A DNA stretch of 64,000 nucleotides, from NCBI RefSeq assembly GCF_007004725.1, contig NZ_ML660169.1, positions 186,001 to 250,000 on the forward strand, in the 5' to 3' direction. Source of the stretch: Aliikangiella coralliicola (lineage in GTDB: Bacteria; Pseudomonadota; Gammaproteobacteria; Enterobacterales; Kangiellaceae). Below the pieces are notes generated by a model. It saw only the letters and a program-made list of their open reading frames with translations, ran no database searches and was not told where the DNA came from. The translations under genes were made by a program, and so were the position numbers. This document shows, piece by piece, positions 1 to 64,000 of this stretch. Positions within the stretch are counted from its first letter, which is position 1, and the number at the start of each line of letters is the position of its first letter.

Positions 1-415
1 AATACTGATAGGCACCACCGCCAACTAAATGATATGGATGCTTCAAATCGAGTTGTCGATTAATCGAGAAAATCACATCGTCAGCATTGAATTCTCGGGT
101 CGGTTTAAAATAAGCAGTCTGATGAAATTGAACGCCTTTTCTGAGCTTAAACGTGTACTCAGTTTTATCACCTGAAATATCCCAGCTGGTTGCCAATGAG
201 GGAATGACATTAGTTGTACCAGGCTCGAACTCTAGTAGCCGATTATAAATTGTTAAAGATGTGGCATTTCTTCCAGTGCCAGATAGTATTTTCTGAGGAT
301 TGAATGACTCAGGACTACCTTCTGAACAATAGACAATATTCTCACTAGCGTAAGCAATCGGGCTTGTTAGCAAACCGGCTAAAAATATTTGAATAAATTT
401 ATTTGAAAGTTTCAT
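1..415 (-). CDS. DppA/SapA-type peptide-binding protein (partial, N-terminal 138 residues)
   Basis: This is the N-terminal part of a periplasmic solute-binding protein of ABC transporter family 5 (SBP_bac_5), which delivers di- or oligopeptides to an inner-membrane permease. I translated it by hand from the ATG at 415. It begins with a signal peptide (MKLSNKFIQIFLAGLLTSPI, then AYA-S as likely cleavage site). Mature sequence VYCSEGSPESFNPQ, YNRLLEFEPGTT, YTFKLRKGVQFH and FKPTREFNADDVIFS closely follows the start of E. coli DppA. The rest lies beyond position 1. It is 168 bp downstream of the oxygenase gene on the same strand, so it may or may not share that operon. Confidence 0.85.
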   Translation of the reverse strand, partial: MKLSNKFIQIFLAGLLTSPIAYASENIVYCSEGSPESFNPQKILSGTGRNATSLTIYNRLLEFEPGTTNVIPSLATSWDISGDKTEYTFKLRKGVQFHQTAYFKPTREFNADDVIFSINRQLDLKHPYHLVGGGAYQY

Positions 416-583
416 TTTTTACCAATAATTTCCTATTTAACGAGATTTATCAGCGCCGCCTGTCAACTCAGCTACGAGTGAGAGGCAGATATTATTAATA
501 ATAACGACTGAGAAAACTCGCGTTTAATTTAAGATGACTAATCTACGAACACAAATTTAAGAACCCAGTTTAAGATCATTAAT

Positions 584-1366
584 TTATGACCAAAGATTTA
601 AACTACCGTCTTTCTGAAGGCCCATAAATGACGTCTGAGAAATTCGACTCTGATCTTTTCTACCTAAAATCTCATGAAAATTCTGAGTATTAAATATAAT
701 AAGATCGCCAACTTTAGGGCTTGTTTTCAAGTGGTCTTCCCGCTCTAACACTTCATAAGGAAAGTAGTAGTCTCCGGGTACCTTCATCTTATCGTTTTCA
801 TCGGTGTGGATGGTGTCATATATAATCAGCTCACCATCGATTTCGTTGACACAATAGTAAATATTCCAGGTTAGCTGCCTGGTGATTTCAGTCACCGCCC
901 AATCTTGCTTGATGTGACTGGGAGCGTGATCGGCGTGAAGTTTTCCATGCCCTTTAAAACTTCGAAAGGCGCCGGCAAAATACTCTCCGAATTTCGGCTC
1001 ATAAAATAGACCTGATGCTCTATTCGCTTTTTTCTCTATTGCTTCAATAACCATTTGAACAGGGTCAATATCTAATCCCCGATACATATCCTGAACGGTC
1101 TTTCGAGCCGCTCGAATTTTCTCAAAATAAACAGACTTGGGATCGTGAGCCCACTGGTTATGACAAACCCCAATATGATTAACCGGGATATCTTTCAAGT
1201 GTTCATAACCAGCAAAGCTTTCAGCCTTCAGCCGTTCAGCAACGACTTCACAAATTTCTTTCGATAAGAAATTCTCAACAATGATCCCGGGAATCTTGAA
1301 ATCAAACAGTAAGTTGAGGTTTTCTTCGTTAAGTTCACATAATTCGTTTTTAATCCAGTTTCCCAT
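584..1366 (-). CDS. 2-oxoglutarate/Fe(II)-dependent oxygenase, BesD-like
   Basis: A 260-residue non-heme iron oxygenase. The facial triad is visible as H144-A-D146 and distal H231 (FNTQNFHE). R241, ten residues on, is the probable 2-oxoglutarate carboxylate anchor. The segment from 128 to 172 (GEYFAGAFRSF, LHADHAP, RQLTWNIYYC) resembles the BesD group of freestanding amino-acid halogenases and hydroxylases. The carboxylate ligand D146 is present, where halogenases carry Gly or Ala, so hydroxylation of a free amino acid is predicted rather than chlorination. It is the last gene of the operon, 11 bp after the MFS gene. The substrate cannot be read from sequence; lysine or another cationic amino acid is a guess from the family and from the diiron enzyme in the same operon. 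Confidence 0.75.
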   Translation of the reverse strand: MGNWIKNELCELNEENLNLLFDFKIPGIIVENFLSKEICEVVAERLKAESFAGYEHLKDIPVNHIGVCHNQWAHDPKSVYFEKIRAARKTVQDMYRGLDIDPVQMVIEAIEKKANRASGLFYEPKFGEYFAGAFRSFKGHGKLHADHAPSHIKQDWAVTEITRQLTWNIYYCVNEIDGELIIYDTIHTDENDKMKVPGDYYFPYEVLEREDHLKTSPKVGDLIIFNTQNFHEILGRKDQSRISQTSFMGLQKDGSLNLWS

Positions 1367-1377
1367 TTTTCTATCCC

Positions 1378-2655
1378 CTATTCAGCGAATACTTTTTGGC
1401 TTAAATCAGATGAAGATGATTGATAAAGCCGTTTGTATATCGCATTTGAAGCAAAAATTATTAAAAGGTATGCCGACATGAAAAGAAGCGTTGTTTTAAC
1501 AAAGTCGTTTCCGAAATAGTCGAGTAGACCACCTAAAATTGTTGCAATAACGCTGGCAAGCAAACAACCTATTGAAAAAGATATTCCAAAAATTGAACCT
1601 AGCTGCCCTTTAGGCGCAAAAGTCACAATGCCTGAATATCCCATCATCCATATAAATTCAAAGATGAATACCATGGCGGTAAAAAAGACTGCAGCAAAAA
1701 TCGGTATTTTGATCCATACACTCAAAACGTAAACAGTGAAGGCAACAATTGAAAGCGCGATCGTTAAGTGTCGAGTCATTCGAAAGTCTCTTTCAAACAA
1801 TTTCGTTTGTTTGCAAAACAGTGAGAATGCAGAAGACCCTGCGACAATCGCCAAACTTGCCAACACATAAGATGCGGAAACAGCTGATGCATCCAACTTT
1901 AATCCTTCAATCGGATAGATTGGTTGCAATACGCTATAAGTGCCTTGAAAAAAAGTGGCGGTAATCGGCGGAAGAATTGCGCAAAAAAATAGCTTTTTAT
2001 TTGAGCTTAAGGCATCGACATATTCTTTGACTCTTTCTGAAACCTTTCGTCTTGGAGTCGCTTCCTTCTCTGACTCTGATTGCGGTGCTAGATTGTAAGT
2101 AATCAAGATTAACACCGCAGCTATTACAAACGTCACCGCATCAATTAATACAACTAATGATAACTCGAGTCTACTCGCCAGAAAGATGCCCAAAACAGCC
2201 GCGATACCAATTCCCAAATGATATCCCGTTTGCATAAATGACGCATAGTGAGTGACTTTATCGGCGGGAAACAACGTTCGCGCCGCCACGGTTTTATTAA
2301 TTCTATTAACTTGCTCGATGATTCCGCGCAACAGTAATAAAACAACAATGGGAAGATAAGCGTGATCCGAAGTAAAAAACAAAATTGGCAATGTTAATAC
2401 TGCACACCCGAAATCGAGCAAATACCAACGCTTTCGAGGCTCCATTCCGTGGTCCCAATCACTTCGGTACAATATCACGATCAACATCGGTAACCACTGT
2501 AAAGAAACAAACAATGAGGTTAATAAACCAGAGCCTGTTTCCTTGTATATTGCCATGGCAAAAACGATATGTAGTAAGACTGAACCTGCAGACGATATTG
2601 TGAATGCAGCGGTGCTTAACAGTAAATTTATTCGCCCTTTATTTAACTGGATCAC
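1378..2655 (-). CDS. MFS transporter, probable exporter of the operon product
   Basis: A 425-residue major facilitator protein with about twelve hydrophobic segments. A short cytoplasmic basic stretch (YRSDWDHGMEPRKRW, about residues 62-77) sits where the loop 2-3 signature lies, and there is a central cytoplasmic loop at about 192-215 (SESEKEATPRRKVSER). It resembles MFS_3-type or enterobactin-exporter-like proteins more than sugar importers. It sits between the ATP-grasp gene (11 bp upstream) and the oxygenase (11 bp downstream). Being embedded in the operon suggests it secretes the compound made by its neighbours or protects the producer from it. The substrate is unknown. Confidence 0.75.
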   Translation of the reverse strand: MIQLNKGRINLLLSTAAFTISSAGSVLLHIVFAMAIYKETGSGLLTSLFVSLQWLPMLIVILYRSDWDHGMEPRKRWYLLDFGCAVLTLPILFFTSDHAYLPIVVLLLLRGIIEQVNRINKTVAARTLFPADKVTHYASFMQTGYHLGIGIAAVLGIFLASRLELSLVVLIDAVTFVIAAVLILITYNLAPQSESEKEATPRRKVSERVKEYVDALSSNKKLFFCAILPPITATFFQGTYSVLQPIYPIEGLKLDASAVSASYVLASLAIVAGSSAFSLFCKQTKLFERDFRMTRHLTIALSIVAFTVYVLSVWIKIPIFAAVFFTAMVFIFEFIWMMGYSGIVTFAPKGQLGSIFGISFSIGCLLASVIATILGGLLDYFGNDFVKTTLLFMSAYLLIIFASNAIYKRLYQSSSSDLSQKVFAE

Positions 2656-2666
2656 TTCTTCTTCCC

Positions 2667-3896
2667 CTATTGAATAACTGTGTTATCCGCCACGAAATTA
2701 ACCGCTGATGCCGCATTATTTTTAGCATCGAATTGATTTTTACCGGTACACATCACTTGTAGTATCCAGCTAAAATTCGAATCAATTGACTCAATTTTTT
2801 CACCGACACCATGGTGTAACCAAACTTCCTCAACTCCTTCTAGTGCTTTGATTTCATCAACAGACGGCATCTTGTCGATAGTACCTGCCGAATCGCTGAC
2901 AAAACATTTCCATGCGGCGCCTTTAACGTGCGGGTATAAACGGCCTTCTTCTTTTATGTTACCCAGACAAAGTTCAACACAATCGCCAACGATTGACCGA
3001 GAAGTCGCAAGATCCATCATGACCGAGTGTCCACTACCACCAACCCTGCTGTTAACTTCTACTAATCGTGGACCTTGTTGGGTAAGAATTAACTCGACAT
3101 GACTTGGACCAAAGTCATAGCCAATTGCATCAAGTGCATCACATGCTTTTTTCTCAACAATTTCGCGAATGTCATTGTCCAGAGGAAATGAAGCCCCCGT
3201 TTCAACGCTATCTTTTATGACATCTCTGTCCGAAACGCCGACAACCTGATGGTGACCTTCAGAAGTTGTTAGTATTTCAACGCTAACCAGGTCACCCTGT
3301 AAGAAGTCCTCAACAACAAACGCTGAGGATATCCACTCTTCGTCAATCTGACTGAACTTTGCAACAATATCATTCACATCGTCTTGACTGTTGCATACCG
3401 TTGCTCCCAGACTAGAATGCCCCTGAACCGGCTTTAAAAAACACGGATAACTTAAGGTATCTTTGATATCGACTAACTCAGTGATCGCAGAAACCTTAAT
3501 ACAACTGACCTTCTCAACGCCTTTCTCTTCAATAACTTTACGAAAACGAAACTTATCTTGTGCAATATTGATCGCTTCTATGTTCGACCCTGCTAATCCA
3601 AGCCTTTGTGCCAAGGTCGCAGTGACCTTGGTTCTGATTTCCGCAAAAGTCAACACCGCATCAACTTGGCCAACTTCGGTTTCAATTGCCTTGGTCAACT
3701 CGTCAATATCATCAGAATTTTTCACTTCGATCACTTGGTCGGCGTGTTCAAGTTTGTACAAACAAGACTCAGGAAACCAATGTTTAAAACGATCAAAGCT
3801 ATCTGTTATCAGTACCGACTTATAACCTCTTTCGCTACAATATTTAAACGTGTCAAGACCGCTGAAATTGGTTTCAATAAATACGATTGTTTTCAT
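2667..3896 (-). CDS. ATP-grasp carboxylate-amine ligase
   Basis: A 409-residue ATP-grasp enzyme of the L-amino-acid ligase/carbamoyl-phosphate-synthase-like type. It should join a carboxylate to an amine through an acyl-phosphate. Visible landmarks are the ATP-binding strand PCFLKPVQGHSSLGATV (about 153-169), the hinge region FVVEDFLQGDLVSVEIL and the metal-binding HVELILTQQGPRLVEVNSRVGGSGH (about 274-298; E and N ligands). I chose the ATG at 3896 over a GTG at 3908 because a GAGG ribosome-binding site lies 6 bases before it and overlaps the stop of the upstream diiron gene. In the bes pathway a ligase of this fold (BesA) makes a gamma-glutamyl dipeptide; an equivalent peptide-forming role is inferred here. 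Confidence 0.8.
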   Translation of the reverse strand: MKTIVFIETNFSGLDTFKYCSERGYKSVLITDSFDRFKHWFPESCLYKLEHADQVIEVKNSDDIDELTKAIETEVGQVDAVLTFAEIRTKVTATLAQRLGLAGSNIEAINIAQDKFRFRKVIEEKGVEKVSCIKVSAITELVDIKDTLSYPCFLKPVQGHSSLGATVCNSQDDVNDIVAKFSQIDEEWISSAFVVEDFLQGDLVSVEILTTSEGHHQVVGVSDRDVIKDSVETGASFPLDNDIREIVEKKACDALDAIGYDFGPSHVELILTQQGPRLVEVNSRVGGSGHSVMMDLATSRSIVGDCVELCLGNIKEEGRLYPHVKGAAWKCFVSDSAGTIDKMPSVDEIKALEGVEEVWLHHGVGEKIESIDSNFSWILQVMCTGKNQFDAKNNAASAVNFVADNTVIQ

Positions 3897-3904
3897 GTTT
3901 AACC

Positions 3905-4720
3905 TCACGCAGACGCTTTCATGCTAGATGCGATGTTGATTAAACGTGCATTTTGATCCCAGAATCGGTGCCAATAATCGATACCTGCGTCAAAAGATTC
4001 TTCAAACTCTCCTCGATCATCATCGGTGTTGCAAAACCGAAGGAAGTTAGCAACCGAGTGACGAATGTGCTCAGTTTCATCAGCTCGATGAATTTTAAAG
4101 AACGGGCTTTTAGAGAGTATTTCTGAGCTTGACTCATCGTGACATAAACAATCAAATAGCATTTCGATGTTTTCTTCTGCGATTATTTCAAAACTCAGCA
4201 ACAGACCAACAATACCTGCCTGGCTCTTAGTGTTGACTAGTGTTTTATCTAATACATCAAGAATTTCTTTAATTGATGAAGTTGAAGGACCATCCACTCT
4301 GTTCACACCAATCTCTTCGATGGCTTCTAAAAACAAGTTTGAGTGGATAAAGTTTTTATCCCGCCCACCTAGCTCATCGTAAGCAATTTGAATTAAATGA
4401 TGCTGCCTTTCAGGGTCATCAGTCATTGTCACCGCTTTTGTGATGAAGACAGGTACGTAACATGTGAAGTCATACCATGCACTTGCCATAGTTTGTGCAG
4501 CAATCATTGAACGATTACTACAGGTTCTCTGGTTCTCAAGCGTTGCACGGATATTGATGAAGACATTTCTTTTTTGTGCTTTTTCAGTGAAATATTTTGT
4601 CCATCGAATGACTTCTGGGTGATCATAGTCATATTCACTTTCCGGAATCAAATAGCGAATATTTTCTTTTTTCTCTTTGTTATTATTGTTCATTTCTTTA
4701 CTTGCTTCTACGTTTTCCAC
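3905..4720 (-). CDS. heme-oxygenase-like diiron oxidase (HDO), BesC-like
   Basis: A 271-residue all-helical protein of the iron-containing redox enzyme family (heme-oxygenase-like diiron oxidases: BesC, UndA, SznF, CADD). Probable metal ligands are E116 and H126 in YDELGGRDKNFIHSNLF, an acidic cluster at 178-186, and the H-x3-E-x2-H motif H211/E215/H218 in KIHRADETEHIRH. BesC-type members cleave the C-C bond of a lysine derivative to give a terminal alkene. The start is a GTG supported by AGGGG 7 bases upstream; a downstream ATG at 4693 has a poorer site. The N-terminal 20 residues are Asn/Lys/Glu rich and probably disordered. It is the first gene of the operon. No PLP enzyme (BesB-like) is present in the window. 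Confidence 0.75.
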   Translation of the reverse strand: MENVEASKEMNNNNKEKKENIRYLIPESEYDYDHPEVIRWTKYFTEKAQKRNVFINIRATLENQRTCSNRSMIAAQTMASAWYDFTCYVPVFITKAVTMTDDPERQHHLIQIAYDELGGRDKNFIHSNLFLEAIEEIGVNRVDGPSTSSIKEILDVLDKTLVNTKSQAGIVGLLLSFEIIAEENIEMLFDCLCHDESSSEILSKSPFFKIHRADETEHIRHSVANFLRFCNTDDDRGEFEESFDAGIDYWHRFWDQNARLINIASSMKASA

Positions 4721-5749
4721 AACAATTCCCCTTTCTAAAGAATCCTAGATTGAAACATGGTTTAACATTGAAATAATGTTTAACTTTGAACAATTGACAG
4801 TATTTTTGAATTGACTTAAATCGTAAAAACAACTTCCATAGTAACAACAGTCCATAATTGACTTTAATCAACAGCAACTTTTACATCGGAAACTCACGAT
4901 TAAAACAACCAGAAAAAAAGAGCTATTAGTTGCTAGCGCAACCAATAGCTTTCAAAATCAAGGATAAACATTTCTAAACAACTATTCGTTCAGAAAAGAA
5001 CTACCGAACCGCTCTTAACTAAAACAAATTGCTGCCTCCCATAATAAAACTTAATTCATTTTCAAAAACAGAATCAGAATCAAGCTGCACATTAATCTAC
5101 AGGCAAAAATGTTTTTTGATAATCACAAAAATATCTAAATATATTGTTCAGAAAAAAAATACAGAAGCAACCCAGTCAAAAAAAGGGCGTACGCAAGTCG
5201 TGAACAAGAGGCTAATTATTACAGGACTATGAAATAAAAAACCATGCATCAAAAAAAGTTCACAAGCATTCAAACAAAAAAATAATTATTATTTAGCCAA
5301 CCTTAACAGTTCAATCTTCAACCTGTCTGAACGCTTCAAAAAACAAAAAAAACAAATTCAATATTTTCACCTAAAAAAAGATACTAAGTTTAATTTTGTA
5401 TTTTTACTGAGGAACGATAAAATTGAATAGGCTTTTCAACTCATACAAATTTTTCAACACTTGGAAAGCGTTGTACCTTTCGTTGTCGATCTAAGAAGAA
5501 ATGCAGCATATTTTTATTCAAAAAAATCTCCTGGCGAGAACGAAACAGCAAGTTCTCACGCTCAAATAACTAACTTTCCGTTCATTGTTTTATAACTAAC
5601 AACTCAATCCCGTAGATACCTAAACAATACAATTCAGCTATTTTCTGTTATCAAAACTACGCTTTCGCTGTAAATTGAGCCTTACTTTCCACTCAGCATT
5701 TAAGCACCTTATTATCTGGCGCTAGCACGGAAAAACAGGTGGCTTACTA
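4721..5749. other. long AT-rich intergenic region upstream of the diiron/ATP-grasp operon
   Basis: About 1 kb with no convincing protein gene on either strand, rich in A runs on the plus strand. It separates the minus-strand operon from the plus-strand DUF2000 gene. It contains a minus-strand intrinsic terminator (4912-4950). It also holds two very short minus-strand frames: 5441-5521, TTG start with AGGAG 6 bases upstream, 26 residues; and 5019-5090, GTG start, 23 residues ending IMGGSNLF. Neither is demonstrably a gene. Confidence 0.6.
4912..4950 (-). terminator. intrinsic terminator on the minus strand, about 190 bp before the diiron gene
   Basis: The arms are AGCTATTAGTTG (4921-4932) and CAACCAATAGCT (4939-4950), a 12-bp stem with one G-T pair and a 6-base loop. 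On the minus strand the stem is followed by CTTTTTTTC (4912-4920). There is no obvious minus-strand gene upstream for it to terminate. It could therefore end a small RNA or act as an attenuator in the operon leader. Confidence 0.65.
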
Positions 5750-6202
5750 ATGGAACAGAAACTAGGTAACACGATGAAAGAAGAAATAGCACCGGAAAAT
5801 AAGTGCGTATTAGTTATCGATGAAAACTTGCCGTTAGGTGTAATAGCCAATACCGCTGCCATACTCTCTATGAGTATCGGCAAAAGCTATCCAGATCTGG
5901 TTGGCTTTGAATTGGCGGATAATGACGGTTTTATTCGAGCAGGAATTACCACAAGAGCAATTCCCATTTTGAAGGGAGATGGGCGCCTTTTAAAAAAAAT
6001 AAGACCTCAACTCAAAGAATTTGAACCAGACCTGTTCGTCGTCGACCTGATCGGAGCGACAAAAACGACTAAGAGCTACGAGGAGTACGCTGACCAACTA
6101 ATACAAACACCAGAAGAAAAACTGGAATACTTTGGTATCGGTTTGTTTGGCGCTAAAAAACTTGTAAATAAATTTACCGGTAGTCTGGGGTTGCTAAGGT
6201 AA
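5750..6202 (+). CDS. DUF2000 domain protein
   Basis: A 150-residue cytoplasmic protein. The opening CVLVIDENLPLGVIANTAAILSMSIG (about 19-44) is the typical DUF2000 start, and ITTRAIPILKGD and DLFVVDLI match the rest of that family. The biochemical function of DUF2000 is not known. The ATG at 5750 has AGGTGG about 8 bases upstream; a second ATG nine codons in is possible. It lies 30 bp before the LysE-type exporter on the same strand, so the two probably form an operon. Confidence 0.75.
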   Translation: MEQKLGNTMKEEIAPENKCVLVIDENLPLGVIANTAAILSMSIGKSYPDLVGFELADNDGFIRAGITTRAIPILKGDGRLLKKIRPQLKEFEPDLFVVDLIGATKTTKSYEEYADQLIQTPEEKLEYFGIGLFGAKKLVNKFTGSLGLLR

Positions 6203-6232
6203 CCGTCTAAACTTAGATAAAGGAACAATTTC

Positions 6233-6829
6233 ATGTCTTTACTGATAGCAATGGCAGCATTTTCCCTGGCAATGTCAATTTCTCCGGGGCCAGTTAATAT
6301 GATAATAATATCTTCAGGTGTTAACAACGGCTTTAGACGAACAATGCCTTTTGTTTCAGGCGCCACAATTGGTTTTACTTTGTTATTACTGTTTATAGGA
6401 TTCGGCTTATATCAAGTCGTAACTAATTATCCTGCATTTTTGAAATACCTTGCTGTTGCCGGTTCCGCATTTATTATTTACATTGGTTACAAGATTGCGT
6501 CATCACTTCCTGATTTAAAAGTTAGTGAACAGAATGTTCCAAAGTTTTATGAAGGCTTTCTGTTGCAATGGATGAACCCAAAGGCTTGGATTGCCTGTGT
6601 TTCAGGCGTATCGTTATTTTCAGCGCCGGATACCCACCTAACATTGATTACATTTGTCACAGTGTACTTTATTGTTTGCTACGCATCTCTTGCCGTTTGG
6701 GCAATTTTAGGAGATAGGGTGTCAATTGTTCTTAATAGCGAGTTGAGGTTGAGAATTTTTAATATTGCCATGGGAACAATGCTAATAGGCACGTCAATTT
6801 ATTTACTTTATCTGCAGTTATTCCAGTAA
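6233..6829 (+). CDS. LysE/RhtB-family amino acid exporter
   Basis: A 198-residue inner-membrane protein with about six hydrophobic helices. The N-terminal SISPGPVNMIIISSGVNNG (about 15-33) is the LysE signature, and LLQWMNPKAWIA (about 109-120) is the second conserved motif. These proteins export amino acids or analogues. AGGAA lies about 8 bases before the ATG. It follows the DUF2000 gene closely and probably acts with it, perhaps in detoxifying an amino acid analogue; that link is inference from position only. Confidence 0.85.
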   Translation: MSLLIAMAAFSLAMSISPGPVNMIIISSGVNNGFRRTMPFVSGATIGFTLLLLFIGFGLYQVVTNYPAFLKYLAVAGSAFIIYIGYKIASSLPDLKVSEQNVPKFYEGFLLQWMNPKAWIACVSGVSLFSAPDTHLTLITFVTVYFIVCYASLAVWAILGDRVSIVLNSELRLRIFNIAMGTMLIGTSIYLLYLQLFQ

Positions 6830-6871
6830 AAATAATTTGAGAAACGGTCCCCCAAAAATAAAATAACTAAA

Positions 6872-6909
6872 ACTCTCTCTTATGTAAATATTCTATATCA
6901 AGAGAGAGT
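6872..6909. terminator. hairpin between convergent genes
   Basis: ACTCTCTCTT (6872-6881) and AAGAGAGAGT (6900-6909) form a perfect 10-bp stem with an 18-base loop between the convergent LysE and VWA genes. There is no long T run on either side, so its activity as a terminator is uncertain. Confidence 0.4.
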
Positions 6910-6931
6910 CAAGGAAACCGATTACTAAACT

Positions 6932-7600
6932 TTAGTGGCGCACAATCAAACGCTCTAACCGCTCCAGATCGTTAAGCACACGCCACTCTCCACCGCCTTG
7001 TTCAACGCGGCTTTGCCAATCAACCAGTCGCTGTTTATAGTCGCGAGGGTCAACATTGTCGCTACGCAACTTAGTGACATTAAGCGCAACTACTTTTATT
7101 CCCTGAACATCAATTGGAAAATCGCGAACATGACCTTTTTTCAGGTCTTCTTCAAGATCAGAGAATATCAACACATATTTATCTCCGGCCTGGGTCTCAT
7201 TAACAAAATCCGATGCTTGGAGTACACCGCCGGTAATGTCGGTATTGCGACTACCATATTTAACGTTTTCCACAAAATTATCGATCTGTTGTTTAAATAA
7301 TCGTTTTTGATCGTTGGCGGTACTCGGGCGTAAATCAAAAGTCGCTTTCGCTACTATGTCTTTTTCACTAAAACTACCGCTATCGATTCGAGCGACAGCT
7401 ATTGAGTCACCACTTTCAAGCGTAGCCAACAAATAATTAATAATCGCCTGCGCTTTTCGAAGCTCTGCTGTATAAGTGCCCGAAGTATCAATCAGCAAAT
7501 ATACCGCACGAGTATCAGGTTTGGTGTTACCACACGCCACTAACAGCAGTGAAGCAAGAACTGCTAAACTTTTCATACAACTTCTTAAAAAATATTTCAT
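6932..7600 (-). CDS. VWA-domain lipoprotein
   Basis: A 222-residue lipoprotein: signal MKYFLRSCMKSLAVLASLLL with lipobox LVAC-G. A von Willebrand factor A domain then runs from about residue 33 to 190. The MIDAS metal site is recognisable as DTSGTY (VYLLIDTSGTY), with ITGGVLQASDF supplying the Thr and SDLEED the last acidic position. I took the ATG at 7600, which has GAGGT 7 bases upstream, rather than an upstream in-frame codon at 7636. The membrane protein gene is 111 bp upstream on the same strand and a partnership is likely. Probably a scaffold exposed in the periplasm; the role is unknown. Confidence 0.75.
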   Translation of the reverse strand: MKYFLRSCMKSLAVLASLLLVACGNTKPDTRAVYLLIDTSGTYTAELRKAQAIINYLLATLESGDSIAVARIDSGSFSEKDIVAKATFDLRPSTANDQKRLFKQQIDNFVENVKYGSRNTDITGGVLQASDFVNETQAGDKYVLIFSDLEEDLKKGHVRDFPIDVQGIKVVALNVTKLRSDNVDPRDYKQRLVDWQSRVEQGGGEWRVLNDLERLERLIVRH

Positions 7601-7627
7601 GAGTATTACCTCTATTTCTAGTTTGTG

Positions 7628-7681
7628 AGCGATCAAATAAACAGGAATTACGACTAATTTCTCTTGTTTAATCTGATCGCT
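7628..7681. repeat. long imperfect inverted repeat between the membrane protein and VWA genes
   Basis: AGCGATCAAATAAACA on the left pairs almost perfectly with TGTTTAATCTGATCGCT on the right, giving arms of about 16 bases around a 20-base centre. No T run follows on either strand. It may be an intercistronic RNA stem or a protein site. Confidence 0.45.
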
Positions 7682-7711
7682 AACTAATCTATTCGTTTAC
7701 GACACAAAACT

Positions 7712-9175
7712 TTATACTATCGTTTTATCCAGCTTCGAATGAATTGCTTCGTTGTCATTTTTAGTTGCAGTATCATCCTGTGTCTTCTGTTTAATCAATT
7801 GCTCCACACTTAAAGGAATCATAATGATCAGATCAAATAGATGAATCATCACTTTGCTTAAGTGCTTTACCAATCCGCCAAACATTCGAATAACCACGCG
7901 TAGCGCACGCAATATACCAATCCCAATTGTTCCCAAAACCACTCTTAGTGAGTGAATAAAAGATTCAAGTGGTATCGCAATGAAAGCTAGTGCGAAAGGT
8001 AAAATAAATCCCATAATCATCTGACCAATAGACGGAATCCAACGGAATTGTGCTTCGACGACACCGCCGGTGACTCCAGTGCTTATTAAAGACTGTTGCA
8101 AAGCTTCGCGGTCAAGGGCCAATAGATCTCGCATATAAGCAAGTGATGCTTCTATCGTCGCCAATATTGTCAGAATGGTGAAAGTAACAATCATCATTCG
8201 ACGCCTCATTTTGTCGTCCATGGTGCTGATGATTGGAAAGAGATTGGTAATTCGCAGAGACTCAAATAGAAATAATCCCATCGCAATTTCAATCAGTATA
8301 ATCACCAGCGCTGCAATATCTGAGGTTTTCATATCTCCAATATAACTTGAACCACCCACCATTTCTGACATTGGCATCGCTATTAACTGAAAGTTGATAA
8401 GACCGCCTAAAGCCGCAATCACCAATACCAGACCAGAAATAAAAAACTGGGTGAGTGCAGATGATCCCAAAGAACTAACCGCCGCATCTTTGTTTGCCAT
8501 TATTTCAGAATAATGTTCAATTTGTTGATCAATATTCTTAGAACACTCTTCCAGCCCTTTAATTTTCTCGCTCACCTGTTCGAGTTTACCGTCGATACTA
8601 CGCCAATGCGGTTGCATACCAGCTAATAAACGGTGACTTTCCGAGGCTGATTTTTTATAAGCTTTTAATGTTTGTTGATGAGACTCTTCAACCGCTTTTT
8701 TAATGTTCGTTAGAATTTTATTGACCGTGGGATCACCAGAACTCGGCAAACTCGCGATAGTCTCAACCACGTCTCCCCAGGCAGGCGGTAATGGCGCAGA
8801 CTGAGCAGATTTCTGGTAATCAACTTCAATTTTCTCGATAGCTTCCGCAATTTGCCTGTGAAGCCCGGGATATTTTGATAAATCTCGTTGAACAATATTA
8901 CTGATTCGGGTGAATTCTCTTTCAATCGACTTTTCCGCAGCTTTAGCACCATTGGCCAACAGAATTTCGCGATTTCGGTTCGCCAGTCGATTTTCTAGTT
9001 TGGTGAGGGTTAGCGCCCATATACGCATGGTGGTGTAAACCGCCGCACCTGAAGACTTAAAGACCTGATGTGCCTGTTTTCGACCCAGGTAAAAAACGAC
9101 AATAGCGATAATCGCCCAAATTACTAGTGAAGTAGCCGGACTATCCGACCACAATGTTAATAGCTCGTTAGTCAT
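7712..9175 (-). CDS. multi-spanning membrane protein of unknown function
   Basis: 487 residues. It has one N-terminal transmembrane segment (about 15-32), then a long soluble helical region (about 50-235) predicted to be largely coiled coil. At least four further membrane segments lie between about 240 and 440 (ALTQFFISGLVLVIAALGGL; IAALVIILIEIAMGLFLF; IVTFTILTILATIEASL; IMGFILPFALAFIAI). The tail is polar. I do not recognise a named family. The gene is first in a pair with the VWA lipoprotein. It faces, across 278 bp, the divergent response regulator and kinase, so the four genes may be one signalling module; that is inferred from layout. Confidence 0.65.
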   Translation of the reverse strand: MTNELLTLWSDSPATSLVIWAIIAIVVFYLGRKQAHQVFKSSGAAVYTTMRIWALTLTKLENRLANRNREILLANGAKAAEKSIEREFTRISNIVQRDLSKYPGLHRQIAEAIEKIEVDYQKSAQSAPLPPAWGDVVETIASLPSSGDPTVNKILTNIKKAVEESHQQTLKAYKKSASESHRLLAGMQPHWRSIDGKLEQVSEKIKGLEECSKNIDQQIEHYSEIMANKDAAVSSLGSSALTQFFISGLVLVIAALGGLINFQLIAMPMSEMVGGSSYIGDMKTSDIAALVIILIEIAMGLFLFESLRITNLFPIISTMDDKMRRRMMIVTFTILTILATIEASLAYMRDLLALDREALQQSLISTGVTGGVVEAQFRWIPSIGQMIMGFILPFALAFIAIPLESFIHSLRVVLGTIGIGILRALRVVIRMFGGLVKHLSKVMIHLFDLIIMIPLSVEQLIKQKTQDDTATKNDNEAIHSKLDKTIV

Positions 9176-9453
9176 GATGACATCTCCTCTATTTCATTGG
9201 TTTAAGCCAGCTAGCGATAACCGTCGCCGCATTAACTCAAAGCATATTTAATTTCGAAGTTGGAGTATGACTTGCGCCGGTGAAAAATCTGTGAGAAATA
9301 GCCAAGTGACTGATTTTGATGGCAATATTAACCACCAATAATAATTTTAAGAGAGTTGTAATCAATTCTGAGACCAATCTCAAGATTAAACTTTCCTGTG
9401 GTGATACACTAGATATCAATCACAAACCTGACTGAATTAATTCCTGGCTGAGT

Positions 9454-10260
9454 ATGGCGATAATATTCTGGGTAGAAGACCAGTTTCACTGGATTGATAA
9501 GTTTAAACCAGTGCTCGAATCCGCTGATTTTGGTGACAAAGAAAATACGAATCAGGTTGAAGTTCACAAGTTTGTAGAATCTGCTTGCCAGGCAATAAAG
9601 CAACGCAAGTTGCCACCAGATATCGTTATTCTCGACGCCAATATGAATGGCAACGACGATGCCGGATTTACAGTATCGAAACTGCTGGTAAAGAAATGGC
9701 CGCAAGTACCGGTAATCTATCTTTCTGAACACAGTGGAACCGGAATAGAAGAAAAGGCATTTGAACAAACTGATGCGCAAGATTTTATTGCTAAACACCA
9801 ACTCAACGTAGAAAAGGTCCTTTGTTGGCGAATAAAAGCGCTACTGAGGCACAAAGTTATTCAAAATGAATCGGATAAAATGGGCTCTAGCGGTCCTCCT
9901 GACAATGATATGATAAAAAGCGGTGAACTCACTATTGATCTCACTACCTGGAATGTTTACTGGCAAGGTGAGCGGTTGATGAATCCGATTAATAATCAGC
10001 GCCCGCTGGCTCCTACGCCGAGAAAAATTCTTAAATTTCTGGTTGAGTCTTCCCCGAGACCGTTAACAACATTTCAAATGGCTGAAAAACTTGATTCTGA
10101 TAAATTTAGTTATGCTAATTATCGTCAACATATAAAAACCCTGCGTCACTCTTTCGAACAAGCGTCACTAAAAAAACAAACAAGCTTTCTGCAACGTTGT
10201 AAAAATGGCAAAGGGATCGTGACCTTTGGTGACGAAGGCGCTTACCTATGGGTGAAGTAG
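9454..10260 (+). CDS. atypical OmpR-like DNA-binding response regulator
   Basis: 268 residues with an N-terminal receiver domain (1-125) and a C-terminal winged helix (about 150-268). Receiver landmarks are the acidic pair E8/D9 in FWVEDQ, the phospho-acceptor D61 in DIVILDANM, S91 in IYLSEH and K114 in FIAKH. All key residues are present although surrounding sequence is divergent. The DNA-binding domain has the OmpR-type order (LTIDLTTWNVYWQGE, LAPTPRKILKFLV, YRQHIKTLR). The kinase follows after 27 bp, making a normal two-component pair. It probably controls the divergent membrane/VWA genes and itself, but no operator is evident. Confidence 0.75.
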   Translation: MAIIFWVEDQFHWIDKFKPVLESADFGDKENTNQVEVHKFVESACQAIKQRKLPPDIVILDANMNGNDDAGFTVSKLLVKKWPQVPVIYLSEHSGTGIEEKAFEQTDAQDFIAKHQLNVEKVLCWRIKALLRHKVIQNESDKMGSSGPPDNDMIKSGELTIDLTTWNVYWQGERLMNPINNQRPLAPTPRKILKFLVESSPRPLTTFQMAEKLDSDKFSYANYRQHIKTLRHSFEQASLKKQTSFLQRCKNGKGIVTFGDEGAYLWVK

Positions 10261-10287
10261 CGGGTAATCAGTTTTTGAGGAATTGAT

Positions 10288-12108
10288 ATGGATAATAGCA
10301 GTAACAATCACAATAATAATGGCGACAAGGTAAACCAGCCTACTCGAACGCCCGATATGCATCGCCAACAAAATTCGGCCACTGATAGTACTCAACAAAT
10401 AACGAGCAACATACCAGGATTCCATTATCCACTATTGAGCATTTTGTCTTCACTGCTACTAATTGTTTTGTTGATTGCACGATCAGATAAGATACTACAA
10501 ACCTACTATCAGCTACCTGATTACTTATTGACTGATAAGGTTCTTATTCTTTATATCGTCGTTCTAGGATTTATCTATCTATTCGATGCGCGCCTGTTTT
10601 TATCGAGAAAAAAACGAGCTCAACAACAAATTTCAGAAATACAGCAACAGTTTGCCAAAGTACTTGAAGCCAAGAAAAAGCAACAGCAAAGAGCCAATAC
10701 TTACTCAGGTCACGCAGATAAACTTAAAACATTTATTAGTGATAAGCTTTTAGACTACATTGAATATGATGAGAAATTTCTTCACTTTAAAGGGATAGCG
10801 TCTGAAGTAAGACACAATGGTGTGATTAGCTACGATAAAGTCATAACAGCACTCAACAAGGCAATTGAGCAGCAGGACTTTCTCACCATCTATGAGAAAA
10901 ATAATCAACTCGAACAAGATAATGAAGATCAGGATTCACTATCGCCACACACATTAAGCGCGTTATCCAATTACCAAAATGCGATCGACGCCATGCGATA
11001 CCTTTGGGATCTATTAGATTTATCAACTGCTGATAACATGCAGCTCCACATCGGAAATCAATTGATAGAGTGCGAGGAACATTACTATCAATTACAACTA
11101 GACTCAGAAAAAAGTCTTGATATCACACAGAGCATTCCTACATCTCCAACTTTTCATCCGCAAATGGCAGCCTTGTTAACAATCGCTCTGTTATGTGATG
11201 AAGCGGAAATCAAAAACCTGATATCGTTGGCAAGAATAAATATTGACGTATTAAAAGAAACCTTTACATTTGAAAATGAAATTTTTCGACTTCAACTACA
11301 TCACACACCTGAACTGCTCGGCAACCATAACCACATTATATTGCTACTTGAAAACCTGATTAAGAATGCTCAGTTTTTTTCCAACAAAGTTCGTTTCAAG
11401 CAAGCCTCAGATCGAATTTCAATTCATCTGACTGCCGAAAAAAACCACGCGGCATTCTCAATATACAACCGTGGCCCACATATCGGCAACGAACAAAAAG
11501 AACAGATTTTCAAGCTTGGCTATTCGACAAGAAGAAATAAGCAACATCATGGGAAAGGACTTGGATTGTTTTTTGTCAAACAAATTATCAACGGTTACCA
11601 GGGCCGTATTCAAGTCGACAATATTGAAAACACTGAAACTCAATATCATTTAACGGTTATTCTGGCAAGTGGAGAATCAATAAAGTCGAGCTTAACCTGC
11701 CAGTTTATTGACGGGAAAATGCGCGTTTATCAAAACAATAACACAGATGATAAGAGCGAAGACAACTGGATAGATGAAATGACACTATCCTACGATATTC
11801 CTGTTGAGGCCATCGAGCTAAAGTCAAATTCAACGGATAGACAACAACTTGAAATAAATACCGACAGTAGATATCCGATTGAGTGGCTTGAACCATCAGA
11901 AAACTTGCCATCACGATGGTTGATAAAACTGAATGCGTTTAAGAAAAAACATCAGCTCACTTTTAAGCCTCTGGATATCGGGGGAGTTTGTTTTCATATT
12001 AAAATTCCCACAGCAGAGTCCCATTTAAACGATGAGCCAATGATGATCGATGATGATATCGATCAGCAGGTTGAAAAAATGAATCGTTCAATGAATACAT
12101 TGACCTAG
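10288..12108 (+). CDS. membrane sensor histidine kinase with divergent catalytic motifs
   Basis: 606 residues. A polar N-terminus is followed by two membrane helices (about 45-65 and 82-102) and a coiled-coil segment (about 105-145). A HATPase domain occupies about 345-470: N box ENLIKNAQ (about 354), G1-like NRGPHIG (about 393, lacking the usual DxGxG aspartate), F box IFKLGYST and G2 HGKGLGLFF (about 421). No standard HExxTPL H box exists; the best candidate phosphorylatable histidine is in IASEVRHNG (about 173). About 130 residues of unassigned sequence follow the ATPase. GAGG lies before the ATG. Partner of the upstream regulator. Confidence 0.7.
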   Translation: MDNSSNNHNNNGDKVNQPTRTPDMHRQQNSATDSTQQITSNIPGFHYPLLSILSSLLLIVLLIARSDKILQTYYQLPDYLLTDKVLILYIVVLGFIYLFDARLFLSRKKRAQQQISEIQQQFAKVLEAKKKQQQRANTYSGHADKLKTFISDKLLDYIEYDEKFLHFKGIASEVRHNGVISYDKVITALNKAIEQQDFLTIYEKNNQLEQDNEDQDSLSPHTLSALSNYQNAIDAMRYLWDLLDLSTADNMQLHIGNQLIECEEHYYQLQLDSEKSLDITQSIPTSPTFHPQMAALLTIALLCDEAEIKNLISLARINIDVLKETFTFENEIFRLQLHHTPELLGNHNHIILLLENLIKNAQFFSNKVRFKQASDRISIHLTAEKNHAAFSIYNRGPHIGNEQKEQIFKLGYSTRRNKQHHGKGLGLFFVKQIINGYQGRIQVDNIENTETQYHLTVILASGESIKSSLTCQFIDGKMRVYQNNNTDDKSEDNWIDEMTLSYDIPVEAIELKSNSTDRQQLEINTDSRYPIEWLEPSENLPSRWLIKLNAFKKKHQLTFKPLDIGGVCFHIKIPTAESHLNDEPMMIDDDIDQQVEKMNRSMNTLT

Positions 12109-12165
12109 AACTTAATCTCCAGGTTTTATTCAAGAAAGAATTCGCGAAAAAACAATATAATGTAT

Positions 12166-13491
12166 TCAAGACGATTTAAATAAGGTTCTACCGACTCGGT
12201 TATAAAATACTTCCTGCACGCCAATGACTTTATCGTTTTCCATTAGAACTTTGAATCTCAAGTTTTTTCCTCCTTGAAATCTAAATAAATTATTATCAAT
12301 TGCTTCTAATTGGCGTTTTTCCTCACCTTTCCTTTTCGAATATAAGCTACCATTTTCAAAAGACCATGTGAGGAAACCAAATTTCCCTTCATATTGCTGA
12401 AGTGTTGCATCATCAATTTGAACGGGATCTAACTCAGCTTTCAATGCAGTAATATACCAGGTATAAATACTATCCAAATTTTCCTTTTGTTTAGCTAGCT
12501 TTTCTAATGCAATTATTTGTGCCTTCAGTAGTGCTTTTGAAGCCAGGATTTCTACATGAGGTTTTACTCCAACGCCTTCCCAGTTGCTATTTGTGATTGG
12601 ATTAATGGCACGACCACTAGGCACCCATATAGTAAACCGATCACTCACAACTTTTCGCTCCCCCGGATGAGCGCCACCACGCGTTGTTTCTCCAATCAAA
12701 GTCGCTCGCTTTAAATTCTTCAAATTATAACTAAACTCCTCTGCTGCAGAAAAAGTATTGTCGCTTGTCAAAATATAAACATCGATGTCTGGTCTGCGTT
12801 TTCCAGGAACCTGAGACAGGGTGTAAAACTCGGTATATTCATTATCTGGGCGCCAATAGATACCGCTTAAGTGCACAGGTTTAGAGTTGAACAGGTAACT
12901 GCTGAGAAACTGTGTCATTGTTGGAGAGCCGCCACCATTAAATCGTAGATCGATAATCAGGGCGTCAGTATTACTCAAAAAATTCATTGCAGCAGCAGCC
13001 GTTTCAGTCGCATATTTAGTATCAGAAAACTCTCTGAGATCCAAATAGCCTAAGTTTCCGCTTAATATTTTAAGCTCGTTAAAACCAAAATTACGAAACT
13101 GCATCTTTCGAAACTCGTTTTCATCCGAAAAATCATCTTTACTCTGTTTTTCTTGCGCTCGAATTCGTAATACTACCTTTGGGTCAAAACGGACCCGCAA
13201 ATGTTTATCTTGGTAAACGGATTTTATATCCTCTTGTAGTTTTCTTGCTAATTGACGTGCCTCCTTAACTCGATGATATCTACCAGCTCTATAATTTTTG
13301 TCCAGTAACTCAGCCATTTTGTTGGCCTTTTCTGGATACACGTAGTTCGTTTTAAGTATATTTCCCAAGGAGAGGATAACTTCCTCTATCTCTTTTGACG
13401 TCAGAGGATTATTCTCTGTGCCTGAATTCGCAAAATTGGAATTAGCGATGAAAAATAATAGTAAGAATAGTTTTAATAGTAAATTTCTCAT
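12166..13491 (-). CDS. secreted S41-family serine peptidase
   Basis: 441 residues. It has a signal peptide (MRNLLLKLFLLLFFIANSNF), then an IRBP/tricorn-type N-terminal helical region (about 30-110). The S41 catalytic domain follows (about 140-330), with LSGNLGYLDLREF, ALIIDLRFNGGGSP and the nucleophile serine in TSDNTFSAAEEFSYNL. IGETTRGGAHPG is also characteristic. A C-terminal beta-rich extension follows (about 370-441). GAGGT sits 6 bases before the ATG. It stands alone on the minus strand, convergent with the kinase gene. Likely a periplasmic or exported peptidase of unknown substrate. Confidence 0.85.
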   Translation of the reverse strand: MRNLLLKLFLLLFFIANSNFANSGTENNPLTSKEIEEVILSLGNILKTNYVYPEKANKMAELLDKNYRAGRYHRVKEARQLARKLQEDIKSVYQDKHLRVRFDPKVVLRIRAQEKQSKDDFSDENEFRKMQFRNFGFNELKILSGNLGYLDLREFSDTKYATETAAAAMNFLSNTDALIIDLRFNGGGSPTMTQFLSSYLFNSKPVHLSGIYWRPDNEYTEFYTLSQVPGKRRPDIDVYILTSDNTFSAAEEFSYNLKNLKRATLIGETTRGGAHPGERKVVSDRFTIWVPSGRAINPITNSNWEGVGVKPHVEILASKALLKAQIIALEKLAKQKENLDSIYTWYITALKAELDPVQIDDATLQQYEGKFGFLTWSFENGSLYSKRKGEEKRQLEAIDNNLFRFQGGKNLRFKVLMENDKVIGVQEVFYNRVGRTLFKSS

Positions 13492-13652
13492 TAAATACCT
13501 CGATTATTCAACATTAGCAGTCGGCAATTTAGCATTGATATATTGAGCAAAGTAAAAACGGACTGACTCTTTTTACGGGGTTAAAAAATTTGCAGGCAAT
13601 CTCCCCAAAAAAGCAAGAAAGCTAAAAAACAAATATCGGACAACAAATACCG

Positions 13653-13666
13653 GACACCCCGATTTC
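13653..13666 (-). repeat. REP-like core, copy 1
   Basis: GACACCCCGATTTC, which reads GAAATCGGGGTGTC on the minus strand. It is one of six related cores between 13.6 and 17.2 kb. Confidence 0.55.
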
Positions 13667-13720
13667 TACCTTACTTAAGGCATTAATAACTAAAGAAAAT
13701 CGATTAAGCAAAACGGATAT

Positions 13721-13736
13721 CAGACACCCTGATTTC
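13721..13736 (-). repeat. REP-like core, copy 2
   Basis: CAGACACCCTGATTTC, minus-strand GAAATCAGGGTGTCTG, one substitution from copy 1 and sharing the TCTG extension with copies 4 and 6. Confidence 0.55.
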
Positions 13737-13747
13737 CAAACTAATTC

Positions 13748-13760
13748 CAGACACTCCGAA
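13748..13760 (-). repeat. REP-like core, copy 3
   Basis: CAGACACTCCGAA, a more diverged copy. It begins the second unit of the imperfect duplication. Confidence 0.45.
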
Positions 13761-13848
13761 CTCTACCTTGTTTAAAAGGTTAGTAACTAAAAAAGGATTG
13801 AGTGTGAAGAAAGCCGCCAGCTCACTAGCGTAAATTATTCGCGCAAAC

Positions 13849-13865
13849 CGGGGTGTCTGATATTC
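13849..13865 (+). repeat. REP-like core, copy 4
   Basis: CGGGGTGTCTGATATTC on the plus strand, opposite in orientation to copies 1-3. ATGTGCGAAATTG follows at 13899-13911, a 13-mer that recurs at 17168-17180 beside copy 6. Confidence 0.55.
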
Positions 13866-13930
13866 TTTCGCCGATATTCGTTTGAGAACTAATTTCAAAT
13901 GTGCGAAATTGGATTCACGCTACTGAGTAA

Positions 13931-13958
13931 ATAAGAAAGCCCCGCTTTTTGCAGGGCT
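13931..13958 (-). terminator. intrinsic terminator of the astacin gene
   Basis: AGCCCCGC (13938-13945) and GCAGGGCT (13951-13958) form a GC-rich stem with one mismatch and a 5-base loop. On the minus strand TTTCTTATTT follows, immediately downstream of the astacin stop. Confidence 0.75.
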
Positions 13959-13973
13959 AATTACTTTCTTTAA

Positions 13974-15665
13974 TCAGGGGCTCCACTCAACATTAATATT
14001 CGCACCAGAAAAACTGGAGTAGCCTCGCACACTGACATACCAAGTTCCTGCGGCAGGATTCGCCACTGAACAATTCTCGTTATTATTACTGTTCCAAGAA
14101 CGGCAATCAAAACTTTGTTGGGTCGGCAAAGAAGCTCGGCGTACATACAAATCCCCATCACCAGTTCCACCGGACATGGTGACATTCAATGAAGACATAC
14201 CAGAAGGGAGCTGAATTTCATGGTTAGTCCAACTTCCTGCTGCACCAGAAATATTAGCGAAACTTGTGCTTCCGCCGGTGTTGCCGCGGCCACCGCCGTT
14301 ACTATTAGTAGTGGTTGAGAAGCTGAAGTTCGCGTTTCTCACTGGCGTGGTGTAACCCTGTCCAGTCCAGGATAACACTCCGATATAATAAGTGCCTGGC
14401 TGCGGATTATTCACAGTACAAGTTTCAGTATTGCCACTTTGTGCAGATGAACAAGCTGATCCACTTTGCCCGGTGGGTCTTTGGCCTAGCCGAATAAATA
14501 CATCCGCGTCGCCGGTTCCACCGCTAGTTTGCGCACTAATTGACTGCAGATTCGCGTTAGAAGAAACCTGGAATGTGAAATAACGCCATTGACCTGAATT
14601 AATATTTAACGTCGTTGAGTAACCGTTCTGGATTGGTGTATCGGTTTGCCCACCACCACCTCCACCGCCCGAACCAGGATACAAATAGTTAGCAGCAGAA
14701 ATATCACCACTGGTTAACGTGGAGCCATAACCAACTCGCGAAGTATCAACACCACTTACCTGCGGTACGATAGTTTGCGAACCATTAATTCCCCACTCAT
14801 TCAAGCGATAATGCATAATTGAATAAAAGTCGTATGAGCCTCGCCCAGCAGAACCCGTTTGTTTATTAAAGTTATGTTGGTTAGCAGAAGGAATATTATT
14901 CCAGTTAATACTCACATAATTATCTCTATCTGGTCTGGTATGTTCATGCCAAAAACCAATAGCATGCCCAAGTTCATGCACACCACCGCGATTACCGCAA
15001 CCACTGGCAAGATTCACTGTTTGCATTCCACCAACGCGGCCAACATTAGAACCACACCCGGTGCTATCCTGAATTAAGATATAGTCACTTTGGTTGGTAC
15101 GGGGAACAAATTGGATGTTGGTGTTATTGTTCCAATGGTTAATACCGTAGTTAGCGGCATTTCGACCAGCAGTCGTTAAGTTGGAAGATAATACATAGGG
15201 CACGATACCATTGGGCCATTTAGCACCTGAAGTAGGTTGAATAACGGTCCCGTGAATTTCGTGACGCCTGTTTTGCTGAATAAGCGCTTCATCCTCATCA
15301 GATTGAACAATTTTCAAACCGAAATTTTTGAGCGCTCTAGTATTCCCCAATATAATATCACCGGAATAGGCCGTCCCATTAACATCAACGGCTTTAATAA
15401 TATTTCCTTCACTAGTCACCACATCAAACACTTCCCTTCCCTTGCTAGAATAGCCCCACAAATTATCTCCAGAATGGCTGTTAGCCTGGCTGTCGTTATG
15501 TGCGCCTAAGGTTAAGGGATTGTGGCTAATTGCGCTCTGCTGCGTACTTTCAGATACCACGTCAAGTGTGCTAGCAGACATACTTTCTGTGGCTGACACA
15601 TGAGAACATGTGATAAAGCTGGCAATAGCAACTACACCTGTTTTTAGAACGGATTTTATTATCAT
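13974..15665 (-). CDS. secreted astacin-family (M12A) metalloprotease with two PPC domains
   Basis: 563 residues. A signal peptide (about 1-25) is followed by a propeptide-like region, then the astacin catalytic domain (about 145-330). That domain has the zinc motif HELGHAIGFWHEHTRPDRD and the Met-turn SIMHY. A glycine-rich linker follows. Two bacterial pre-peptidase C-terminal (PPC) domains come next, about 345-450 and 470-563, each with the GGTGDADVF or GGTGDGDLY calcium-site motif and a CxV.NP.PGTYY/W pattern. GGGGA lies 7 bases before the ATG. Such enzymes are secreted by the type II system and the PPC domains are often removed on maturation. Transcribed alone. Confidence 0.9.
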   Translation of the reverse strand: MIIKSVLKTGVVAIASFITCSHVSATESMSASTLDVVSESTQQSAISHNPLTLGAHNDSQANSHSGDNLWGYSSKGREVFDVVTSEGNIIKAVDVNGTAYSGDIILGNTRALKNFGLKIVQSDEDEALIQQNRRHEIHGTVIQPTSGAKWPNGIVPYVLSSNLTTAGRNAANYGINHWNNNTNIQFVPRTNQSDYILIQDSTGCGSNVGRVGGMQTVNLASGCGNRGGVHELGHAIGFWHEHTRPDRDNYVSINWNNIPSANQHNFNKQTGSAGRGSYDFYSIMHYRLNEWGINGSQTIVPQVSGVDTSRVGYGSTLTSGDISAANYLYPGSGGGGGGGQTDTPIQNGYSTTLNINSGQWRYFTFQVSSNANLQSISAQTSGGTGDADVFIRLGQRPTGQSGSACSSAQSGNTETCTVNNPQPGTYYIGVLSWTGQGYTTPVRNANFSFSTTTNSNGGGRGNTGGSTSFANISGAAGSWTNHEIQLPSGMSSLNVTMSGGTGDGDLYVRRASLPTQQSFDCRSWNSNNNENCSVANPAAGTWYVSVRGYSSFSGANINVEWSP

Positions 15666-16126
15666 TAAGTATTCCCCAATTGCTGGTTGTTTAAAATGTA
15701 ATTACCGGTTCGCACCTACTGACCGCTTAGCCTCCAATTTTAGCGGGCAAAATCAATACAAGCGTCCGAACTCAAGACCGAAAATAGCGAAGCTCCGGCG
15801 TGTGACCATCTTTTTATACCTGTAAATTACACCTCCTCATTATAAAAAAACACAATCCTTAAAGCATTCTCAGATACACCCCAATATTTATAGCACACTT
15901 TTTGAGCAAATCAAATATAATAAAAATGAATAAGAAATAAGGTAGCTAGCTGCTGAAATCGAAATCTTCGAGCTTATTATTCAAGACACCCCGGTTTTAG
16001 TTTTTGAAAGTAAAAAGCCGGTAAAGTCGCAAAGTTTTTAATCAACTCTTGAAGAGAAAGTATGAAAAGTAAATTTTAACAAGCTCTAATTAGGGCCTGG
16101 AGTCACTACCTTCAACTAAGTGTCTA
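15666..16126. other. intergenic region between the astacin and RAYT genes
   Basis: About 460 bp, AT-rich, without a gene. It includes the astacin promoter region and one inverted REP-like core (15983-16000). Confidence 0.6.
15983..16000 (-). repeat. REP-like core, copy 5
   Basis: AAGACACCCCGGTTTTAG, minus-strand CTAAAACCGGGGTGTCTT, about 130 bp downstream of the transposase stop. Confidence 0.55.
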
Positions 16127-17089
16127 TCAAGCTCTAACGTATAGTTGTGAAGAAACCGAAGCCCCTTTAATCCATTTTCGTTTTAACGCTATTGCTTTTA
16201 GTCTTAGTTTTTCGAGTGAACCAATTGCCCTATTGTTGTTTCCCAATCGATGTATCTGGGTCAACCAATTATCCTGTTGCAGGTTAAGGCGAGTAAATAA
16301 GCTGATAAGGTGTGGTGGTATGGAAGCTTTTTCCGGATGAACAATAGCGCGACCAGTCCATTCGACGAGCTGCAGGTAATCAATAGATTTTATCTGAATA
16401 GAGTGTCCACCGGTCGCCCCTGCGATTGCCTGGATGGGAACATCAAGCTTACTGACTTTACTGATTCTTTTTTGCATGGAAGTATGCAAAGACTTTTCTA
16501 TTTCCTTAACAACTCCCGCCCTAATGGGGTTAAGATCAACATAAGCCATACAGGATAGCACCGCTGTCTCATCTAATAGCGCGATAGACTGATAACGAGA
16601 CTCCCAAAAACGTCCCTTAACACCATCTTCGAAATTACTATTTTTGGCTAGTGGTTCATTAAGTCTAGCCATAAACCAGGAAAGGCTTCCGAGTCTTTTC
16701 CGGTATTTTTTGAGCTTTTTGTCGTTAGCTAATATGGCTTGCTTTTTGACTTCTCGAAGCAATTTGTTTTCTGGGTGATCAAGTTTTCCGGGATAGGCCC
16801 TTAACCAATTTTCGGCAACTTTTTCGTCACTCCAACTAAGCGGCTCCTTAGGATCAAGATAGAGAACTAAATGGTAATGGTTGTCCATGACAGCATATGC
16901 GTAAAGTTGAACAGAGAATATATCTGCTAGCTCTAGCATTCGTTTTTCCAACCAGTTTTTTCGATGGTTGCAATTGTTACCAGTAAATGGATCATCGCCA
17001 CAAAGGAAAGCACGACGAACACATCGAGAAATACAGTGATAAAAGCCCGGTGTTTCTGAGTCAACGATTTCTCGCCGTGGTATTGCCAT
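16127..17089 (-). CDS. REP-associated tyrosine transposase (RAYT), Y1/HUH type
   Basis: 320 residues of the IS200-like Y1 transposase superfamily. The opening ETPGFYHCISRCVRRAFLCG (about 12-31) is typical of RAYT proteins. The HUH metal motif is H-Y-H in YAVMDNHYHLVLYL (about 65-78), and the conserved YVDLNPIRAG (about 190) and KGRFWESRYQS (about 162) are present. AAGGA precedes the ATG. No terminal IS ends are evident. Instead, short GGGGTGTCTGA cores lie on both sides (15983-16000 and 17212-17229) and further out, as expected for a domesticated RAYT with cognate REP elements. It appears intact. Confidence 0.85.
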   Translation of the reverse strand: MAIPRREIVDSETPGFYHCISRCVRRAFLCGDDPFTGNNCNHRKNWLEKRMLELADIFSVQLYAYAVMDNHYHLVLYLDPKEPLSWSDEKVAENWLRAYPGKLDHPENKLLREVKKQAILANDKKLKKYRKRLGSLSWFMARLNEPLAKNSNFEDGVKGRFWESRYQSIALLDETAVLSCMAYVDLNPIRAGVVKEIEKSLHTSMQKRISKVSKLDVPIQAIAGATGGHSIQIKSIDYLQLVEWTGRAIVHPEKASIPPHLISLFTRLNLQQDNWLTQIHRLGNNNRAIGSLEKLRLKAIALKRKWIKGASVSSQLYVRA

Positions 17090-17211
17090 AAATTCTTCCT
17101 TGAAAATAAATCGAAGGACAGTTTATCTGATCAACTTAAACAACCGAATTGTCGATTGATTAAATTGATGTGCGAAATTGCTGATTAAACTCGTGAGAAT
17201 TGAGATATGAT

Positions 17212-17229
17212 CGGGGTGTCTGATTTATG
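17212..17229 (+). repeat. REP-like core, copy 6
   Basis: CGGGGTGTCTGATTTATG, just upstream of the RAYT start, preceded at 17168-17180 by the ATGTGCGAAATTG 13-mer also found near copy 4. Confidence 0.55.
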
Positions 17230-17251
17230 GCGTATTTTTGGTTTATAAAAA

Positions 17252-18202
17252 CTACCAGCTGCAAATATATTTTACTCCTGACTGTTTTAAAAACGCTTCT
17301 GCACTACTGCCTTGAAGTTGGGCCAAGGTGCTCATGCCGCCGGCTAACGAGCAGGTTTGAGCAAACACTGTCACCGTTCGAGGTGCCCCATTAATTGGAT
17401 AACCTGTTTTTGGATTAAGAATGTGTGCATATTGCTTACCTTCGTATTCCAAAAATCTTTTTGTACTTCCGCTTGTTGCGATAGCTCCTTGCGACACTTC
17501 AATAACTGTTTGCTTGTTCTGTTTTGGTAAGCAGGTTTGGTTTGGCGAGTTTGTTTCTTTTGATGTGCCCGCCTCCTCTTGTTGAATATTTTCTAAGCCA
17601 ACAACCCATGGAGGATGCGTATTATTAAAATTGGCAGCAATTAAATCTCCGCCGAAATTGACTAGAAAACTAGCACCACTTTTCTGGCAAAGTGGTGTTA
17701 TTAGATTAGCTACTTTATCAACGCAATACTCCTTACCTATACCGCCGAAATCGATTTCCATGTGTTTAGGCATAATAAATTTCGTTTGAGTAAATTGGAG
17801 TTTTTGAAATCCAATATGACGGCAATGTGCGGTTATCTGATCTTTTGAAGGCGTTTTTTCACCAGATTGAAAACGCCAGATTTTTCTTAAAACGCCGGAG
17901 GTAATATCAAACAGCCCGCCACTTAACTCAAACAGCTGTTCTGCATATTCCAGCAATTGAAAACACTCCTGGTCAATTGAAACAGATTGGCCCTCACTAT
18001 GATTCATTGCCCAACAAAGGTTGCCTTGCTGATAACGACTAAACTTGTTCTCAACACGCCGAGTTTCATTAACGGCTAACTCAGCGATTTGATTGACCAG
18101 AGAATCATCACGCGTATTGAGTAAAACTTCACAGGGGCTGGCCATCGCATTAAAAGCAATTTTATAGTGGTTATTCTGCTGCTCAATTTGAATATCGGAC
18201 AT
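17252..18202 (-). CDS. apbE: ApbE, FAD:protein FMN transferase
   Basis: 316 residues. ApbE uses Mg2+ and FAD to attach FMN to a Thr or Ser in target proteins. Visible motifs: NAMASPCEVLL near the start, GLFDITSGVLRKIW (about 95-110), MEIDFGGIGKEYCVD (about 148-162), FLVNFGGDLIA, GAIATSGSTKRF and HILNPKTGYPI. There is no signal peptide or lipobox, unlike most ApbE proteins, and none can be gained by a nearby upstream start. A low-complexity insert lies at about 207-232. It is last in a thioredoxin-DUF4266-DUF3570-ApbE series, 122 bp after DUF3570. The flavinylated target is not obvious. Confidence 0.9.
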   Translation of the reverse strand: MSDIQIEQQNNHYKIAFNAMASPCEVLLNTRDDSLVNQIAELAVNETRRVENKFSRYQQGNLCWAMNHSEGQSVSIDQECFQLLEYAEQLFELSGGLFDITSGVLRKIWRFQSGEKTPSKDQITAHCRHIGFQKLQFTQTKFIMPKHMEIDFGGIGKEYCVDKVANLITPLCQKSGASFLVNFGGDLIAANFNNTHPPWVVGLENIQQEEAGTSKETNSPNQTCLPKQNKQTVIEVSQGAIATSGSTKRFLEYEGKQYAHILNPKTGYPINGAPRTVTVFAQTCSLAGGMSTLAQLQGSSAEAFLKQSGVKYICSW

Positions 18203-18324
18203 AGACTTCAGGCAAACATAATTTTAAACATCAAATGATAATAGTCTTGAGCTTATTCAGTTTAACCAAACTTAATTTATCGAATAAGTTAGAACCAATA
18301 GCTCACATATGCAAACAAATTCTT

Positions 18325-19626
18325 CTATTGAAAAAAATAAGTAAACAAAACTGTCATGGCGTCAACTTCAGGATAAAGGTCAAGGGATTCAGCCGCTGCC
18401 ACCACTTCTGCTCCGCTGGCTTCAGGCATTTGCTTGTAATATTCAACTCGAACCTCGGAACGTTTGCCACCATTTATGGTAAACCCATATTTTAATCCGA
18501 GCGTCCAGGCAGTCATCTCACCTACTCGATAATCCGCACTTGCATATTCGGGTAACGCTTCGTTTTCTACCAAGTATGGACGATAAAAATCTGCCGCCGA
18601 TTGTTGATAAAAGCGAATATGGGGTTCCCAAAATGTATTATCGCGACTGAAAAAATGCCATCTGAAATCCAATGTATGAGAATCGATTTCCCAGTCATCG
18701 GTTAAAAACCGATAAGAGAAATCCAGAACAGATTCTTCCAGGTGGTGTTTAACCAGTCCAAACAGCGTATGTTGGGTTCTTGAGTCGGGGCGGTTTTCGT
18801 ACACATAATCTTGAGAAATCGCGTTGTTATTCACTACCGACAAAACCTTAAAAGGGTCGGTCAGGTAACCACTCATATCTGCAAAACTGTAGTTAAATTG
18901 CACGATGGTTCGTCGATTAACAATTTGAGTCCAACCCAATAGTAATTCCGCCGTATCAATACTTCCGTCACCATCAATTCGTGTCGCGTTAAACGCATTT
19001 CGAAATGCTGCATCGTTCGCAAATTGCCCTTGATTAATCACCATTGATGAAAACGCTAGTGGTCGCCCGCCTTCCGGTAGAACACTATCAAATGCAAATG
19101 ATGCCCCAACTGACAAGGTCGTATTTTTTCGATCAAAGTCTTTCGCATACTCTCCGCTCACAGTGATCGAATGATAATCATATTCGCGAGAAAGATTGGT
19201 GCCTACTGTGTAACGATCATCTTCCCCCAACACATCGCTCCAACTCAAATTCAGCTGTGCACGAGTATCTCGAAAGGTGTCGTCAAGTGGAGTTTCCCGA
19301 GGCGCTATGGTGTACTGCCCGTTACCCGACGGGCGAGTAAAAGTCTGAATCTGATTTTGGGCAATTGCGCCATTAGCAGAGGCTCCCGTCAAAGTATCAA
19401 GAACCACTTTATAGGTGAGCTTTGCTGTCTCATCATAGTTTTTTTCGGCCAGCAATAACGCCTCAACTGCTTTGACTCTATCAGGTTCGTCATAGACTAA
19501 AATAGACCCGACAAATGACCATTCATCTTCTTCAGCTTCCGCATTAACAGACGAACCGACTAGTGCAGTTGCTGCAACAGCCAGTTTGTCCGCAATCGAA
19601 AATTTTCTGCGTTTTTTTAATTGCAT
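18325..19626 (-). CDS. DUF3570 outer-membrane-like beta-barrel protein
   Basis: About 433 residues starting at the ATG at 19626. An N-terminal signal region (KLAVAATALVGSSVNAEA) is followed by alternating beta strands rich in aromatic residues and a final aromatic residue (LFTYFFQ), as in outer-membrane barrels. The GEDDRYTVGTNLSREYDYHS and SVGASFAFDSV segments are typical of DUF3570. Its start overlaps the DUF4266 stop by 10 bases (ATGCAATTAA), so translation is coupled. DUF3570, DUF4266, a thioredoxin and ApbE recur together in other bacteria; the joint function is thought to be extracytosolic redox, but this is not established. Confidence 0.8.
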   Translation of the reverse strand: MQLKKRRKFSIADKLAVAATALVGSSVNAEAEEDEWSFVGSILVYDEPDRVKAVEALLLAEKNYDETAKLTYKVVLDTLTGASANGAIAQNQIQTFTRPSGNGQYTIAPRETPLDDTFRDTRAQLNLSWSDVLGEDDRYTVGTNLSREYDYHSITVSGEYAKDFDRKNTTLSVGASFAFDSVLPEGGRPLAFSSMVINQGQFANDAAFRNAFNATRIDGDGSIDTAELLLGWTQIVNRRTIVQFNYSFADMSGYLTDPFKVLSVVNNNAISQDYVYENRPDSRTQHTLFGLVKHHLEESVLDFSYRFLTDDWEIDSHTLDFRWHFFSRDNTFWEPHIRFYQQSAADFYRPYLVENEALPEYASADYRVGEMTAWTLGLKYGFTINGGKRSEVRVEYYKQMPEASGAEVVAAAESLDLYPEVDAMTVLFTYFFQ

Positions 19627-19841
19627 CCGCAACCGCCACCTGCAAAACTTTTACCGCCGCTGGATGCTTCTTTACTAAAGTAAATATGTTCGTCAGTTGC
19701 CTGGTCGACTGGAAAACTATTAATCGCCATCACCTGTTTAGACAGAAGATCTCGCTCCCAGGGTTGAACCCCCATTGAAGAACAGCCTGTCAGTATTATT
19801 GCGAGCCCTATGACACACCAAAACCGAATACTTGATTTCAT
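19617..19841 (-). CDS. DUF4266 small lipoprotein
   Basis: 74 residues with a lipoprotein signal (lipobox LTGC-S at about 17-20). The mature part VQPWERDLLSKQVM and the C-terminal glycine/cysteine tail ending GGGCGCN are the hallmark of DUF4266. The GGAGG ribosome-binding site overlaps the stop of the thioredoxin gene 4 bp upstream, and its own stop overlaps the start of DUF3570. The two terminal cysteines invite disulfide exchange with the neighbouring thioredoxin, or metal or cofactor binding; this is inference. Confidence 0.8.
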   Translation of the reverse strand: MKSSIRFWCVIGLAIILTGCSSMGVQPWERDLLSKQVMAINSFPVDQATDEHIYFSKEASSGGKSFAGGGCGCN

Positions 19842-19845
19842 ATGA

Positions 19846-20295
19846 CTATTCCTCCGATTTCTGTCGAACGGCAGCTTCCACTTTCGAGTTGTAGAGAGAA
19901 ATTTTCTTTTTGAAAAAACCCGTTTGCGTACTAATTATTTTGCCATTTCTATCAATTAATAAACTACTCGGCAGGCCGAGAATTTGGTATTTCTTCGCGG
20001 AGCTGCCTGCAGGATCGAAAACAATTTCAAACTCGGCTGGATATTTTTTCAGGAATTCTTCCGCCAACTTTCGTTCTTTATCAAGATTGACAGCAACAAT
20101 AGCCAATTCATCTGGAGAATATTTTTGTCTTATTTCATTCATCCAGGGAAATGATTTTCGACATGGAATGCACCACGAAGCCCAAAAATCGAGATACACA
20201 ACTTTACCTTTATATTGGGAAATATCAACGACATCTTGAGCCGCTGATTTGGTACTAGCGGATAAAGCAATTATCAAAATAAAAATGAAACGCAT
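19846..20295 (-). CDS. periplasmic TlpA-like thioredoxin
   Basis: 149 residues. Signal peptide MRFIFILIIALSASTKSAAQ, then a thioredoxin fold with the active site WASWCIPCRKSFPW (about 42-55; CIPC in place of CGPC) and the cis-proline loop ILGLPSSLLID (about 113-123). AGGAA lies 5 bases before the ATG. It heads the operon leading to DUF4266, DUF3570 and ApbE. It probably reduces disulfides in one of those exported partners. Confidence 0.85.
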   Translation of the reverse strand: MRFIFILIIALSASTKSAAQDVVDISQYKGKVVYLDFWASWCIPCRKSFPWMNEIRQKYSPDELAIVAVNLDKERKLAEEFLKKYPAEFEIVFDPAGSSAKKYQILGLPSSLLIDRNGKIISTQTGFFKKKISLYNSKVEAAVRQKSEE

Positions 20296-20682
20296 GGTTT
20301 TCCTGTGCTCTGTCAGATTCTAAACTGGCCAATTAATAGCGTTCGAATATCGCTAGCCTTAATATCTATATACGGAAGACAGGCCGGTTAGTTGCATCGT
20401 TTTGTGCGTTTATCTATACCTTATGACTTAAAACATTAACAAAATCTTTAGGGGTTATATTATCGACTCAATCTCATAGGGATTGTTTCAAAAATAACCA
20501 ACTAGCACTGCACTAAATACAATATTTTTGAAGTGGAAGATGTCCTGTCTCCCCCTGTTCTTTCCTTAAGAAACCTTTTTCTTACTCAAAATTGACCAAT
20601 TAAGCTTCAAATTATAGCGAAACAATGGCAAAGTCCTCTACCCAAACGAGAACATCAGCGAAATTTAACGCTCAATAAAATA
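20296..20682. other. intergenic region between divergent thioredoxin and kinase-like genes
   Basis: About 390 bp with no gene and no clear element beyond AT-rich stretches expected of two divergent promoters. Confidence 0.5.
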
Positions 20683-21675
20683 ATGATTATGGAAATCAAT
20701 ACTAATCATTCCATATTGGAAACCATTTTACCGACGCAACCGACTTACCAGCAAAGCTGCGACTTAATTGATAATGCGCCAGATGAACATTGGTCCCCGG
20801 CCTTGGAGCATATACGAAATGCTCATCAACTCAGAAGCGGCGATTTCGTGCGAATTAAGGAAGGCGCGAATGCTTTATTCAAGCTAAACCAATCTTTAAT
20901 TATCAAACTTGTTCCCCCTAACTGGGTAGGCCAGGGAGACGCCGAAATTGAATCATCAAAAATGGTAACAGGCAAACTGTCTTTGGCGACACCGGAAGTT
21001 ATTGCCCATGGCAAAATTAATAATTGGATTTACGTGGTAATGTCGATATTAAAGGGGGAAACACTCGCAGATGTTTGGGATCAGCTGGACTTTCAAAATA
21101 AACGATTAATCACCGGGCAGCTTGGGCAATTCATACGCGAGCTACATCAATTGCCTGTCGATCATAGTTCGTTGATGAATGTTGATTGGCCTAATTATAT
21201 TGCGCAACTTAATACCGACTGCGTTCCACGACACACTCGCAATAAAGTCCCACAATCATTGATTGAACAAATTCCGACTTATTTATCAGATTCAAATTAT
21301 CATTTTGATGATGGTAAAACATTTTTCATTCATATGGACTTGCATCCATGGAACTTAATGGTCGAGAAAAACAACAATAATTATCGATTGTGCGGCGTTC
21401 TGGATTTTGGCGATGCGATTATTGGTCGTAGTCGGCTACTTGAATTAGCCACCCCAATATTATTTTTGTGCCAAGGGGATAAAATGCTCATCGATACTTT
21501 GCTAAAAAATTATCAACTACTCGATCAAGCTAACTCAAAAAAATTACAACAAGAATTAATGACAGTGTCTTTGTTACGACCTGCCTGTGATTTTAATTTT
21601 GTACTGCAGCAAGTTCCAACCATAGGTCCTCGTGAAACATGGCAACAAATTGCGGCGCAGCTTTTTCCCGCCTAA
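20683..21675 (+). CDS. aminoglycoside phosphotransferase (APH)-fold protein
   Basis: 330 residues with a protein-kinase-like fold. The catalytic loop is FIHMDLHPWNLMVE (about 214-227; Asp and Asn present). The DFG-like metal site is GVLDFGDAIIG (about 240), and the N-lobe lysine lies in SLIIKLVPP. APH-family members phosphorylate small molecules or homoserine-like substrates; this one is not close to known resistance enzymes. The start is either of two ATGs, at 20683 or 20689, with no clear ribosome-binding site. It is monocistronic, convergent with mucD. Confidence 0.75.
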   Translation: MIMEINTNHSILETILPTQPTYQQSCDLIDNAPDEHWSPALEHIRNAHQLRSGDFVRIKEGANALFKLNQSLIIKLVPPNWVGQGDAEIESSKMVTGKLSLATPEVIAHGKINNWIYVVMSILKGETLADVWDQLDFQNKRLITGQLGQFIRELHQLPVDHSSLMNVDWPNYIAQLNTDCVPRHTRNKVPQSLIEQIPTYLSDSNYHFDDGKTFFIHMDLHPWNLMVEKNNNNYRLCGVLDFGDAIIGRSRLLELATPILFLCQGDKMLIDTLLKNYQLLDQANSKKLQQELMTVSLLRPACDFNFVLQQVPTIGPRETWQQIAAQLFPA

Positions 21676-21681
21676 AAGGCT

Positions 21682-21708
21682 AAAAAAAGCCTCAAAGATT
21701 TGAGGCTT
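21682..21708 (-). terminator. intrinsic terminator of mucD
   Basis: AAGCCTCAAA (21687-21696), loop GA, TTTGAGGCTT (21699-21708): a perfect 10-bp stem. On the minus strand it runs into seven T residues. Confidence 0.85.
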
Positions 21709-21736
21709 CTGAAACATGACTTTTCGCAGGCTAAGG

Positions 21737-23110
21737 TTAACCGTCTAAATCAACGACAATATAACGGGTCCCCTGGCCGGGCCGGGTAATCAACACGGCA
21801 AAAGTCCGGCTTTGTGGCAGATTTTCCATAATGTTATTAAAATCAGATACGCTATTCATAGGTGTCGTTTGAATTGAAATGATTATGTCGCCACGGCGTA
21901 ATCCAGACTGAGACGCCGGCCCTTCTTCAACTTCCTCCACTAAAATACCTTCATTTAAGTTCAGTGCTTGCTTAACGTCGTCAGGAACATCAGAAACTCT
22001 TATTTTGAGCGGATTGTCTTCTTGCTCCGGCTCTAACACAGGTTGTTCATAGGTAACTCGTTCCTGTGGATCACGACTACCTATGATCAATTTCAAAGTT
22101 TCATGCTCTCCGTCACGAATGATAGAAAGCTCAGTTTCCATTCCGGGTCTTAACCGACCAATTAAAAATGGTAACTCGGTATAATTAATGATTTTTTTAC
22201 CATCAACGGCAGTCACTATATCACCGACTCTTAGCCCACCTTTATCAGCAGGAGAGTTTCGAGACACCCCGTTAATTAATGCTCCGCGATTTCTTTTCAG
22301 GGAAAAACTCTCCGCTATTTCACGAGTCACTTCCTGGTAACCCACGCCAAGAAAACCGCGCTTTACCTTACCATTGGTCTTCAATTGATTAACTACATCG
22401 ACGGCAAGGTCAATTGGAATTGCAAAAGAAAGCCCTAACGAACCACCAAAGGTGCTCACAATTTTAGAATTAATACCGATCACTTTACCGTCCATATTAA
22501 TCAACGGCCCGCCGGAATTACCAACATTAATGGCAACATCCGTTTGAATGTAGGGAACATACTGCTCGCCGACACTTCGCCCTTTTGCACTCACAATTCC
22601 AGCGGTAACAGTCTGCTCAAAGCCAAACGGCGCGCCGATTGCAACAACCCAGGAGCCAACTTTAGTATTTTCTACATTACCAAATTCAAAAGGTTTCAAC
22701 CCTGCGACGTCAATTTTGAGTAACGATAAGTCAGTATCAGCGTCACTTCCCACCAACTCAGCATTATGCTCACTGCCATCAGCCAATTTGACAACAATAT
22801 CCCTTGCACCATCAGTAACATGATTATTGGTCAGCAGATATCCATCTTCTGAAATAACAAAACCCGACCCCATCCCATCAACGCGACGCCGTGTTTCACC
22901 GCTAGACACTTCAATACTCACCACACTTTGCTTGGCTTGTTCTGCCAAATCGGAAAATGCTGGCAGCTGGAGAGTCGTTTTAGTGGACTCGGTGGATGGT
23001 TTGGAAAATTCGGCAGTCTGCTTTTGTGCGTTTTCTAGCTTATTTTCAAAGTAAAAGTACTGGATGATAATTAAAATTAGCAGCGGAACAATAATTTTTA
23101 TGGGCTTCAT
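21737..23110 (-). CDS. mucD: Do-family serine protease (MucD/DegP-like)
   Basis: 457 residues. An N-terminal hydrophobic segment (about 5-21) acts as signal or anchor, then a trypsin-like S1C domain. The catalytic triad is H in NNHVTDG, D in DADTDLSLLKI and S in VGNSGGPLIN. Two PDZ domains follow (about 265-355 and 375-450), with FLGVGY and LRRGDII carboxylate-binding motifs. It degrades misfolded periplasmic proteins. It follows rseC by 15 bp and is therefore part of the sigma-E locus, as in Pseudomonas. Transcription ends at the terminator at 21682-21708. Confidence 0.9.
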   Translation of the reverse strand: MKPIKIIVPLLILIIIQYFYFENKLENAQKQTAEFSKPSTESTKTTLQLPAFSDLAEQAKQSVVSIEVSSGETRRRVDGMGSGFVISEDGYLLTNNHVTDGARDIVVKLADGSEHNAELVGSDADTDLSLLKIDVAGLKPFEFGNVENTKVGSWVVAIGAPFGFEQTVTAGIVSAKGRSVGEQYVPYIQTDVAINVGNSGGPLINMDGKVIGINSKIVSTFGGSLGLSFAIPIDLAVDVVNQLKTNGKVKRGFLGVGYQEVTREIAESFSLKRNRGALINGVSRNSPADKGGLRVGDIVTAVDGKKIINYTELPFLIGRLRPGMETELSIIRDGEHETLKLIIGSRDPQERVTYEQPVLEPEQEDNPLKIRVSDVPDDVKQALNLNEGILVEEVEEGPASQSGLRRGDIIISIQTTPMNSVSDFNNIMENLPQSRTFAVLITRPGQGTRYIVVDLDG

Positions 23111-23125
23111 TATTTATCTCTTTAA

Positions 23126-23608
23126 TTATTCGATGTTTTTAACTTTAATAGAATCAAATTCTAACGCTCTGATTGACGTAGACACTTTAGAGACCATCTT
23201 AGGCGTATAGCGTTCATTATCAGCCTGCTTGCGATTGTAAAAAGATATGTAAGCTAATCCGCAAATCAACCCGAAAAAACTGACAGCAATTGATGCTAAC
23301 TCAGATTTTAACCAATATTCTCCAATCACCGCTCCCATAATCAGTCCAAATAAGGGAATGACATATGCGATGAAAGATGCTCGGGTGACGCTGGCTTTTG
23401 GTATTTCGATAATGACTTCATCTCCCACTTTAGCACCCAGCTCATTTTTAATCTTGGAAACAAACACTTTGCCTGATAGGTACTTTTCAAGAATAGCATT
23501 ACCGCAGGTTGATTCAACCTTGCAAGATGAACATGCGAGCTTAGATTGTGTATTAACCCACACAATATCATTCTCTATCTTGGTGACTAAGCCGGTTTCT
23601 TGCAACAT
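23126..23608 (-). CDS. rseC: RseC-family membrane protein
   Basis: 160 residues. The N-terminal domain carries the cysteine cluster CSSCKVESTCG (about 26-36) followed by the conserved VGDEVIIEIP. Two membrane helices follow (about 77-95 and 105-122) and then a basic tail. RseC is implicated in SoxR reduction and modulation of sigma-E. Here it is directly before mucD and separated from rseA by a terminator. Confidence 0.9.
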   Translation of the reverse strand: MLQETGLVTKIENDIVWVNTQSKLACSSCKVESTCGNAILEKYLSGKVFVSKIKNELGAKVGDEVIIEIPKASVTRASFIAYVIPLFGLIMGAVIGEYWLKSELASIAVSFFGLICGLAYISFYNRKQADNERYTPKMVSKVSTSIRALEFDSIKVKNIE

Positions 23609-23787
23609 TCTATTTGCCTGTTATTGAATGAAGTAATTCAAAGATTTTGAAAACAATACGATTATTGTAACTTCCTGCTATTGTAAACAAATAGCACTTA
23701 AATCGACATATCGGCAGAAATTAGCGGAAAAATTGAGAGGATTCAGGGTCTTATGACCTGAAGGTTGATTTCATCATTATTGTTGAG

Positions 23788-23814
23788 AAAAAAAAGGCGG
23801 ATTAAAAATCCGCC
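23788..23814 (-). terminator. intrinsic terminator of the rpoE-rseA unit
   Basis: GGCGGATT (23796-23803) and AATCCGCC (23807-23814) form a stem with loop AAA. The minus strand continues into eight T residues, 27 bp past the rseA stop. Confidence 0.85.
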
Positions 23815-23840
23815 ATTAATTAATCAATCAAAGGGATAAG

Positions 23841-24548
23841 TTACTGTTTTTTCTCATTTGTTTTAGAAGCTTTTTTAACTTCTGAAGGTTTTTTCATACT
23901 ACGAACTTCCTGTACAAACTGGCTAACCGGGTCATTGGTTTTGACAATATATGATTGAACCATAACCTCGCCACTCACCAACTGTTCATTGACATCAGGC
24001 CTGTTAACCCCTTCAAGAATCCGCTGAATTGCGTCGAGTTTAGCCTGTTCTGCATCATCCGATGGTGACACAGTCGCGTGAGCAATATTATTTTCAGCCG
24101 CGGTTGAGGATTCACTTTGCGTGTTTGCCAAACCAGGCGCTGACGAAGATGATGAATTGTTATTCACTTGCACTGAGAATACCATTGCAAATGCAACTGA
24201 CGCAGCAATGGCTAACCCACCGCCCGCTCTTCTCCAGCTTCTACTGATAACATGAGCTGTCGCTGCCGGCTGTGGCAAAACATCATCATAATTAGTGGTA
24301 TTTTTAGATACGTCGGGTCGTGCAATTATCGCCGGCTCATCGGCAATCTTCGCTGAAATCGCTTGAGTAAATTCATAAGAGCTGAACGCAGAATGTTCAT
24401 CGTTTAAAACGGAGCGAACAGTTTGGTAACGAAACCAGGTTTCGGCCTTCTCATCATCACCTAACAACTCATCAATGGCTAGATTGCTAGGTTTATCGTC
24501 CATTAAATCAGACAAGTGCTGATTTTTGTTCAACTTATCGTTTGACAT
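23841..24548 (-). CDS. rseA: anti-sigma-E factor RseA
   Basis: 235 residues. The N-terminal cytoplasmic anti-sigma domain (about 1-95; LSDLMDDKPSNLAIDELLGDDEKAETWFRYQTVRSVL) is the RseA pattern. One membrane helix (about 112-130, GLAIAASVAFAMVFSV) and a periplasmic tail follow. It holds sigma-E inactive at the membrane until proteolysis. No rseB follows it. It is 325 bp from rpoE, an unusually long gap. Confidence 0.88.
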   Translation of the reverse strand: MSNDKLNKNQHLSDLMDDKPSNLAIDELLGDDEKAETWFRYQTVRSVLNDEHSAFSSYEFTQAISAKIADEPAIIARPDVSKNTTNYDDVLPQPAATAHVISRSWRRAGGGLAIAASVAFAMVFSVQVNNNSSSSSAPGLANTQSESSTAAENNIAHATVSPSDDAEQAKLDAIQRILEGVNRPDVNEQLVSGEVMVQSYIVKTNDPVSQFVQEVRSMKKPSEVKKASKTNEKKQ

Positions 24549-24873
24549 ACTTTGCTACTCTCGACCCGTTTTAATAAGTGTTTGCTTTAAACTTCAGGCA
24601 AACTTTTCTATTTTAGAAGTTAATCAACCTGACTCAACCCTAACTCAATAATATATTGTAAATCATTGGGTTAGCTCTCTAACAACTGACTCAAAGTTAA
24701 GCTTTTTTATTTTTTTAACTTAAATAAAAACTATAATATTGACGCTAATAAACATTTTAACTATTTAAATTTGTTTATTTCGTAATCTAACTACCAATAA
24801 GCCTCAATCTTTATGCTTCACTCTGACACAGCTGTTTACAAAAAGTTCATGAATCTTTTCATTTTTATACAAA
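24549..24873. other. 325-bp gap between rpoE and rseA
   Basis: Very AT-rich, no gene visible. It has an AAGTTAA...TTAACTT inverted repeat (about 24694-24721). In most relatives the two genes are nearly adjacent, so the gap may hold a separate promoter or a small RNA, but no specific element is convincing. Confidence 0.5.
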
Positions 24874-25455
24874 TTAATCACGACTATCCATTAGCGGTTT
24901 AATTTGCTCATCAATTGCTTCTCGCGCTCGAAAAATTCGCGACCTTACCGTACCGACCGGACAATTCATCGATTCTGCAATTTCCTCATAACTCATACCT
25001 TCCATTTCACGGAGCGTAATCGCAGTTTTTAAATCTTCCGGTAAGTCATCAATGGTGTCGAATATGACCTTTTTAAGTTGATCACGTGCCAACAGTCTCT
25101 CAGGAGAAGCATTTTCCTTGAGAGAAGCACTAATACCAAAGTTTTCCGCCTCTTGAGAATCAATATCTGACGCCGGTGGGCGTCGACCCCGTGCCGTGAG
25201 GTAATTTTTCGCAGTATTAATCGCAATTCGGTAAATCCAGGTATAAAACTGACTTTCACCTCTAAAATTAGGTAAGGCGCGATAAGCTTTAATAAAGGTA
25301 TCTTGTGCCACATCGTGTACTTCTGCGTGATCATTAATAAATCGGCCAATAATCACAAAAATCTTGTTTTGATACTTTGAAACCAGTAGATCAAATGCTC
25401 TTTTATCGCCTCTCTGAACTCTTTCTACTAATTCGGCGTCAGTCGTATTACTCAT
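24874..25455 (-). CDS. rpoE: extracytoplasmic stress sigma factor RpoE
   Basis: 193 residues, the usual length of sigma-E. Region 2 is DLLVSKYQNKIFVIIGRF to DVAQDTFIKAYRALPNFRGESQFYTWIYRIAIN (about 22-84). Region 4 is LPEDLKTAITLREMEGMSYEEIAESMNCPVGTVRSRIFRAREAI (about 137-181). It directs the envelope-stress regulon; rseA, rseC and mucD lie downstream on the same strand, and nadB is divergent as in many Gammaproteobacteria. Confidence 0.95.
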   Translation of the reverse strand: MSNTTDAELVERVQRGDKRAFDLLVSKYQNKIFVIIGRFINDHAEVHDVAQDTFIKAYRALPNFRGESQFYTWIYRIAINTAKNYLTARGRRPPASDIDSQEAENFGISASLKENASPERLLARDQLKKVIFDTIDDLPEDLKTAITLREMEGMSYEEIAESMNCPVGTVRSRIFRAREAIDEQIKPLMDSRD

Positions 25456-25876
25456 TTATTTTTAATTTTCCACCAATAACATGTCAGCCGTTGAATCTTT
25501 TTGATTGGCCGACAGAGTGATTATTCTTTTAGATCGCTAATTTTCTTTGACGAACTTTCTTATACATCGGTTCTTTACATGACTTTTTCATAAACTCAAT
25601 TTTACAAAAAGTTTCGCCGCCATTTCAGGCGGATTATCGCATGAGTTGACTACTAAGTGTGACCATTAGTTCCCCAAACATCAGGATTATTCTTTTCTTA
25701 ACGACACCATTTAAAGACTGCCTTAGGATTATAGCAAAACCCGGTTGATTCCACTGAACTAACCTCAAATCACCAGATATCATTGGATTTTCCTGTCATA
25801 TTTCAGCAAAATACGCGAATTCGTCTTAATATGCCGAACACGTTAAGGTTTGGTAGGAAAAGTTCTGGTTTAAAAT
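25456..25876. other. intergenic region between divergent rpoE and nadB
   Basis: About 420 bp without a gene; it must hold the promoters of both. Only the candidate sigma-E site stands out. Confidence 0.5.
25546..25573 (-). promoter_or_regulatory. candidate sigma-E promoter upstream of rpoE
   Basis: On the minus strand GAACCG, 17 bases, TCAAA resembles GAACTT-N16-TCTGA. A second weaker possibility, GAAACTT-N16-TATGA, lies further upstream. Autoregulation of rpoE is known in relatives; this assignment is by eye. Confidence 0.3.
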
Positions 25877-27490
25877 ATGACCATACAACATCGTTCCGAT
25901 GTCCTCATTATTGGTAGTGGTGCCGCAGGGTTGACCTGTGCTTTACAGCTCTGCAATCATTTCTCAATCAATATCCTGAGCAAAAGTGAATTAAGTGAAG
26001 GCTCAACTTACTACGCGCAAGGTGGCATTGCCGCAGTTTTGGATAACGAAGATTCCGTCGACTCTCATGTCAGTGATACGCTAATTGCCGGTGCTGATTT
26101 GTGCCACGAAGATGCCGTTAGATATACAGTAGAAAATAGTAAAGAGGCCATTCAATGGTTAATCTCTCAAGGAGTTTCATTTAGCCTTGAGCCCGAATCG
26201 AACGGAAACGGTGAGCAAAGTTATCACCTCACGCGTGAAGGCGGACACAGTCACCGGCGAATTATTCACTCAGCCGATGCAACTGGCAAAGAAGTTCAAA
26301 CGACCCTGTCTGAGTTAATCAAAACAAAAGACAGTATCTCGCTTTTCGAAAAATATAACGCAGTTGACCTGATCACTTCTCACAAGCTAGGACTCATTGG
26401 GCCGAAAAATAAATGCATGGGCGCTTACGCATTGAATCGAACCACCCGTGAAGTCGAGTTATTTGAAGCAAAGTTCGTAGTGCTAGCCACTGGCGGCGCG
26501 AGTAAAGTTTATCTTTATACCAGCAACCCTGACGTCTCTAGCGGTGACGGAATTGCCATGGCCTGGCGGAGCGGATGTCGAGTCGCCAACATGGAGTTTA
26601 ATCAATTTCACCCGACTTGCCTTTTCCATAGTAAAGCTCACTCATTCCTGATCACTGAAGCACTACGCGGTGAAGGTGCTTTGTTAAAACTGCCGAATGG
26701 CGAAAGATTTATGCCGCGTTTTGATGAGCGCGCAGAACTGGCCCCCAGGGACATAGTCGCCAGAGCGATCGACCATGAAATTAAGCGTTTGGGAATTGAC
26801 TGTGTTTACCTTGATATCAGCCATAAAGACGCCGACTTTATTAAATCTCATTTTCCAACGATTTATCAACGCTTGCTCAAAATAGACATCGATATCACAC
26901 AAGATCCGATCCCCGTGGTCCCTGCTGCCCACTATACTTGCGGGGGTGTCGTGGCCAACAAACACGCCGAAACCGATATTCCTAATTTGTTTGCCGTTGG
27001 AGAGGTTGCTTTTACCGGTCTTCACGGTGCCAATCGAATGGCCAGTAATTCTTTACTGGAATGTCTGGTTTATGCCAGAGCTGCGGCCGACAAAATTATT
27101 TCCCAGAAAAACGATATCAAGACAGAATCAGCAATCATTCCAGCCTGGGACGAAAGCCGTGTCTCAAATTCTGATGAAGAAGTGGTGGTTTCCCACAACT
27201 GGCACGAATTGCGCCATTTGATGTGGAACTACGTTGGTATTGTACGCACCACCAAAAGATTAGAAAGAGCTCAACGGCGAATTCAGCTTTTGAAGCAGGA
27301 AGTCAGAGAATATTACGCGAATTTTAAGGTGAGCAGTAATCTGTTAGAACTTCGAAACCTGATTACAGTCGCAGAACTAATCATCGAGTGTGCAATGCGG
27401 CGTAAAGAAAGTCGCGGGCTACACTACACTTTAGATTACCTGCAAACGGACAATGTCGCCAAAGATACCATCGTTTCTAAATTTGATTAA
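25877..27490 (+). CDS. nadB: L-aspartate oxidase
   Basis: 537 residues. It oxidises L-aspartate to iminoaspartate in NAD biosynthesis, using FAD. The dinucleotide motif [17 protein letters not shown] (about 9-25), [22 protein letters not shown], the active-site [36 protein letters not shown] and [22 protein letters not shown] with [13 protein letters not shown] are all in family order. The C-terminal helical domain is complete. Monocistronic, divergent from rpoE. Confidence 0.97.
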
Positions 27491-27550
27491 TGCTTTGGTT
27501 GCAGACCCGATTACTAACTTGAGTAGACCAAAAATTAATCAACATAGAAT

Positions 27551-28030
27551 TTAGACATCATCAGATTGATGACTAGCTTTTAAATCTTGAGTGACCAGGT
27601 AAACGAGTTCACTATACAATCGTTCGCCTAAATTTTTTTTCACAAATAACCAGTGATATTGTTTTTCACTAACTAAATGTTTGTCACCAACTGATTGCTT
27701 TTCACCAACGGAGAAATGCAACAAACAAGCAAAACTTGAAACCCAGCTATCAGGTTGTAATTCAAGATAAGTGATTGAACCAAGTCGTTCATCTGATTGC
27801 ATCAACCAGTTTTCACCACTCCAGCAAAGATCATCCATGGCGTTAGTAATCTTTCGGTAATTTTTGTTCGAATAAAACCAGGAGACCAATAACGCAATGA
27901 ATATTGCCAAAACATACCAGCTAACTCCAAAAAAGATAAAAGATACTAACAGCAGAATGACGTGGAATAAACCAATTGCGACGACTAATAACTTAGCTGT
28001 TTTAACCGGAAAGCGAGTTGCAGTTTTCAA
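27551..28030 (-). CDS. YgfX-like inner-membrane protein
   Basis: 159 residues. Two membrane helices at the N-terminus (about 13-35 and 37-52) are followed by a cytoplasmic beta-rich domain with the WLMQSDERLGSITYLELQPDSWVSS stretch typical of YgfX/CptA-like proteins. It is 16 bp after sdhE, the usual partner. The role of YgfX is disputed (toxin-like or membrane-related). The assignment rests on topology, length and gene neighbour rather than strong sequence identity. Confidence 0.7.
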   Translation of the reverse strand: MKTATRFPVKTAKLLVVAIGLFHVILLLVSFIFFGVSWYVLAIFIALLVSWFYSNKNYRKITNAMDDLCWSGENWLMQSDERLGSITYLELQPDSWVSSFACLLHFSVGEKQSVGDKHLVSEKQYHWLFVKKNLGERLYSELVYLVTQDLKASHQSDDV

Positions 28031-28046
28031 CTAAAACCCTGTTACG

Positions 28047-28304
28047 TTATTGGCTGATTTGCATTTTCACTCTGATCAATTGAATAATTTGATCAAGCCT
28101 TGGATCATCACAGGTGCCATACCCCATCAGCCAGGTGTAAAGATCGGGATCCGCTTCGTTCAATAAATCAGCAAAAATAGTTTGTTGTTCTACCGATAAA
28201 CTATCAAAATGCTGCTGTAAGAATGGGCTTAAGATCACGTCTAACTCTAGCATTCCTCTGCGACATTGCCAGGTCAGTTTCTTTTTTTCACTGGTATCTT
28301 TCAT
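28047..28304 (-). CDS. sdhE: SdhE, FAD assembly factor for succinate dehydrogenase
   Basis: 85 residues, the normal length. The functional motif RRGMLELD (about 15-22) and LLNEADPDLYTWLMGYG (about 48-64) are conserved. SdhE promotes covalent flavinylation of SdhA. Followed by the ygfX-like gene and divergent from ygfZ, as in many Gammaproteobacteria. Confidence 0.93.
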   Translation of the reverse strand: MKDTSEKKKLTWQCRRGMLELDVILSPFLQQHFDSLSVEQQTIFADLLNEADPDLYTWLMGYGTCDDPRLDQIIQLIRVKMQISQ

Positions 28305-28629
28305 AACTCTACTATTTATTACCCACTATCTATTACTTAATTTGACTGCTCAGTCATTTCACTTTGATCAATCCCACGGCATTTAATCACCTTCGTCAAA
28401 AACCATGTTTGTCGAGCAGCCATCAATTAAACCCATCGAGGGTGATGGCTGTATGGCCTCACACGATATACGAAATGATATCAGTCTCAACCGCAAAGCT
28501 AAAGCTTACCGACGCGAATCCGAGCAGGCCGCCAACCTCAACACAAGAATCACGACTTAATTAGGTGTGTTATCAAGCCTAATCAGATAAAATGGAAACA
28601 ACCAACATAATTCTGTGAGAATGGAATAA
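28305..28629. other. intergenic region between divergent sdhE and ygfZ
   Basis: About 325 bp without a credible gene. The stem-loop at 28417-28451 is the only structure seen. Confidence 0.5.
28417..28451. repeat. inverted repeat between sdhE and ygfZ
   Basis: CAGCCATCA (28417-28425) and TGATGGCTG (28443-28451) are perfect arms with an inner ACCC/GGGT pair. There is no T run. Possibly a regulatory RNA stem or protein site. Confidence 0.4.
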
Positions 28630-29577
28630 ATGACATCGCATGATGAACTAATTGGCAACCAAACCAGGCTGGAAAGTTTCGGTACTTTTGAAATTTCCGG
28701 TGTTGATGCCGCTCGTTTTCTCCAAGGTCAAATAACCATCAATACCGATTCCATTGTTGAAAATAAATTATCTCTGGCGGCGGTTTGTAATCCGCAAGGT
28801 CGCTGTGTCGCTGTTTTTTTTGCGACCAAAAAACCTGGTGCATCAACTCAAGAAGCAGCCAATCAAGATACTTTAAGTCAGAACGAGTCTAACCACGACT
28901 CATTTTGGTTTATCTTGCCCAAAGACAATATTGAAGCAACCATTAATCATTTTAAAAAATACGCGGTATTTTTTAAAACTGAAATTAATGATCGAACTGA
29001 TTCAACAAACATTTATGGCACAATAACAGACCCAAAAAATTCAAATGACTCTGACAATCACAAACTGATTAATGTGACTTTTACCGAGCCAGACTCATCA
29101 ATAATTATGGCTGTGACAAAAAATGCTCAGGCGCAAGCTCAATCAGCTGACCAACAGGCAAAAACTCAATTAACCGAGCAAGACTGGTTGTTTAACGTGG
29201 CTTCGAATGGCATTCCATGGATAAGTCAAGCGAGTGCATCACACTTTTTGCCCCACAATTTAAATTTACCAACATTGGAAGCCGTCGACTTCAACAAAGG
29301 TTGTTACACGGGCCAGGAAGTTATTGCGCGCATGCAATACAAAGGAAAACTGAAATCACACATGCAACAATTCCGCTGCAACGTCGAAATAAACATAACC
29401 ACAACCGACAAGATTTACGTGGAATCGCAAGCAGCAGCCGAAGTGATATGTGGCGCCACTAATCACAATGGAACATCAACCTTATTAGCGTTAGCGAAAG
29501 ACCGATATCTGGACGCTAAAATTTTTCGGTTGAATGATGAAAATGGTCCTATACTTGAGTTAGTTAATTATCATTAA
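28630..29577 (+). CDS. ygfZ: YgfZ/GcvT-like folate-binding protein
   Basis: 315 residues. It has the signature KGCYTGQEVIARMQYKGKLK (about 219-238; catalytically important Cys) and N-terminal ISGVDAARFLQGQITIN. YgfZ uses tetrahydrofolate in repair or assembly of certain Fe-S proteins. A Gln/Ser/Asn-rich insertion lies at about 75-95. The HDOD gene begins 14 bp after its stop. Confidence 0.9.
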   Translation: MTSHDELIGNQTRLESFGTFEISGVDAARFLQGQITINTDSIVENKLSLAAVCNPQGRCVAVFFATKKPGASTQEAANQDTLSQNESNHDSFWFILPKDNIEATINHFKKYAVFFKTEINDRTDSTNIYGTITDPKNSNDSDNHKLINVTFTEPDSSIIMAVTKNAQAQAQSADQQAKTQLTEQDWLFNVASNGIPWISQASASHFLPHNLNLPTLEAVDFNKGCYTGQEVIARMQYKGKLKSHMQQFRCNVEINITTTDKIYVESQAAAEVICGATNHNGTSTLLALAKDRYLDAKIFRLNDENGPILELVNYH

Positions 29578-29591
29578 ACTAAGACCTGTCT

Positions 29592-30428
29592 ATGAGTTTA
29601 GAAAAAGAATTTCTTGCGGAATTAATTGACGCTATCACCAACGATCGGCTGACCTTGCCGACATTACCGGAAGTCGCGCTGAAAATTAGAGAAGCGGTTG
29701 ACGATCCTGATGTTTCTTCTGGCGGACTTGCCTCTGTTATCGGACAAGATGCAGCTTTAGCAGCGAGAATAATCAAAGTAGCTAACAGTCCTTTAATGCG
29801 CGGCGCGGTTGTGGTCGATAATCTGCAACTGGCGATCACCAGAATGGGAATAACTTTTGTAAGAAACCTCGCTACTGGTCTTGCGATGGAACAAATGTTT
29901 CAGGCGACCCATGACGCAGTTGACCAACGACTTAGAGCTTCCTGGGAGCACTCATTAGAAGTCGCCTCAATTAGCCATGTATTGGCCAGTAACTTCACCC
30001 GCTTGAAACCGGATCAGGCAACTCTCGCAGGTTTAGTCCATGAAATTGGTATTTTGCCAATACTAACGCTCGCAGAAGAAAACCCTCAAATACTCGAACA
30101 CGAAGCGGTTTTGGATAAAATAATCTCTCGCTTACACGGTAAAGTAGGACGCGCAATTCTAAAAGCCTGGGAATTTCCGGATGAACTCCGCGCGGTACCG
30201 GTCGGTTGTACCGATTTTACCCGAGACGAAAGTACTACCGCAGATTATGTTGACGTGGTTACTGTGGCCAAACTTCAATCCTATCCTGAAGGCGAAGGCC
30301 CTTACGCTGGTTTAGATACCGCCACCGTACCGGCATTCAGAAAACTTGGATTATCTCATGAAGTTGATTTTCACCAGGTTGACGAACTCGCCGTTGAAGT
30401 CGAAGAAGCTAAACAGGCATTTGCCTAA
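29592..30428 (+). CDS. HDOD-domain signalling protein
   Basis: 278 residues, essentially one HDOD domain (about 18-215). LPTLPEVALKIREAVDDPDVSSGGLASVIGQDAALAARIIKVANSP is the family opening, and LAGLVHEIGILPIL (about 143-156) is the degenerate HD position. HDOD proteins lack phosphohydrolase activity and act in signalling networks. The acidic C-terminus (VEVEEAKQAFA) is unassigned. Probably cotranscribed with ygfZ. Confidence 0.88.
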   Translation: MSLEKEFLAELIDAITNDRLTLPTLPEVALKIREAVDDPDVSSGGLASVIGQDAALAARIIKVANSPLMRGAVVVDNLQLAITRMGITFVRNLATGLAMEQMFQATHDAVDQRLRASWEHSLEVASISHVLASNFTRLKPDQATLAGLVHEIGILPILTLAEENPQILEHEAVLDKIISRLHGKVGRAILKAWEFPDELRAVPVGCTDFTRDESTTADYVDVVTVAKLQSYPEGEGPYAGLDTATVPAFRKLGLSHEVDFHQVDELAVEVEEAKQAFA

Positions 30429-30547
30429 TTAGTCCAGTCAAACTGGCTGATGAGCAGTACTACCTTGATAAAATCGGCAATCGCATTTCAACATACCAAT
30501 CGGTTCGCACGAACTTTAATGTTTAACCGTGTTACTATTCGTCTATC

Positions 30548-33500
30548 ATGCGTTCGAACGAAGTAGCAAATCTGCTTAAAAATACACGCAGTTTCCTAGT
30601 GTGGACAGCGTTCACTTTATGCTTGCTGGCTAGCACGAATTTGTATGCAGCCTATGTATTTCAAACGGTCACCGGCGAGGCATTTGATACCGTCACAACA
30701 GATGTGGCGTGGACAAATGACGCAAGTCAGACCGGATTTCCCACCGACGATGACTACGAGCTGGTCAATATCGGTTTTACCTTTTATCTTGGCGAAACAG
30801 GCTACACACAAGTTCGAGTGTTGGCCAATGGCGCACTGCATTTTGGTGCTGATCAAGGTTTTCACAAAGACTATACGAATGAACCTTTAGCAATCACAGG
30901 AATTATTGACGGGCCCGGTTTTGAAGAAGCTGCGGACAGGGCAATATTAGGTTATTGGGACGATCTGGAACCCAGCCTTGGCGGCACAGTCAGATATGGC
31001 ACGTTAGGTTCTGCGCCCAATCGACGATTCGTTGCATCATGGGAGAACGTGCCTCGTTACAACGGCCCGGGAACCAGTTATTCTACCCAGATAGTCATTT
31101 ATGAAAACGGCAATGTTCGATTTCGTTATGGAAACGATGACGTCAACGGCTCAAGCGCGACTATCGGGATTGAAGTTTCAAACTCTGATTTTACCGAATT
31201 TTCATACAACACCAGTAATTCTGTCAGTGATGCTAATGATATTCTCTGGATAAGAGAATTTCCTGCCCTGGATGATGCCACCGCGAGCTGCGCAGATCCA
31301 AATACAGTCACTGTCACTTTTGTCGCTGATATTTCGCCGGCAAGAGCCAATGATCCCAGTAACTTTTCCATCGACAATGGTGTGACTGTCACCGGAGCGA
31401 CTTATATCAATTCAACCACCGTGGAGTTAACCACCAGTACGCTGACGACTGGCACCACCTATACTTTATCGACCACATTTCCCACTCAGAATACGACATT
31501 TATTCTCGGTAACCAGGTTAACGACACCTTTATTGATCAATTCTCATCGAGTAATTACGGCAACAATGATGGCACGCAGAATTGGGCAGCCAACTGGATT
31601 GAAAGTGACGACGACGGCTCGGCGACTTCAGGAAACGTGTTGATAAGTGGAAATGAGTTGGTGATGGATGATTTTCCCAATACAGGTGGAGAACCGGCTA
31701 TTGAACGGCAAGTCGATTTATCGACATACATCTCTGCCACTTTGTCACTTGACCTGAGAACGCCAAACAATCTGGAAAGCAGCGACCGATTCGATATTTC
31801 AGTGTCGTCGAATGGTGGCGCCAGTTACACTATTCTGCAATCTTTTTCCAACGATGTTACCGGTAGTTTTAGTTACGATATTTCATCTTTCCTGGCAACA
31901 AACACCCGAATTCGATTAAGAATTGAAAATAACTATGGTGGCTCGACTGAGTTTATCGCAATTGACAATGTCACCATTACCGCCACCAGAGTGGAGCCCT
32001 GCGCACCGGCAGTCGATCACTTTGTTATCACTCACGATGGTAACGGTATCAATTGCTTGCGCGAAGCCATCACAATTACCGCAGTTGATAGTGGCGGTGC
32101 AACGGTCACAGACTACGCAGGAACAACCAACCTGAGCCTTTCTACCGCCCACGGCAACTGGTTTACCGTTGATAGTTTTGGAGCCAGTGCTGATCCTGCA
32201 CAAGGCACATTAACTGACACTGCTGGCGATAATAATGGCGCAGCAACCTATGAGTTTGTTGCAGCTGATCTCGGAACAGTCGTGTTATACCTGGAAAATA
32301 CTGTCGCGGAAACTGCGAATATCGGCGTTGCCGAAGGTCTGATTACTGATGATAATAGCGAAGGCAATATCACTTTTCGCCCCTATGGTTTCGTGTTTAC
32401 TCCATCACCAATAACGACTCAGGTTGCCGGTCGCCCATTCAACATTACTTTAACCGCGGCAGGCCAAACGCCATTACAACCAGAATGTGGCGTTATTGAA
32501 GAGTACAACGGCGTACAAGCTCTCAATTTTTGGTCAACCTATTCTTCTCCAACATCCAGCAACACGTCGGTTACCGTGAATGGTAGCAATATTGCCGCCA
32601 CTGAAGCTGCTTCTGTTGCGCAAAATATCACTTTTACCAATGGTGTAGCCGTTATCGCCGCTCAATATAATGACGTCGGTCAAATCGGTATCAGCGCAAA
32701 AGACGAAACTGGCATCGGCGAACCGCCAGCAGGCAGCGCCGATGAAATCATCGGTGGCATCAGCCCGTTTGTTGTTCGCCCATTTGGATATGACATTCAG
32801 ATTAGCGGCGACCCCTATGCGGACGACGGCAATGACGACGTATTTGCAACCGCGGGCAATAATTTTTCTATGACCATTCGCAGTGTCTTATGGCAGGCTG
32901 GCGATGACACAAATAATGACGGTGTTCCCGACCCATTTATCGATACAGATGCAAACGGCGAACCCGATAGCGGCGGTGATTTGAGTAACAATGGCGTGAC
33001 ACCGAATATTTCACAAATTACAGGGAATATTGCGCTAACCCCCAGTGCGCTTGTAGTGACCAATTCTAATGGAATCCTTTCGAATCCCAGTGTCTCATTC
33101 GCCAGCTTTCCTGCCCCCGGGGCGGCAGGCGCAGGTAGCTTCACGCTAAATCAAAGCTGGAGCGAAGTCGGCATTTTACAGATCGACGCATTCACTAACG
33201 ACTTTATGGGCGGCGGCCAAAATGTTACCGGTCAAAGAATTAATATCGGTCGATTTATTCCAGACAACTTCCTGATGACTGCGCCGGCAATCACTGAGCA
33301 ATGCGGCACATTTACCTATGCAGGATTTTTTGACGGCGTCAACGCAGGGCTAGATAGAAATGGGCAAACTTTCGATGTTTCAGGCTCAATCACGGCAAGA
33401 AATTCAGCCAACGCAGCAACACTAAACTATGCGGGTGCATTTGCAAAACTAACCAACTCAGATATAGCGGTGCAACCATTCAACACAAATACAGGGCTCA

Positions 33501-34135
33501 ATGCTTCAGGACAAGTCAACTTCTCACCAGCAGCACTCAACTTTGTGAATGGTGTGACCAACTATTCCTCTCCCACAACAGATTATCAATTTGACAGTTT
33601 AGCGGCTGCGTTTAATTTACGCCTCGATCTGACTGCAACCGATTCCGACAACGTTACTAGCGGCACAGTTAACTCAAATGCTTTTGAAGTTCGTCTGGGG
33701 CGAATTCGATTAATCGATAGTTATGGACCTGAAATTAGCGATCTCGAAATGCGACTAAGAAGTGAATACTATGATGGAACTAGCTGGATTATTAACGACG
33801 CAGATAGTTGCACAACCTATATTCAAACTGACGCCAGTTTCGATGCCGCTAGCTACACCGATAATCTGAACGCAGGCGAGACAGCAACATTTTCACCGGT
33901 AACAACACAAAATTTAGCAAACGGAATCAGTACCATTGCTAACGGCATCCAGTTCTCGGCTCCTGGCGTCAATAACTATGGTAGCGTTGTCGTTAATCTA
34001 AATTTAACAGGTCAGAACTGGCTGAGTTTTGATTGGGATGGTGATAATACTTTGGACCCAACCAGCGGCTTACTGAGCTTTGGTTATTATCGTGGTAGTG
34101 ATCGAATAATTTACTGGCGCGAAATTAGGAATTAG
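30548..34135 (+). CDS. large secreted DUF6701 (MshQ-like) protein
   Basis: 1195 residues. Signal sequence at about 15-36 (FLVWTAFTLCLLASTNLYAA), then a nidogen-like beta domain (about 40-240), Ig-like segments and a concanavalin-like domain (about 320-480). A long DUF6701 C-terminal half follows (about 590-1195) with QIDAFTNDFMGGGQNV, INIGRFIPDNFLM and SFGYYRGSDRIIYWREI. MshQ proteins sit in MSHA pilus operons, but no pilus gene is in this window. The stop codon lies inside a 7-bp tandem repeat. Likely a surface or pilus-associated adhesin. Confidence 0.8.
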   Translation: MRSNEVANLLKNTRSFLVWTAFTLCLLASTNLYAAYVFQTVTGEAFDTVTTDVAWTNDASQTGFPTDDDYELVNIGFTFYLGETGYTQVRVLANGALHFGADQGFHKDYTNEPLAITGIIDGPGFEEAADRAILGYWDDLEPSLGGTVRYGTLGSAPNRRFVASWENVPRYNGPGTSYSTQIVIYENGNVRFRYGNDDVNGSSATIGIEVSNSDFTEFSYNTSNSVSDANDILWIREFPALDDATASCADPNTVTVTFVADISPARANDPSNFSIDNGVTVTGATYINSTTVELTTSTLTTGTTYTLSTTFPTQNTTFILGNQVNDTFIDQFSSSNYGNNDGTQNWAANWIESDDDGSATSGNVLISGNELVMDDFPNTGGEPAIERQVDLSTYISATLSLDLRTPNNLESSDRFDISVSSNGGASYTILQSFSNDVTGSFSYDISSFLATNTRIRLRIENNYGGSTEFIAIDNVTITATRVEPCAPAVDHFVITHDGNGINCLREAITITAVDSGGATVTDYAGTTNLSLSTAHGNWFTVDSFGASADPAQGTLTDTAGDNNGAATYEFVAADLGTVVLYLENTVAETANIGVAEGLITDDNSEGNITFRPYGFVFTPSPITTQVAGRPFNITLTAAGQTPLQPECGVIEEYNGVQALNFWSTYSSPTSSNTSVTVNGSNIAATEAASVAQNITFTNGVAVIAAQYNDVGQIGISAKDETGIGEPPAGSADEIIGGISPFVVRPFGYDIQISGDPYADDGNDDVFATAGNNFSMTIRSVLWQAGDDTNNDGVPDPFIDTDANGEPDSGGDLSNNGVTPNISQITGNIALTPSALVVTNSNGILSNPSVSFASFPAPGAAGAGSFTLNQSWSEVGILQIDAFTNDFMGGGQNVTGQRINIGRFIPDNFLMTAPAITEQCGTFTYAGFFDGVNAGLDRNGQTFDVSGSITARNSANAATLNYAGAFAKLTNSDIAVQPFNTNTGLNASGQVNFSPAALNFVNGVTNYSSPTTDYQFDSLAAAFNLRLDLTATDSDNVTSGTVNSNAFEVRLGRIRLIDSYGPEISDLEMRLRSEYYDGTSWIINDADSCTTYIQTDASFDAASYTDNLNAGETATFSPVTTQNLANGISTIANGIQFSAPGVNNYGSVVVNLNLTGQNWLSFDWDGDNTLDPTSGLLSFGYYRGSDRIIYWREIRN

Positions 34136-34168
34136 GAATTAGGAATTAGGAATTAGGAATTAGGAATT
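34123..34168 (+). repeat. 7-bp tandem repeat spanning the stop of the DUF6701 gene
   Basis: AATTAGG repeated six times (34123-34164), followed by a partial unit. The gene's TAG stop at 34133-34135 is within it, and the reading frame meets another TAG every 21 bases. Confidence 0.9.
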
Positions 34169-34301
34169 GTAAAGTCTGTCTTAAAAAATAGGTTTTGAAA
34201 CCGGTAAAATTGCCAATTTTAGTTTTTTTGATATCGTTCATTTAAGGTTCAGTCGCGCCACGCATAATAGACTACAAGCATACTGAAAAAGGCGGCTAAA
34301 A

Positions 34302-34835
34302 ATGAAAAAGCTACTGGCACTTACTTTATTATTACCATTACTGACGGCTAACGCGGCGACAAACAAAACAGCGGCAAAAGCGCAGGTGAAAAGTAAATCA
34401 GCGCAAACAAAAGTTTTCCGCAATCATGAACGTCACTGGAATCAGCCAGACTATGGTTATGATGTGCAACTGTTTAAATGTCACGATTCATGGGGTCATA
34501 AGCTACGCGGTAAATTTACCTCGGAACAGCAGTACTTTATCGAGTTAGGTGGTGGAAGCTGTCGCGAGATTCGTCGGTATCATGATAACCACAATGCCTT
34601 TTCGCAAATCCGTCACTACGACTTTCCAGTGGACGATGTTTACCAGGCCATTCACCAGATAAAGCGAAAGTATGGTTTACGGCACGCGAGAGTTATCGAA
34701 GCAGAAAATGTTGATGCCGGGTTTAAGACTTTTAAATACACGCTTGTGTTTAAAGTCAGAGGACAGGGATATCGCGAGTTTAGAGTAAAACATAGTCGCT
34801 GGAGTGGAAAAGTTCGTGCCATTTATGAAGTTTGA
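34302..34835 (+). CDS. small secreted basic protein, unknown
   Basis: 177 residues. A clear signal peptide (MKKLLALTLLLPLLTANAA) is followed by a lysine-rich linker (about 20-40) and a domain rich in His, Arg and Tyr with two cysteines (FKCHDSW and GGSCREI), probably one disulfide. I do not recognise the family. It has its own terminator just downstream. Confidence 0.65.
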   Translation: MKKLLALTLLLPLLTANAATNKTAAKAQVKSKSAQTKVFRNHERHWNQPDYGYDVQLFKCHDSWGHKLRGKFTSEQQYFIELGGGSCREIRRYHDNHNAFSQIRHYDFPVDDVYQAIHQIKRKYGLRHARVIEAENVDAGFKTFKYTLVFKVRGQGYREFRVKHSRWSGKVRAIYEV

Positions 34836-34860
34836 TCAGCGAATCAAACTAACCAAAAAA

Positions 34861-34888
34861 AAGAGTGACAATGTCACTCTTTTTTTAC
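34861..34888. terminator. bidirectional intrinsic terminator
   Basis: AAGAGTGAC (34861-34869) and GTCACTCTT (34873-34881) form a perfect stem with a 3-base loop. An A run lies on the left and a T run on the right, so it can serve both the plus-strand secreted protein and the minus-strand WYL gene. Confidence 0.88.
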
Positions 34889-34999
34889 ATAAATTGAAAA
34901 CTAAGATCTGCTCTGACAAAAACATAAACTATTTTTATAATTAAAAAAATAATACTCAAACCCTATTGATTCAGATCTCACTTATCTGAAATATGAGTC

Positions 35000-35728
35000 T
35001 TAATTTGTCGCTATTCCATCCCGTTTATTTTTGAATACACTTAGCGCTAGAAGTGTGAAATCCTCTTCCAGAATTTGAATATTTTCAATCCTGTCACAAC
35101 GAAAGATCCGTATATCGTCACGCAAATGATCCCAGGCCAAAACATACCAGACAGGATAACTGAGGAAAAGATAGTGCGGCTCAATGGTGCGAGTAGTTTT
35201 GTTACTACTTTCGTCTCTGTATGTAACGCTAATACGTTGCAGCATTAAAAATGCTTGGTGGAGTTTTTCTACAGCCTTGTGTTTCGGAGAAGAGAAATTC
35301 GATAGCACAAATTCAGATGCGGAGTGTCCGATGATAATACGTGCCTTTATTCCATTCACTTTACTTTTCATAGAAGGCGAAAAAGAAGCCATGATCTTAT
35401 GGCGGATGCTGCTTAAGTGTGCCATAAAAAGCGGAGAATTCATTTGTTCAGCGATAGCTAAACTAATCATTAGATCAACAGCTTCCGTATAGTTGAGATT
35501 TATACGGCCAACCCCCCAGTGCCTATCCAAACGAATACCACCTCCCCTGCCAACATCCGTTTCAATTGGTAATCCCTGGCTTCTTAATAGGTCAATATCA
35601 CGATTGAGCGTTCGAACACTGACACCTATTTCCCTGGCAATCTCGCCAATGGTTATGGGTTCGTCTGTTTTTAATCGAGCAGTGATGATCTCAAGCCTGT
35701 CGATTCGGGAAATAGTGGATGCACGCAT
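35000..35728 (-). CDS. HTH/WYL-domain transcriptional regulator (YafY-like)
   Basis: 242 residues. The N-terminal DeoR-type helix-turn-helix (about 8-60, ITIGEIAREIGVSVRTLNRDIDLLRSQGLPI) is followed by a WYL domain (about 140-220, ISVTYRDESSN, EPHYLFLSYPVWYVLAWDHLRDDIRIFRCDRI). WYL regulators bind a ligand and control nearby genes. The start codon is 8 bp from a 27-bp palindrome that separates it from the divergent DUF4345 gene, suggesting autoregulation and control of that gene. Confidence 0.88.
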   Translation of the reverse strand: MRASTISRIDRLEIITARLKTDEPITIGEIAREIGVSVRTLNRDIDLLRSQGLPIETDVGRGGGIRLDRHWGVGRINLNYTEAVDLMISLAIAEQMNSPLFMAHLSSIRHKIMASFSPSMKSKVNGIKARIIIGHSASEFVLSNFSSPKHKAVEKLHQAFLMLQRISVTYRDESSNKTTRTIEPHYLFLSYPVWYVLAWDHLRDDIRIFRCDRIENIQILEEDFTLLALSVFKNKRDGIATN

Positions 35729-35735
35729 AGCAAAA

Positions 35736-35762
35736 CAAATATGTCATATAATGACACATTTG
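35736..35762. promoter_or_regulatory. 27-bp palindromic operator between the WYL and DUF4345 genes
   Basis: Arms CAAAT-A-TGTCAT and ATGACA-C-ATTTG are symmetric about 35749, with a single mismatch pair and a 3-base centre. Likely binding site of the WYL regulator. Confidence 0.65.
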
Positions 35763-35833
35763 TCCATATACTTAATCCAACTCAATTGACTTGAAAACAT
35801 AACACTATTTACTCAACTAAAATCGGAGGTTTT

Positions 35834-36235
35834 ATGAAAAAGACAGATATAGGCCGGTGTATTTTTGGACTCTTAGCTTTATTCTTTATGGGAACGGGTC
35901 TGATGCTGATGTTTAGCCCTGCTAACATGCTTAACCACATGTTTATCGAGCCTATTGAATCTGCGGGAGGACTCTCGAGTATCCGCGCGATTTGGGGAGG
36001 AACAACCATCGCGGTGTGGGCTAGTGTGCTACTTGGTGCAATAAGATCCAATGTTGATTATATTTGTGTTGGTTTTATCGCATTGTTGATGGTTTTTGTA
36101 GGTCGGCTTGTGGGTTATTTTGCGGACGGTTCGTTTCCGCAGCTTGTTGTTTCCGTCATACCAACAACTATCGCTATGATACTGATGTTGATTGCTTACA
36201 AACTTATGGTCAGCACGACTGATAAAACAGCGTAA
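35834..36235 (+). CDS. DUF4345-like small membrane protein
   Basis: 133 residues with four hydrophobic helices (about 7-27, 45-65, 73-95, 103-122) and the IRAIWGGTTIAVWASVL segment of DUF4345. GGAGG precedes the ATG by 4 bases. It is divergent from the WYL regulator and probably its target. Function unknown. Confidence 0.75.
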   Translation: MKKTDIGRCIFGLLALFFMGTGLMLMFSPANMLNHMFIEPIESAGGLSSIRAIWGGTTIAVWASVLLGAIRSNVDYICVGFIALLMVFVGRLVGYFADGSFPQLVVSVIPTTIAMILMLIAYKLMVSTTDKTA

Positions 36236-36414
36236 TTAAGAGTAATGAATTAAAAACAGCCTTAGTTGGAATAGATTCTTTCTGAAGTATCAATATTTTT
36301 AGTATCTGTAAATTAGTCTGCACAATTTTCTACAAAAAATTGGAATATATCTTTCAACCCCGTTTTATAACGATGCAACTTATTTAATTTCCAATTAAGG
36401 TTGTTCTTTCATTA

Positions 36415-36452
36415 TTTATCACTATGGGGTTGATTTATCATTATGGGGTTGA
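36415..36452. repeat. 19-bp tandem duplication at the 3' end of the hybrid kinase gene
   Basis: TTTATCACTATGGGGTTGA (36415-36433) and TTTATCATTATGGGGTTGA (36434-36452) differ at one base. On the minus strand the second unit supplies TAG, TGA and TAA consecutively in the kinase frame. Confidence 0.85.
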
Positions 36453-39400
36453 CCTTTGATGGCCTCAATAATTGGTTCAAACTCAAACTGCTCTATCAAA
36501 AAATTTAATTGTAAAGCAAGCTCACTATTACTTTTCGAAATGTCGTCACTTAGCTGCTCCAGTCGTTCAATATCACCACTTGTTGCAGCTTCTAATAAAA
36601 CAGATACTTGAATTTCAGAAAGTTCAGATAGATCTTTTGAGGTCAAAGTTTTTTGCCGACTCTGGTTAGGTTTGGCCACCTCTTCATACTCAAATTGTAC
36701 GCCCAGATGATTACTCAAAATATCATATAAGTCATTAGCGCTATAGGGCTTGCGTACAAAATCGTCACACCCGGACATCATCACTCTTTCGCGTTCTTCC
36801 TCTAACACGCTGGCGGTTAATCCTATAATTTTAGTCTTTCGGATCTTTTCAAATTCTCTGATCTTTTTGGTAGCCTCAAAGCCATTCATCACCGGCATAT
36901 GCATATCCATCCAGATTAAATCAGGATGCCATTTTTGCCACTCCCGAAACGCTTCTTTTCCGTTACCAGCCTGCTGGACTTCAAAACCCGATCTATCCAT
37001 CAATAACGCTAATAATTCGCGTCCTTGAAGACTGTCGTCCACCACCAAGACGCGATGCCGTTTCTCTTGGCCGGCTAACCTTATAATTTTGCTATTTGGC
37101 CCGCCGTCCAATTGCGCGAGCTCTGCCTCTTCAAAGTCAATTTCAAAGGAAAACTTCGTGCCTCTTCCAACCTCGCTGTCAACCTTAATTTCTCCCCCCA
37201 TCAACTCAACAAATTCACGGCTAATCGCCAGCCCTAAACCAGATCCTTCATTGGCCTGCCTGCCGGAATCGGTTTGACTGAATGCTTTAAACAACAACTT
37301 TAATTGCTGTTTGGAAATGCCTGGTCCTGTATCTTCTACACTAAAACCCAATCGTCCAGGTGCGCTGTTTTCACTGTAATGAATCTTTAAACTCACGCCT
37401 CCTTTGACTGTAAATTTAACTGCGTTGGACAATAAGTTAATCAATACCTGCCGCAATTTTCGTTGGTCCGTTTTAATCACGCGAGGGGCACTTTCAACGC
37501 CTTCAAAAAACAAATCAATTCCTTTTTCCTCTACACTCAAATGGAACATATCTTTAATGGTGTCAATCGCTACATGAAGGTCAAAAGCAACCCCATCAAA
37601 AGTCGTTCTACCAGCTTCAATTTTAGCCATATCCAGCACATCATTAATCAATTCTAGTAAATGCTGTCCGCTTTCATGAATGGTCCCCAAATATTTTCTG
37701 ACAACCTTGGGCACGCCTTTGGATTGACCGGAAATTTCAGAAAACCCCAGTATTGCATTGAGTGGTGTGCGCAGTTCATGGCTCATATTGGCGAGAAAAA
37801 CGCTCTTAGTTCGGTTGGCTGCCTCGGCAGCATCTCTAGCTTCAACCAACTCTGCCGTTCTATTTTTTACTGCCAGGGTAAGCTCGCGGTTATGTTTGTA
37901 AAGACGACGAGTTCGCAGATAATAACCCGCCCAGATTATTAAAAAGGCAGCTAAACCATAAATTGTCCAAGCCCACCACATCCTATACCAGGGCGGTAAA
38001 ACGACAAAACTAAAAACATCTTCCTGACTTTTTTGCGAAAACACATCCTTTGCTTGAACATGAAAAGAGTATTGGCCTTCAGACAAATTATTGTAGTCTT
38101 TGAATGTTTCTTTGCGCCAGTTCGACCATTCATCCAGCCCTTCTAACCAGGTACGGTATTCTGTCAGCTCGGGGCGCTCAAACTGAGGTGCGGCGAAAGA
38201 AAAACGCAACGTATTTTCCCGATAAGGTAAGATAAGCTTGTTAGACTCATTCGAACGGTCGCCGCCAAACAGAACTCTATCGTCCTGTGTCTGTACTTGC
38301 CGAATCCAAACTGGATAGCCTGAACGCTTTCGCTTTGATGGTAATGTCATGCGAATTAAACCATCTGTTCTTCCTACCCATGTGGTTTCACTCGACTCTG
38401 AATAAATATGTTCGATATTTCTTTTAGGTAATAGATCAAGTTGTGTTAACGAAAACTCATATCCACCGCCTTGTTGAGGAAAAGCCACTCCTCCCCCATC
38501 TTTAGCCACCATCCATACCACTCCTCGGCTATCCTCAACAATCTGTTCAAATGAGAATTCTTGCGGTGCGACTTGGGACAGTTTTTCTTCGGGAATAAAA
38601 TATGGTTCGTTAGCAGAAAGCCCCTGAATTTGATAAAGCTTCCCCCGATTAGTCACGAGAATTTTGTCTCCCACCGATGCGATCTGCATCCACCCCTTGG
38701 TGAATCCTTTTACCTGGACTTTGCCTTGCAAACGAACTGCGCCAGATGATAATGACTCAAACCTGAGTCGCCATATCCCCTGAGTTGCTGCTTTGATCCA
38801 GAGTTGGCCTTGCGCATCTTCTGCGAAAGCACGTATTTCAAAATCAACGCCTTCCACCATACCGGCTAAATGCCACTCTCCCTGGTGTAACCGCAAAACA
38901 GCCAACCCGTTCTCAAGGCCAAGGTAAATTCGAGACGGCTCAACGCGCGAGCGGAACATGGAATAAACAAGGCCTGACTTTTGGGTTTGCCACACAACTT
39001 TCTGAATATCAAAATTGAAAACTTGAATGCCGCAACCCGCGAGCAATCCGACCTCAGTCGACACCATTGACCAGCAAGCTCTAATCGGTTTCACATGTAA
39101 AAATTGAGAAGGCTTTTCACCACCTCCCGACTTCAATTGAAAAATCCCGTTATTAGTCCCCACAAACAATTCATCTTTGTGCCTGACTACCGCCTGGACA
39201 CTCCCTTTAAGCCCCGAAGTTTCGTCAAATTTAGAAATTTCTTCGCTCATGTCGACCCGGGCCAACCCGTTATTCAGCGCCATCCACAGGCCCTGCTGTC
39301 TGTCGAGATAAACGAACCACACATTGTCATTTCTCAACCCTTGAGTTTTATTGATAACTCGAAACAATTGGCCTGAACTATCCAGCAATACAACGCCACC

Positions 39401-40387
39401 GGATAAGGTAGCAATGGCAATTCTGCCATCTGGTAATAAGGTCGCTCGATAAGGTTTTAATTGATTTAAAAATTGGGTAAGCTGCGGCGCAAATGGATTA
39501 CATTCTTTATCGACAGGCGCAGAATTAAAACACTGAAATAATCCGTGTCTGGCGGTCACAATAATGTAGCCATCGTCTCTATTTTTCAGCACCGCGTTAA
39601 TAGGACGATTGGGCTGGCCAGACTGAGCTCCACCTTGCACCGGTATGAGTTGATCATTTTCAAGGCGCAGCAACTCACGCGCGCTGTCCTGCACGTATAT
39701 GTGCTCCCCCACCGAAAAAGCAAAGAAATACCGCTTGGGCTTCCATATTTTGAATTGACCTTCATGCCACCGCATCAAAAATTTATAGCTAGCAAAATAG
39801 ACCCCGTCAGCCATTGCAAAGGTCTTCCACACATGCCCAAAGAGACGAGCTTGTTGCGGCAGTTTTTCAACCAAAGAAACGTATTGTAAAGTGCCAGCTG
39901 AATCAGGTTCCAGATAACCTACCTCATTATTTCCACCGACAAAAATCTGACCAAGCTTATCAATAGCTATTGACCTTACAATCCCTCGATTCGCAAGCCG
40001 AATATGTCGCCAGGCAACCCCATCGTATTCAAGCAAGCCATTTGAGTTACCGACGTAAAGTAATCCGCTAGGGTGTTGAGTCACCCACCAGTTTTGAGGA
40101 TGAGCGCCATAGTCATCAACGCTATAATTTTGAATAGGTAGGCGACCAACTTCAGCCATAGATGAAGACCAGGCTCGTAGCGATATTAATGTTATGAGTC
40201 CGACAACTAAAACAAATGATGTAGCGCTAAAAATAGTTCGAATCGAACAAATACACATAAAAACAGGTATTGTTGATTCACTCGACTTTTTTTTCAGCCA
40301 ACAGATTAACTCAACTAAATCGTTAACGATGAATAATTTTTCAAAACTCGGCATTCGATATTTTAAGCTTTTGTTACCGGATATCAT
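36422..40387 (-). CDS. two-component-propeller hybrid histidine kinase
   Basis: About 1321 residues from the ATG at 40387. A membrane segment (about 55-72) precedes a periplasmic seven-blade-like propeller of Reg_prop repeats (about 95-730) and a Y_Y_Y domain (about 735-810, LEGLDEWSNWR, YSFHVQAKD). A second membrane helix lies at about 818-838. HisKA follows with NMSHELRTPLNAILGFSE (about 875), HATPase (N box LINLLSNAVKF, G1 VEDTGPGIS, G2 GSGLGLAIS) and a receiver with WMDMHMPVMNG. A short tail follows with partial Hpt-like helices but no clear histidine. There is no cognate regulator or transport gene beside it, so it is an orphan. Ligands are often polysaccharide fragments in relatives. 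Confidence 0.9.
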   Translation of the reverse strand: MISGNKSLKYRMPSFEKLFIVNDLVELICWLKKKSSESTIPVFMCICSIRTIFSATSFVLVVGLITLISLRAWSSSMAEVGRLPIQNYSVDDYGAHPQNWWVTQHPSGLLYVGNSNGLLEYDGVAWRHIRLANRGIVRSIAIDKLGQIFVGGNNEVGYLEPDSAGTLQYVSLVEKLPQQARLFGHVWKTFAMADGVYFASYKFLMRWHEGQFKIWKPKRYFFAFSVGEHIYVQDSARELLRLENDQLIPVQGGAQSGQPNRPINAVLKNRDDGYIIVTARHGLFQCFNSAPVDKECNPFAPQLTQFLNQLKPYRATLLPDGRIAIATLSGGVVLLDSSGQLFRVINKTQGLRNDNVWFVYLDRQQGLWMALNNGLARVDMSEEISKFDETSGLKGSVQAVVRHKDELFVGTNNGIFQLKSGGGEKPSQFLHVKPIRACWSMVSTEVGLLAGCGIQVFNFDIQKVVWQTQKSGLVYSMFRSRVEPSRIYLGLENGLAVLRLHQGEWHLAGMVEGVDFEIRAFAEDAQGQLWIKAATQGIWRLRFESLSSGAVRLQGKVQVKGFTKGWMQIASVGDKILVTNRGKLYQIQGLSANEPYFIPEEKLSQVAPQEFSFEQIVEDSRGVVWMVAKDGGGVAFPQQGGGYEFSLTQLDLLPKRNIEHIYSESSETTWVGRTDGLIRMTLPSKRKRSGYPVWIRQVQTQDDRVLFGGDRSNESNKLILPYRENTLRFSFAAPQFERPELTEYRTWLEGLDEWSNWRKETFKDYNNLSEGQYSFHVQAKDVFSQKSQEDVFSFVVLPPWYRMWWAWTIYGLAAFLIIWAGYYLRTRRLYKHNRELTLAVKNRTAELVEARDAAEAANRTKSVFLANMSHELRTPLNAILGFSEISGQSKGVPKVVRKYLGTIHESGQHLLELINDVLDMAKIEAGRTTFDGVAFDLHVAIDTIKDMFHLSVEEKGIDLFFEGVESAPRVIKTDQRKLRQVLINLLSNAVKFTVKGGVSLKIHYSENSAPGRLGFSVEDTGPGISKQQLKLLFKAFSQTDSGRQANEGSGLGLAISREFVELMGGEIKVDSEVGRGTKFSFEIDFEEAELAQLDGGPNSKIIRLAGQEKRHRVLVVDDSLQGRELLALLMDRSGFEVQQAGNGKEAFREWQKWHPDLIWMDMHMPVMNGFEATKKIREFEKIRKTKIIGLTASVLEEERERVMMSGCDDFVRKPYSANDLYDILSNHLGVQFEYEEVAKPNQSRQKTLTSKDLSELSEIQVSVLLEAATSGDIERLEQLSDDISKSNSELALQLNFLIEQFEFEPIIEAIKGQPHNDKSTP

Positions 40388-40596
40388 ATGCCCATCCAAT
40401 GGGAATATTAAAAAGTATACTCAAAACATAGTTCTAATTTATTGCCTAAGCAAATAACGCCATTCGCCAGACTCGCAAACGAACTATGCTAAATAAACCT
40501 AAAAAATCTTGCCTACATTGTTTGGCGGTCACCGTAATACTTTCAGACACGACTATAGAAGCCTGATTAAATTAACCTTAAGAATACTTCAGCAAA

Positions 40597-40630
40597 AAGC
40601 CTGCACAAGCCAGTCATTGTGCCTATGCAG
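40597..40630 (-). terminator. possible terminator after the 40666 frame
   Basis: On the minus strand an imperfect stem pairs CCTGCA-GCACAA with TTGTGC-AGG around an 8-base loop, then GCTTTTTGC. It suggests transcription reaches here from the short frame at 40666-40866. Confidence 0.4.
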
Positions 40631-40665
40631 GTTGTTAGAAGTTCCTCAATAAGGTAATTCTCAAG

Positions 40666-40866
40666 CTAACGGCGTCTGGGCACTGCGGTATCCGGGCCTT
40701 TAAAACTTACTTGTTGAATAAAGCTTTTACCATTGATGTCAAGCACATGCATGGTTTCCATCAAATGTCCTGTTTCTGCATCAGAAGATTGCTCTTCCTG
40801 CAAACGATATTCGTATTGGCCAATTGCTTTCCAGTGGTGATCCAATTGGCGTTCACGTTGTCGCAA
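40666..40866 (-). pseudogene. short frame, possible 3' remnant of a gene
   Basis: 66 codons opening at a TTG directly after a TAG, ending FKGPDTAVPRRR. The composition (HHWKAIGQYEYRLQEEQSSDAETGHLMETMHVLDINGKS, in two parts) looks protein-like but starts abruptly. Protein-like sequence continues upstream in another frame (REQWGAFHNHPTILDN), which would fit a frameshifted or truncated gene. No family recognised. Confidence 0.3.
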
Positions 40867-41332
40867 CTATCGTTATCCAAAATGGTTGGATGGTTATGGA
40901 AAGCGCCCCATTGCTCCCTGGGAAAAAAGTCTGGCAGGATTGGATCCAATTAGACCCAGTAACCACAAATACCCGGATAGTATTATTAATTGGACTAGCT
41001 TGATAATCAGCGGGGAGATGTTTCTATCATTTAAGTAGATTTGAGCAAATAACACGATTCTATCAGCACACAAATTATTCTTTCTAGAAACAAGCACAAT
41101 TACGACTAAATCACTTTACGGTATAAGTTTAAACGGGCATTCAACTTATAGTCAAATTCTCGAAAGCTCTGTAGTAGATTGTCCTAGCCTTGAAGTAACT
41201 ATTGATCGGCTTATCAGTAATTTTACTTGTCTTACAATATTTTTAGCTCGAAAGCTTGTCAGCAAAAGTAGCTTTTGTTTGCAAGAGATTAGCCGACAAT
41301 AGAATACCTGGTTTTAGCTTTGTTTTGCATTA

Positions 41333-41357
41333 AGAAAACCTCGATTATTAATCGAGG
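41333..41357 (-). terminator. intrinsic terminator of the DUF4279 gene
   Basis: CCTCGATT (41339-41346), loop ATT, AATCGAGG (41350-41357). On the minus strand TTTTCTT follows, 78 bp past the DUF4279 stop. Confidence 0.8.
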
Positions 41358-41434
41358 CTACGAAACTGAAAGAGATTATCCATTAGTTAAAACCACGATA
41401 AATTATTAAGTGGTTAGTATTTTTGATAATTGAG

Positions 41435-41848
41435 TTAAAGGACTGTTAAGGACAGTTCAATATCTAACGTACCTAGTTCGCCTAATAACATTGGAGAGAA
41501 TTGACATTCTATACTATCTTCTCCTTCCTCAACACCCACAAAAATATTAATAACCATCCCTTCAACTCCCTTGCATTCTATCAAACGCTTATTCGCCTTT
41601 TTAAGATGTTTAACTAAGTTCCATATTTTTTCTTCTATAGTTCCTCCATCAAATTCATTCGCTTTTAAAACCCACATACCAATCTTGGAATAGCGAAACC
41701 TGCCATTTTTCGACATAATTTTCTCGCCTTTTACTTGAGATTTTGTTGGGGAAATACCGAGAGCACTAGTAATTATCTCTGGTATTAATTCCTCCCCCCA
41801 AACTCTAAATGTAACGTCTTCGATTATTTTGACTTTAGAAATATTCAT
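41435..41848 (-). CDS. DUF4279 protein, candidate immunity protein
   Basis: 137 residues, one DUF4279 domain: VTFRVWGEELIPEIITSALGISPTKSQVKGEKI (about 12-44), MWVLKANE, a helix at about 70-88 and a final strand GTLDIELSLTVL. DUF4279 proteins are common next to polymorphic toxin C-termini. It begins 11 bp after the stop of the giant Rhs-like gene, exactly where an immunity gene is expected, and is more AT-rich than the coding body before it. The family's molecular role is unproven. Confidence 0.75.
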   Translation of the reverse strand: MNISKVKIIEDVTFRVWGEELIPEIITSALGISPTKSQVKGEKIMSKNGRFRYSKIGMWVLKANEFDGGTIEEKIWNLVKHLKKANKRLIECKGVEGMVINIFVGVEEGEDSIECQFSPMLLGELGTLDIELSLTVL

Positions 41849-41859
41849 AACCTCTTAAC

Positions 41860-42160
41860 TTATCCATCGTTTAAATTTCCAACCCAGTCACCAGCGGGAT
41901 CAATAACATCTCCAGTGTTAGGATCAACCCAATAATTTTCTTTTGCTCCAGCCATATTGTCGTCCCATTTTATCTCATGAAATCTGCGTCGTCCTTCTTT
42001 TGCTCCGACTCCTTCTTTTCTTCCCCATTTTTCAGCACCTTTGTCTCCTGGCATGTATCCGTGCGGCCTATCTTTCAAGCGCCCATCTTCCCCCTTGTCG
42101 CAATCTACCTCTTTAGAATCGTCCGCTTCCTCATTATACTGATTAACAATATCGCTTAAC
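41860..42160 (-). other. variable C-terminal tip of the giant protein, toxin-like
   Basis: This part encodes the last 100 or so residues after the Rhs core marker DPINLIDPGG and a hydrophobic segment. It contains GYMPGDKGAEKWGRKEGVGA, then RRRFHEIKWDD and a YWVDPNTGDVIDPAGDW ending. Charged, compact, and located where Rhs toxins carry their enzymatic domain. I cannot name the family with certainty; a nuclease-type polymorphic toxin is the leading guess. Confidence 0.5.
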
Positions 42161-45100
42161 GCTTCTCCCGCCTCTTTTGTACAATTCGTGAATATACAAG
42201 CCCCACCAAGACCGACGATTGCTAAGTCAGTGCCTGTAATAATCCAAGGCACAAACGGAACTACAAAGGCCAGTTTTCCGCCAGGGTCAATTAGGTTTAT
42301 GGGATCACTAAATACATACCCATAAATATTAGAGTCACCCCCACTAAACCTTATCGGATCTTTTTTCGTCCAACGCCCAACTGCCGCATCATAATCCCTA
42401 GCCCCAAAACGAACAAGTTTGGTATCTCGATCATAAATACCACCAGCAAATCCAAATGGCTGGAATCCCGGATTAGTGTCATTGGTAACCACCCCAAACT
42501 CATCATAATCCATCCGCTGGACAATATCACCATTTGCAGCGTTAACAACCAACCTCGGACTACCTAGATAATCAGAGATAATTCGGTATGTCACCCCTCC
42601 TTTAATCAAATAATCCGGTACATTAATTTTCGTGCCATAAACAAATCGACTAACAATTTGATTATTGCCATTCAACTCAGCAATAGGATTTAGTTTGTCA
42701 CTGTATAAAAAGCTCTGCAGCAACGTCCCATTAACTTTTTTCCCAATTCGCCGATTTCGTCCGTCAACAATATAGTCAATCGTTGTATTCGATTGACCAT
42801 TTGGAATCACAACAGAAGTCAAATTCCCTAATACATCATAAGTGTAAGTAGTAGTTTGACTAATGATGGTATCAGTTTTACTTTTCAGTTCGCCATCGTC
42901 ACTGTAAGAATACGTATTGCCCGCATAACTTAGCAGTCGGTCTTGCGCATCATAAACCCCGGTTTCGGTGCTCCCATCTTTCACTTTGGTTAAACGGTTG
43001 CCGTTACCATCATAAGTGTAAGTTGTAGTATCGTTCCCTCTGGTAACAGTCTCTATACGTCCAACGTCATCATAAGTGTAAATTTCGGTGGAACTGCTAC
43101 CTTCAATAGTTTCTGTTTTTTGTCTAATCCTTCCCAGCTTATCGTGCACATAAGTTGTCTCAAATAAATTGGTGTTGTTATCATAAACCGAACTGGAGCC
43201 ACTCATTTCTCCAAACAGGTTATAGTCAATGTTAGTACTGATTTTGTTTAGCATGGTGCCATTGATTAAGCCGGCTTTTTGGACTTCCCGACTAATCGTT
43301 AAACCGCCAGCACTGACAAGCAAATTATCATCATCATAACCATAACTCACACAATCACTGGTATTTACACATTGCTCGTCAACAAGAAAATCTGCGTTAT
43401 AACTCTGACTAACTTTTCCAACAATATTCTCTGCCCAGGTTTGCTCGATCAGCAAACTACCATCATAATCAAAACTTAACTGACCATTATCTGGCGCGGT
43501 AATACTGCCAACATTACCATGACCATCATAACCATAGGTGTAACTGCCCCTTGGAATATCCACCGATGATAATTGGTCAGTCCCAGGCTTATAATTAAAA
43601 CCTATCTCCTGATTATCAGGTCGGGTGATTTTGGTTAGTTTTCTGTCTTTATCATAATCATAAACCGTCTCTGGTTTGGTCACGCCACTGACTGCTGGCG
43701 GTGTGTATTGCTTTTCTTTGTTAACACTGTTGTAGTTAAATCGATGAACCGGTTGTCCTGGTGGCTGCAAGGTCGCCAGATTACCATTAGCGTCCCAAGT
43801 TTGGAGTAGTTCGCTACCATCGGGATAAATAGTTTTTTTCAAACGCCCCAGCGCATCATATTCAAAAGCAGTGGTTCGCTGCAGCGAGTCAGTAAATGAA
43901 GTCAATTGACCTTTGCTAACCGCATCGTCAAAGGCGTAAGTCACACTGCGATCACCCACACTCATTTGGGTTAAGCGGCCGCGGTCATCATAGTCAAAAC
44001 TAACCGCGTTGAGTCCTGTGATCTGTTGCCCGGTTATTAATTGCGTTATCGGATCAAAGGTGCTGGTCGTCGTGCGACCTTCGGCTGAAGTCACTGTCTT
44101 TTGACCATTAACGAAATTGCTGAACACCTGACTGACTTTGCCATTCTGGGTCAGTTCGAGCGTCAGTTGGCTCAGGTCAGTACCATTTTCACCGTAAATT
44201 TTTTCAACTTGAGAAGTGCTGATTAATCCACTCGGTAACGTCGTGGTGATCGTATGAGGAATTTCCTGACGAGTTTTCGTGTCAATCACTTTATCAATCA
44301 CAGTCACAACACCAGATCCGGTGAAAGTTTCTTTCAGATCATCAGCCTGCCTGATAATGCCTGTCTGCGATAAATCTTGGTGCGTCGTTGTATAGCTCGT
44401 ATCACCATTAGCTAACCTGGATTCCTGGGTTTCAAACCGAGTATTCTCCGCGGTTGTAATACCATAACTAACAATCTTGGTCGCTTCGTCTTTTGCGTTG
44501 AAGAACCCCCACACGCCCCCTTCCGGATCCTCGACCTGCTCAACTCTGCCTAGAGTATTGTATGTCTTAACGAATTGATTGCCTTTGGGATCGGTTTCTT
44601 CCGTCATCAGTGAATTTTGGTAGACAAAGTCATAACCACTTTGATCGTCATATTCCACTCGACGTAAATCATTATTTTCGTCAACTGTGAGTTTGGTCTT
44701 ATAACCATCGGGCGAAACGATATCAAGCACCTTGCCATCAGTATCACGATTTATAATCACAGTATTATCAAAACGATCTTTCACCGCAATCAGCCGGTTT
44801 TGATCATCATACTCAAAAGTTGTCAGCGTGATCCCGGAGTTCAAGTCAATGGTCTTGATATGTTTGCCAGCTTGATCAAACACATAAGGGCTTCTGGCAC
44901 GTGTTAAATCATCACGAACACAACGCGCATAAAATTGCTCATCTTGCGTGTAAGGCCAGGCATAAGCCGGACTTTCAATTGCCCACGCGCCGACATCACT
45001 TGACACATTAGGTGTTGAAGCCCAATAAGGTTTTCGGAAACTGACACCTGGATACCACGACTCTCCAGTTCCCCCATTATCCAATACAGTCTGATGGATA

Positions 45101-48100
45101 AACGTGGTGTTCGGTAGTGCATAAGCCAGCTCATTGATATTAGGCAGTCGCCAGTCGCTATACCCAGCATGGTCCAGAGCTTCACAGTAGTCGATGCTGG
45201 CTTTCCAGTCGCGAGTTACACTTGCGTTTTCAGCAACATCCTGCCACATCAAACCATTTTCTTCGTCAACCACGACATTATCGGTCGCATTACGTTTCAA
45301 TCCCGCCGCATAGCGAATGTCCAGAGATTCGCCCTGAACACACATAACAGGTGAATACTCATCATTATCTACCCTGGCCTTGTTCCAATGGCTCAAAGCT
45401 TCAAAATTGTAGATCGGGAAGTCATGCTGACGGCGACTCTTATCAATAGCATAAGCCAACTCTTTATAAGTCGGTAGCCGCCATATCCCTTCACCTAATT
45501 GCAGATTTTCACAGTAAGCCTGAGCTTCGGATTTGAGCTTAAATCGAGCCGCGCTTTGTGTCAGATATTGCCACTTCAATCCAGTTACTTTATCGACCAA
45601 AACACCATCAGCATTCACCTCGTAGTCAATCTCACTCCCACCTTTTTGATAATAGCCATCATCACCGGTATGCAGACTGTGGGTTATACCAGTTTTAAGC
45701 ACCAGACTCGCATCTTCAACTTCAACCGCATCGCCGTTGCCCAAATAGACTTTATTAAACGGCGTTTTGATGTGGTGGTTAGATAGCGACCAACCTTCAG
45801 CAAAGTGGGTGTTTGGCGCATTCATTAGTCGAATACTGTCAACACTCCAGATAATTTCGCTGTCTCTGCCCGAAACACCTGTCGAGCTGGAGCCGACCTG
45901 TGCCCAGGCATTGGGGAAACTCTCTAAAGGTTGACTAGAAGTTGCCGCGTTACCGGCACTCATGTACTCAGTCGCATAGCGGTATCCAATGCTAATTTTG
46001 CCTACCACAGCGCCTCGAATATATTCCCCATCGACCGATTCGCCATTCCAAGTGAAAGTCGCATCTTGCATCAGGGCCGGCGCAAATTTTTGTTCAAAAC
46101 GATGACCACCAATTTCCAGCACTGCAATCATTTCAATCACCGCAGGGGGCAACTTATCTTCACTGACGGCAACTTCGATTTTATGATGATAATTTGCCGT
46201 TCGCTGACTGGAGTAATGTAAGGTTAAACCGGTGCCGGTTATCGCAATATCTTCATGAAACGCCTGCGGCCTGTGTTTTATATAGGAATTGGCACAAGTC
46301 TTTTCATTGTCTTTTTCAGGATCTTCCTGACTATCTTCGTTGATCACGATATAACCTAAAAATGGCATGCCACCGCCAGACTGACCATTAAGGTTTTCAT
46401 CCTGAGCAGAAAAATGATCCATCTGGCTGCGCCAATAAGTTTCCCCCGGGCTAAATGCTGAAGTACCAGCCACTTCATCGGAACTATCACCATCGCCGTC
46501 TATATCGTCGGCGATATCGTCGCCTGTATAATCCAATCCATCAATGACACCATCCCCATTAGCATCCAGCATTTTCACAACCACACCATTTTCTGATGCT
46601 TTCCACCCACCGGGCTGACGATCATAATAACCAACCGGAATAATTTCACCGACGGCAAAGTTGAGGAAGTTATCAGTATATAAAGTGACCGGCTTATCGA
46701 AGGAAACCATCTCATCGTCACCTACGCCGGGAATTTCCAATTCAGCGCAATAAGTAAAAGCTGACTCTGCTGGTAAATCTGCTGGCATTGATGCTGGCAG
46801 TTCATATTCAGTCGCCCTTACCATAAAGTTATTAAAGTTTCTGGTGGAACCGTCTGGCGAAGTGATGGTGACCTGATTAACGCCATCGAATACGATAGTT
46901 TTGGAACGCGAACCGGAGCCGTCGGTCACCACGCTAGAATGGTGCACCTGTGTTTCCGTCGCCGTTAAATCAATCGCGGTGGCCTTACTATCAACCGGCA
47001 ACACGATTACATCATCCAGTACAGCCCAGGCGCTACTTGCAGCGATAATTTCCCGATGCAATGTTAAATAACCGTCCTTACGATAGACAATAGTTCTCGG
47101 CCCTGCCTGACCGGCAATAATAAAACGCCCCTGCTCATCAGTGACAACACTGCCAAATTCAGGTTGGCGGTAAAAAGAAATCATTACTCCGGAAACACCG
47201 ACACCATTACGATCATTGACCTGTCCAGTAAACAAACTGAACGCTTTTGGATCGTAATGTTTGATCGTCGTATTGGAAGGGATATATTGCAGATAATCTT
47301 CTGCAAAAGTATCAGCTAAATTCGTTAAGTCGGTCGGTTCACCTACAAAAACATTGATCCGATTAGAGCTGAAGCCATTGAACGTGGTGTAAAGGCTCAC
47401 CTGCCCAAAATTGAGGGCGGTGATAACCCCATTATCCACTTGGACTATCGAGCTATTGTCAGCCGTAAAGCTAACTGCCGACGTTAAATCTTGAGTCGAG
47501 CCATCCTGGTATAAACCAGTAACAGTCAATGATTGAACATCCCCTGGATTCAACGCAATATTCGTCGGACTAATTATCAAAGCACTAAGGCCGTTGGTAT
47601 CTATCACTGACTCATCCAGGAACAACTCAACCTCGTTGTTACACTGGCTGGCCTCGGAAATATCGACGTCGATAGTGTCATTGTGTGTCCATGCAGCCTT
47701 TTGGTCAATACCATTCATCACGACGACTGCACCCTGACCATCACCAACACTCCCTGGCGGCTGGTAAGCACCAATGGACACCCCAAAACCGACTAGTCCT
47801 TCAGTGAATGGGCTGTCATTGTTCTCATTAAATCCAACCCATAAAATCGCGCTCCGATGACCCCAGCTCGCGCCGCTTGCCGGAAACTTATCCTCATAAG
47901 TCCACTGATAAATCGCTCCGACTATCGCCTCACCGGCAGAAATCGTTTGATAGTTAGCATAGATATTTTCGAAGGCACCTTCATGGTTTTCTTGAATGTA
48001 AGGATCTTCTTCGAGGCGATCCTGATGACTAGCACCATCGCTACTCCGAGTGTGAGTAATAACTTCATTATTAGTTCGGAGATAGTCGGCAAAATCCTGT

Positions 48101-51100
48101 GCGACCGTTGCCACACGCGGACTCACCCCGGCATAAGGTTTTAACCCCCGAGCCTTGCGTTCACTATTGACTAAAAACAACGCTTTTTGCTGGAGCGTGT
48201 AGCTGTCCCACTGCGCCTGCTCGGGCATTTTCAGGTATTGCCAGATAGTGCTGTCTATCCGCCTGGCGTGATTAAAGGCTTTTTCGATTTCAGTTACATC
48301 ACTAAAATTCGCTCCACTCCAGGCAATGTCATCCTGAGGATAACTGTCAACAAAATCAAAGTCGTCTTCGACCTCGGTCGCCTGGCACTGCTGCAACGGA
48401 TAATTAACGTTAACAACAACCGTATCTGTCGATGACAAGCCTTCCGTATCCACCACGGTCAGAGTCACAGTATGCACACCAGCCGAAAAATCCTCTTTGG
48501 TAAATTGAGCCTCATTACTCAACAATTGACCACCGAATGTCCACTCATATGTCGCAATGCCAGTATCGTCACTACTACCGGTGGCATCAAAATTAACCGC
48601 TTCCCCCACCAGAATAGTCTGGTCATCTCCTGCATCAGCAACCGGCGGTCCGTCATTAACCGCAATCACATCAATGGTCACCATGGCCACATTCGAATCC
48701 AAAGCCCCATCGTTGGCCTTAAAGGTGAAACTATCATTCCCAAAATAATTGGCATTGGGCGTATAAGTCACGGTATTTTGCCCCACCAGAACCGCGCTAC
48801 CGTTCGCTGGTAAATCCACTAACTGATAACTTAAGGTATCCCCATTGCCATCGGTGGCCTGTAAAGTGATATCTATCGACTCATCTTCATTCACACTCAC
48901 ACTTTGCGAACTGGCCACCGGCGCCACATTGGGCTCGGCTACTACAGTCACCGTGAAAGGAACTGCCGTGACTAATCCATTATTGTCCGTCAGATGAAGC
49001 TCCAGTTGATGCTCGCCAAGGGATAAGCTGCTGGTGGAGTAGACCACTTCCAAACTCAACAATCGGCGCCCACTGGTTAAGTCAAACCAGCGATAGGTGA
49101 CAATTTCTCCGTCTGGATCATGGCTTTCACTGGCATCAAGAGTCACCAGGCTGCCCACCGAGACAGTCCGGTCATCAGCTCCTAACGCAACAGGCGCACT
49201 AAAGTCCCGCACACAGCGAGCATAATTCTCGGGATCACCAAAGTTGTTGGTTTTGGTACTCAGCCTATGATTACCATTGCCGCTGCTGGCCCAAATCACA
49301 TGGGCTTTGTTGGCGTCATTATGAGCGCTGGTTGAACTCCAGAAATCCGCGTTAATCCCCGGATTATATTTAAACGCTGACACCGGGAATGAAATCAAGC
49401 TATCAAAGGTCGACTGAAGCTCATTGATATTCGGTAGCCGCCAGTCGGTTGACCCATCCAGTTCAAGATTTTCACAATAAGTTAGCGCCTGGGCGTAAGT
49501 ATAAAATTCAGTTCCAACCTCACTGGTATCCTGCCACATCAGTCGATTAACCGAATCAATCACCACATTCACATCAGGAAGGTAGCCCTTAAACCGAGAA
49601 AAATGTCCCTCGAATCGTGGCACACCACTAACACAGCGCACAGCTTTGTCTGAATTAATGCTGCTTTGTGAACGTAATCCTGAATCGAAATTGACAGCCA
49701 TCGACAGCTGACTACCTGAAACATTATCGGTGTCCGCACTCCAGTAATCGCTAGCCAGGGCATTGGCAAAAGCGCTGTCAATTTTGGCATCGCCATCGCC
49801 CAGAGATACTTTAAAGTCAACCAGATAAAATAATTCCAGTGCTGTTGGTAGACGCCAGTCATTGCGTCCATCATGACTTAAGTTATCACAATAGTTTGTC
49901 GCGTCATTCCAGTTCAGACTGAGCAGCTGGTTATCGCCGCTATCCTGCCAGGTCAGGTTGTTGACGGTGTCTACCACCACTTCACTGGCTGCATCACGGG
50001 TATAATTTCGATTAACACCCCAAGTCAAGTCACCATCGTCAAACCCTTGATAACTGGTTGTCTGGCCGGTTTGTGGCAATTGGGTACTTCGGTAACGACT
50101 GCTTTGCTGAGAATCGGCACAGCCATTGGCATCGACAGTTTCTCCTGTAGGTGTATCCGGACACTGGTCAAGCGCGTTATTTACGCCGTCATTATCATCG
50201 TCAAGCTGGGTCGCAGAACAACCATTGGCGTCAACGGATTCTCCGGCGGGCGTATCAGGACACTGGTCAGCGCCGTCCTGCACCCCGTCATTATCAGAAT
50301 CCGCTTGAGAAACGCTGCAGCCTGCGGCATCAACGGACTCACCAGGTGGTGTTCCCGGACACTGGTCCAGGTCATTGGTCACGCCGTCGTTATCTTCATC
50401 AAGCTGAGATTGCGCACAGCCATTGGCGTCCACCGCTTCACCAGCAGGCGTATTTGGACACTGATCGAGGCCATTGGCAACGCCATCACTATCATCATCC
50501 TGTTGAGATTGGGAGCATCCGAAAGCATCAACGGTTTCACCATCAGGCGTATCAGGACACTGATCCACATTATTCGCCACCCCGTCGTTGTCATCGTCAA
50601 GCTGCGAAGGCGAGCAACCATTAGCATCAGGCTGCTCAACCGATGGCGTGTCGGGGCATTGATCGATATCATTATTGACCCCGTCATTATCATCATCCAG
50701 TTGAGACTGAGCACAACCATTAGCGTCAACGATTTCACCCACCAATGTGCCAGGACACTGATCTTTATCGTTGGTGACGCCATCGTTGTCGCTATCAAGT
50801 TGAGAAGCTGCGCATCCATCGGGTTTTACTGATGCGCCTTCTGGTGTACCGGGACATTGATCTAAGTCGTTAGTCACGCCGTCGTTATCGTCGTCCAATT
50901 GAGATTGAGCACAGCCGTTAGCATCAACCGAAGCGCCCGCAGGTGTGTCTGGGCATTGGTCGACATCATTGGCTACACCATCATTATCATCATCAGGGGC
51001 CGTGACCGCAGTGACTGTCACGGTTGCCGTGGCGCTACTGCTAAGTCCACCACTATCAACTACACTGGCAGTGACTGTATGAACACCAACTGATGGAATA

Positions 51101-53865
51101 AAGGTGAATGACGCTCCCGTCCCGGTTGAATCACTTAAATCATCGGTCCATAAGATCTGTGCACTCAGATCACCATCTTCCTTATCTGAAGCCGTTGCGT
51201 TGAGTATAACGCTTTCACCTTCTGTCACTGTCACTTGTGTTTCTGACAATGTTACAAGCGGCGGCTCATTTTCTCCTCCGCCCGCGACAGGTACAAAACG
51301 CGTAGCATCAGCCCCCACAAAGGAGCCATCTGCACCGGTTTCGTCGATTTCCAAATACCCCTGTTCGCCAGCGTTAAACTGGTATTGTCCGAGCAGTAAC
51401 CATTGGGCAGTAACACCTGTCGAACAGTTCTGATCAACTTCAACAATCGACTGACCATCTGCATGCTGAATAATATGCCGAGTGTTACTGGAGCGGCTGT
51501 TGTGGCAGGCTGTCCACACATAAACTGCATGCTCGCCTTGCGCCAGCGTGGGTGTAAATCGATAACTGTCAAAGTCTCCGCCCACAGTCGCGTAACGGGA
51601 ACCAGTCCCATAGTAGTTTTTGGCGCTTGAACTACTCCATTTACCCGTTTGTGTCACCCCATCATCGCCATGATCAAGAATGATTTCTACTGCAGGTGGC
51701 ACCTCACAGCCATTAGAATCGACTGAGGCGCCTGCTGGTGTATTCGGGCATTGGTCTAAATCGTTAGTTATACCATCATTGTCATCATCTAATTGGGAGG
51801 TGGCGCAACCATCTGAGTCTACTGTAGCGCCTGATGGAGTATTTGGGCATTGGTCTAAATCGTTCGTTACGCCATCGTTATCATCATCCAGTTGAGAACT
51901 CTCGCAACCATTGGAGTCGACCGTGGCGCCTGCTGGTGTATTCGGGCATTGGTCTAAATCGTTCGTTACGCCATCATTATCATCATCTAATTGGGAGGTG
52001 GCGCAACCATCTGAGTCTACTGTAGCGCCTGATGGAGTATTTGGGCATTGATCTAAATCGTTAGTCACACCATCATTGTCATCGTCTAATTGGGAGGTGG
52101 CGCAACCATCTGAGTCTACTGTAGCGCCTGATGGAGTATTTGGGCATTGATCTAAATCGTTAGTCACACCATCATTGTCATCGTCTAATTGAGAAGTCGC
52201 GCAACCATCGGAATCTACTGTGGCGCCTGCAGATGTGTTGGGACACTGATCTAAATCGTTAGTCACACCATCGTTATCATCATCCAGTTGAGAAGTCGCG
52301 CAACCATCGGAATCTACTGTGGCTCCCGTTGGCGTGTTAGGACACTGATCCAAATCGTTAGTCACACCATCGTTATCATCATCCAATTGGGAAGTCGCAC
52401 AACCATTAGAATCGACTGCGGCGCCTGATGGTGTATTCTGACACTGATCCAAATCGTTAGTCACACCATCGTTATCATCATCCAGTTGGGAAGTGGCACA
52501 ACCGTTTGAATCGACTGCGGCGCCTGATGGCGTGTTCGGACATTGGTCTAAATCGTTACTCACGCCATCATTGTCATCATCTAATTGGGAAGTCGCACAA
52601 CCATTAGAATCGACTGCGGTGCCTGATGGCGTGTTCGGACATTGGTCTAAATCGTTACTCACGCCATCATTGTCATCATCTAATTGGGAAGTCGCACAAC
52701 CATTAGAATCGACTGCGGCGCCTGATGGGGTATTCGGGCATTGGTCTAGATCGTTAGTCACACCATCATTGTCATCATCTAATTGAGAAGTGGCGCAACC
52801 ATCCGAGTCTACTGTAGCGCCTGCAGGTGTATTTGGGCATTGATCTAAATCGTTAGTCACACCATCATTATCATCATCTAATTGAGAAGTGGCGCAACCA
52901 TCCGAGTCTACTGTGGCGCCTGATGGGGTATTCGGGCATTGGTCTAAATCGTTAACCACGCCGTCATTATCATCATCCGGTGCAGTTTGGGCGTTTACTG
53001 TTACTGTTGCAGTTGTCATGCTGCTTCCACCGTCACTATCAACGACACTGGCAGTCACAGTATGAACACCAACACTGGGCGTGAAAGTGAAACTGTCACC
53101 GGTTCCGGTTTGTCCACTCAGATCATCGCTCCAGTTAACCTGCTCACTGAGATCGCCATCTTCTGCATCTGTTGCTGTCGCGGTCAAGGTGACACTTTCA
53201 CCTTCGGTAACTGTCACTTGAGTTTCTGACAATGTAATAACCGGAAGCTGGTTACTATTGCCCGCGACTTCCACAAAACGAGCCGCATCAGCCCCGACAA
53301 ATGACCCATCGGCACCTTGATCAGTGATTTCAAGATAACCTTGCGTTCCCGCGTTAAAAGCATAAGTACCTAACGACAACCACTGGGCGGTCACTGCAGT
53401 GGGACAGTTTTGATCAATGTTAAGGGTTGTTTGTCCTGCGGCGTGTTGAATAATGTGCTCGGTATTACTGGAGCGAGTTTTATGACAGGCTATCCAGACA
53501 TAAACTTCATACTGACTTTGCGCCAAAGTGGGCGTGTACCGATAACGTTTCACTTCTCCACCAACAACGGCGTAACGCGAGCCTGTACCATAATAATTTT
53601 TGGCGCTTGAACTGCTCCATTTGCCATCGACGGTCACACCTGTATCGCCGTGATCAAGTATAATTTCGTCACCGGGAGCTGAAAAAGAAGTTGTGGAGAA
53701 GGTAAAAATAAACAGAATAATTATCAACTTTTCGACGGAGTTGACTAATTTGAGATTATTTCTAAAAATTCGAGTTGTACCAATATTATTGTTATCTCTG
53801 GTTTTAAAAACGTTTAAAATCAAGCTGATACTAGACAAAATTGTTTTTGGCAAATATTTAGACAT
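41860..53865 (-). CDS. giant secreted multidomain protein: golvesin-like, TSP3, DUF1566, CAP and Rhs with C-terminal toxin-like tip
   Basis: 4001 residues. The start has GGGAG 7 bases upstream. The N-terminus is unusually long, with a hydrophobic export segment at about 47-63 (KLIIILFIFTFSTTSFSA). Approximate order: golvesin-like domain 65-205; Ig-like 210-290; 13 thrombospondin type 3 repeats 295-724; second golvesin-like 725-870; Ig-like 870-955; nine TSP3 repeats 956-1253; two DUF1566 domains 1285-1550; PKD and cadherin-like domains 1560-1820; CAP domain about 1830-2070 (LVNSERKARGLKPYAG); Big_2 Ig-like; carboxypeptidase-regulatory-like; two more DUF1566 domains about 2715-2990; YD/Rhs repeats and core 3005-3842 (YDEFGVVTND, GARDYDAAVGRWTKKDP, NIYGYVFSDPINLIDPGG); C-terminal tip about 3845-4001. 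A large surface or released effector; target unknown. Confidence 0.88.
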   Translation of the reverse strand: MSKYLPKTILSSISLILNVFKTRDNNNIGTTRIFRNNLKLVNSVEKLIIILFIFTFSTTSFSAPGDEIILDHGDTGVTVDGKWSSSSAKNYYGTGSRYAVVGGEVKRYRYTPTLAQSQYEVYVWIACHKTRSSNTEHIIQHAAGQTTLNIDQNCPTAVTAQWLSLGTYAFNAGTQGYLEITDQGADGSFVGADAARFVEVAGNSNQLPVITLSETQVTVTEGESVTLTATATDAEDGDLSEQVNWSDDLSGQTGTGDSFTFTPSVGVHTVTASVVDSDGGSSMTTATVTVNAQTAPDDDNDGVVNDLDQCPNTPSGATVDSDGCATSQLDDDNDGVTNDLDQCPNTPAGATVDSDGCATSQLDDDNDGVTNDLDQCPNTPSGAAVDSNGCATSQLDDDNDGVSNDLDQCPNTPSGTAVDSNGCATSQLDDDNDGVSNDLDQCPNTPSGAAVDSNGCATSQLDDDNDGVTNDLDQCQNTPSGAAVDSNGCATSQLDDDNDGVTNDLDQCPNTPTGATVDSDGCATSQLDDDNDGVTNDLDQCPNTSAGATVDSDGCATSQLDDDNDGVTNDLDQCPNTPSGATVDSDGCATSQLDDDNDGVTNDLDQCPNTPSGATVDSDGCATSQLDDDNDGVTNDLDQCPNTPAGATVDSNGCESSQLDDDNDGVTNDLDQCPNTPSGATVDSDGCATSQLDDDNDGITNDLDQCPNTPAGASVDSNGCEVPPAVEIILDHGDDGVTQTGKWSSSSAKNYYGTGSRYATVGGDFDSYRFTPTLAQGEHAVYVWTACHNSRSSNTRHIIQHADGQSIVEVDQNCSTGVTAQWLLLGQYQFNAGEQGYLEIDETGADGSFVGADATRFVPVAGGGENEPPLVTLSETQVTVTEGESVILNATASDKEDGDLSAQILWTDDLSDSTGTGASFTFIPSVGVHTVTASVVDSGGLSSSATATVTVTAVTAPDDDNDGVANDVDQCPDTPAGASVDANGCAQSQLDDDNDGVTNDLDQCPGTPEGASVKPDGCAASQLDSDNDGVTNDKDQCPGTLVGEIVDANGCAQSQLDDDNDGVNNDIDQCPDTPSVEQPDANGCSPSQLDDDNDGVANNVDQCPDTPDGETVDAFGCSQSQQDDDSDGVANGLDQCPNTPAGEAVDANGCAQSQLDEDNDGVTNDLDQCPGTPPGESVDAAGCSVSQADSDNDGVQDGADQCPDTPAGESVDANGCSATQLDDDNDGVNNALDQCPDTPTGETVDANGCADSQQSSRYRSTQLPQTGQTTSYQGFDDGDLTWGVNRNYTRDAASEVVVDTVNNLTWQDSGDNQLLSLNWNDATNYCDNLSHDGRNDWRLPTALELFYLVDFKVSLGDGDAKIDSAFANALASDYWSADTDNVSGSQLSMAVNFDSGLRSQSSINSDKAVRCVSGVPRFEGHFSRFKGYLPDVNVVIDSVNRLMWQDTSEVGTEFYTYAQALTYCENLELDGSTDWRLPNINELQSTFDSLISFPVSAFKYNPGINADFWSSTSAHNDANKAHVIWASSGNGNHRLSTKTNNFGDPENYARCVRDFSAPVALGADDRTVSVGSLVTLDASESHDPDGEIVTYRWFDLTSGRRLLSLEVVYSTSSLSLGEHQLELHLTDNNGLVTAVPFTVTVVAEPNVAPVASSQSVSVNEDESIDITLQATDGNGDTLSYQLVDLPANGSAVLVGQNTVTYTPNANYFGNDSFTFKANDGALDSNVAMVTIDVIAVNDGPPVADAGDDQTILVGEAVNFDATGSSDDTGIATYEWTFGGQLLSNEAQFTKEDFSAGVHTVTLTVVDTEGLSSTDTVVVNVNYPLQQCQATEVEDDFDFVDSYPQDDIAWSGANFSDVTEIEKAFNHARRIDSTIWQYLKMPEQAQWDSYTLQQKALFLVNSERKARGLKPYAGVSPRVATVAQDFADYLRTNNEVITHTRSSDGASHQDRLEEDPYIQENHEGAFENIYANYQTISAGEAIVGAIYQWTYEDKFPASGASWGHRSAILWVGFNENNDSPFTEGLVGFGVSIGAYQPPGSVGDGQGAVVVMNGIDQKAAWTHNDTIDVDISEASQCNNEVELFLDESVIDTNGLSALIISPTNIALNPGDVQSLTVTGLYQDGSTQDLTSAVSFTADNSSIVQVDNGVITALNFGQVSLYTTFNGFSSNRINVFVGEPTDLTNLADTFAEDYLQYIPSNTTIKHYDPKAFSLFTGQVNDRNGVGVSGVMISFYRQPEFGSVVTDEQGRFIIAGQAGPRTIVYRKDGYLTLHREIIAASSAWAVLDDVIVLPVDSKATAIDLTATETQVHHSSVVTDGSGSRSKTIVFDGVNQVTITSPDGSTRNFNNFMVRATEYELPASMPADLPAESAFTYCAELEIPGVGDDEMVSFDKPVTLYTDNFLNFAVGEIIPVGYYDRQPGGWKASENGVVVKMLDANGDGVIDGLDYTGDDIADDIDGDGDSSDEVAGTSAFSPGETYWRSQMDHFSAQDENLNGQSGGGMPFLGYIVINEDSQEDPEKDNEKTCANSYIKHRPQAFHEDIAITGTGLTLHYSSQRTANYHHKIEVAVSEDKLPPAVIEMIAVLEIGGHRFEQKFAPALMQDATFTWNGESVDGEYIRGAVVGKISIGYRYATEYMSAGNAATSSQPLESFPNAWAQVGSSSTGVSGRDSEIIWSVDSIRLMNAPNTHFAEGWSLSNHHIKTPFNKVYLGNGDAVEVEDASLVLKTGITHSLHTGDDGYYQKGGSEIDYEVNADGVLVDKVTGLKWQYLTQSAARFKLKSEAQAYCENLQLGEGIWRLPTYKELAYAIDKSRRQHDFPIYNFEALSHWNKARVDNDEYSPVMCVQGESLDIRYAAGLKRNATDNVVVDEENGLMWQDVAENASVTRDWKASIDYCEALDHAGYSDWRLPNINELAYALPNTTFIHQTVLDNGGTGESWYPGVSFRKPYWASTPNVSSDVGAWAIESPAYAWPYTQDEQFYARCVRDDLTRARSPYVFDQAGKHIKTIDLNSGITLTTFEYDDQNRLIAVKDRFDNTVIINRDTDGKVLDIVSPDGYKTKLTVDENNDLRRVEYDDQSGYDFVYQNSLMTEETDPKGNQFVKTYNTLGRVEQVEDPEGGVWGFFNAKDEATKIVSYGITTAENTRFETQESRLANGDTSYTTTHQDLSQTGIIRQADDLKETFTGSGVVTVIDKVIDTKTRQEIPHTITTTLPSGLISTSQVEKIYGENGTDLSQLTLELTQNGKVSQVFSNFVNGQKTVTSAEGRTTTSTFDPITQLITGQQITGLNAVSFDYDDRGRLTQMSVGDRSVTYAFDDAVSKGQLTSFTDSLQRTTAFEYDALGRLKKTIYPDGSELLQTWDANGNLATLQPPGQPVHRFNYNSVNKEKQYTPPAVSGVTKPETVYDYDKDRKLTKITRPDNQEIGFNYKPGTDQLSSVDIPRGSYTYGYDGHGNVGSITAPDNGQLSFDYDGSLLIEQTWAENIVGKVSQSYNADFLVDEQCVNTSDCVSYGYDDDNLLVSAGGLTISREVQKAGLINGTMLNKISTNIDYNLFGEMSGSSSVYDNNTNLFETTYVHDKLGRIRQKTETIEGSSSTEIYTYDDVGRIETVTRGNDTTTYTYDGNGNRLTKVKDGSTETGVYDAQDRLLSYAGNTYSYSDDGELKSKTDTIISQTTTYTYDVLGNLTSVVIPNGQSNTTIDYIVDGRNRRIGKKVNGTLLQSFLYSDKLNPIAELNGNNQIVSRFVYGTKINVPDYLIKGGVTYRIISDYLGSPRLVVNAANGDIVQRMDYDEFGVVTNDTNPGFQPFGFAGGIYDRDTKLVRFGARDYDAAVGRWTKKDPIRFSGGDSNIYGYVFSDPINLIDPGGKLAFVVPFVPWIITGTDLAIVGLGGACIFTNCTKEAGEALSDIVNQYNEEADDSKEVDCDKGEDGRLKDRPHGYMPGDKGAEKWGRKEGVGAKEGRRRFHEIKWDDNMAGAKENYWVDPNTGDVIDPAGDWVGNLNDG
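50107..50998 (-). repeat. nine diverged TSP3 repeats (99 bp each)
   Basis: Units of 33 codons with consensus DDDNDGVxNxxDQCPDTPxGExVDANGC. The calcium-binding Asp pattern is kept in all, but the units differ from one another. Confidence 0.9.
51694..52980 (-). repeat. thirteen near-identical TSP3 repeats (99 bp each)
   Basis: Units of 33 codons with consensus DDDNDGVTNDLDQCPNTPSG followed by ATVDSDGCATSQL. Far more uniform at protein and DNA level than the second block, indicating recent expansion or gene conversion. Confidence 0.9.
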
Positions 53866-54383
53866 GTTCCTTCTCCCTTCAAACTTTTAATCTTTCCGTA
53901 CACACAAAAAGTGTCAGTTAATAACAAAATACCAATATGCAGTTCTTTACAAAGATTGAACTTACTTGCCATTGATTATGAGTTTGTCTCACTAAAACCG
54001 TTAGCAAAAATCGGACAATGACTATCACTAATCAGACATTTTGATGAAATTTGCTTTTTTCACGAGCCAAATAAATCCCAATCCAAACGGATGGGTAAAA
54101 ATCTAATGGGAATATAACGGCCGCTATTAAATTAGAGAGGAAACTTCAGGTTTTAAATCCCTTTAATTTCGCCATTTTAGCGAATCAATACTACCCTTTG
54201 AAAAATCTCAATAAGAGATTTTTCAAATAAGGATTCTACTCACTTGAACCACCACTTTCAAGTAAAAGTCAAAGCGGAATAGTTAATTAAATATAATGAA
54301 ACGGTATTTGTATCGGTGCTAATCACAGAAAATTCAGACTCCAAACCACCAGGCCTTTCAAAACATTACCCTAACAAAAATAG
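53866..54383. other. intergenic region upstream of the giant gene
   Basis: About 520 bp with no gene. It must hold the promoter of the giant protein. A perfect 13-bp hairpin lies at 54197-54227. Confidence 0.55.
54197..54227. terminator. hairpin downstream of the DUF4399 gene
   Basis: TTTGAAAAATCTC (54197-54209), loop AATAA, GAGATTTTTCAAA (54215-54227). A perfect stem whose T-rich arm could end transcription of the M48/DUF4399 operon, or influence the giant gene behind it. Confidence 0.45.
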
Positions 54384-54839
54384 TCACTTTACAATCACCA
54401 TAATTTGTTCAGATACCACCATTGGCTCGTGAGGAATATGCAATTTATCACCTAGTATCAATTGCAAAGTATGCTTGCCTTTCGTCAACGTCAGCTCAAC
54501 TTCCGTTTGCCCTCCACCGAAATGCATGACCTCTCCTCCCATAGGTACACCATGGGCAGGCAATGAATTGGCATCAATAAGCAAATGATGATGGCCAGTA
54601 TTCGGTTTATCAACGCCTGCTGGCGCTACGCCCATTCCAGAAAGACCGAACCTGACCGTAAAGGTAGTCGAAACTTCTTCCCCATTTTTTGGCTCAATAA
54701 TATAAACTTTGGCATTTTCGGGAGATTTAGTTATCTCTGTATTACTTACCGTGTTTCGCTTTTTTTGGCTATCGGCAGATACAAATCCAATTGAAGAAAT
54801 GATTGAAATTAACAATAGAAATAGTCTTTTATTGTTCAT
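54384..54839 (-). CDS. DUF4399 periplasmic protein
   Basis: 151 residues. Signal peptide (about 1-22) and a beta-rich DUF4399 domain (about 43-150): VYIIEPKNGEEVSTTFTVRFGLSGMGVAP, NTGHHHLLID, HFGGGQTEVELTLTKGKHTLQLILGD and PHEPMVVSEQI. The His cluster suggests metal binding, but function is unknown. It is 28 bp after the M48 gene and ends that operon. Confidence 0.85.
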   Translation of the reverse strand: MNNKRLFLLLISIISSIGFVSADSQKKRNTVSNTEITKSPENAKVYIIEPKNGEEVSTTFTVRFGLSGMGVAPAGVDKPNTGHHHLLIDANSLPAHGVPMGGEVMHFGGGQTEVELTLTKGKHTLQLILGDKLHIPHEPMVVSEQIMVIVK

Positions 54840-54867
54840 GGCAAATACCTTTCTGTTTCACCGTTCG

Positions 54868-55761
54868 CTAACGTAAGCTGGATAAAAAACGGTTTTCAAC
54901 TGTCTTGGTGGAACGTATATTTTTTTCAACATAATTTAATGCATTGAAAGCCGTATGAATTCTCTCACTCGGTTTTGGATGCGTCGCCAAAACTAAAGTT
55001 TTGCGTTTATCGTCAATGCTTTCGATAAGTTGCATTACTGCAAGATAGGCATAAGGATCATACCCCGCTCTTGTCATCAAAATGACTGCCTTTTGATCGG
55101 CATCAAGTTCATCTTCTCGACTTAATCCTTTGGTATAAAGGGTGTGAGTCGTATTAAATAATCCCTTTGCGATTTGGCGATTTTTAAGAGAGTCTTGTGA
55201 ATAGCCTCCCTTTTGAGATTGACGATAATCTGCTGCTATAAATGCCAGGTCTCCGATATTCGAAAAGGTGCTACTTTTTTCAATCGCTTTAACTTGATGC
55301 TTTTGTTCAATATGAACAACTTCATGCGCTAAAACGGCAGCAAGTTCAGCTTCACTGGAAAGCCTATCAAGCACACCGGACGAAATCACAACGTAACCGC
55401 CTGGCATCGAAAACGCGTTAAAATCAGGTGTATCGATAACAATAAATTGCCACTGAACCTGAGCGGTTTTATCTTTCTCAGGATTTGCGTGTAATGCCAC
55501 CCAGCTTCCAACTTGATTCACATATTTTTGTAACTTTGCATTAGGATGAATTTTGCTGCTGCCAACGATAATCGCTGTCATTTGTTGACCGACTGCCTGC
55601 TGTTCTTCCAACGACATTTTATTGCCTGTGATTACTCCTGCACCAGCGGATGCTAGCTTTCCCACATCCAGGCTACCAACTTTTAAACCACATCCCAACA
55701 TGAAAAAAAGCACACAGGAAAATAAACAACTCAGCGGAATTTTAAAAAATCGATTAATCAT
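54868..55761 (-). CDS. M48-family metalloprotease lipoprotein
   Basis: 297 residues. Lipobox MLGCG (about 21-25), then a peptidase M48 domain with zinc motif AHEVVHIEQKH (about 144-154) and the third ligand in REDELDADQKAV (about 204-215). TPDFNAFSMPGGYVVISSGVLDRL is the typical lead-in (as in LoiP/BepA-type proteases). Probably anchored in the periplasm for quality control of envelope proteins. Its ATG overlaps the stop of the SH3-like gene by 8 bases (ATGATTAA), so the two are translationally coupled. Confidence 0.9.
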   Translation of the reverse strand: MINRFFKIPLSCLFSCVLFFMLGCGLKVGSLDVGKLASAGAGVITGNKMSLEEQQAVGQQMTAIIVGSSKIHPNAKLQKYVNQVGSWVALHANPEKDKTAQVQWQFIVIDTPDFNAFSMPGGYVVISSGVLDRLSSEAELAAVLAHEVVHIEQKHQVKAIEKSSTFSNIGDLAFIAADYRQSQKGGYSQDSLKNRQIAKGLFNTTHTLYTKGLSREDELDADQKAVILMTRAGYDPYAYLAVMQLIESIDDKRKTLVLATHPKPSERIHTAFNALNYVEKNIRSTKTVENRFLSSLR

Positions 55762-56326
55762 GACGTTTCCCCTGATACTTTATAGACTGAGACTTTAGCG
55801 GAATTTTTCCGGCAAAACTTTTAGCTTCCTTTTCAGAAACCTTAAATCGTTTTGCTATTTCCAACGCGTTAAAATCTGCTTTCGCATTCTTAATATCTGC
55901 CTCGCCAATACCACGTACCCCGGTGGTCGCAGTTATGTTACTGCCTCCGCGACGCAAACTGATCTCGCTATATTTTGAACCTTTCTTTTTCGATGGCGTT
56001 ACTCGTTGAAATTTAACCTGTAACATAGTCAACCAGCCTGCTTTCTTGTTCGGCAATTGGACCTGGTACCACCCGCCCTGCCGCTTTTTAATTTCTACCG
56101 ATTGTCCTTTTTTTACAGTGAACAGATTTTTAGCCTGAAAACCCGGGCTGTCTTTTAAAGTTGAGTCCACAACGAGTGTCGCCGGCGTTGCATGACCTTG
56201 CCAGCTCATTATCGTGAGAATAAAAAGTGTCATTGTAAAAACTAACCAATGTTGTTTTTCCAACTGATTCGTTTTATTTATTCCGACTAAAAGTCGGCTC
56301 TTTCCACTTATCCGCTTAATTTTCAT
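55754..56326 (-). CDS. SH3-like domain envelope protein
   Basis: 190 residues from the ATG at 56326, which overlaps the stop of the cyclase gene by 11 bases. One hydrophobic segment (about 27-42) exports or anchors it. A bacterial SH3 domain follows (about 48-105: LKDSPGFQAKNLFTVKKGQSVEIKKRQGGWYQVQLPNKKAGWL in two parts), then a basic region with TTGVRGIGEADIKNAKAD. It lies between the cyclase and the M48 protease and may connect them. Ligand probably peptidoglycan or a protein; not shown. Confidence 0.7.
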   Translation of the reverse strand: MKIKRISGKSRLLVGINKTNQLEKQHWLVFTMTLFILTIMSWQGHATPATLVVDSTLKDSPGFQAKNLFTVKKGQSVEIKKRQGGWYQVQLPNKKAGWLTMLQVKFQRVTPSKKKGSKYSEISLRRGGSNITATTGVRGIGEADIKNAKADFNALEIAKRFKVSEKEAKSFAGKIPLKSQSIKYQGKRHD

Positions 56327-58223
56327 TAACTGCCACCCTCCTACTCGGTTGGTAAAGCTTAACTTTTTCTTCCCGTCCTTTGACGGCAAACTCTCCTTTA
56401 AATTCAAAATCAAAAACATCACCACATAATTCTTTAGTTGTCTCCGAAACTAAAATTCTGGCAATGCCTTTAGTCACACCTTCAATTCGACTTCCCAAAT
56501 TAACCGTATCACCTATTGCAGTATAGTCAAACCGCTTAGCCGACCCCAACATTCCGACGACCGCATCTCCACTATGAACGCCGATGCCAACATCAAACTC
56601 ACGTAACTCCTCAGGCAATGACTCTCTAAAGGTCAAGAGGTTATCAACCATTTTTAACGCGGCGTCAACTGCATGTTCCGCATGATTGTCATCTTCAATT
56701 GGCGCGCCCCAAAATGCCATAACCGCATCACCGATAAACTTATCCAGTGTGCCGCCAGTGCTGAAAATTGCTTCGACTTGCCGGTCGAAGTAATTGTTGA
56801 GGATAGCCATAATTTCTTCAGCGGTTCTTTTCTCTGATAACGTGGTAAACCCTCGAATATCCGAAAATAGCACCGACACTTTACAGGATTTGTTTGCCGT
56901 TTTTTCCTGCCAGTCTTCATCGGACATCAACTGTTTCACTACAACCGGATCCATAAAACGAGAAAACGTCTGCAGTGCATGTTGCCTGCTCATATATTCT
57001 TTTAAACCTCGGTAGAAAAGGAGCACCACCAAAACGGAAAATAAAATGGTGAAAGACGAAGCTGCAGGAAAAAGCCTATCAGACTGACTCAAAAAGTAGC
57101 TCAATGTTAACAAACACAATGCAGAAAAAAGTAATAAACCGATCGATAAAGCTAATTGAATCCGATAACTATCAAACAGAAAAGTAATTGCAAGCAATAA
57201 ACTCACTAAAATTACACTGACCATTAGTCCATAGTTTTTATTAACTACAATTAAATAATCGTTAAGTATTAAGTTATCGATAGCCATTGCCAAAATACTC
57301 GTTGCTGGGTACAACTGCGCGATCGGTGTTTCGCGTAAATCGTGTAGCCCGGTTGCGGTTGCGCCAATTACGACAATCTTATCCTTAAATAAATCAAGTC
57401 GCTTTCTGTTAGTCAAAAAATCATAGGCCACGGCATAAGACACTGATTGAAACGGCACATAATCGACCCCCTTGTATTTCAAATGAATAAAATCCTGTTC
57501 GGTCCGCGTAGTTCTCTGATTGTTCCCAGTGTTTGTGTCTGGCTGACTAATTACATATTCAGCGACACGGTTCGGGAGAGAATTTAATTTAGCACCTTGA
57601 ACTTCGGTTACTACCGGGTAACGCCGAGCACTGCCATCCCAATCTGCCAGAAAATCTATTAAACCGACATTCCAATCTTCAACGGCAATTATCCAGGGTA
57701 ACGACATCGTAATTTTCGATGAATTGTTTACAGTGCTATCGGCTCGCACATAAGGCTTGGAGAAAAAACTTTGCGGTAAGTCCTCAAGTGAAACCAGGTC
57801 TTCAGGTGATTCCTCTTTAAGTAGCGCAGCAGCATAAAATATGTTTGGCTGTTGACTAACGACCTCTCGGAAAAACTCGTCACCATCCCTCAACTTATCT
57901 CTTTCCGAAAACATAATATCAAATACGATTGCTTTACTATTCGCAGCGAGTAAACCTTCTACCAGAAACGCGTGGGTTGTCCGTGGCCATGGCCAAAAAC
58001 CAATATCTTCTTCCATTTCAGAAAGACTTTTATCATCAATCTTAATAACAATAATATCATCGCTGGGCTGCGTTTTTTTTGCTATTTCAACTCGCCAATA
58101 ATCATTATAGAGATCGTCCAGCTTTGTCCAGGCCGGCAATTGATAAATAGCGACAACCGCTACTAACACCATTCCCCACTGAATTAAAAAGCTTTGCTTT
58201 TTTTTGTTATCTATCAACGACAT
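56316..58223 (-). CDS. CHASE2-domain class III adenylate cyclase
   Basis: 635 residues. N-terminal membrane helix (about 15-32), an extracytoplasmic CHASE2 sensor (about 45-335), three membrane helices (about 335-410), then a class III cyclase domain (about 445-625). Metal aspartates are in LFSDIRGF and FIGDAVMAFWG; the base-selecting Lys in LDKFIGD and Asp in FDYTAIGD favour ATP; DTVNLGSRIE supplies the transition-state Asn and Arg. It should make cAMP in response to an envelope signal. Heads the SH3, M48 and DUF4399 operon. A cyclic-nucleotide-binding protein is encoded nearby at 60539. Confidence 0.9.
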   Translation of the reverse strand: MSLIDNKKKQSFLIQWGMVLVAVVAIYQLPAWTKLDDLYNDYWRVEIAKKTQPSDDIIVIKIDDKSLSEMEEDIGFWPWPRTTHAFLVEGLLAANSKAIVFDIMFSERDKLRDGDEFFREVVSQQPNIFYAAALLKEESPEDLVSLEDLPQSFFSKPYVRADSTVNNSSKITMSLPWIIAVEDWNVGLIDFLADWDGSARRYPVVTEVQGAKLNSLPNRVAEYVISQPDTNTGNNQRTTRTEQDFIHLKYKGVDYVPFQSVSYAVAYDFLTNRKRLDLFKDKIVVIGATATGLHDLRETPIAQLYPATSILAMAIDNLILNDYLIVVNKNYGLMVSVILVSLLLAITFLFDSYRIQLALSIGLLLFSALCLLTLSYFLSQSDRLFPAASSFTILFSVLVVLLFYRGLKEYMSRQHALQTFSRFMDPVVVKQLMSDEDWQEKTANKSCKVSVLFSDIRGFTTLSEKRTAEEIMAILNNYFDRQVEAIFSTGGTLDKFIGDAVMAFWGAPIEDDNHAEHAVDAALKMVDNLLTFRESLPEELREFDVGIGVHSGDAVVGMLGSAKRFDYTAIGDTVNLGSRIEGVTKGIARILVSETTKELCGDVFDFEFKGEFAVKGREEKVKLYQPSRRVAVNEN

Positions 58224-58331
58224 CTAGTATTTCTCAACATTTTTTGCGTTCAACAATACTCGTACTCAACATCATGAATCTTATGGCAATTTTTCCACTC
58301 CAGTCTAACTGTGATGTTTATGGATGAAAAT

Positions 58332-60296
58332 TTATGAATGAATTTTTTGATAAACCTTCGCCTCAATAAATGTATCAACCATCGTTTGACATAACTTCCC
58401 ATTACTCGCTTCATCCTTCAAAATATCTAATGCGAGTTCGATTTGCACCGCTTTCTTATAGGGTCGATCACGCGCAGTTAGTGCATCATAAATATCAGCA
58501 ATAGCCATAATCTTACTGGCAACTGGAATATCAGCCTCAAAACTCCCTTTGGGGTACCCGGTTCCATCAAGTTTTTCATGATGAGACGCGGCAATAGTCG
58601 GTACACCACCTAACTCATCAGTCCAGGGTATCTGGTTTAAAAAGGCTTCTGTGTGAACAACATGAGATTGAATTTCTGCTCTTTCTTCCGGCGTTAAACT
58701 CCCCTTGGTGACAGATAATGAAAGAAAGTCATCCTCACTTAACAACGTCTTGCCAAATGGATAGCTATCATCCATTTGATACTCAAGAAGGTAGTTCAAC
58801 TCTTCTGCGACTTTAGCTTCCAACAACGAAGGTTTGTTGGCTCGCATCAGTATTTCCTGAAATCCCGCCAGCTTCTCTAACTCCGATTGCATTTTTAAAA
58901 ACAGGTGAGAGCTTTGCCAGTTTTTGATTAATTCCGGTTCATTTTCAGCGACCAACTTCTGATAGAACTTCCTCTGTAATAACTGTTTTTGCCACTCAAT
59001 TTTTAGCAATAAGTAATTGGCTCGGCTATCCTGTAACTTGTTCGCCTTTAACAATACGTGTTCCTTCACGCCGACTTTGCCGAAATCATGTAGCAAAGAT
59101 GCATAGCGTATTTCACGTAATTGTGCAGCCGAAAAAGTGATGTCTTTATATTTTCCCAGTTGGTTTTTATCCAGACACTCCGCTAGCCCTGTAGTAAATT
59201 CAGCTACTCTAAATGAATGTCCACTGGTCACCGGATCTCGCGACTCAATGGCTTTTACCGAAGCCGCAACAAATCCCTCAAAAAGTGACTGAATATTATC
59301 AATTAACTGACTATTATCGATCGCTACCGCTGCCTGACTCGCCAAGCTCAATAGCAACTCTTGTCTCTCAGCGGTAAACCCTGCGCCGCCGGTTAGTGCT
59401 TCGTGCTGGTCCTGATGGTTGATAAACTGAAGAACGCCAATTATTTTTCGCTTGTGATTTGTCATCGGCAAAACTAATAATTGTCGAGTTCGATATCCAG
59501 TCGCTTTATCAAAACTTTTATCAAATTGATAGGGCAAACTATGTGGCAGCTGGTAAGCATCTGCAATATTCAGGATTTCTCCTGTCAACGCAACATACCC
59601 AGCAAGAGATTGATTGGTTAGTGGAAAATGTTTTTCTTTAAAATCAAAATTAATTTTACTATTTTGCGTTAACTTAAATAGTAGTTTTGGATTATCGCTT
59701 TGGGTATTCACCAGTAAGTATAAAGATGCCGCTTCGCAATTTCCAAGCTTGCGGCCTTCCCGCAAAACCTTATCTAAGAGTTTATCCAGATCTTTCTCCG
59801 AACTCAGTGCAATACCGATTTCACCCAGCTCTTTTCGTTCTCGAGTTGCTGTCGCAACATCCTGGTTTAACTGTTGTATTTGCTGTTTATTTAATAGATA
59901 TTCGAACCCAATAGCAATCGCTGAAGCCAGGTTCTTAGCAGAGAAACTGGCTCCTAGAAAAATATCCGCTTGAGAATTTTCGTGACACGAAATAATAAAG
60001 CAACTTTCCAGATTTTTTCCAGCAGAGGAAAATATAACTTCAGCACTCGTAACAATAACTTGCAGTCTATTTTTGTTACCTTTTGGCGTTCGCTGCTGTC
60101 CAAAAATACTGTTTCTAATTCGCTGATTAAATTCAGGCTCGGAAATAAATTCGATTTCAACGTTATCAGGCACCGGTAACATTAAGTTTCTGGTGTTGAA
60201 ATCATCGTGAATAACTTGTGCCAGGTCACTATTAAAAGCGCCGACAAACCAGAGGTGACGGGAAAGTGTCGAGTTAGTTACGCCTAGTTGCGACAT
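58332..60296 (-). CDS. GAF/HD-GYP cyclic-di-GMP phosphodiesterase
   Basis: 654 residues. An unassigned N-terminal receiver-like region (about 1-140), a GAF domain (about 150-325), then an HD-GYP domain (about 345-645). The catalytic sites are YASLLHDFGKVGVKEHVLLK (about 398-417) and AASHHEKLDGTGYPKG (about 569-584), both intact. It contains an inserted helical section (about 420-520). Predicted to hydrolyse c-di-GMP. It lies 108 bp before the cyclase gene on the same strand and may be part of the same transcript. Confidence 0.88.
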   Translation of the reverse strand: MSQLGVTNSTLSRHLWFVGAFNSDLAQVIHDDFNTRNLMLPVPDNVEIEFISEPEFNQRIRNSIFGQQRTPKGNKNRLQVIVTSAEVIFSSAGKNLESCFIISCHENSQADIFLGASFSAKNLASAIAIGFEYLLNKQQIQQLNQDVATATRERKELGEIGIALSSEKDLDKLLDKVLREGRKLGNCEAASLYLLVNTQSDNPKLLFKLTQNSKINFDFKEKHFPLTNQSLAGYVALTGEILNIADAYQLPHSLPYQFDKSFDKATGYRTRQLLVLPMTNHKRKIIGVLQFINHQDQHEALTGGAGFTAERQELLLSLASQAAVAIDNSQLIDNIQSLFEGFVAASVKAIESRDPVTSGHSFRVAEFTTGLAECLDKNQLGKYKDITFSAAQLREIRYASLLHDFGKVGVKEHVLLKANKLQDSRANYLLLKIEWQKQLLQRKFYQKLVAENEPELIKNWQSSHLFLKMQSELEKLAGFQEILMRANKPSLLEAKVAEELNYLLEYQMDDSYPFGKTLLSEDDFLSLSVTKGSLTPEERAEIQSHVVHTEAFLNQIPWTDELGGVPTIAASHHEKLDGTGYPKGSFEADIPVASKIMAIADIYDALTARDRPYKKAVQIELALDILKDEASNGKLCQTMVDTFIEAKVYQKIHS

Positions 60297-60538
60297 AAGT
60301 TTTCCACTGGATTAATTAATGCCGGATCGTTCTAAATTCGGTGGGTTGTTATTGTTATTTTGACCGATCATGAACAAAACATCATTTGCATGAACCGGTT
60401 ATTTTCTATACATTAACTCAGTATAGCTACTAAAAACAACAAACTCCGAAAGTTTTTATTTCCAGAGTAGAGTTCCAGAATCAATGGTAACTCTTACAAG
60501 TATAGACCGGACTAGCGCAGACGAGGAGAACAAAGGCA

Positions 60539-61024
60539 GTGGACACATCAAACTTTTTTATTTATCCCAGCGAAAACGCTAGTGAGCAAGTAGAAGCCAT
60601 TGTATTTCTTGAACATGCGACTGATGACGACTGGCAAATCTTACTGGATTTCACCTCCACCAGGCGGTTCAAATCCGGTGACATGGTTATTGAGCAAGGA
60701 GAAGACGACGACTCTCTGGCTTTTGTCGCGTCGGGCGAATTAGAAGTGCTCATACCTAAAGGACGCTCGGGGAAATTAGAAAGGTTAACAACATTTTCAG
60801 CAGGTTCAGTTATTGGAGAGCAATCGTTTTTAGATCGCAACCCTCGCTCGACATCAATCAGGGCAATATCCGATGGTGAGCTTTACCGCCTTAGCAGAGA
60901 CGCTTTTACAGTGTTATCAGCTAAACACCCCAACCTGGCCATGCAAGTTGCGCTTGACCTGGGTAGAATTCTATCGATTAGATTACGCAATACCACACAG
61001 TTTTTATCAGCGTCTAAACGATAA
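60539..61024 (+). CDS. cyclic-nucleotide-binding domain protein
   Basis: 161 residues beginning at a GTG (AAAGG nearby). A single cNMP-binding domain (about 25-140): MVIEQGEDDDSLAFVASGELEVLI and the phosphate-binding cassette GEQSFLDRNPRSTSIRA, with the key Glu and Arg present. No helix-turn-helix, kinase or other effector domain follows, so it must act through protein contact. The oxidoreductase gene is about 105 bp downstream on the same strand and is the likely partner. Confidence 0.85.
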   Translation: MDTSNFFIYPSENASEQVEAIVFLEHATDDDWQILLDFTSTRRFKSGDMVIEQGEDDDSLAFVASGELEVLIPKGRSGKLERLTTFSAGSVIGEQSFLDRNPRSTSIRAISDGELYRLSRDAFTVLSAKHPNLAMQVALDLGRILSIRLRNTTQFLSASKR

Positions 61025-61129
61025 TTTTTCTGCAATGAGTTCTGTAACAAAGCAAACTTCAAGTAGTATAAATCTAGATTTTTCGAACCATAATAGCAAT
61101 ACTGTGATAAGTCATTCGGAGAAATAATA

Positions 61130-63757
61130 ATGAGCCAAACGGCCAAACCGATTTTTGCTAACTTTATGCAGATTGAACCCATCATCCCACGATGGCTTTG
61201 GCACGTATTGCGAACCTTATCACTGATTGTCTTTGTTTTTACAATTTGGGGAGCCTGGCACTTTCCAGAAATAACTTTAATTATTTTTTGGGGTATTGCG
61301 GTTCCTTTGTTACCGATTGTTTTCTGGCTATTGCCTGGACTTTGGAGAAATTTATGCCCCTTAGCGGCGGCAAACCAAATCCCTCGCTTATTTAATTTTT
61401 CGCTGGCCAAAGAAGTCCCGGCAAAACTCAAACGCTACGCGAGCGTCATAGGCCTAACTTTATTATTTATTGCCATTCCGCTAAGAAAAATTGCCTTGAA
61501 TGACAATGCAGATATTCTTTCATTTGTTCTCATCGGAATCATTGGCTTCGCCTTTTTCGGCGGTTTGTTGTTTAAAGGAAAAAGCGGTTGGTGTGGTAGC
61601 TTTTGTCCTTTACTCCCAGTGCAAAGACTTTATGGACAATCCCCCCTCGCAATTGTAAATAACAGTCATTGCTCTCCCTGTGTCGGTTGCACGAAAAACT
61701 GCTTTGACTTTAATCCACAAGTTGCCTACCTCGCTGACCTCTATGATTCAGATCCAATCTTAGCAGGTGATCGTAAATTTTTTGCAGGCATGATGCCCGG
61801 GTTACTACTCGCTTATTTTTATATGCCTTATACGCCCGAAATACCAGTCTACCAACTTTATTTACAGTTCGGATTATATTGTTTGATTGGCGTAGGTGCT
61901 TATCAGGTGATTGAAACCTTGTTTAAACTAAGCCCACAAAAAAATACAGCGTTGTTTGCCGTTATTTCGATTAATATTTTTTACTGGTATGCCTCGGTGA
62001 TTTTATTTGAGTCTATTGGGAAATTATCAGGGTTTGCTTTTCCTGATTGGTCGGCCTGGTCAATTCGAGGCGCAGTTGCGTTAATTTCAATTTTCTGGTT
62101 TTGGAAAACACTGGCAAAGGAAAAAATGTTTTTGTCGCAAGCGTTCGCCAGCTCTGCACAAACTAAAGTAGCGAGCATGCGGCATCTCACCAAGCATGGC
62201 GCAAAACAGACCGATAATCCAACGATTACCATTCAACCCGGTAATGAGCAATTAGTTGCCAAAGCGGAGATGACCTTGCTCGACCTGTTGGAGGCGAATG
62301 GTCACAATATCAACTCAGGTTGCCGCATGGGAGCTTGTGGTGCCGATCCCGTGGCGATTGTCAAAGGCGAAGAAAACCTTAACGAAAAGTCGGGCGAAGA
62401 AACTGCGACGCTTGAGCGACTAGGCTATAAAAAAGGTGTGAGAATGGCTTGTTGCGTTAAAGCAACTTCCAGCGTAACAATCAATCTCGACCCAGAGTCT
62501 GTCGAACAGGAAGAAGATGAATCTGAAGTTGCGCAGGACGACAATATTCATTCAGTGGTGATTATCGGTAATGGAATCGCCGGCGTTACTGCTGCCGATT
62601 ACATTCGTCGGCATCACAAAAACTGCGAGATTCATTTGATCGGTGCGGAAAAATATCCACTTTATAACCGAATGGCCATCAGTAAGTTAATCTATGGTCG
62701 AACAGCGTTGCAAAGCCTCATTTTAATGCCGGATGAATGGTATAAAAAAAGAGACATTCAACAATGGTTAAATACACAGGTCGAATCGATTGACCCTACT
62801 AAAAAGGTCGTTACGCTCGCCACCAGGGAATCCATTAACTACGACAAACTCATTATTACGACGGGTAGCAATGCACGGATCCCTGCAATCAAAAATTGGG
62901 CAACTCAAGGTTGCTTTACGTTGCGAACTGCCGAAGACGGTATGAGTATTAGAACTTTTTTACAAGATCATCAATGTAAACGCGTTATAATCGCTGGAGG
63001 CGGCCTACTTGGTTTAGAAGCCGCTTACGCCTTTACACAGGTCGGTATGCGTGTCACAGTGTTAGAGCGCTCAAAATACCTGTTGCGCCGTCAACTCGAT
63101 GAGAAAAGTGCCAACCTGCTTCACGCCTATCTAAGCGCCCTTGGCATCACAATTATTTACCAGGCAGAGGTTGACGAGGTAATTGGTAATGAAATGCTCG
63201 AAGCCATTAAATTGAAAACCGGCGAAAAAATTCTTGCCAATCTGCTACTGGTAGCAGCCGGAATCGTTGCCAACCAAAAGCTCACCAAAGACGATATTCT
63301 AAAAACCAATAAAGGAATTTTGGTTGATGACCATTTGCAAACTAGCCAGAGAGACATCTATGCAGCCGGCGACATTGCTGAGCTCGATGGTTCCAACGGA
63401 AAGCTGCCGGGCCTGTGGCCCATTGCTGTTGACCAAGGAAGAATTGCAGCAATTAACGCATTGGGAGGCGATCAGGTTTATGTCGACAAGCCGGTAGCGA
63501 CCGGTCTGAAAGTGGTTGGTGTAGAACTCACTTCAATGGGTACATTTATTGGCGAAAAAGAAGACTCAGAAATTATTTTCAAAACGAAAGATCGCTACCG
63601 AAAATTGGTCATTCGAGATCAAAAGATTATTGGTTGTATTCTATTAGGATACCCTGAGTTTTCCGGACAGATTGCTAATTATATTAACCAGAAAAAGACG
63701 CTAACAGAAAGCGATATAAAGGCGTTACGAGAAAACGACTGGCACTTATTTATCTGA
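61130..63757 (+). CDS. membrane Fe-S and flavin oxidoreductase, three-module fusion
   Basis: 875 residues. Module 1 (about 1-345): several membrane helices with NosR/NapH-like cysteine motifs (GWCGSFCPLLPVQ at about 157 and HCSPCVGCTKNC at about 180), suggesting 4Fe-4S clusters. Module 2 (about 365-460): 2Fe-2S ferredoxin fold with SGCRMGACG and RMACCV. Module 3 (about 475-875): pyridine-nucleotide-disulfide oxidoreductase with FAD motif VVIIGNGIAGVTAAD, NAD motif IIAGGGLLGLEAAYAF (about 620) and DIYAAGDIAE. Electron transfer between NAD(P)H, flavin and a membrane or quinone partner is predicted. The stop lies in the 15-bp tandem repeat. Confidence 0.85.
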   Translation: MSQTAKPIFANFMQIEPIIPRWLWHVLRTLSLIVFVFTIWGAWHFPEITLIIFWGIAVPLLPIVFWLLPGLWRNLCPLAAANQIPRLFNFSLAKEVPAKLKRYASVIGLTLLFIAIPLRKIALNDNADILSFVLIGIIGFAFFGGLLFKGKSGWCGSFCPLLPVQRLYGQSPLAIVNNSHCSPCVGCTKNCFDFNPQVAYLADLYDSDPILAGDRKFFAGMMPGLLLAYFYMPYTPEIPVYQLYLQFGLYCLIGVGAYQVIETLFKLSPQKNTALFAVISINIFYWYASVILFESIGKLSGFAFPDWSAWSIRGAVALISIFWFWKTLAKEKMFLSQAFASSAQTKVASMRHLTKHGAKQTDNPTITIQPGNEQLVAKAEMTLLDLLEANGHNINSGCRMGACGADPVAIVKGEENLNEKSGEETATLERLGYKKGVRMACCVKATSSVTINLDPESVEQEEDESEVAQDDNIHSVVIIGNGIAGVTAADYIRRHHKNCEIHLIGAEKYPLYNRMAISKLIYGRTALQSLILMPDEWYKKRDIQQWLNTQVESIDPTKKVVTLATRESINYDKLIITTGSNARIPAIKNWATQGCFTLRTAEDGMSIRTFLQDHQCKRVIIAGGGLLGLEAAYAFTQVGMRVTVLERSKYLLRRQLDEKSANLLHAYLSALGITIIYQAEVDEVIGNEMLEAIKLKTGEKILANLLLVAAGIVANQKLTKDDILKTNKGILVDDHLQTSQRDIYAAGDIAELDGSNGKLPGLWPIAVDQGRIAAINALGGDQVYVDKPVATGLKVVGVELTSMGTFIGEKEDSEIIFKTKDRYRKLVIRDQKIIGCILLGYPEFSGQIANYINQKKTLTESDIKALRENDWHLFI

Positions 63758-63806
63758 CTCGTATTTATCTGACTCGTATTTATCTAACCTGTATTTATCT
63801 AGCCTG
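63747..63806 (+). repeat. 15-bp tandem repeat spanning the stop of the oxidoreductase gene
   Basis: Four units: TATTTATCTGACTCG twice, then TATTTATCTAACCTG and TATTTATCTAGCCTG. Each unit keeps an in-frame stop: TGA, TGA, TAA, TAG. Confidence 0.95.
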
Positions 63807-63845
63807 AATTAGAGATAAATATTACTAACGCGTTTTAGCAATATT

Positions 63846-64000
63846 TCAGTTTTTATCTAGCCACTCGATGGCATCTTGATCGTTATTAAAAATTCTTACA
63901 TTCATCGAAGTTGGTCGAGGGATTTTTTCGCCCATGACATTATCCGCGTAAGATGTCGAGTTGTGATCAACCCAGGCACAAGTTACTGGCCTCGAATCGT
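63846..64000 (-). CDS. C-terminal end of a small STAS/SpoIIAA-like protein (partial)
   Basis: Read by hand on the minus strand, 50 codons to TGA at 63846-63848: ...PVTCAWVDHNSTSYADNVM, then GEKIPRPTSMNVRIFNNDQ and DAIEWLDKN. The ending NVRIFNNDQDAIEWL resembles STAS/SEC14- or SpoIIAA-like proteins. The start lies beyond the window. Confidence 0.6.
   Translation of the reverse strand, partial: DSRPVTCAWVDHNSTSYADNVMGEKIPRPTSMNVRIFNNDQDAIEWLDKN

What the first reader, a model, noticed from the sequence alone, without database searches (positions are those of the whole stretch)
584..4720. Four-gene operon resembling part of the bes pathway for modified lysine
A BesC-like diiron oxidase, an ATP-grasp ligase, an MFS exporter and a BesD-like oxygenase are packed with 8-11 bp spacing on one strand. 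In the known bes pathway a BesD halogenase, a BesC C-C lyase and a BesA ligase cooperate, but there a PLP enzyme (BesB) is also needed. Here no PLP enzyme is present, the oxygenase keeps its aspartate ligand (D146, so hydroxylation rather than chlorination), and an exporter is included. The predicted output is a hydroxylated and unsaturated amino acid, or its dipeptide, exported by the cell, in a gammaproteobacterium rather than a Streptomyces.
Basis: partly seen in the sequence, partly recalled or inferred. Interest (0 to 1): 0.78.

Follow-up and report, generated by a model that had tools for sequence, protein, structure and literature searches.

The report
Travelling cassette for an oxidised dipeptide
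Several unrelated bacteria share a block of genes that seems to oxidise an amino acid with two iron enzymes, tie it into a dipeptide and move it across the cell membrane; the product is unknown, and the four genes first noticed are only part of the block.

Summary
The four genes are real, at the stated coordinates and spacing. The first protein is a haem-oxygenase-like diiron oxidase (HDO) with the fold and ligands of BesC's superfamily; the second an ATP-grasp L-amino-acid ligase; the third an MFS transporter. The oxygenase is misfiled: not BesD-like but a WelO5-family (PF22814) Fe/2OG enzyme, homologous to the other oxygenase of the bes cluster (BesE, name recalled), with an HxD motif, so probably a hydroxylase. 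The block exceeds four genes: a DppABCDF-type dipeptide importer, a 2Fe-2S ferredoxin and a nitroreductase continue left of the window edge; DUF2000 and a LysE exporter lie divergently upstream; a LysR gene adjoins. The four genes recur in the same order in 7 of 38 fetched oxygenase loci (Azohydromonas, three Microbulbifer, Paraburkholderia solisilvae, Vibrio sagamiensis, Pseudomonas agarici). Largely congruent gene trees, strong purifying selection and scattered hosts suggest horizontal movement as a unit. No BesD or BesB homologue was found near any copy. Best reading: oxidation of an amino acid by two iron enzymes, ligation to a dipeptide, export, and dipeptide (re-)import. Substrate and product are unknown. 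HDO plus ATP-grasp clusters are a known class, so I call this a new variant.

The parts
3905..4720 (-). [quoted passage not shown] candidate ligands E116, H126, E178, H211, E215, H218
2667..3908 (-). ATP-grasp L-amino-acid ligase (probable start ATG at 3896)
   Evidence: ATP-grasp_4 and LAL_C2 over cut-off; closest solved chain 3vot, L-amino acid ligase BL00235
1378..2655 (-). MFS transporter, probable exporter
   Evidence: PF07690 69 bits; direction of transport inferred
584..1366 (-). Fe(II)/2OG oxygenase, WelO5 family, BesE-like, HxD motif (H144, D146, H231, R241): predicted hydroxylase
2..415 (-). Start of DppA-type dipeptide-binding protein gene; continues outside the window (whole gene at L056 9814-11415, L056 being G000:C10:175001-187500)
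   Evidence: matches E. coli DppA structures at E about 1e-187
5750..6202 (+). DUF2000 protein, divergent; orthologue lies directly upstream of the HDO in 5 of 9 close loci
   Evidence: PF09391; distant match to 2gax
6233..6829 (+). LysE-type amino-acid exporter, divergent; orthologue at the far end of the block in 7 of 9 close loci
   Evidence: PF01810; 51-67% identity

Best explanation
This is a horizontally spread natural-product block that builds a short peptide around an oxidised non-protein amino acid. Most likely: (1) the HDO carries out an O2-dependent oxidation of an aliphatic amino acid, by C-C scission as in BesC (which also cleaves plain L-lysine) or by desaturation; (2) the ATP-grasp ligase joins an amino acid to a partner as a dipeptide; (3) the WelO5/BesE-type Fe/2OG enzyme hydroxylates the amino acid, free or within the dipeptide; (4) MFS and LysE proteins export the dipeptide and free amino acid, while DppABCDF takes dipeptides up; (5) the ferredoxin and flavin nitroreductase may supply electrons. 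Shown here: gene content, conservation, folds, catalytic residues, co-inheritance. Inferred: reaction order, substrates, transport direction, redox roles, product.
For: Same four genes, same order, in 7 of 38 oxygenase loci, with DppA, LysE and other members and in the window's own genome. Trees of five genes, compared on the seven species common to all, share 3 or 4 of 4 splits; in the oxygenase, MFS and DppA trees Pseudomonas agarici sits with two betaproteobacteria; dN/dS 0.04-0.12 in 9 of 10 comparisons, the tenth being saturated. Catalytic residues invariant. Folds: HDO with 3b5p, BesC and HrmI; oxygenase with WelO5 22.9 and the N-substituted amino-acid dioxygenase 3w21 14.6. Ligase resembles L-amino-acid ligases. 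DppA positions aligned to R355 and D408 of E. coli DppA (roles recalled) are kept in 8 of 8 aligned sequences; the Acinetobacter copy was not aligned. BesC acts on L-Lys and 4-Cl-L-Lys (passages of PMC10187165). An HDO with a flavin/Fe2S2 redox partner is known from mangotoxin (PMC13185094, introduction and two of three parts of the results read).
Against: Acinetobacter seifertii keeps transporter, oxygenase, Dpp, ferredoxin, nitroreductase and LysE, but its held genome gives no match to this HDO and its locus shows no HDO, ligase or DUF2000, so ferredoxin and nitroreductase need not serve the HDO. Paraburkholderia shows only DppA of the importer. The importer could bring in a precursor instead of recapturing a product. 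HDO identity to BesC is only 22-23%. The fold does not single out BesC: HrmI ties with it, a CADD-like protein scores higher and PqqC scores 17.2. HDOs with identical primary ligands can diverge in function (PMC13108848, section read). I found no product and ran no assay.
Confidence: 0.6

Rival explanations
1. A dipeptide metallophore system: the oxidised dipeptide binds a metal outside the cell, the Dpp importer brings it back, and the ferredoxin and flavoprotein release the metal by reduction, somewhat as in opine metallophore (Cnt) systems.
For: Synthesis, export, ABC import of the peptide/nickel family and two redox proteins in one block; the Vibrio DppA-type protein also matches the CntA model below cut-off (131.6 of 800 bits).
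Against: No Fur-like box above shuffled background in 10 upstream regions (lowest p 0.14); for Zur only the Azohydromonas region reaches p 0.05, which 10 tests could give by chance. The binding protein matches DppA (656.6 bits) far better than NikA (182) or CntA (131.6). No TonB receptor among the 10 proteins scanned, but most flanking genes were not scanned.
Confidence: 0.15
2. A free amino-acid antimetabolite pathway: the oxygenase and HDO make a toxic amino acid, LysE exports it, and DUF2000 protects the producer, as an AlaX-type editing protein may do in a related trio of genes.
For: LysE in 7 of 9 close loci. A separate AlaX, oxygenase, LysE trio with distant oxygenase homologues in three records.
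Against: DUF2000 has no function known to me; its only solved relative found is an uncharacterised protein, and the paper library has no paper with the word. DUF2000 was not detected in the held stretch of four of nine close loci. The idea does not explain the ligase and the dipeptide importer.
Confidence: 0.2
3. A true relative of the bes pathway that still makes a halogenated or acetylenic amino acid, with BesD and BesB supplied from elsewhere in the genome.
For: BesC-like and BesE-like enzymes together, as in Streptantibioticus cattleyicolor.
Against: No BesD or BesB homologue in the window, its left extension or the nine close loci; ligase not BesA-like. The rest of the genomes was not searched for BesD or BesB.
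Confidence: 0.03

Closest known systems
bes cluster of Streptantibioticus (Streptomyces) cattleyicolor (beta-ethynylserine)
   Same: Holds a BesC HDO, a WelO5-like HxD oxygenase (BesE by recall), an ATP-grasp ligase and a transporter gene
   Different: Here no BesD halogenase, no BesB, a different ligase type, and MFS, LysE and a dipeptide importer
Mangotoxin mbo cluster (PMC13185094)
   Same: HDO plus ATP-grasp ligases plus a flavin/iron-sulfur redox protein
   Different: Mbo has two ligases, an arginine deiminase and one reductase with flavin and Fe2S2; no Fe/2OG oxygenase or dipeptide importer is described in the sections read
WelO5 family Fe/2OG enzymes (PF22814)
   Different: Asp in the metal triad where WelO5 has Gly (entry 5iqu is a G166D variant), so hydroxylase predicted
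Plasmid-borne HDO, aminotransferase, FAD oxidoreductase, TauD, ATP-grasp clusters of Pantoea sp. CCBC3-3-1 and Burkholderia glumae
   Same: HDO with ATP-grasp ligase and a 2OG-type oxygenase
   Different: HDO there is nearer BesC (73.3 and 64.8 bits, against 29.5 here); TauD-type oxygenase; includes a PLP enzyme
Predicted peptide operons with diiron haem-oxygenase-superfamily proteins and ATP-grasp ligases (Biol Direct 2010, PMC2922099)
   Same: Passages seen predict operons with such an oxygenase, ATP-grasp ligases, a Rieske 2Fe-2S protein and an efflux transporter
   Different: There the oxygenase is joined to a cupin domain; no dipeptide importer is mentioned in the passages seen

Membership tests
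Haem-oxygenase-like dimetal oxidases (HDO) | Seven-helix haem-oxygenase-like fold | tested here: met
Haem-oxygenase-like dimetal oxidases (HDO) | Three His and three carboxylate metal ligands | tested here: met
   E116, H126, E178, H211, E215, H218 align with BesC and are invariant in 8 of 8; sequence only, geometry not measured
Haem-oxygenase-like dimetal oxidases (HDO) | Dimetal binding and O2-dependent oxidation | not testable with these tools
   Needs protein
BesC (4-chloro-allylglycine synthase) | NCBIfam equivalog NF042919 score of 500 bits | tested here: not met
   29.5 bits
BesD lysine halogenase | Match to NF042920 and HxG in place of HxD | tested here: not met
   No NF042920 match at E 0.1; profile comparison 0.1%; H144-x-D146
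WelO5 family (PF22814) | Score above gathering cut-off, WelO5 fold | tested here: met
WelO5-type halogenase | Gly instead of Asp in the metal triad | tested here: not met
   D146 invariant in 10 of 10
BesE-type hydroxylase | Homology to the second bes oxygenase and HxD | tested here: met
   hhalign 96.6%, E 6e-10; blastp 23.5%, E 8e-11. The name BesE is recalled
BesE-type hydroxylase | Hydroxylation of a ligase-made dipeptide | not testable with these tools
   Needs assay; BesE's own reaction is recalled
bes pathway | BesA, BesB, BesC and BesD together | tested here: not met
   BesB and BesD not found in the window, its left extension and nine close loci; ligase not BesA-like
L-amino-acid ligases (ATP-grasp) | ATP-grasp plus LAL C-terminal domain | tested here: met
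   PF13535 54.9 bits over 27, PF18603 35.1 over 29.4
Dpp dipeptide importer | DppA equivalog cut-off (NF043070, 1005 bits) | tested here: not met
   656.6 bits for the Vibrio orthologue (the window's own was not scanned); nearest solved chains are DppA and the R355 and D408 positions are kept

The most novel reading that the evidence does not exclude
A BesC-to-BesE two-metal-enzyme route without halogenation, working with an L-amino-acid ligase, makes a new oxidised dipeptide that the cell both secretes and takes back through its own dedicated DppABCDF importer, so that the dipeptide acts as a metal carrier or cell-to-cell signal and not only as an antimetabolite.
Probability: 0.25. Interest if true: 0.78.

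Novelty: new variant of a known kind. Interest (0 to 1): 0.6.

Why it matters
HDOs catalyse unusual reactions on amino acids and only about a dozen are characterised (PMC13108848, section read). This block offers a compact, co-inherited set of enzymes, with orthologues in named cultured species, in which an HDO and a WelO5-fold hydroxylase are tied to a peptide ligase and, unusually, to a dipeptide importer. It is easy to test in vitro and could yield a new amino acid or dipeptide. It also suggests that part of the bes logic exists without its halogenase.

Tried and rejected
Rejected: BesD identity of the oxygenase. Rejected: BesA identity of the ligase. Not supported: Fur, Zur, MetJ or ArgR control (simple consensus match in 10 upstream regions with 100 letter shuffles each; of 40 tests the lowest p were 0.02 for ArgR and 0.05 for Zur, both in the Azohydromonas region, whose start I had placed by hand). 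A chance neighbourhood is unlikely given.

Led nowhere: HDO protein against viral contigs and plasmids; HDO protein in 295 order genomes and 369 class genomes, HDO profile in 398 phylum genomes: in each only the window's own genome matched, and the samples overlap. Oxygenase alignments in viral contigs gave none. The oxygenase in plasmids gave 9 records, 8 of them under 60% identity; the ligase gave 269 records, all under 60%. PF22814 is rare: 5 of 274 class genomes at E 1e-5, own included. BesC and a Pantoea HDO found no HDO beside the 29 distant oxygenases. DUF2000 as a single sequence has no solved relative. Paper searches listed no description of this block; each shows at most 20 titles. 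The list of at least 25 HDO plus ATP-grasp cluster types in PMC13185094 sits in supplements that I could not read, so it may include this one. PMC12123629 held nothing on the bes genes in its stored text; of PMC12614342 I saw outline and passages. Families not listed or 143 (BesD, for example) are not excluded by absence.

Limits: I used the oxygenase as bait, in a pattern-based scan, so co-occurrence is measured from its side and some copies may be missed. The HDO search of seven of these genomes agreed: 5 with the block positive, 2 without it negative. Flanks were 8 kb at most, and several loci are cut short. In one search the BesB row was translated in a wrong frame and is void; one search used the right frame. 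The split comparison leaves out Pseudomonas agarici. In one search a list of single-residue lookups read gapped rows and is void; residue numbers come.

Full report
OBSERVATION. The four ORFs are present, intact and tightly spaced on the minus strand. Pfam places them as Haem_oxygenas_2, ATP-grasp with LAL_C2, MFS_1, and WelO5 (PF22814). The gaps are 8, 11 and 11 bp with the ligase ATG at 3896. The host genome is 7.04 Mb in 22 contigs; it gives one match to the HDO family and one to the oxygenase. Its 16S matches 571 plasmid-collection records; the 12 best are gammaproteobacteria at 85.9-87.7% (taxonomy of the names recalled). The genus is not named by any tool (Kangiellaceae, perhaps Aliikangiella, is my guess from relatives' genome sizes).

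THE LIGASE AND TRANSPORTERS. The ligase has the LAL C-terminal domain and is closest to L-amino acid ligase BL00235. It is not BesA-like. The left extension of the window (L056) carries complete genes for DppA, DppB, DppC, DppD, DppF, a 2Fe-2S ferredoxin and a nitroreductase on the same strand, then a LysR gene in the other direction. The DppA-type protein matches E. coli DppA structures at E about 1e-187. The positions of R355 and D408, which I recall as the residues that hold the dipeptide ends, are kept in 8 of 8 aligned sequences. Upstream, divergent, are DUF2000 and LysE.

CONSERVATION. One pattern-based scan of the genome collection (84,980 species) with an oxygenase alignment gave 38 loci: nine at 58-70% identity and 29 more distant, one of these a short fragment. 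All four genes, same order, are in 7 of the 38; one more (Acinetobacter seifertii) has oxygenase and MFS; the other 30 show no HDO hit in the stretch held, though one has a distant ATP-grasp match. Among the nine close loci: DppA in 8, DppB in 7, LysE in 7, ferredoxin in 7 (six by tblastn, Acinetobacter by Pfam), nitroreductase in 5, DUF2000 in 5, LysR in 4. The held genomes of A. seifertii and Xenorhabdus vietnamensis give no match to this HDO; five others searched at the same time do. The oxygenase is rare inside genera: 3 of 48 Microbulbifer, 1 of 109 sampled Acinetobacter, 3 of 30 Xenorhabdus of which one close. In three samples of 295, 369 and 398 genomes the HDO was found only in the window's own genome.

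EVOLUTION. Trees of HDO, ligase, MFS, oxygenase and DppA, compared on the seven species common to all, share 3 or 4 of 4 internal splits. Pseudomonas agarici, a gammaproteobacterium not in that comparison because its ligase gene is split, groups with the betaproteobacteria Paraburkholderia and Azohydromonas in the oxygenase, MFS and DppA trees. Between Microbulbifer species dN/dS is 0.04-0.12 in 9 of 10 comparisons; for one HDO pair dS was saturated and the ratio is void. The block behaves as a unit that moves between hosts and stays functional.

MECHANISM. I propose that the HDO oxidises an amino acid (C-C scission as in BesC, which also fragments L-Lys; or desaturation), that the ligase makes a dipeptide, and that the BesE-like enzyme adds a hydroxyl group. 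MFS and LysE would export, Dpp import. The ferredoxin and nitroreductase recall MboB, a flavin and Fe2S2 protein that feeds the HDO MboA. Against this, A. seifertii keeps both without the HDO. The importer is the strangest part: it may recapture the product (metal carrier, signal) or bring in a precursor. Nothing here decides.

COMPARISON. HDO plus ATP-grasp clusters are a recognised class: Badding et al. report 1447 HDOs near an ATP-grasp gene and at least 25 cluster types (PMC13185094), and a 2010 paper already predicted peptide operons with diiron oxygenases of this superfamily, ATP-grasp ligases and an efflux transporter (PMC2922099, passages). The cluster list of Badding et al. is in supplements not open to me. 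My searches of the paper library listed no description of this block. I therefore call it a new variant of a known kind.

Noticed in passing
L016:2256-4365 (Acinetobacter johnsonii 6.4 kb plasmid), L008:414-2501, L068:377-2473: A recurrent trio in the same order in three records: AlaX-like tRNA-editing protein (PF07973 in L016 and L068, by tblastn in L008), a distant 2OG oxygenase homologue and a LysE exporter; looks like a toxic amino acid with translation-level self-protection.
   Followed up: partly
L025:6770-15302 (Acinetobacter seifertii): Reduced version of the block: MFS, oxygenase, DppABCDF, ferredoxin, nitroreductase, LysE without HDO, ligase or DUF2000.
   Followed up: partly
L024:5429-6714 (Pseudomonas agarici): The ligase gene is split into two overlapping ORFs in different frames; a frameshift or a sequencing error. 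A transposase gene lies upstream of the block (L024:2148-3686).
   Followed up: no
L026:1585-8774 (Xenorhabdus vietnamensis) and L009:9001-9183 (Xenorhabdus sp. TH1 plasmid): Close oxygenase orthologue without the block, near a P450, KAS III-like and acyl-CoA dehydrogenase genes; in TH1 only a C-terminal stretch of 61 residues at 69% identity.
   Followed up: partly
L038:7953-13622 (Chromobacterium alticapitis): WelO5-like oxygenase next to a PF10014 2OG dioxygenase, two ATP-grasp proteins and an FAD-binding protein.
   Followed up: no
L014:7910-13958 (Pantoea plasmid) and L015:7813-14092 (Burkholderia glumae plasmid): BesC-like HDO, PLP aminotransferase, FAD oxidoreductase, TauD and ATP-grasp clusters on plasmids; the Pantoea plasmid also has phage portal and head genes.
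   Followed up: no
window 4760-4790: Two near-identical copies of GTTTAAC(A/T)TTGAA, 18 bp start to start, just upstream of the HDO start; possible regulator site.
   Followed up: no
L023:2538-3617 (Vibrio sagamiensis): A PLP-dependent enzyme of the PF00291 type about 0.6 kb upstream of the block, seen in this locus only; link to the block unknown.
   Followed up: no
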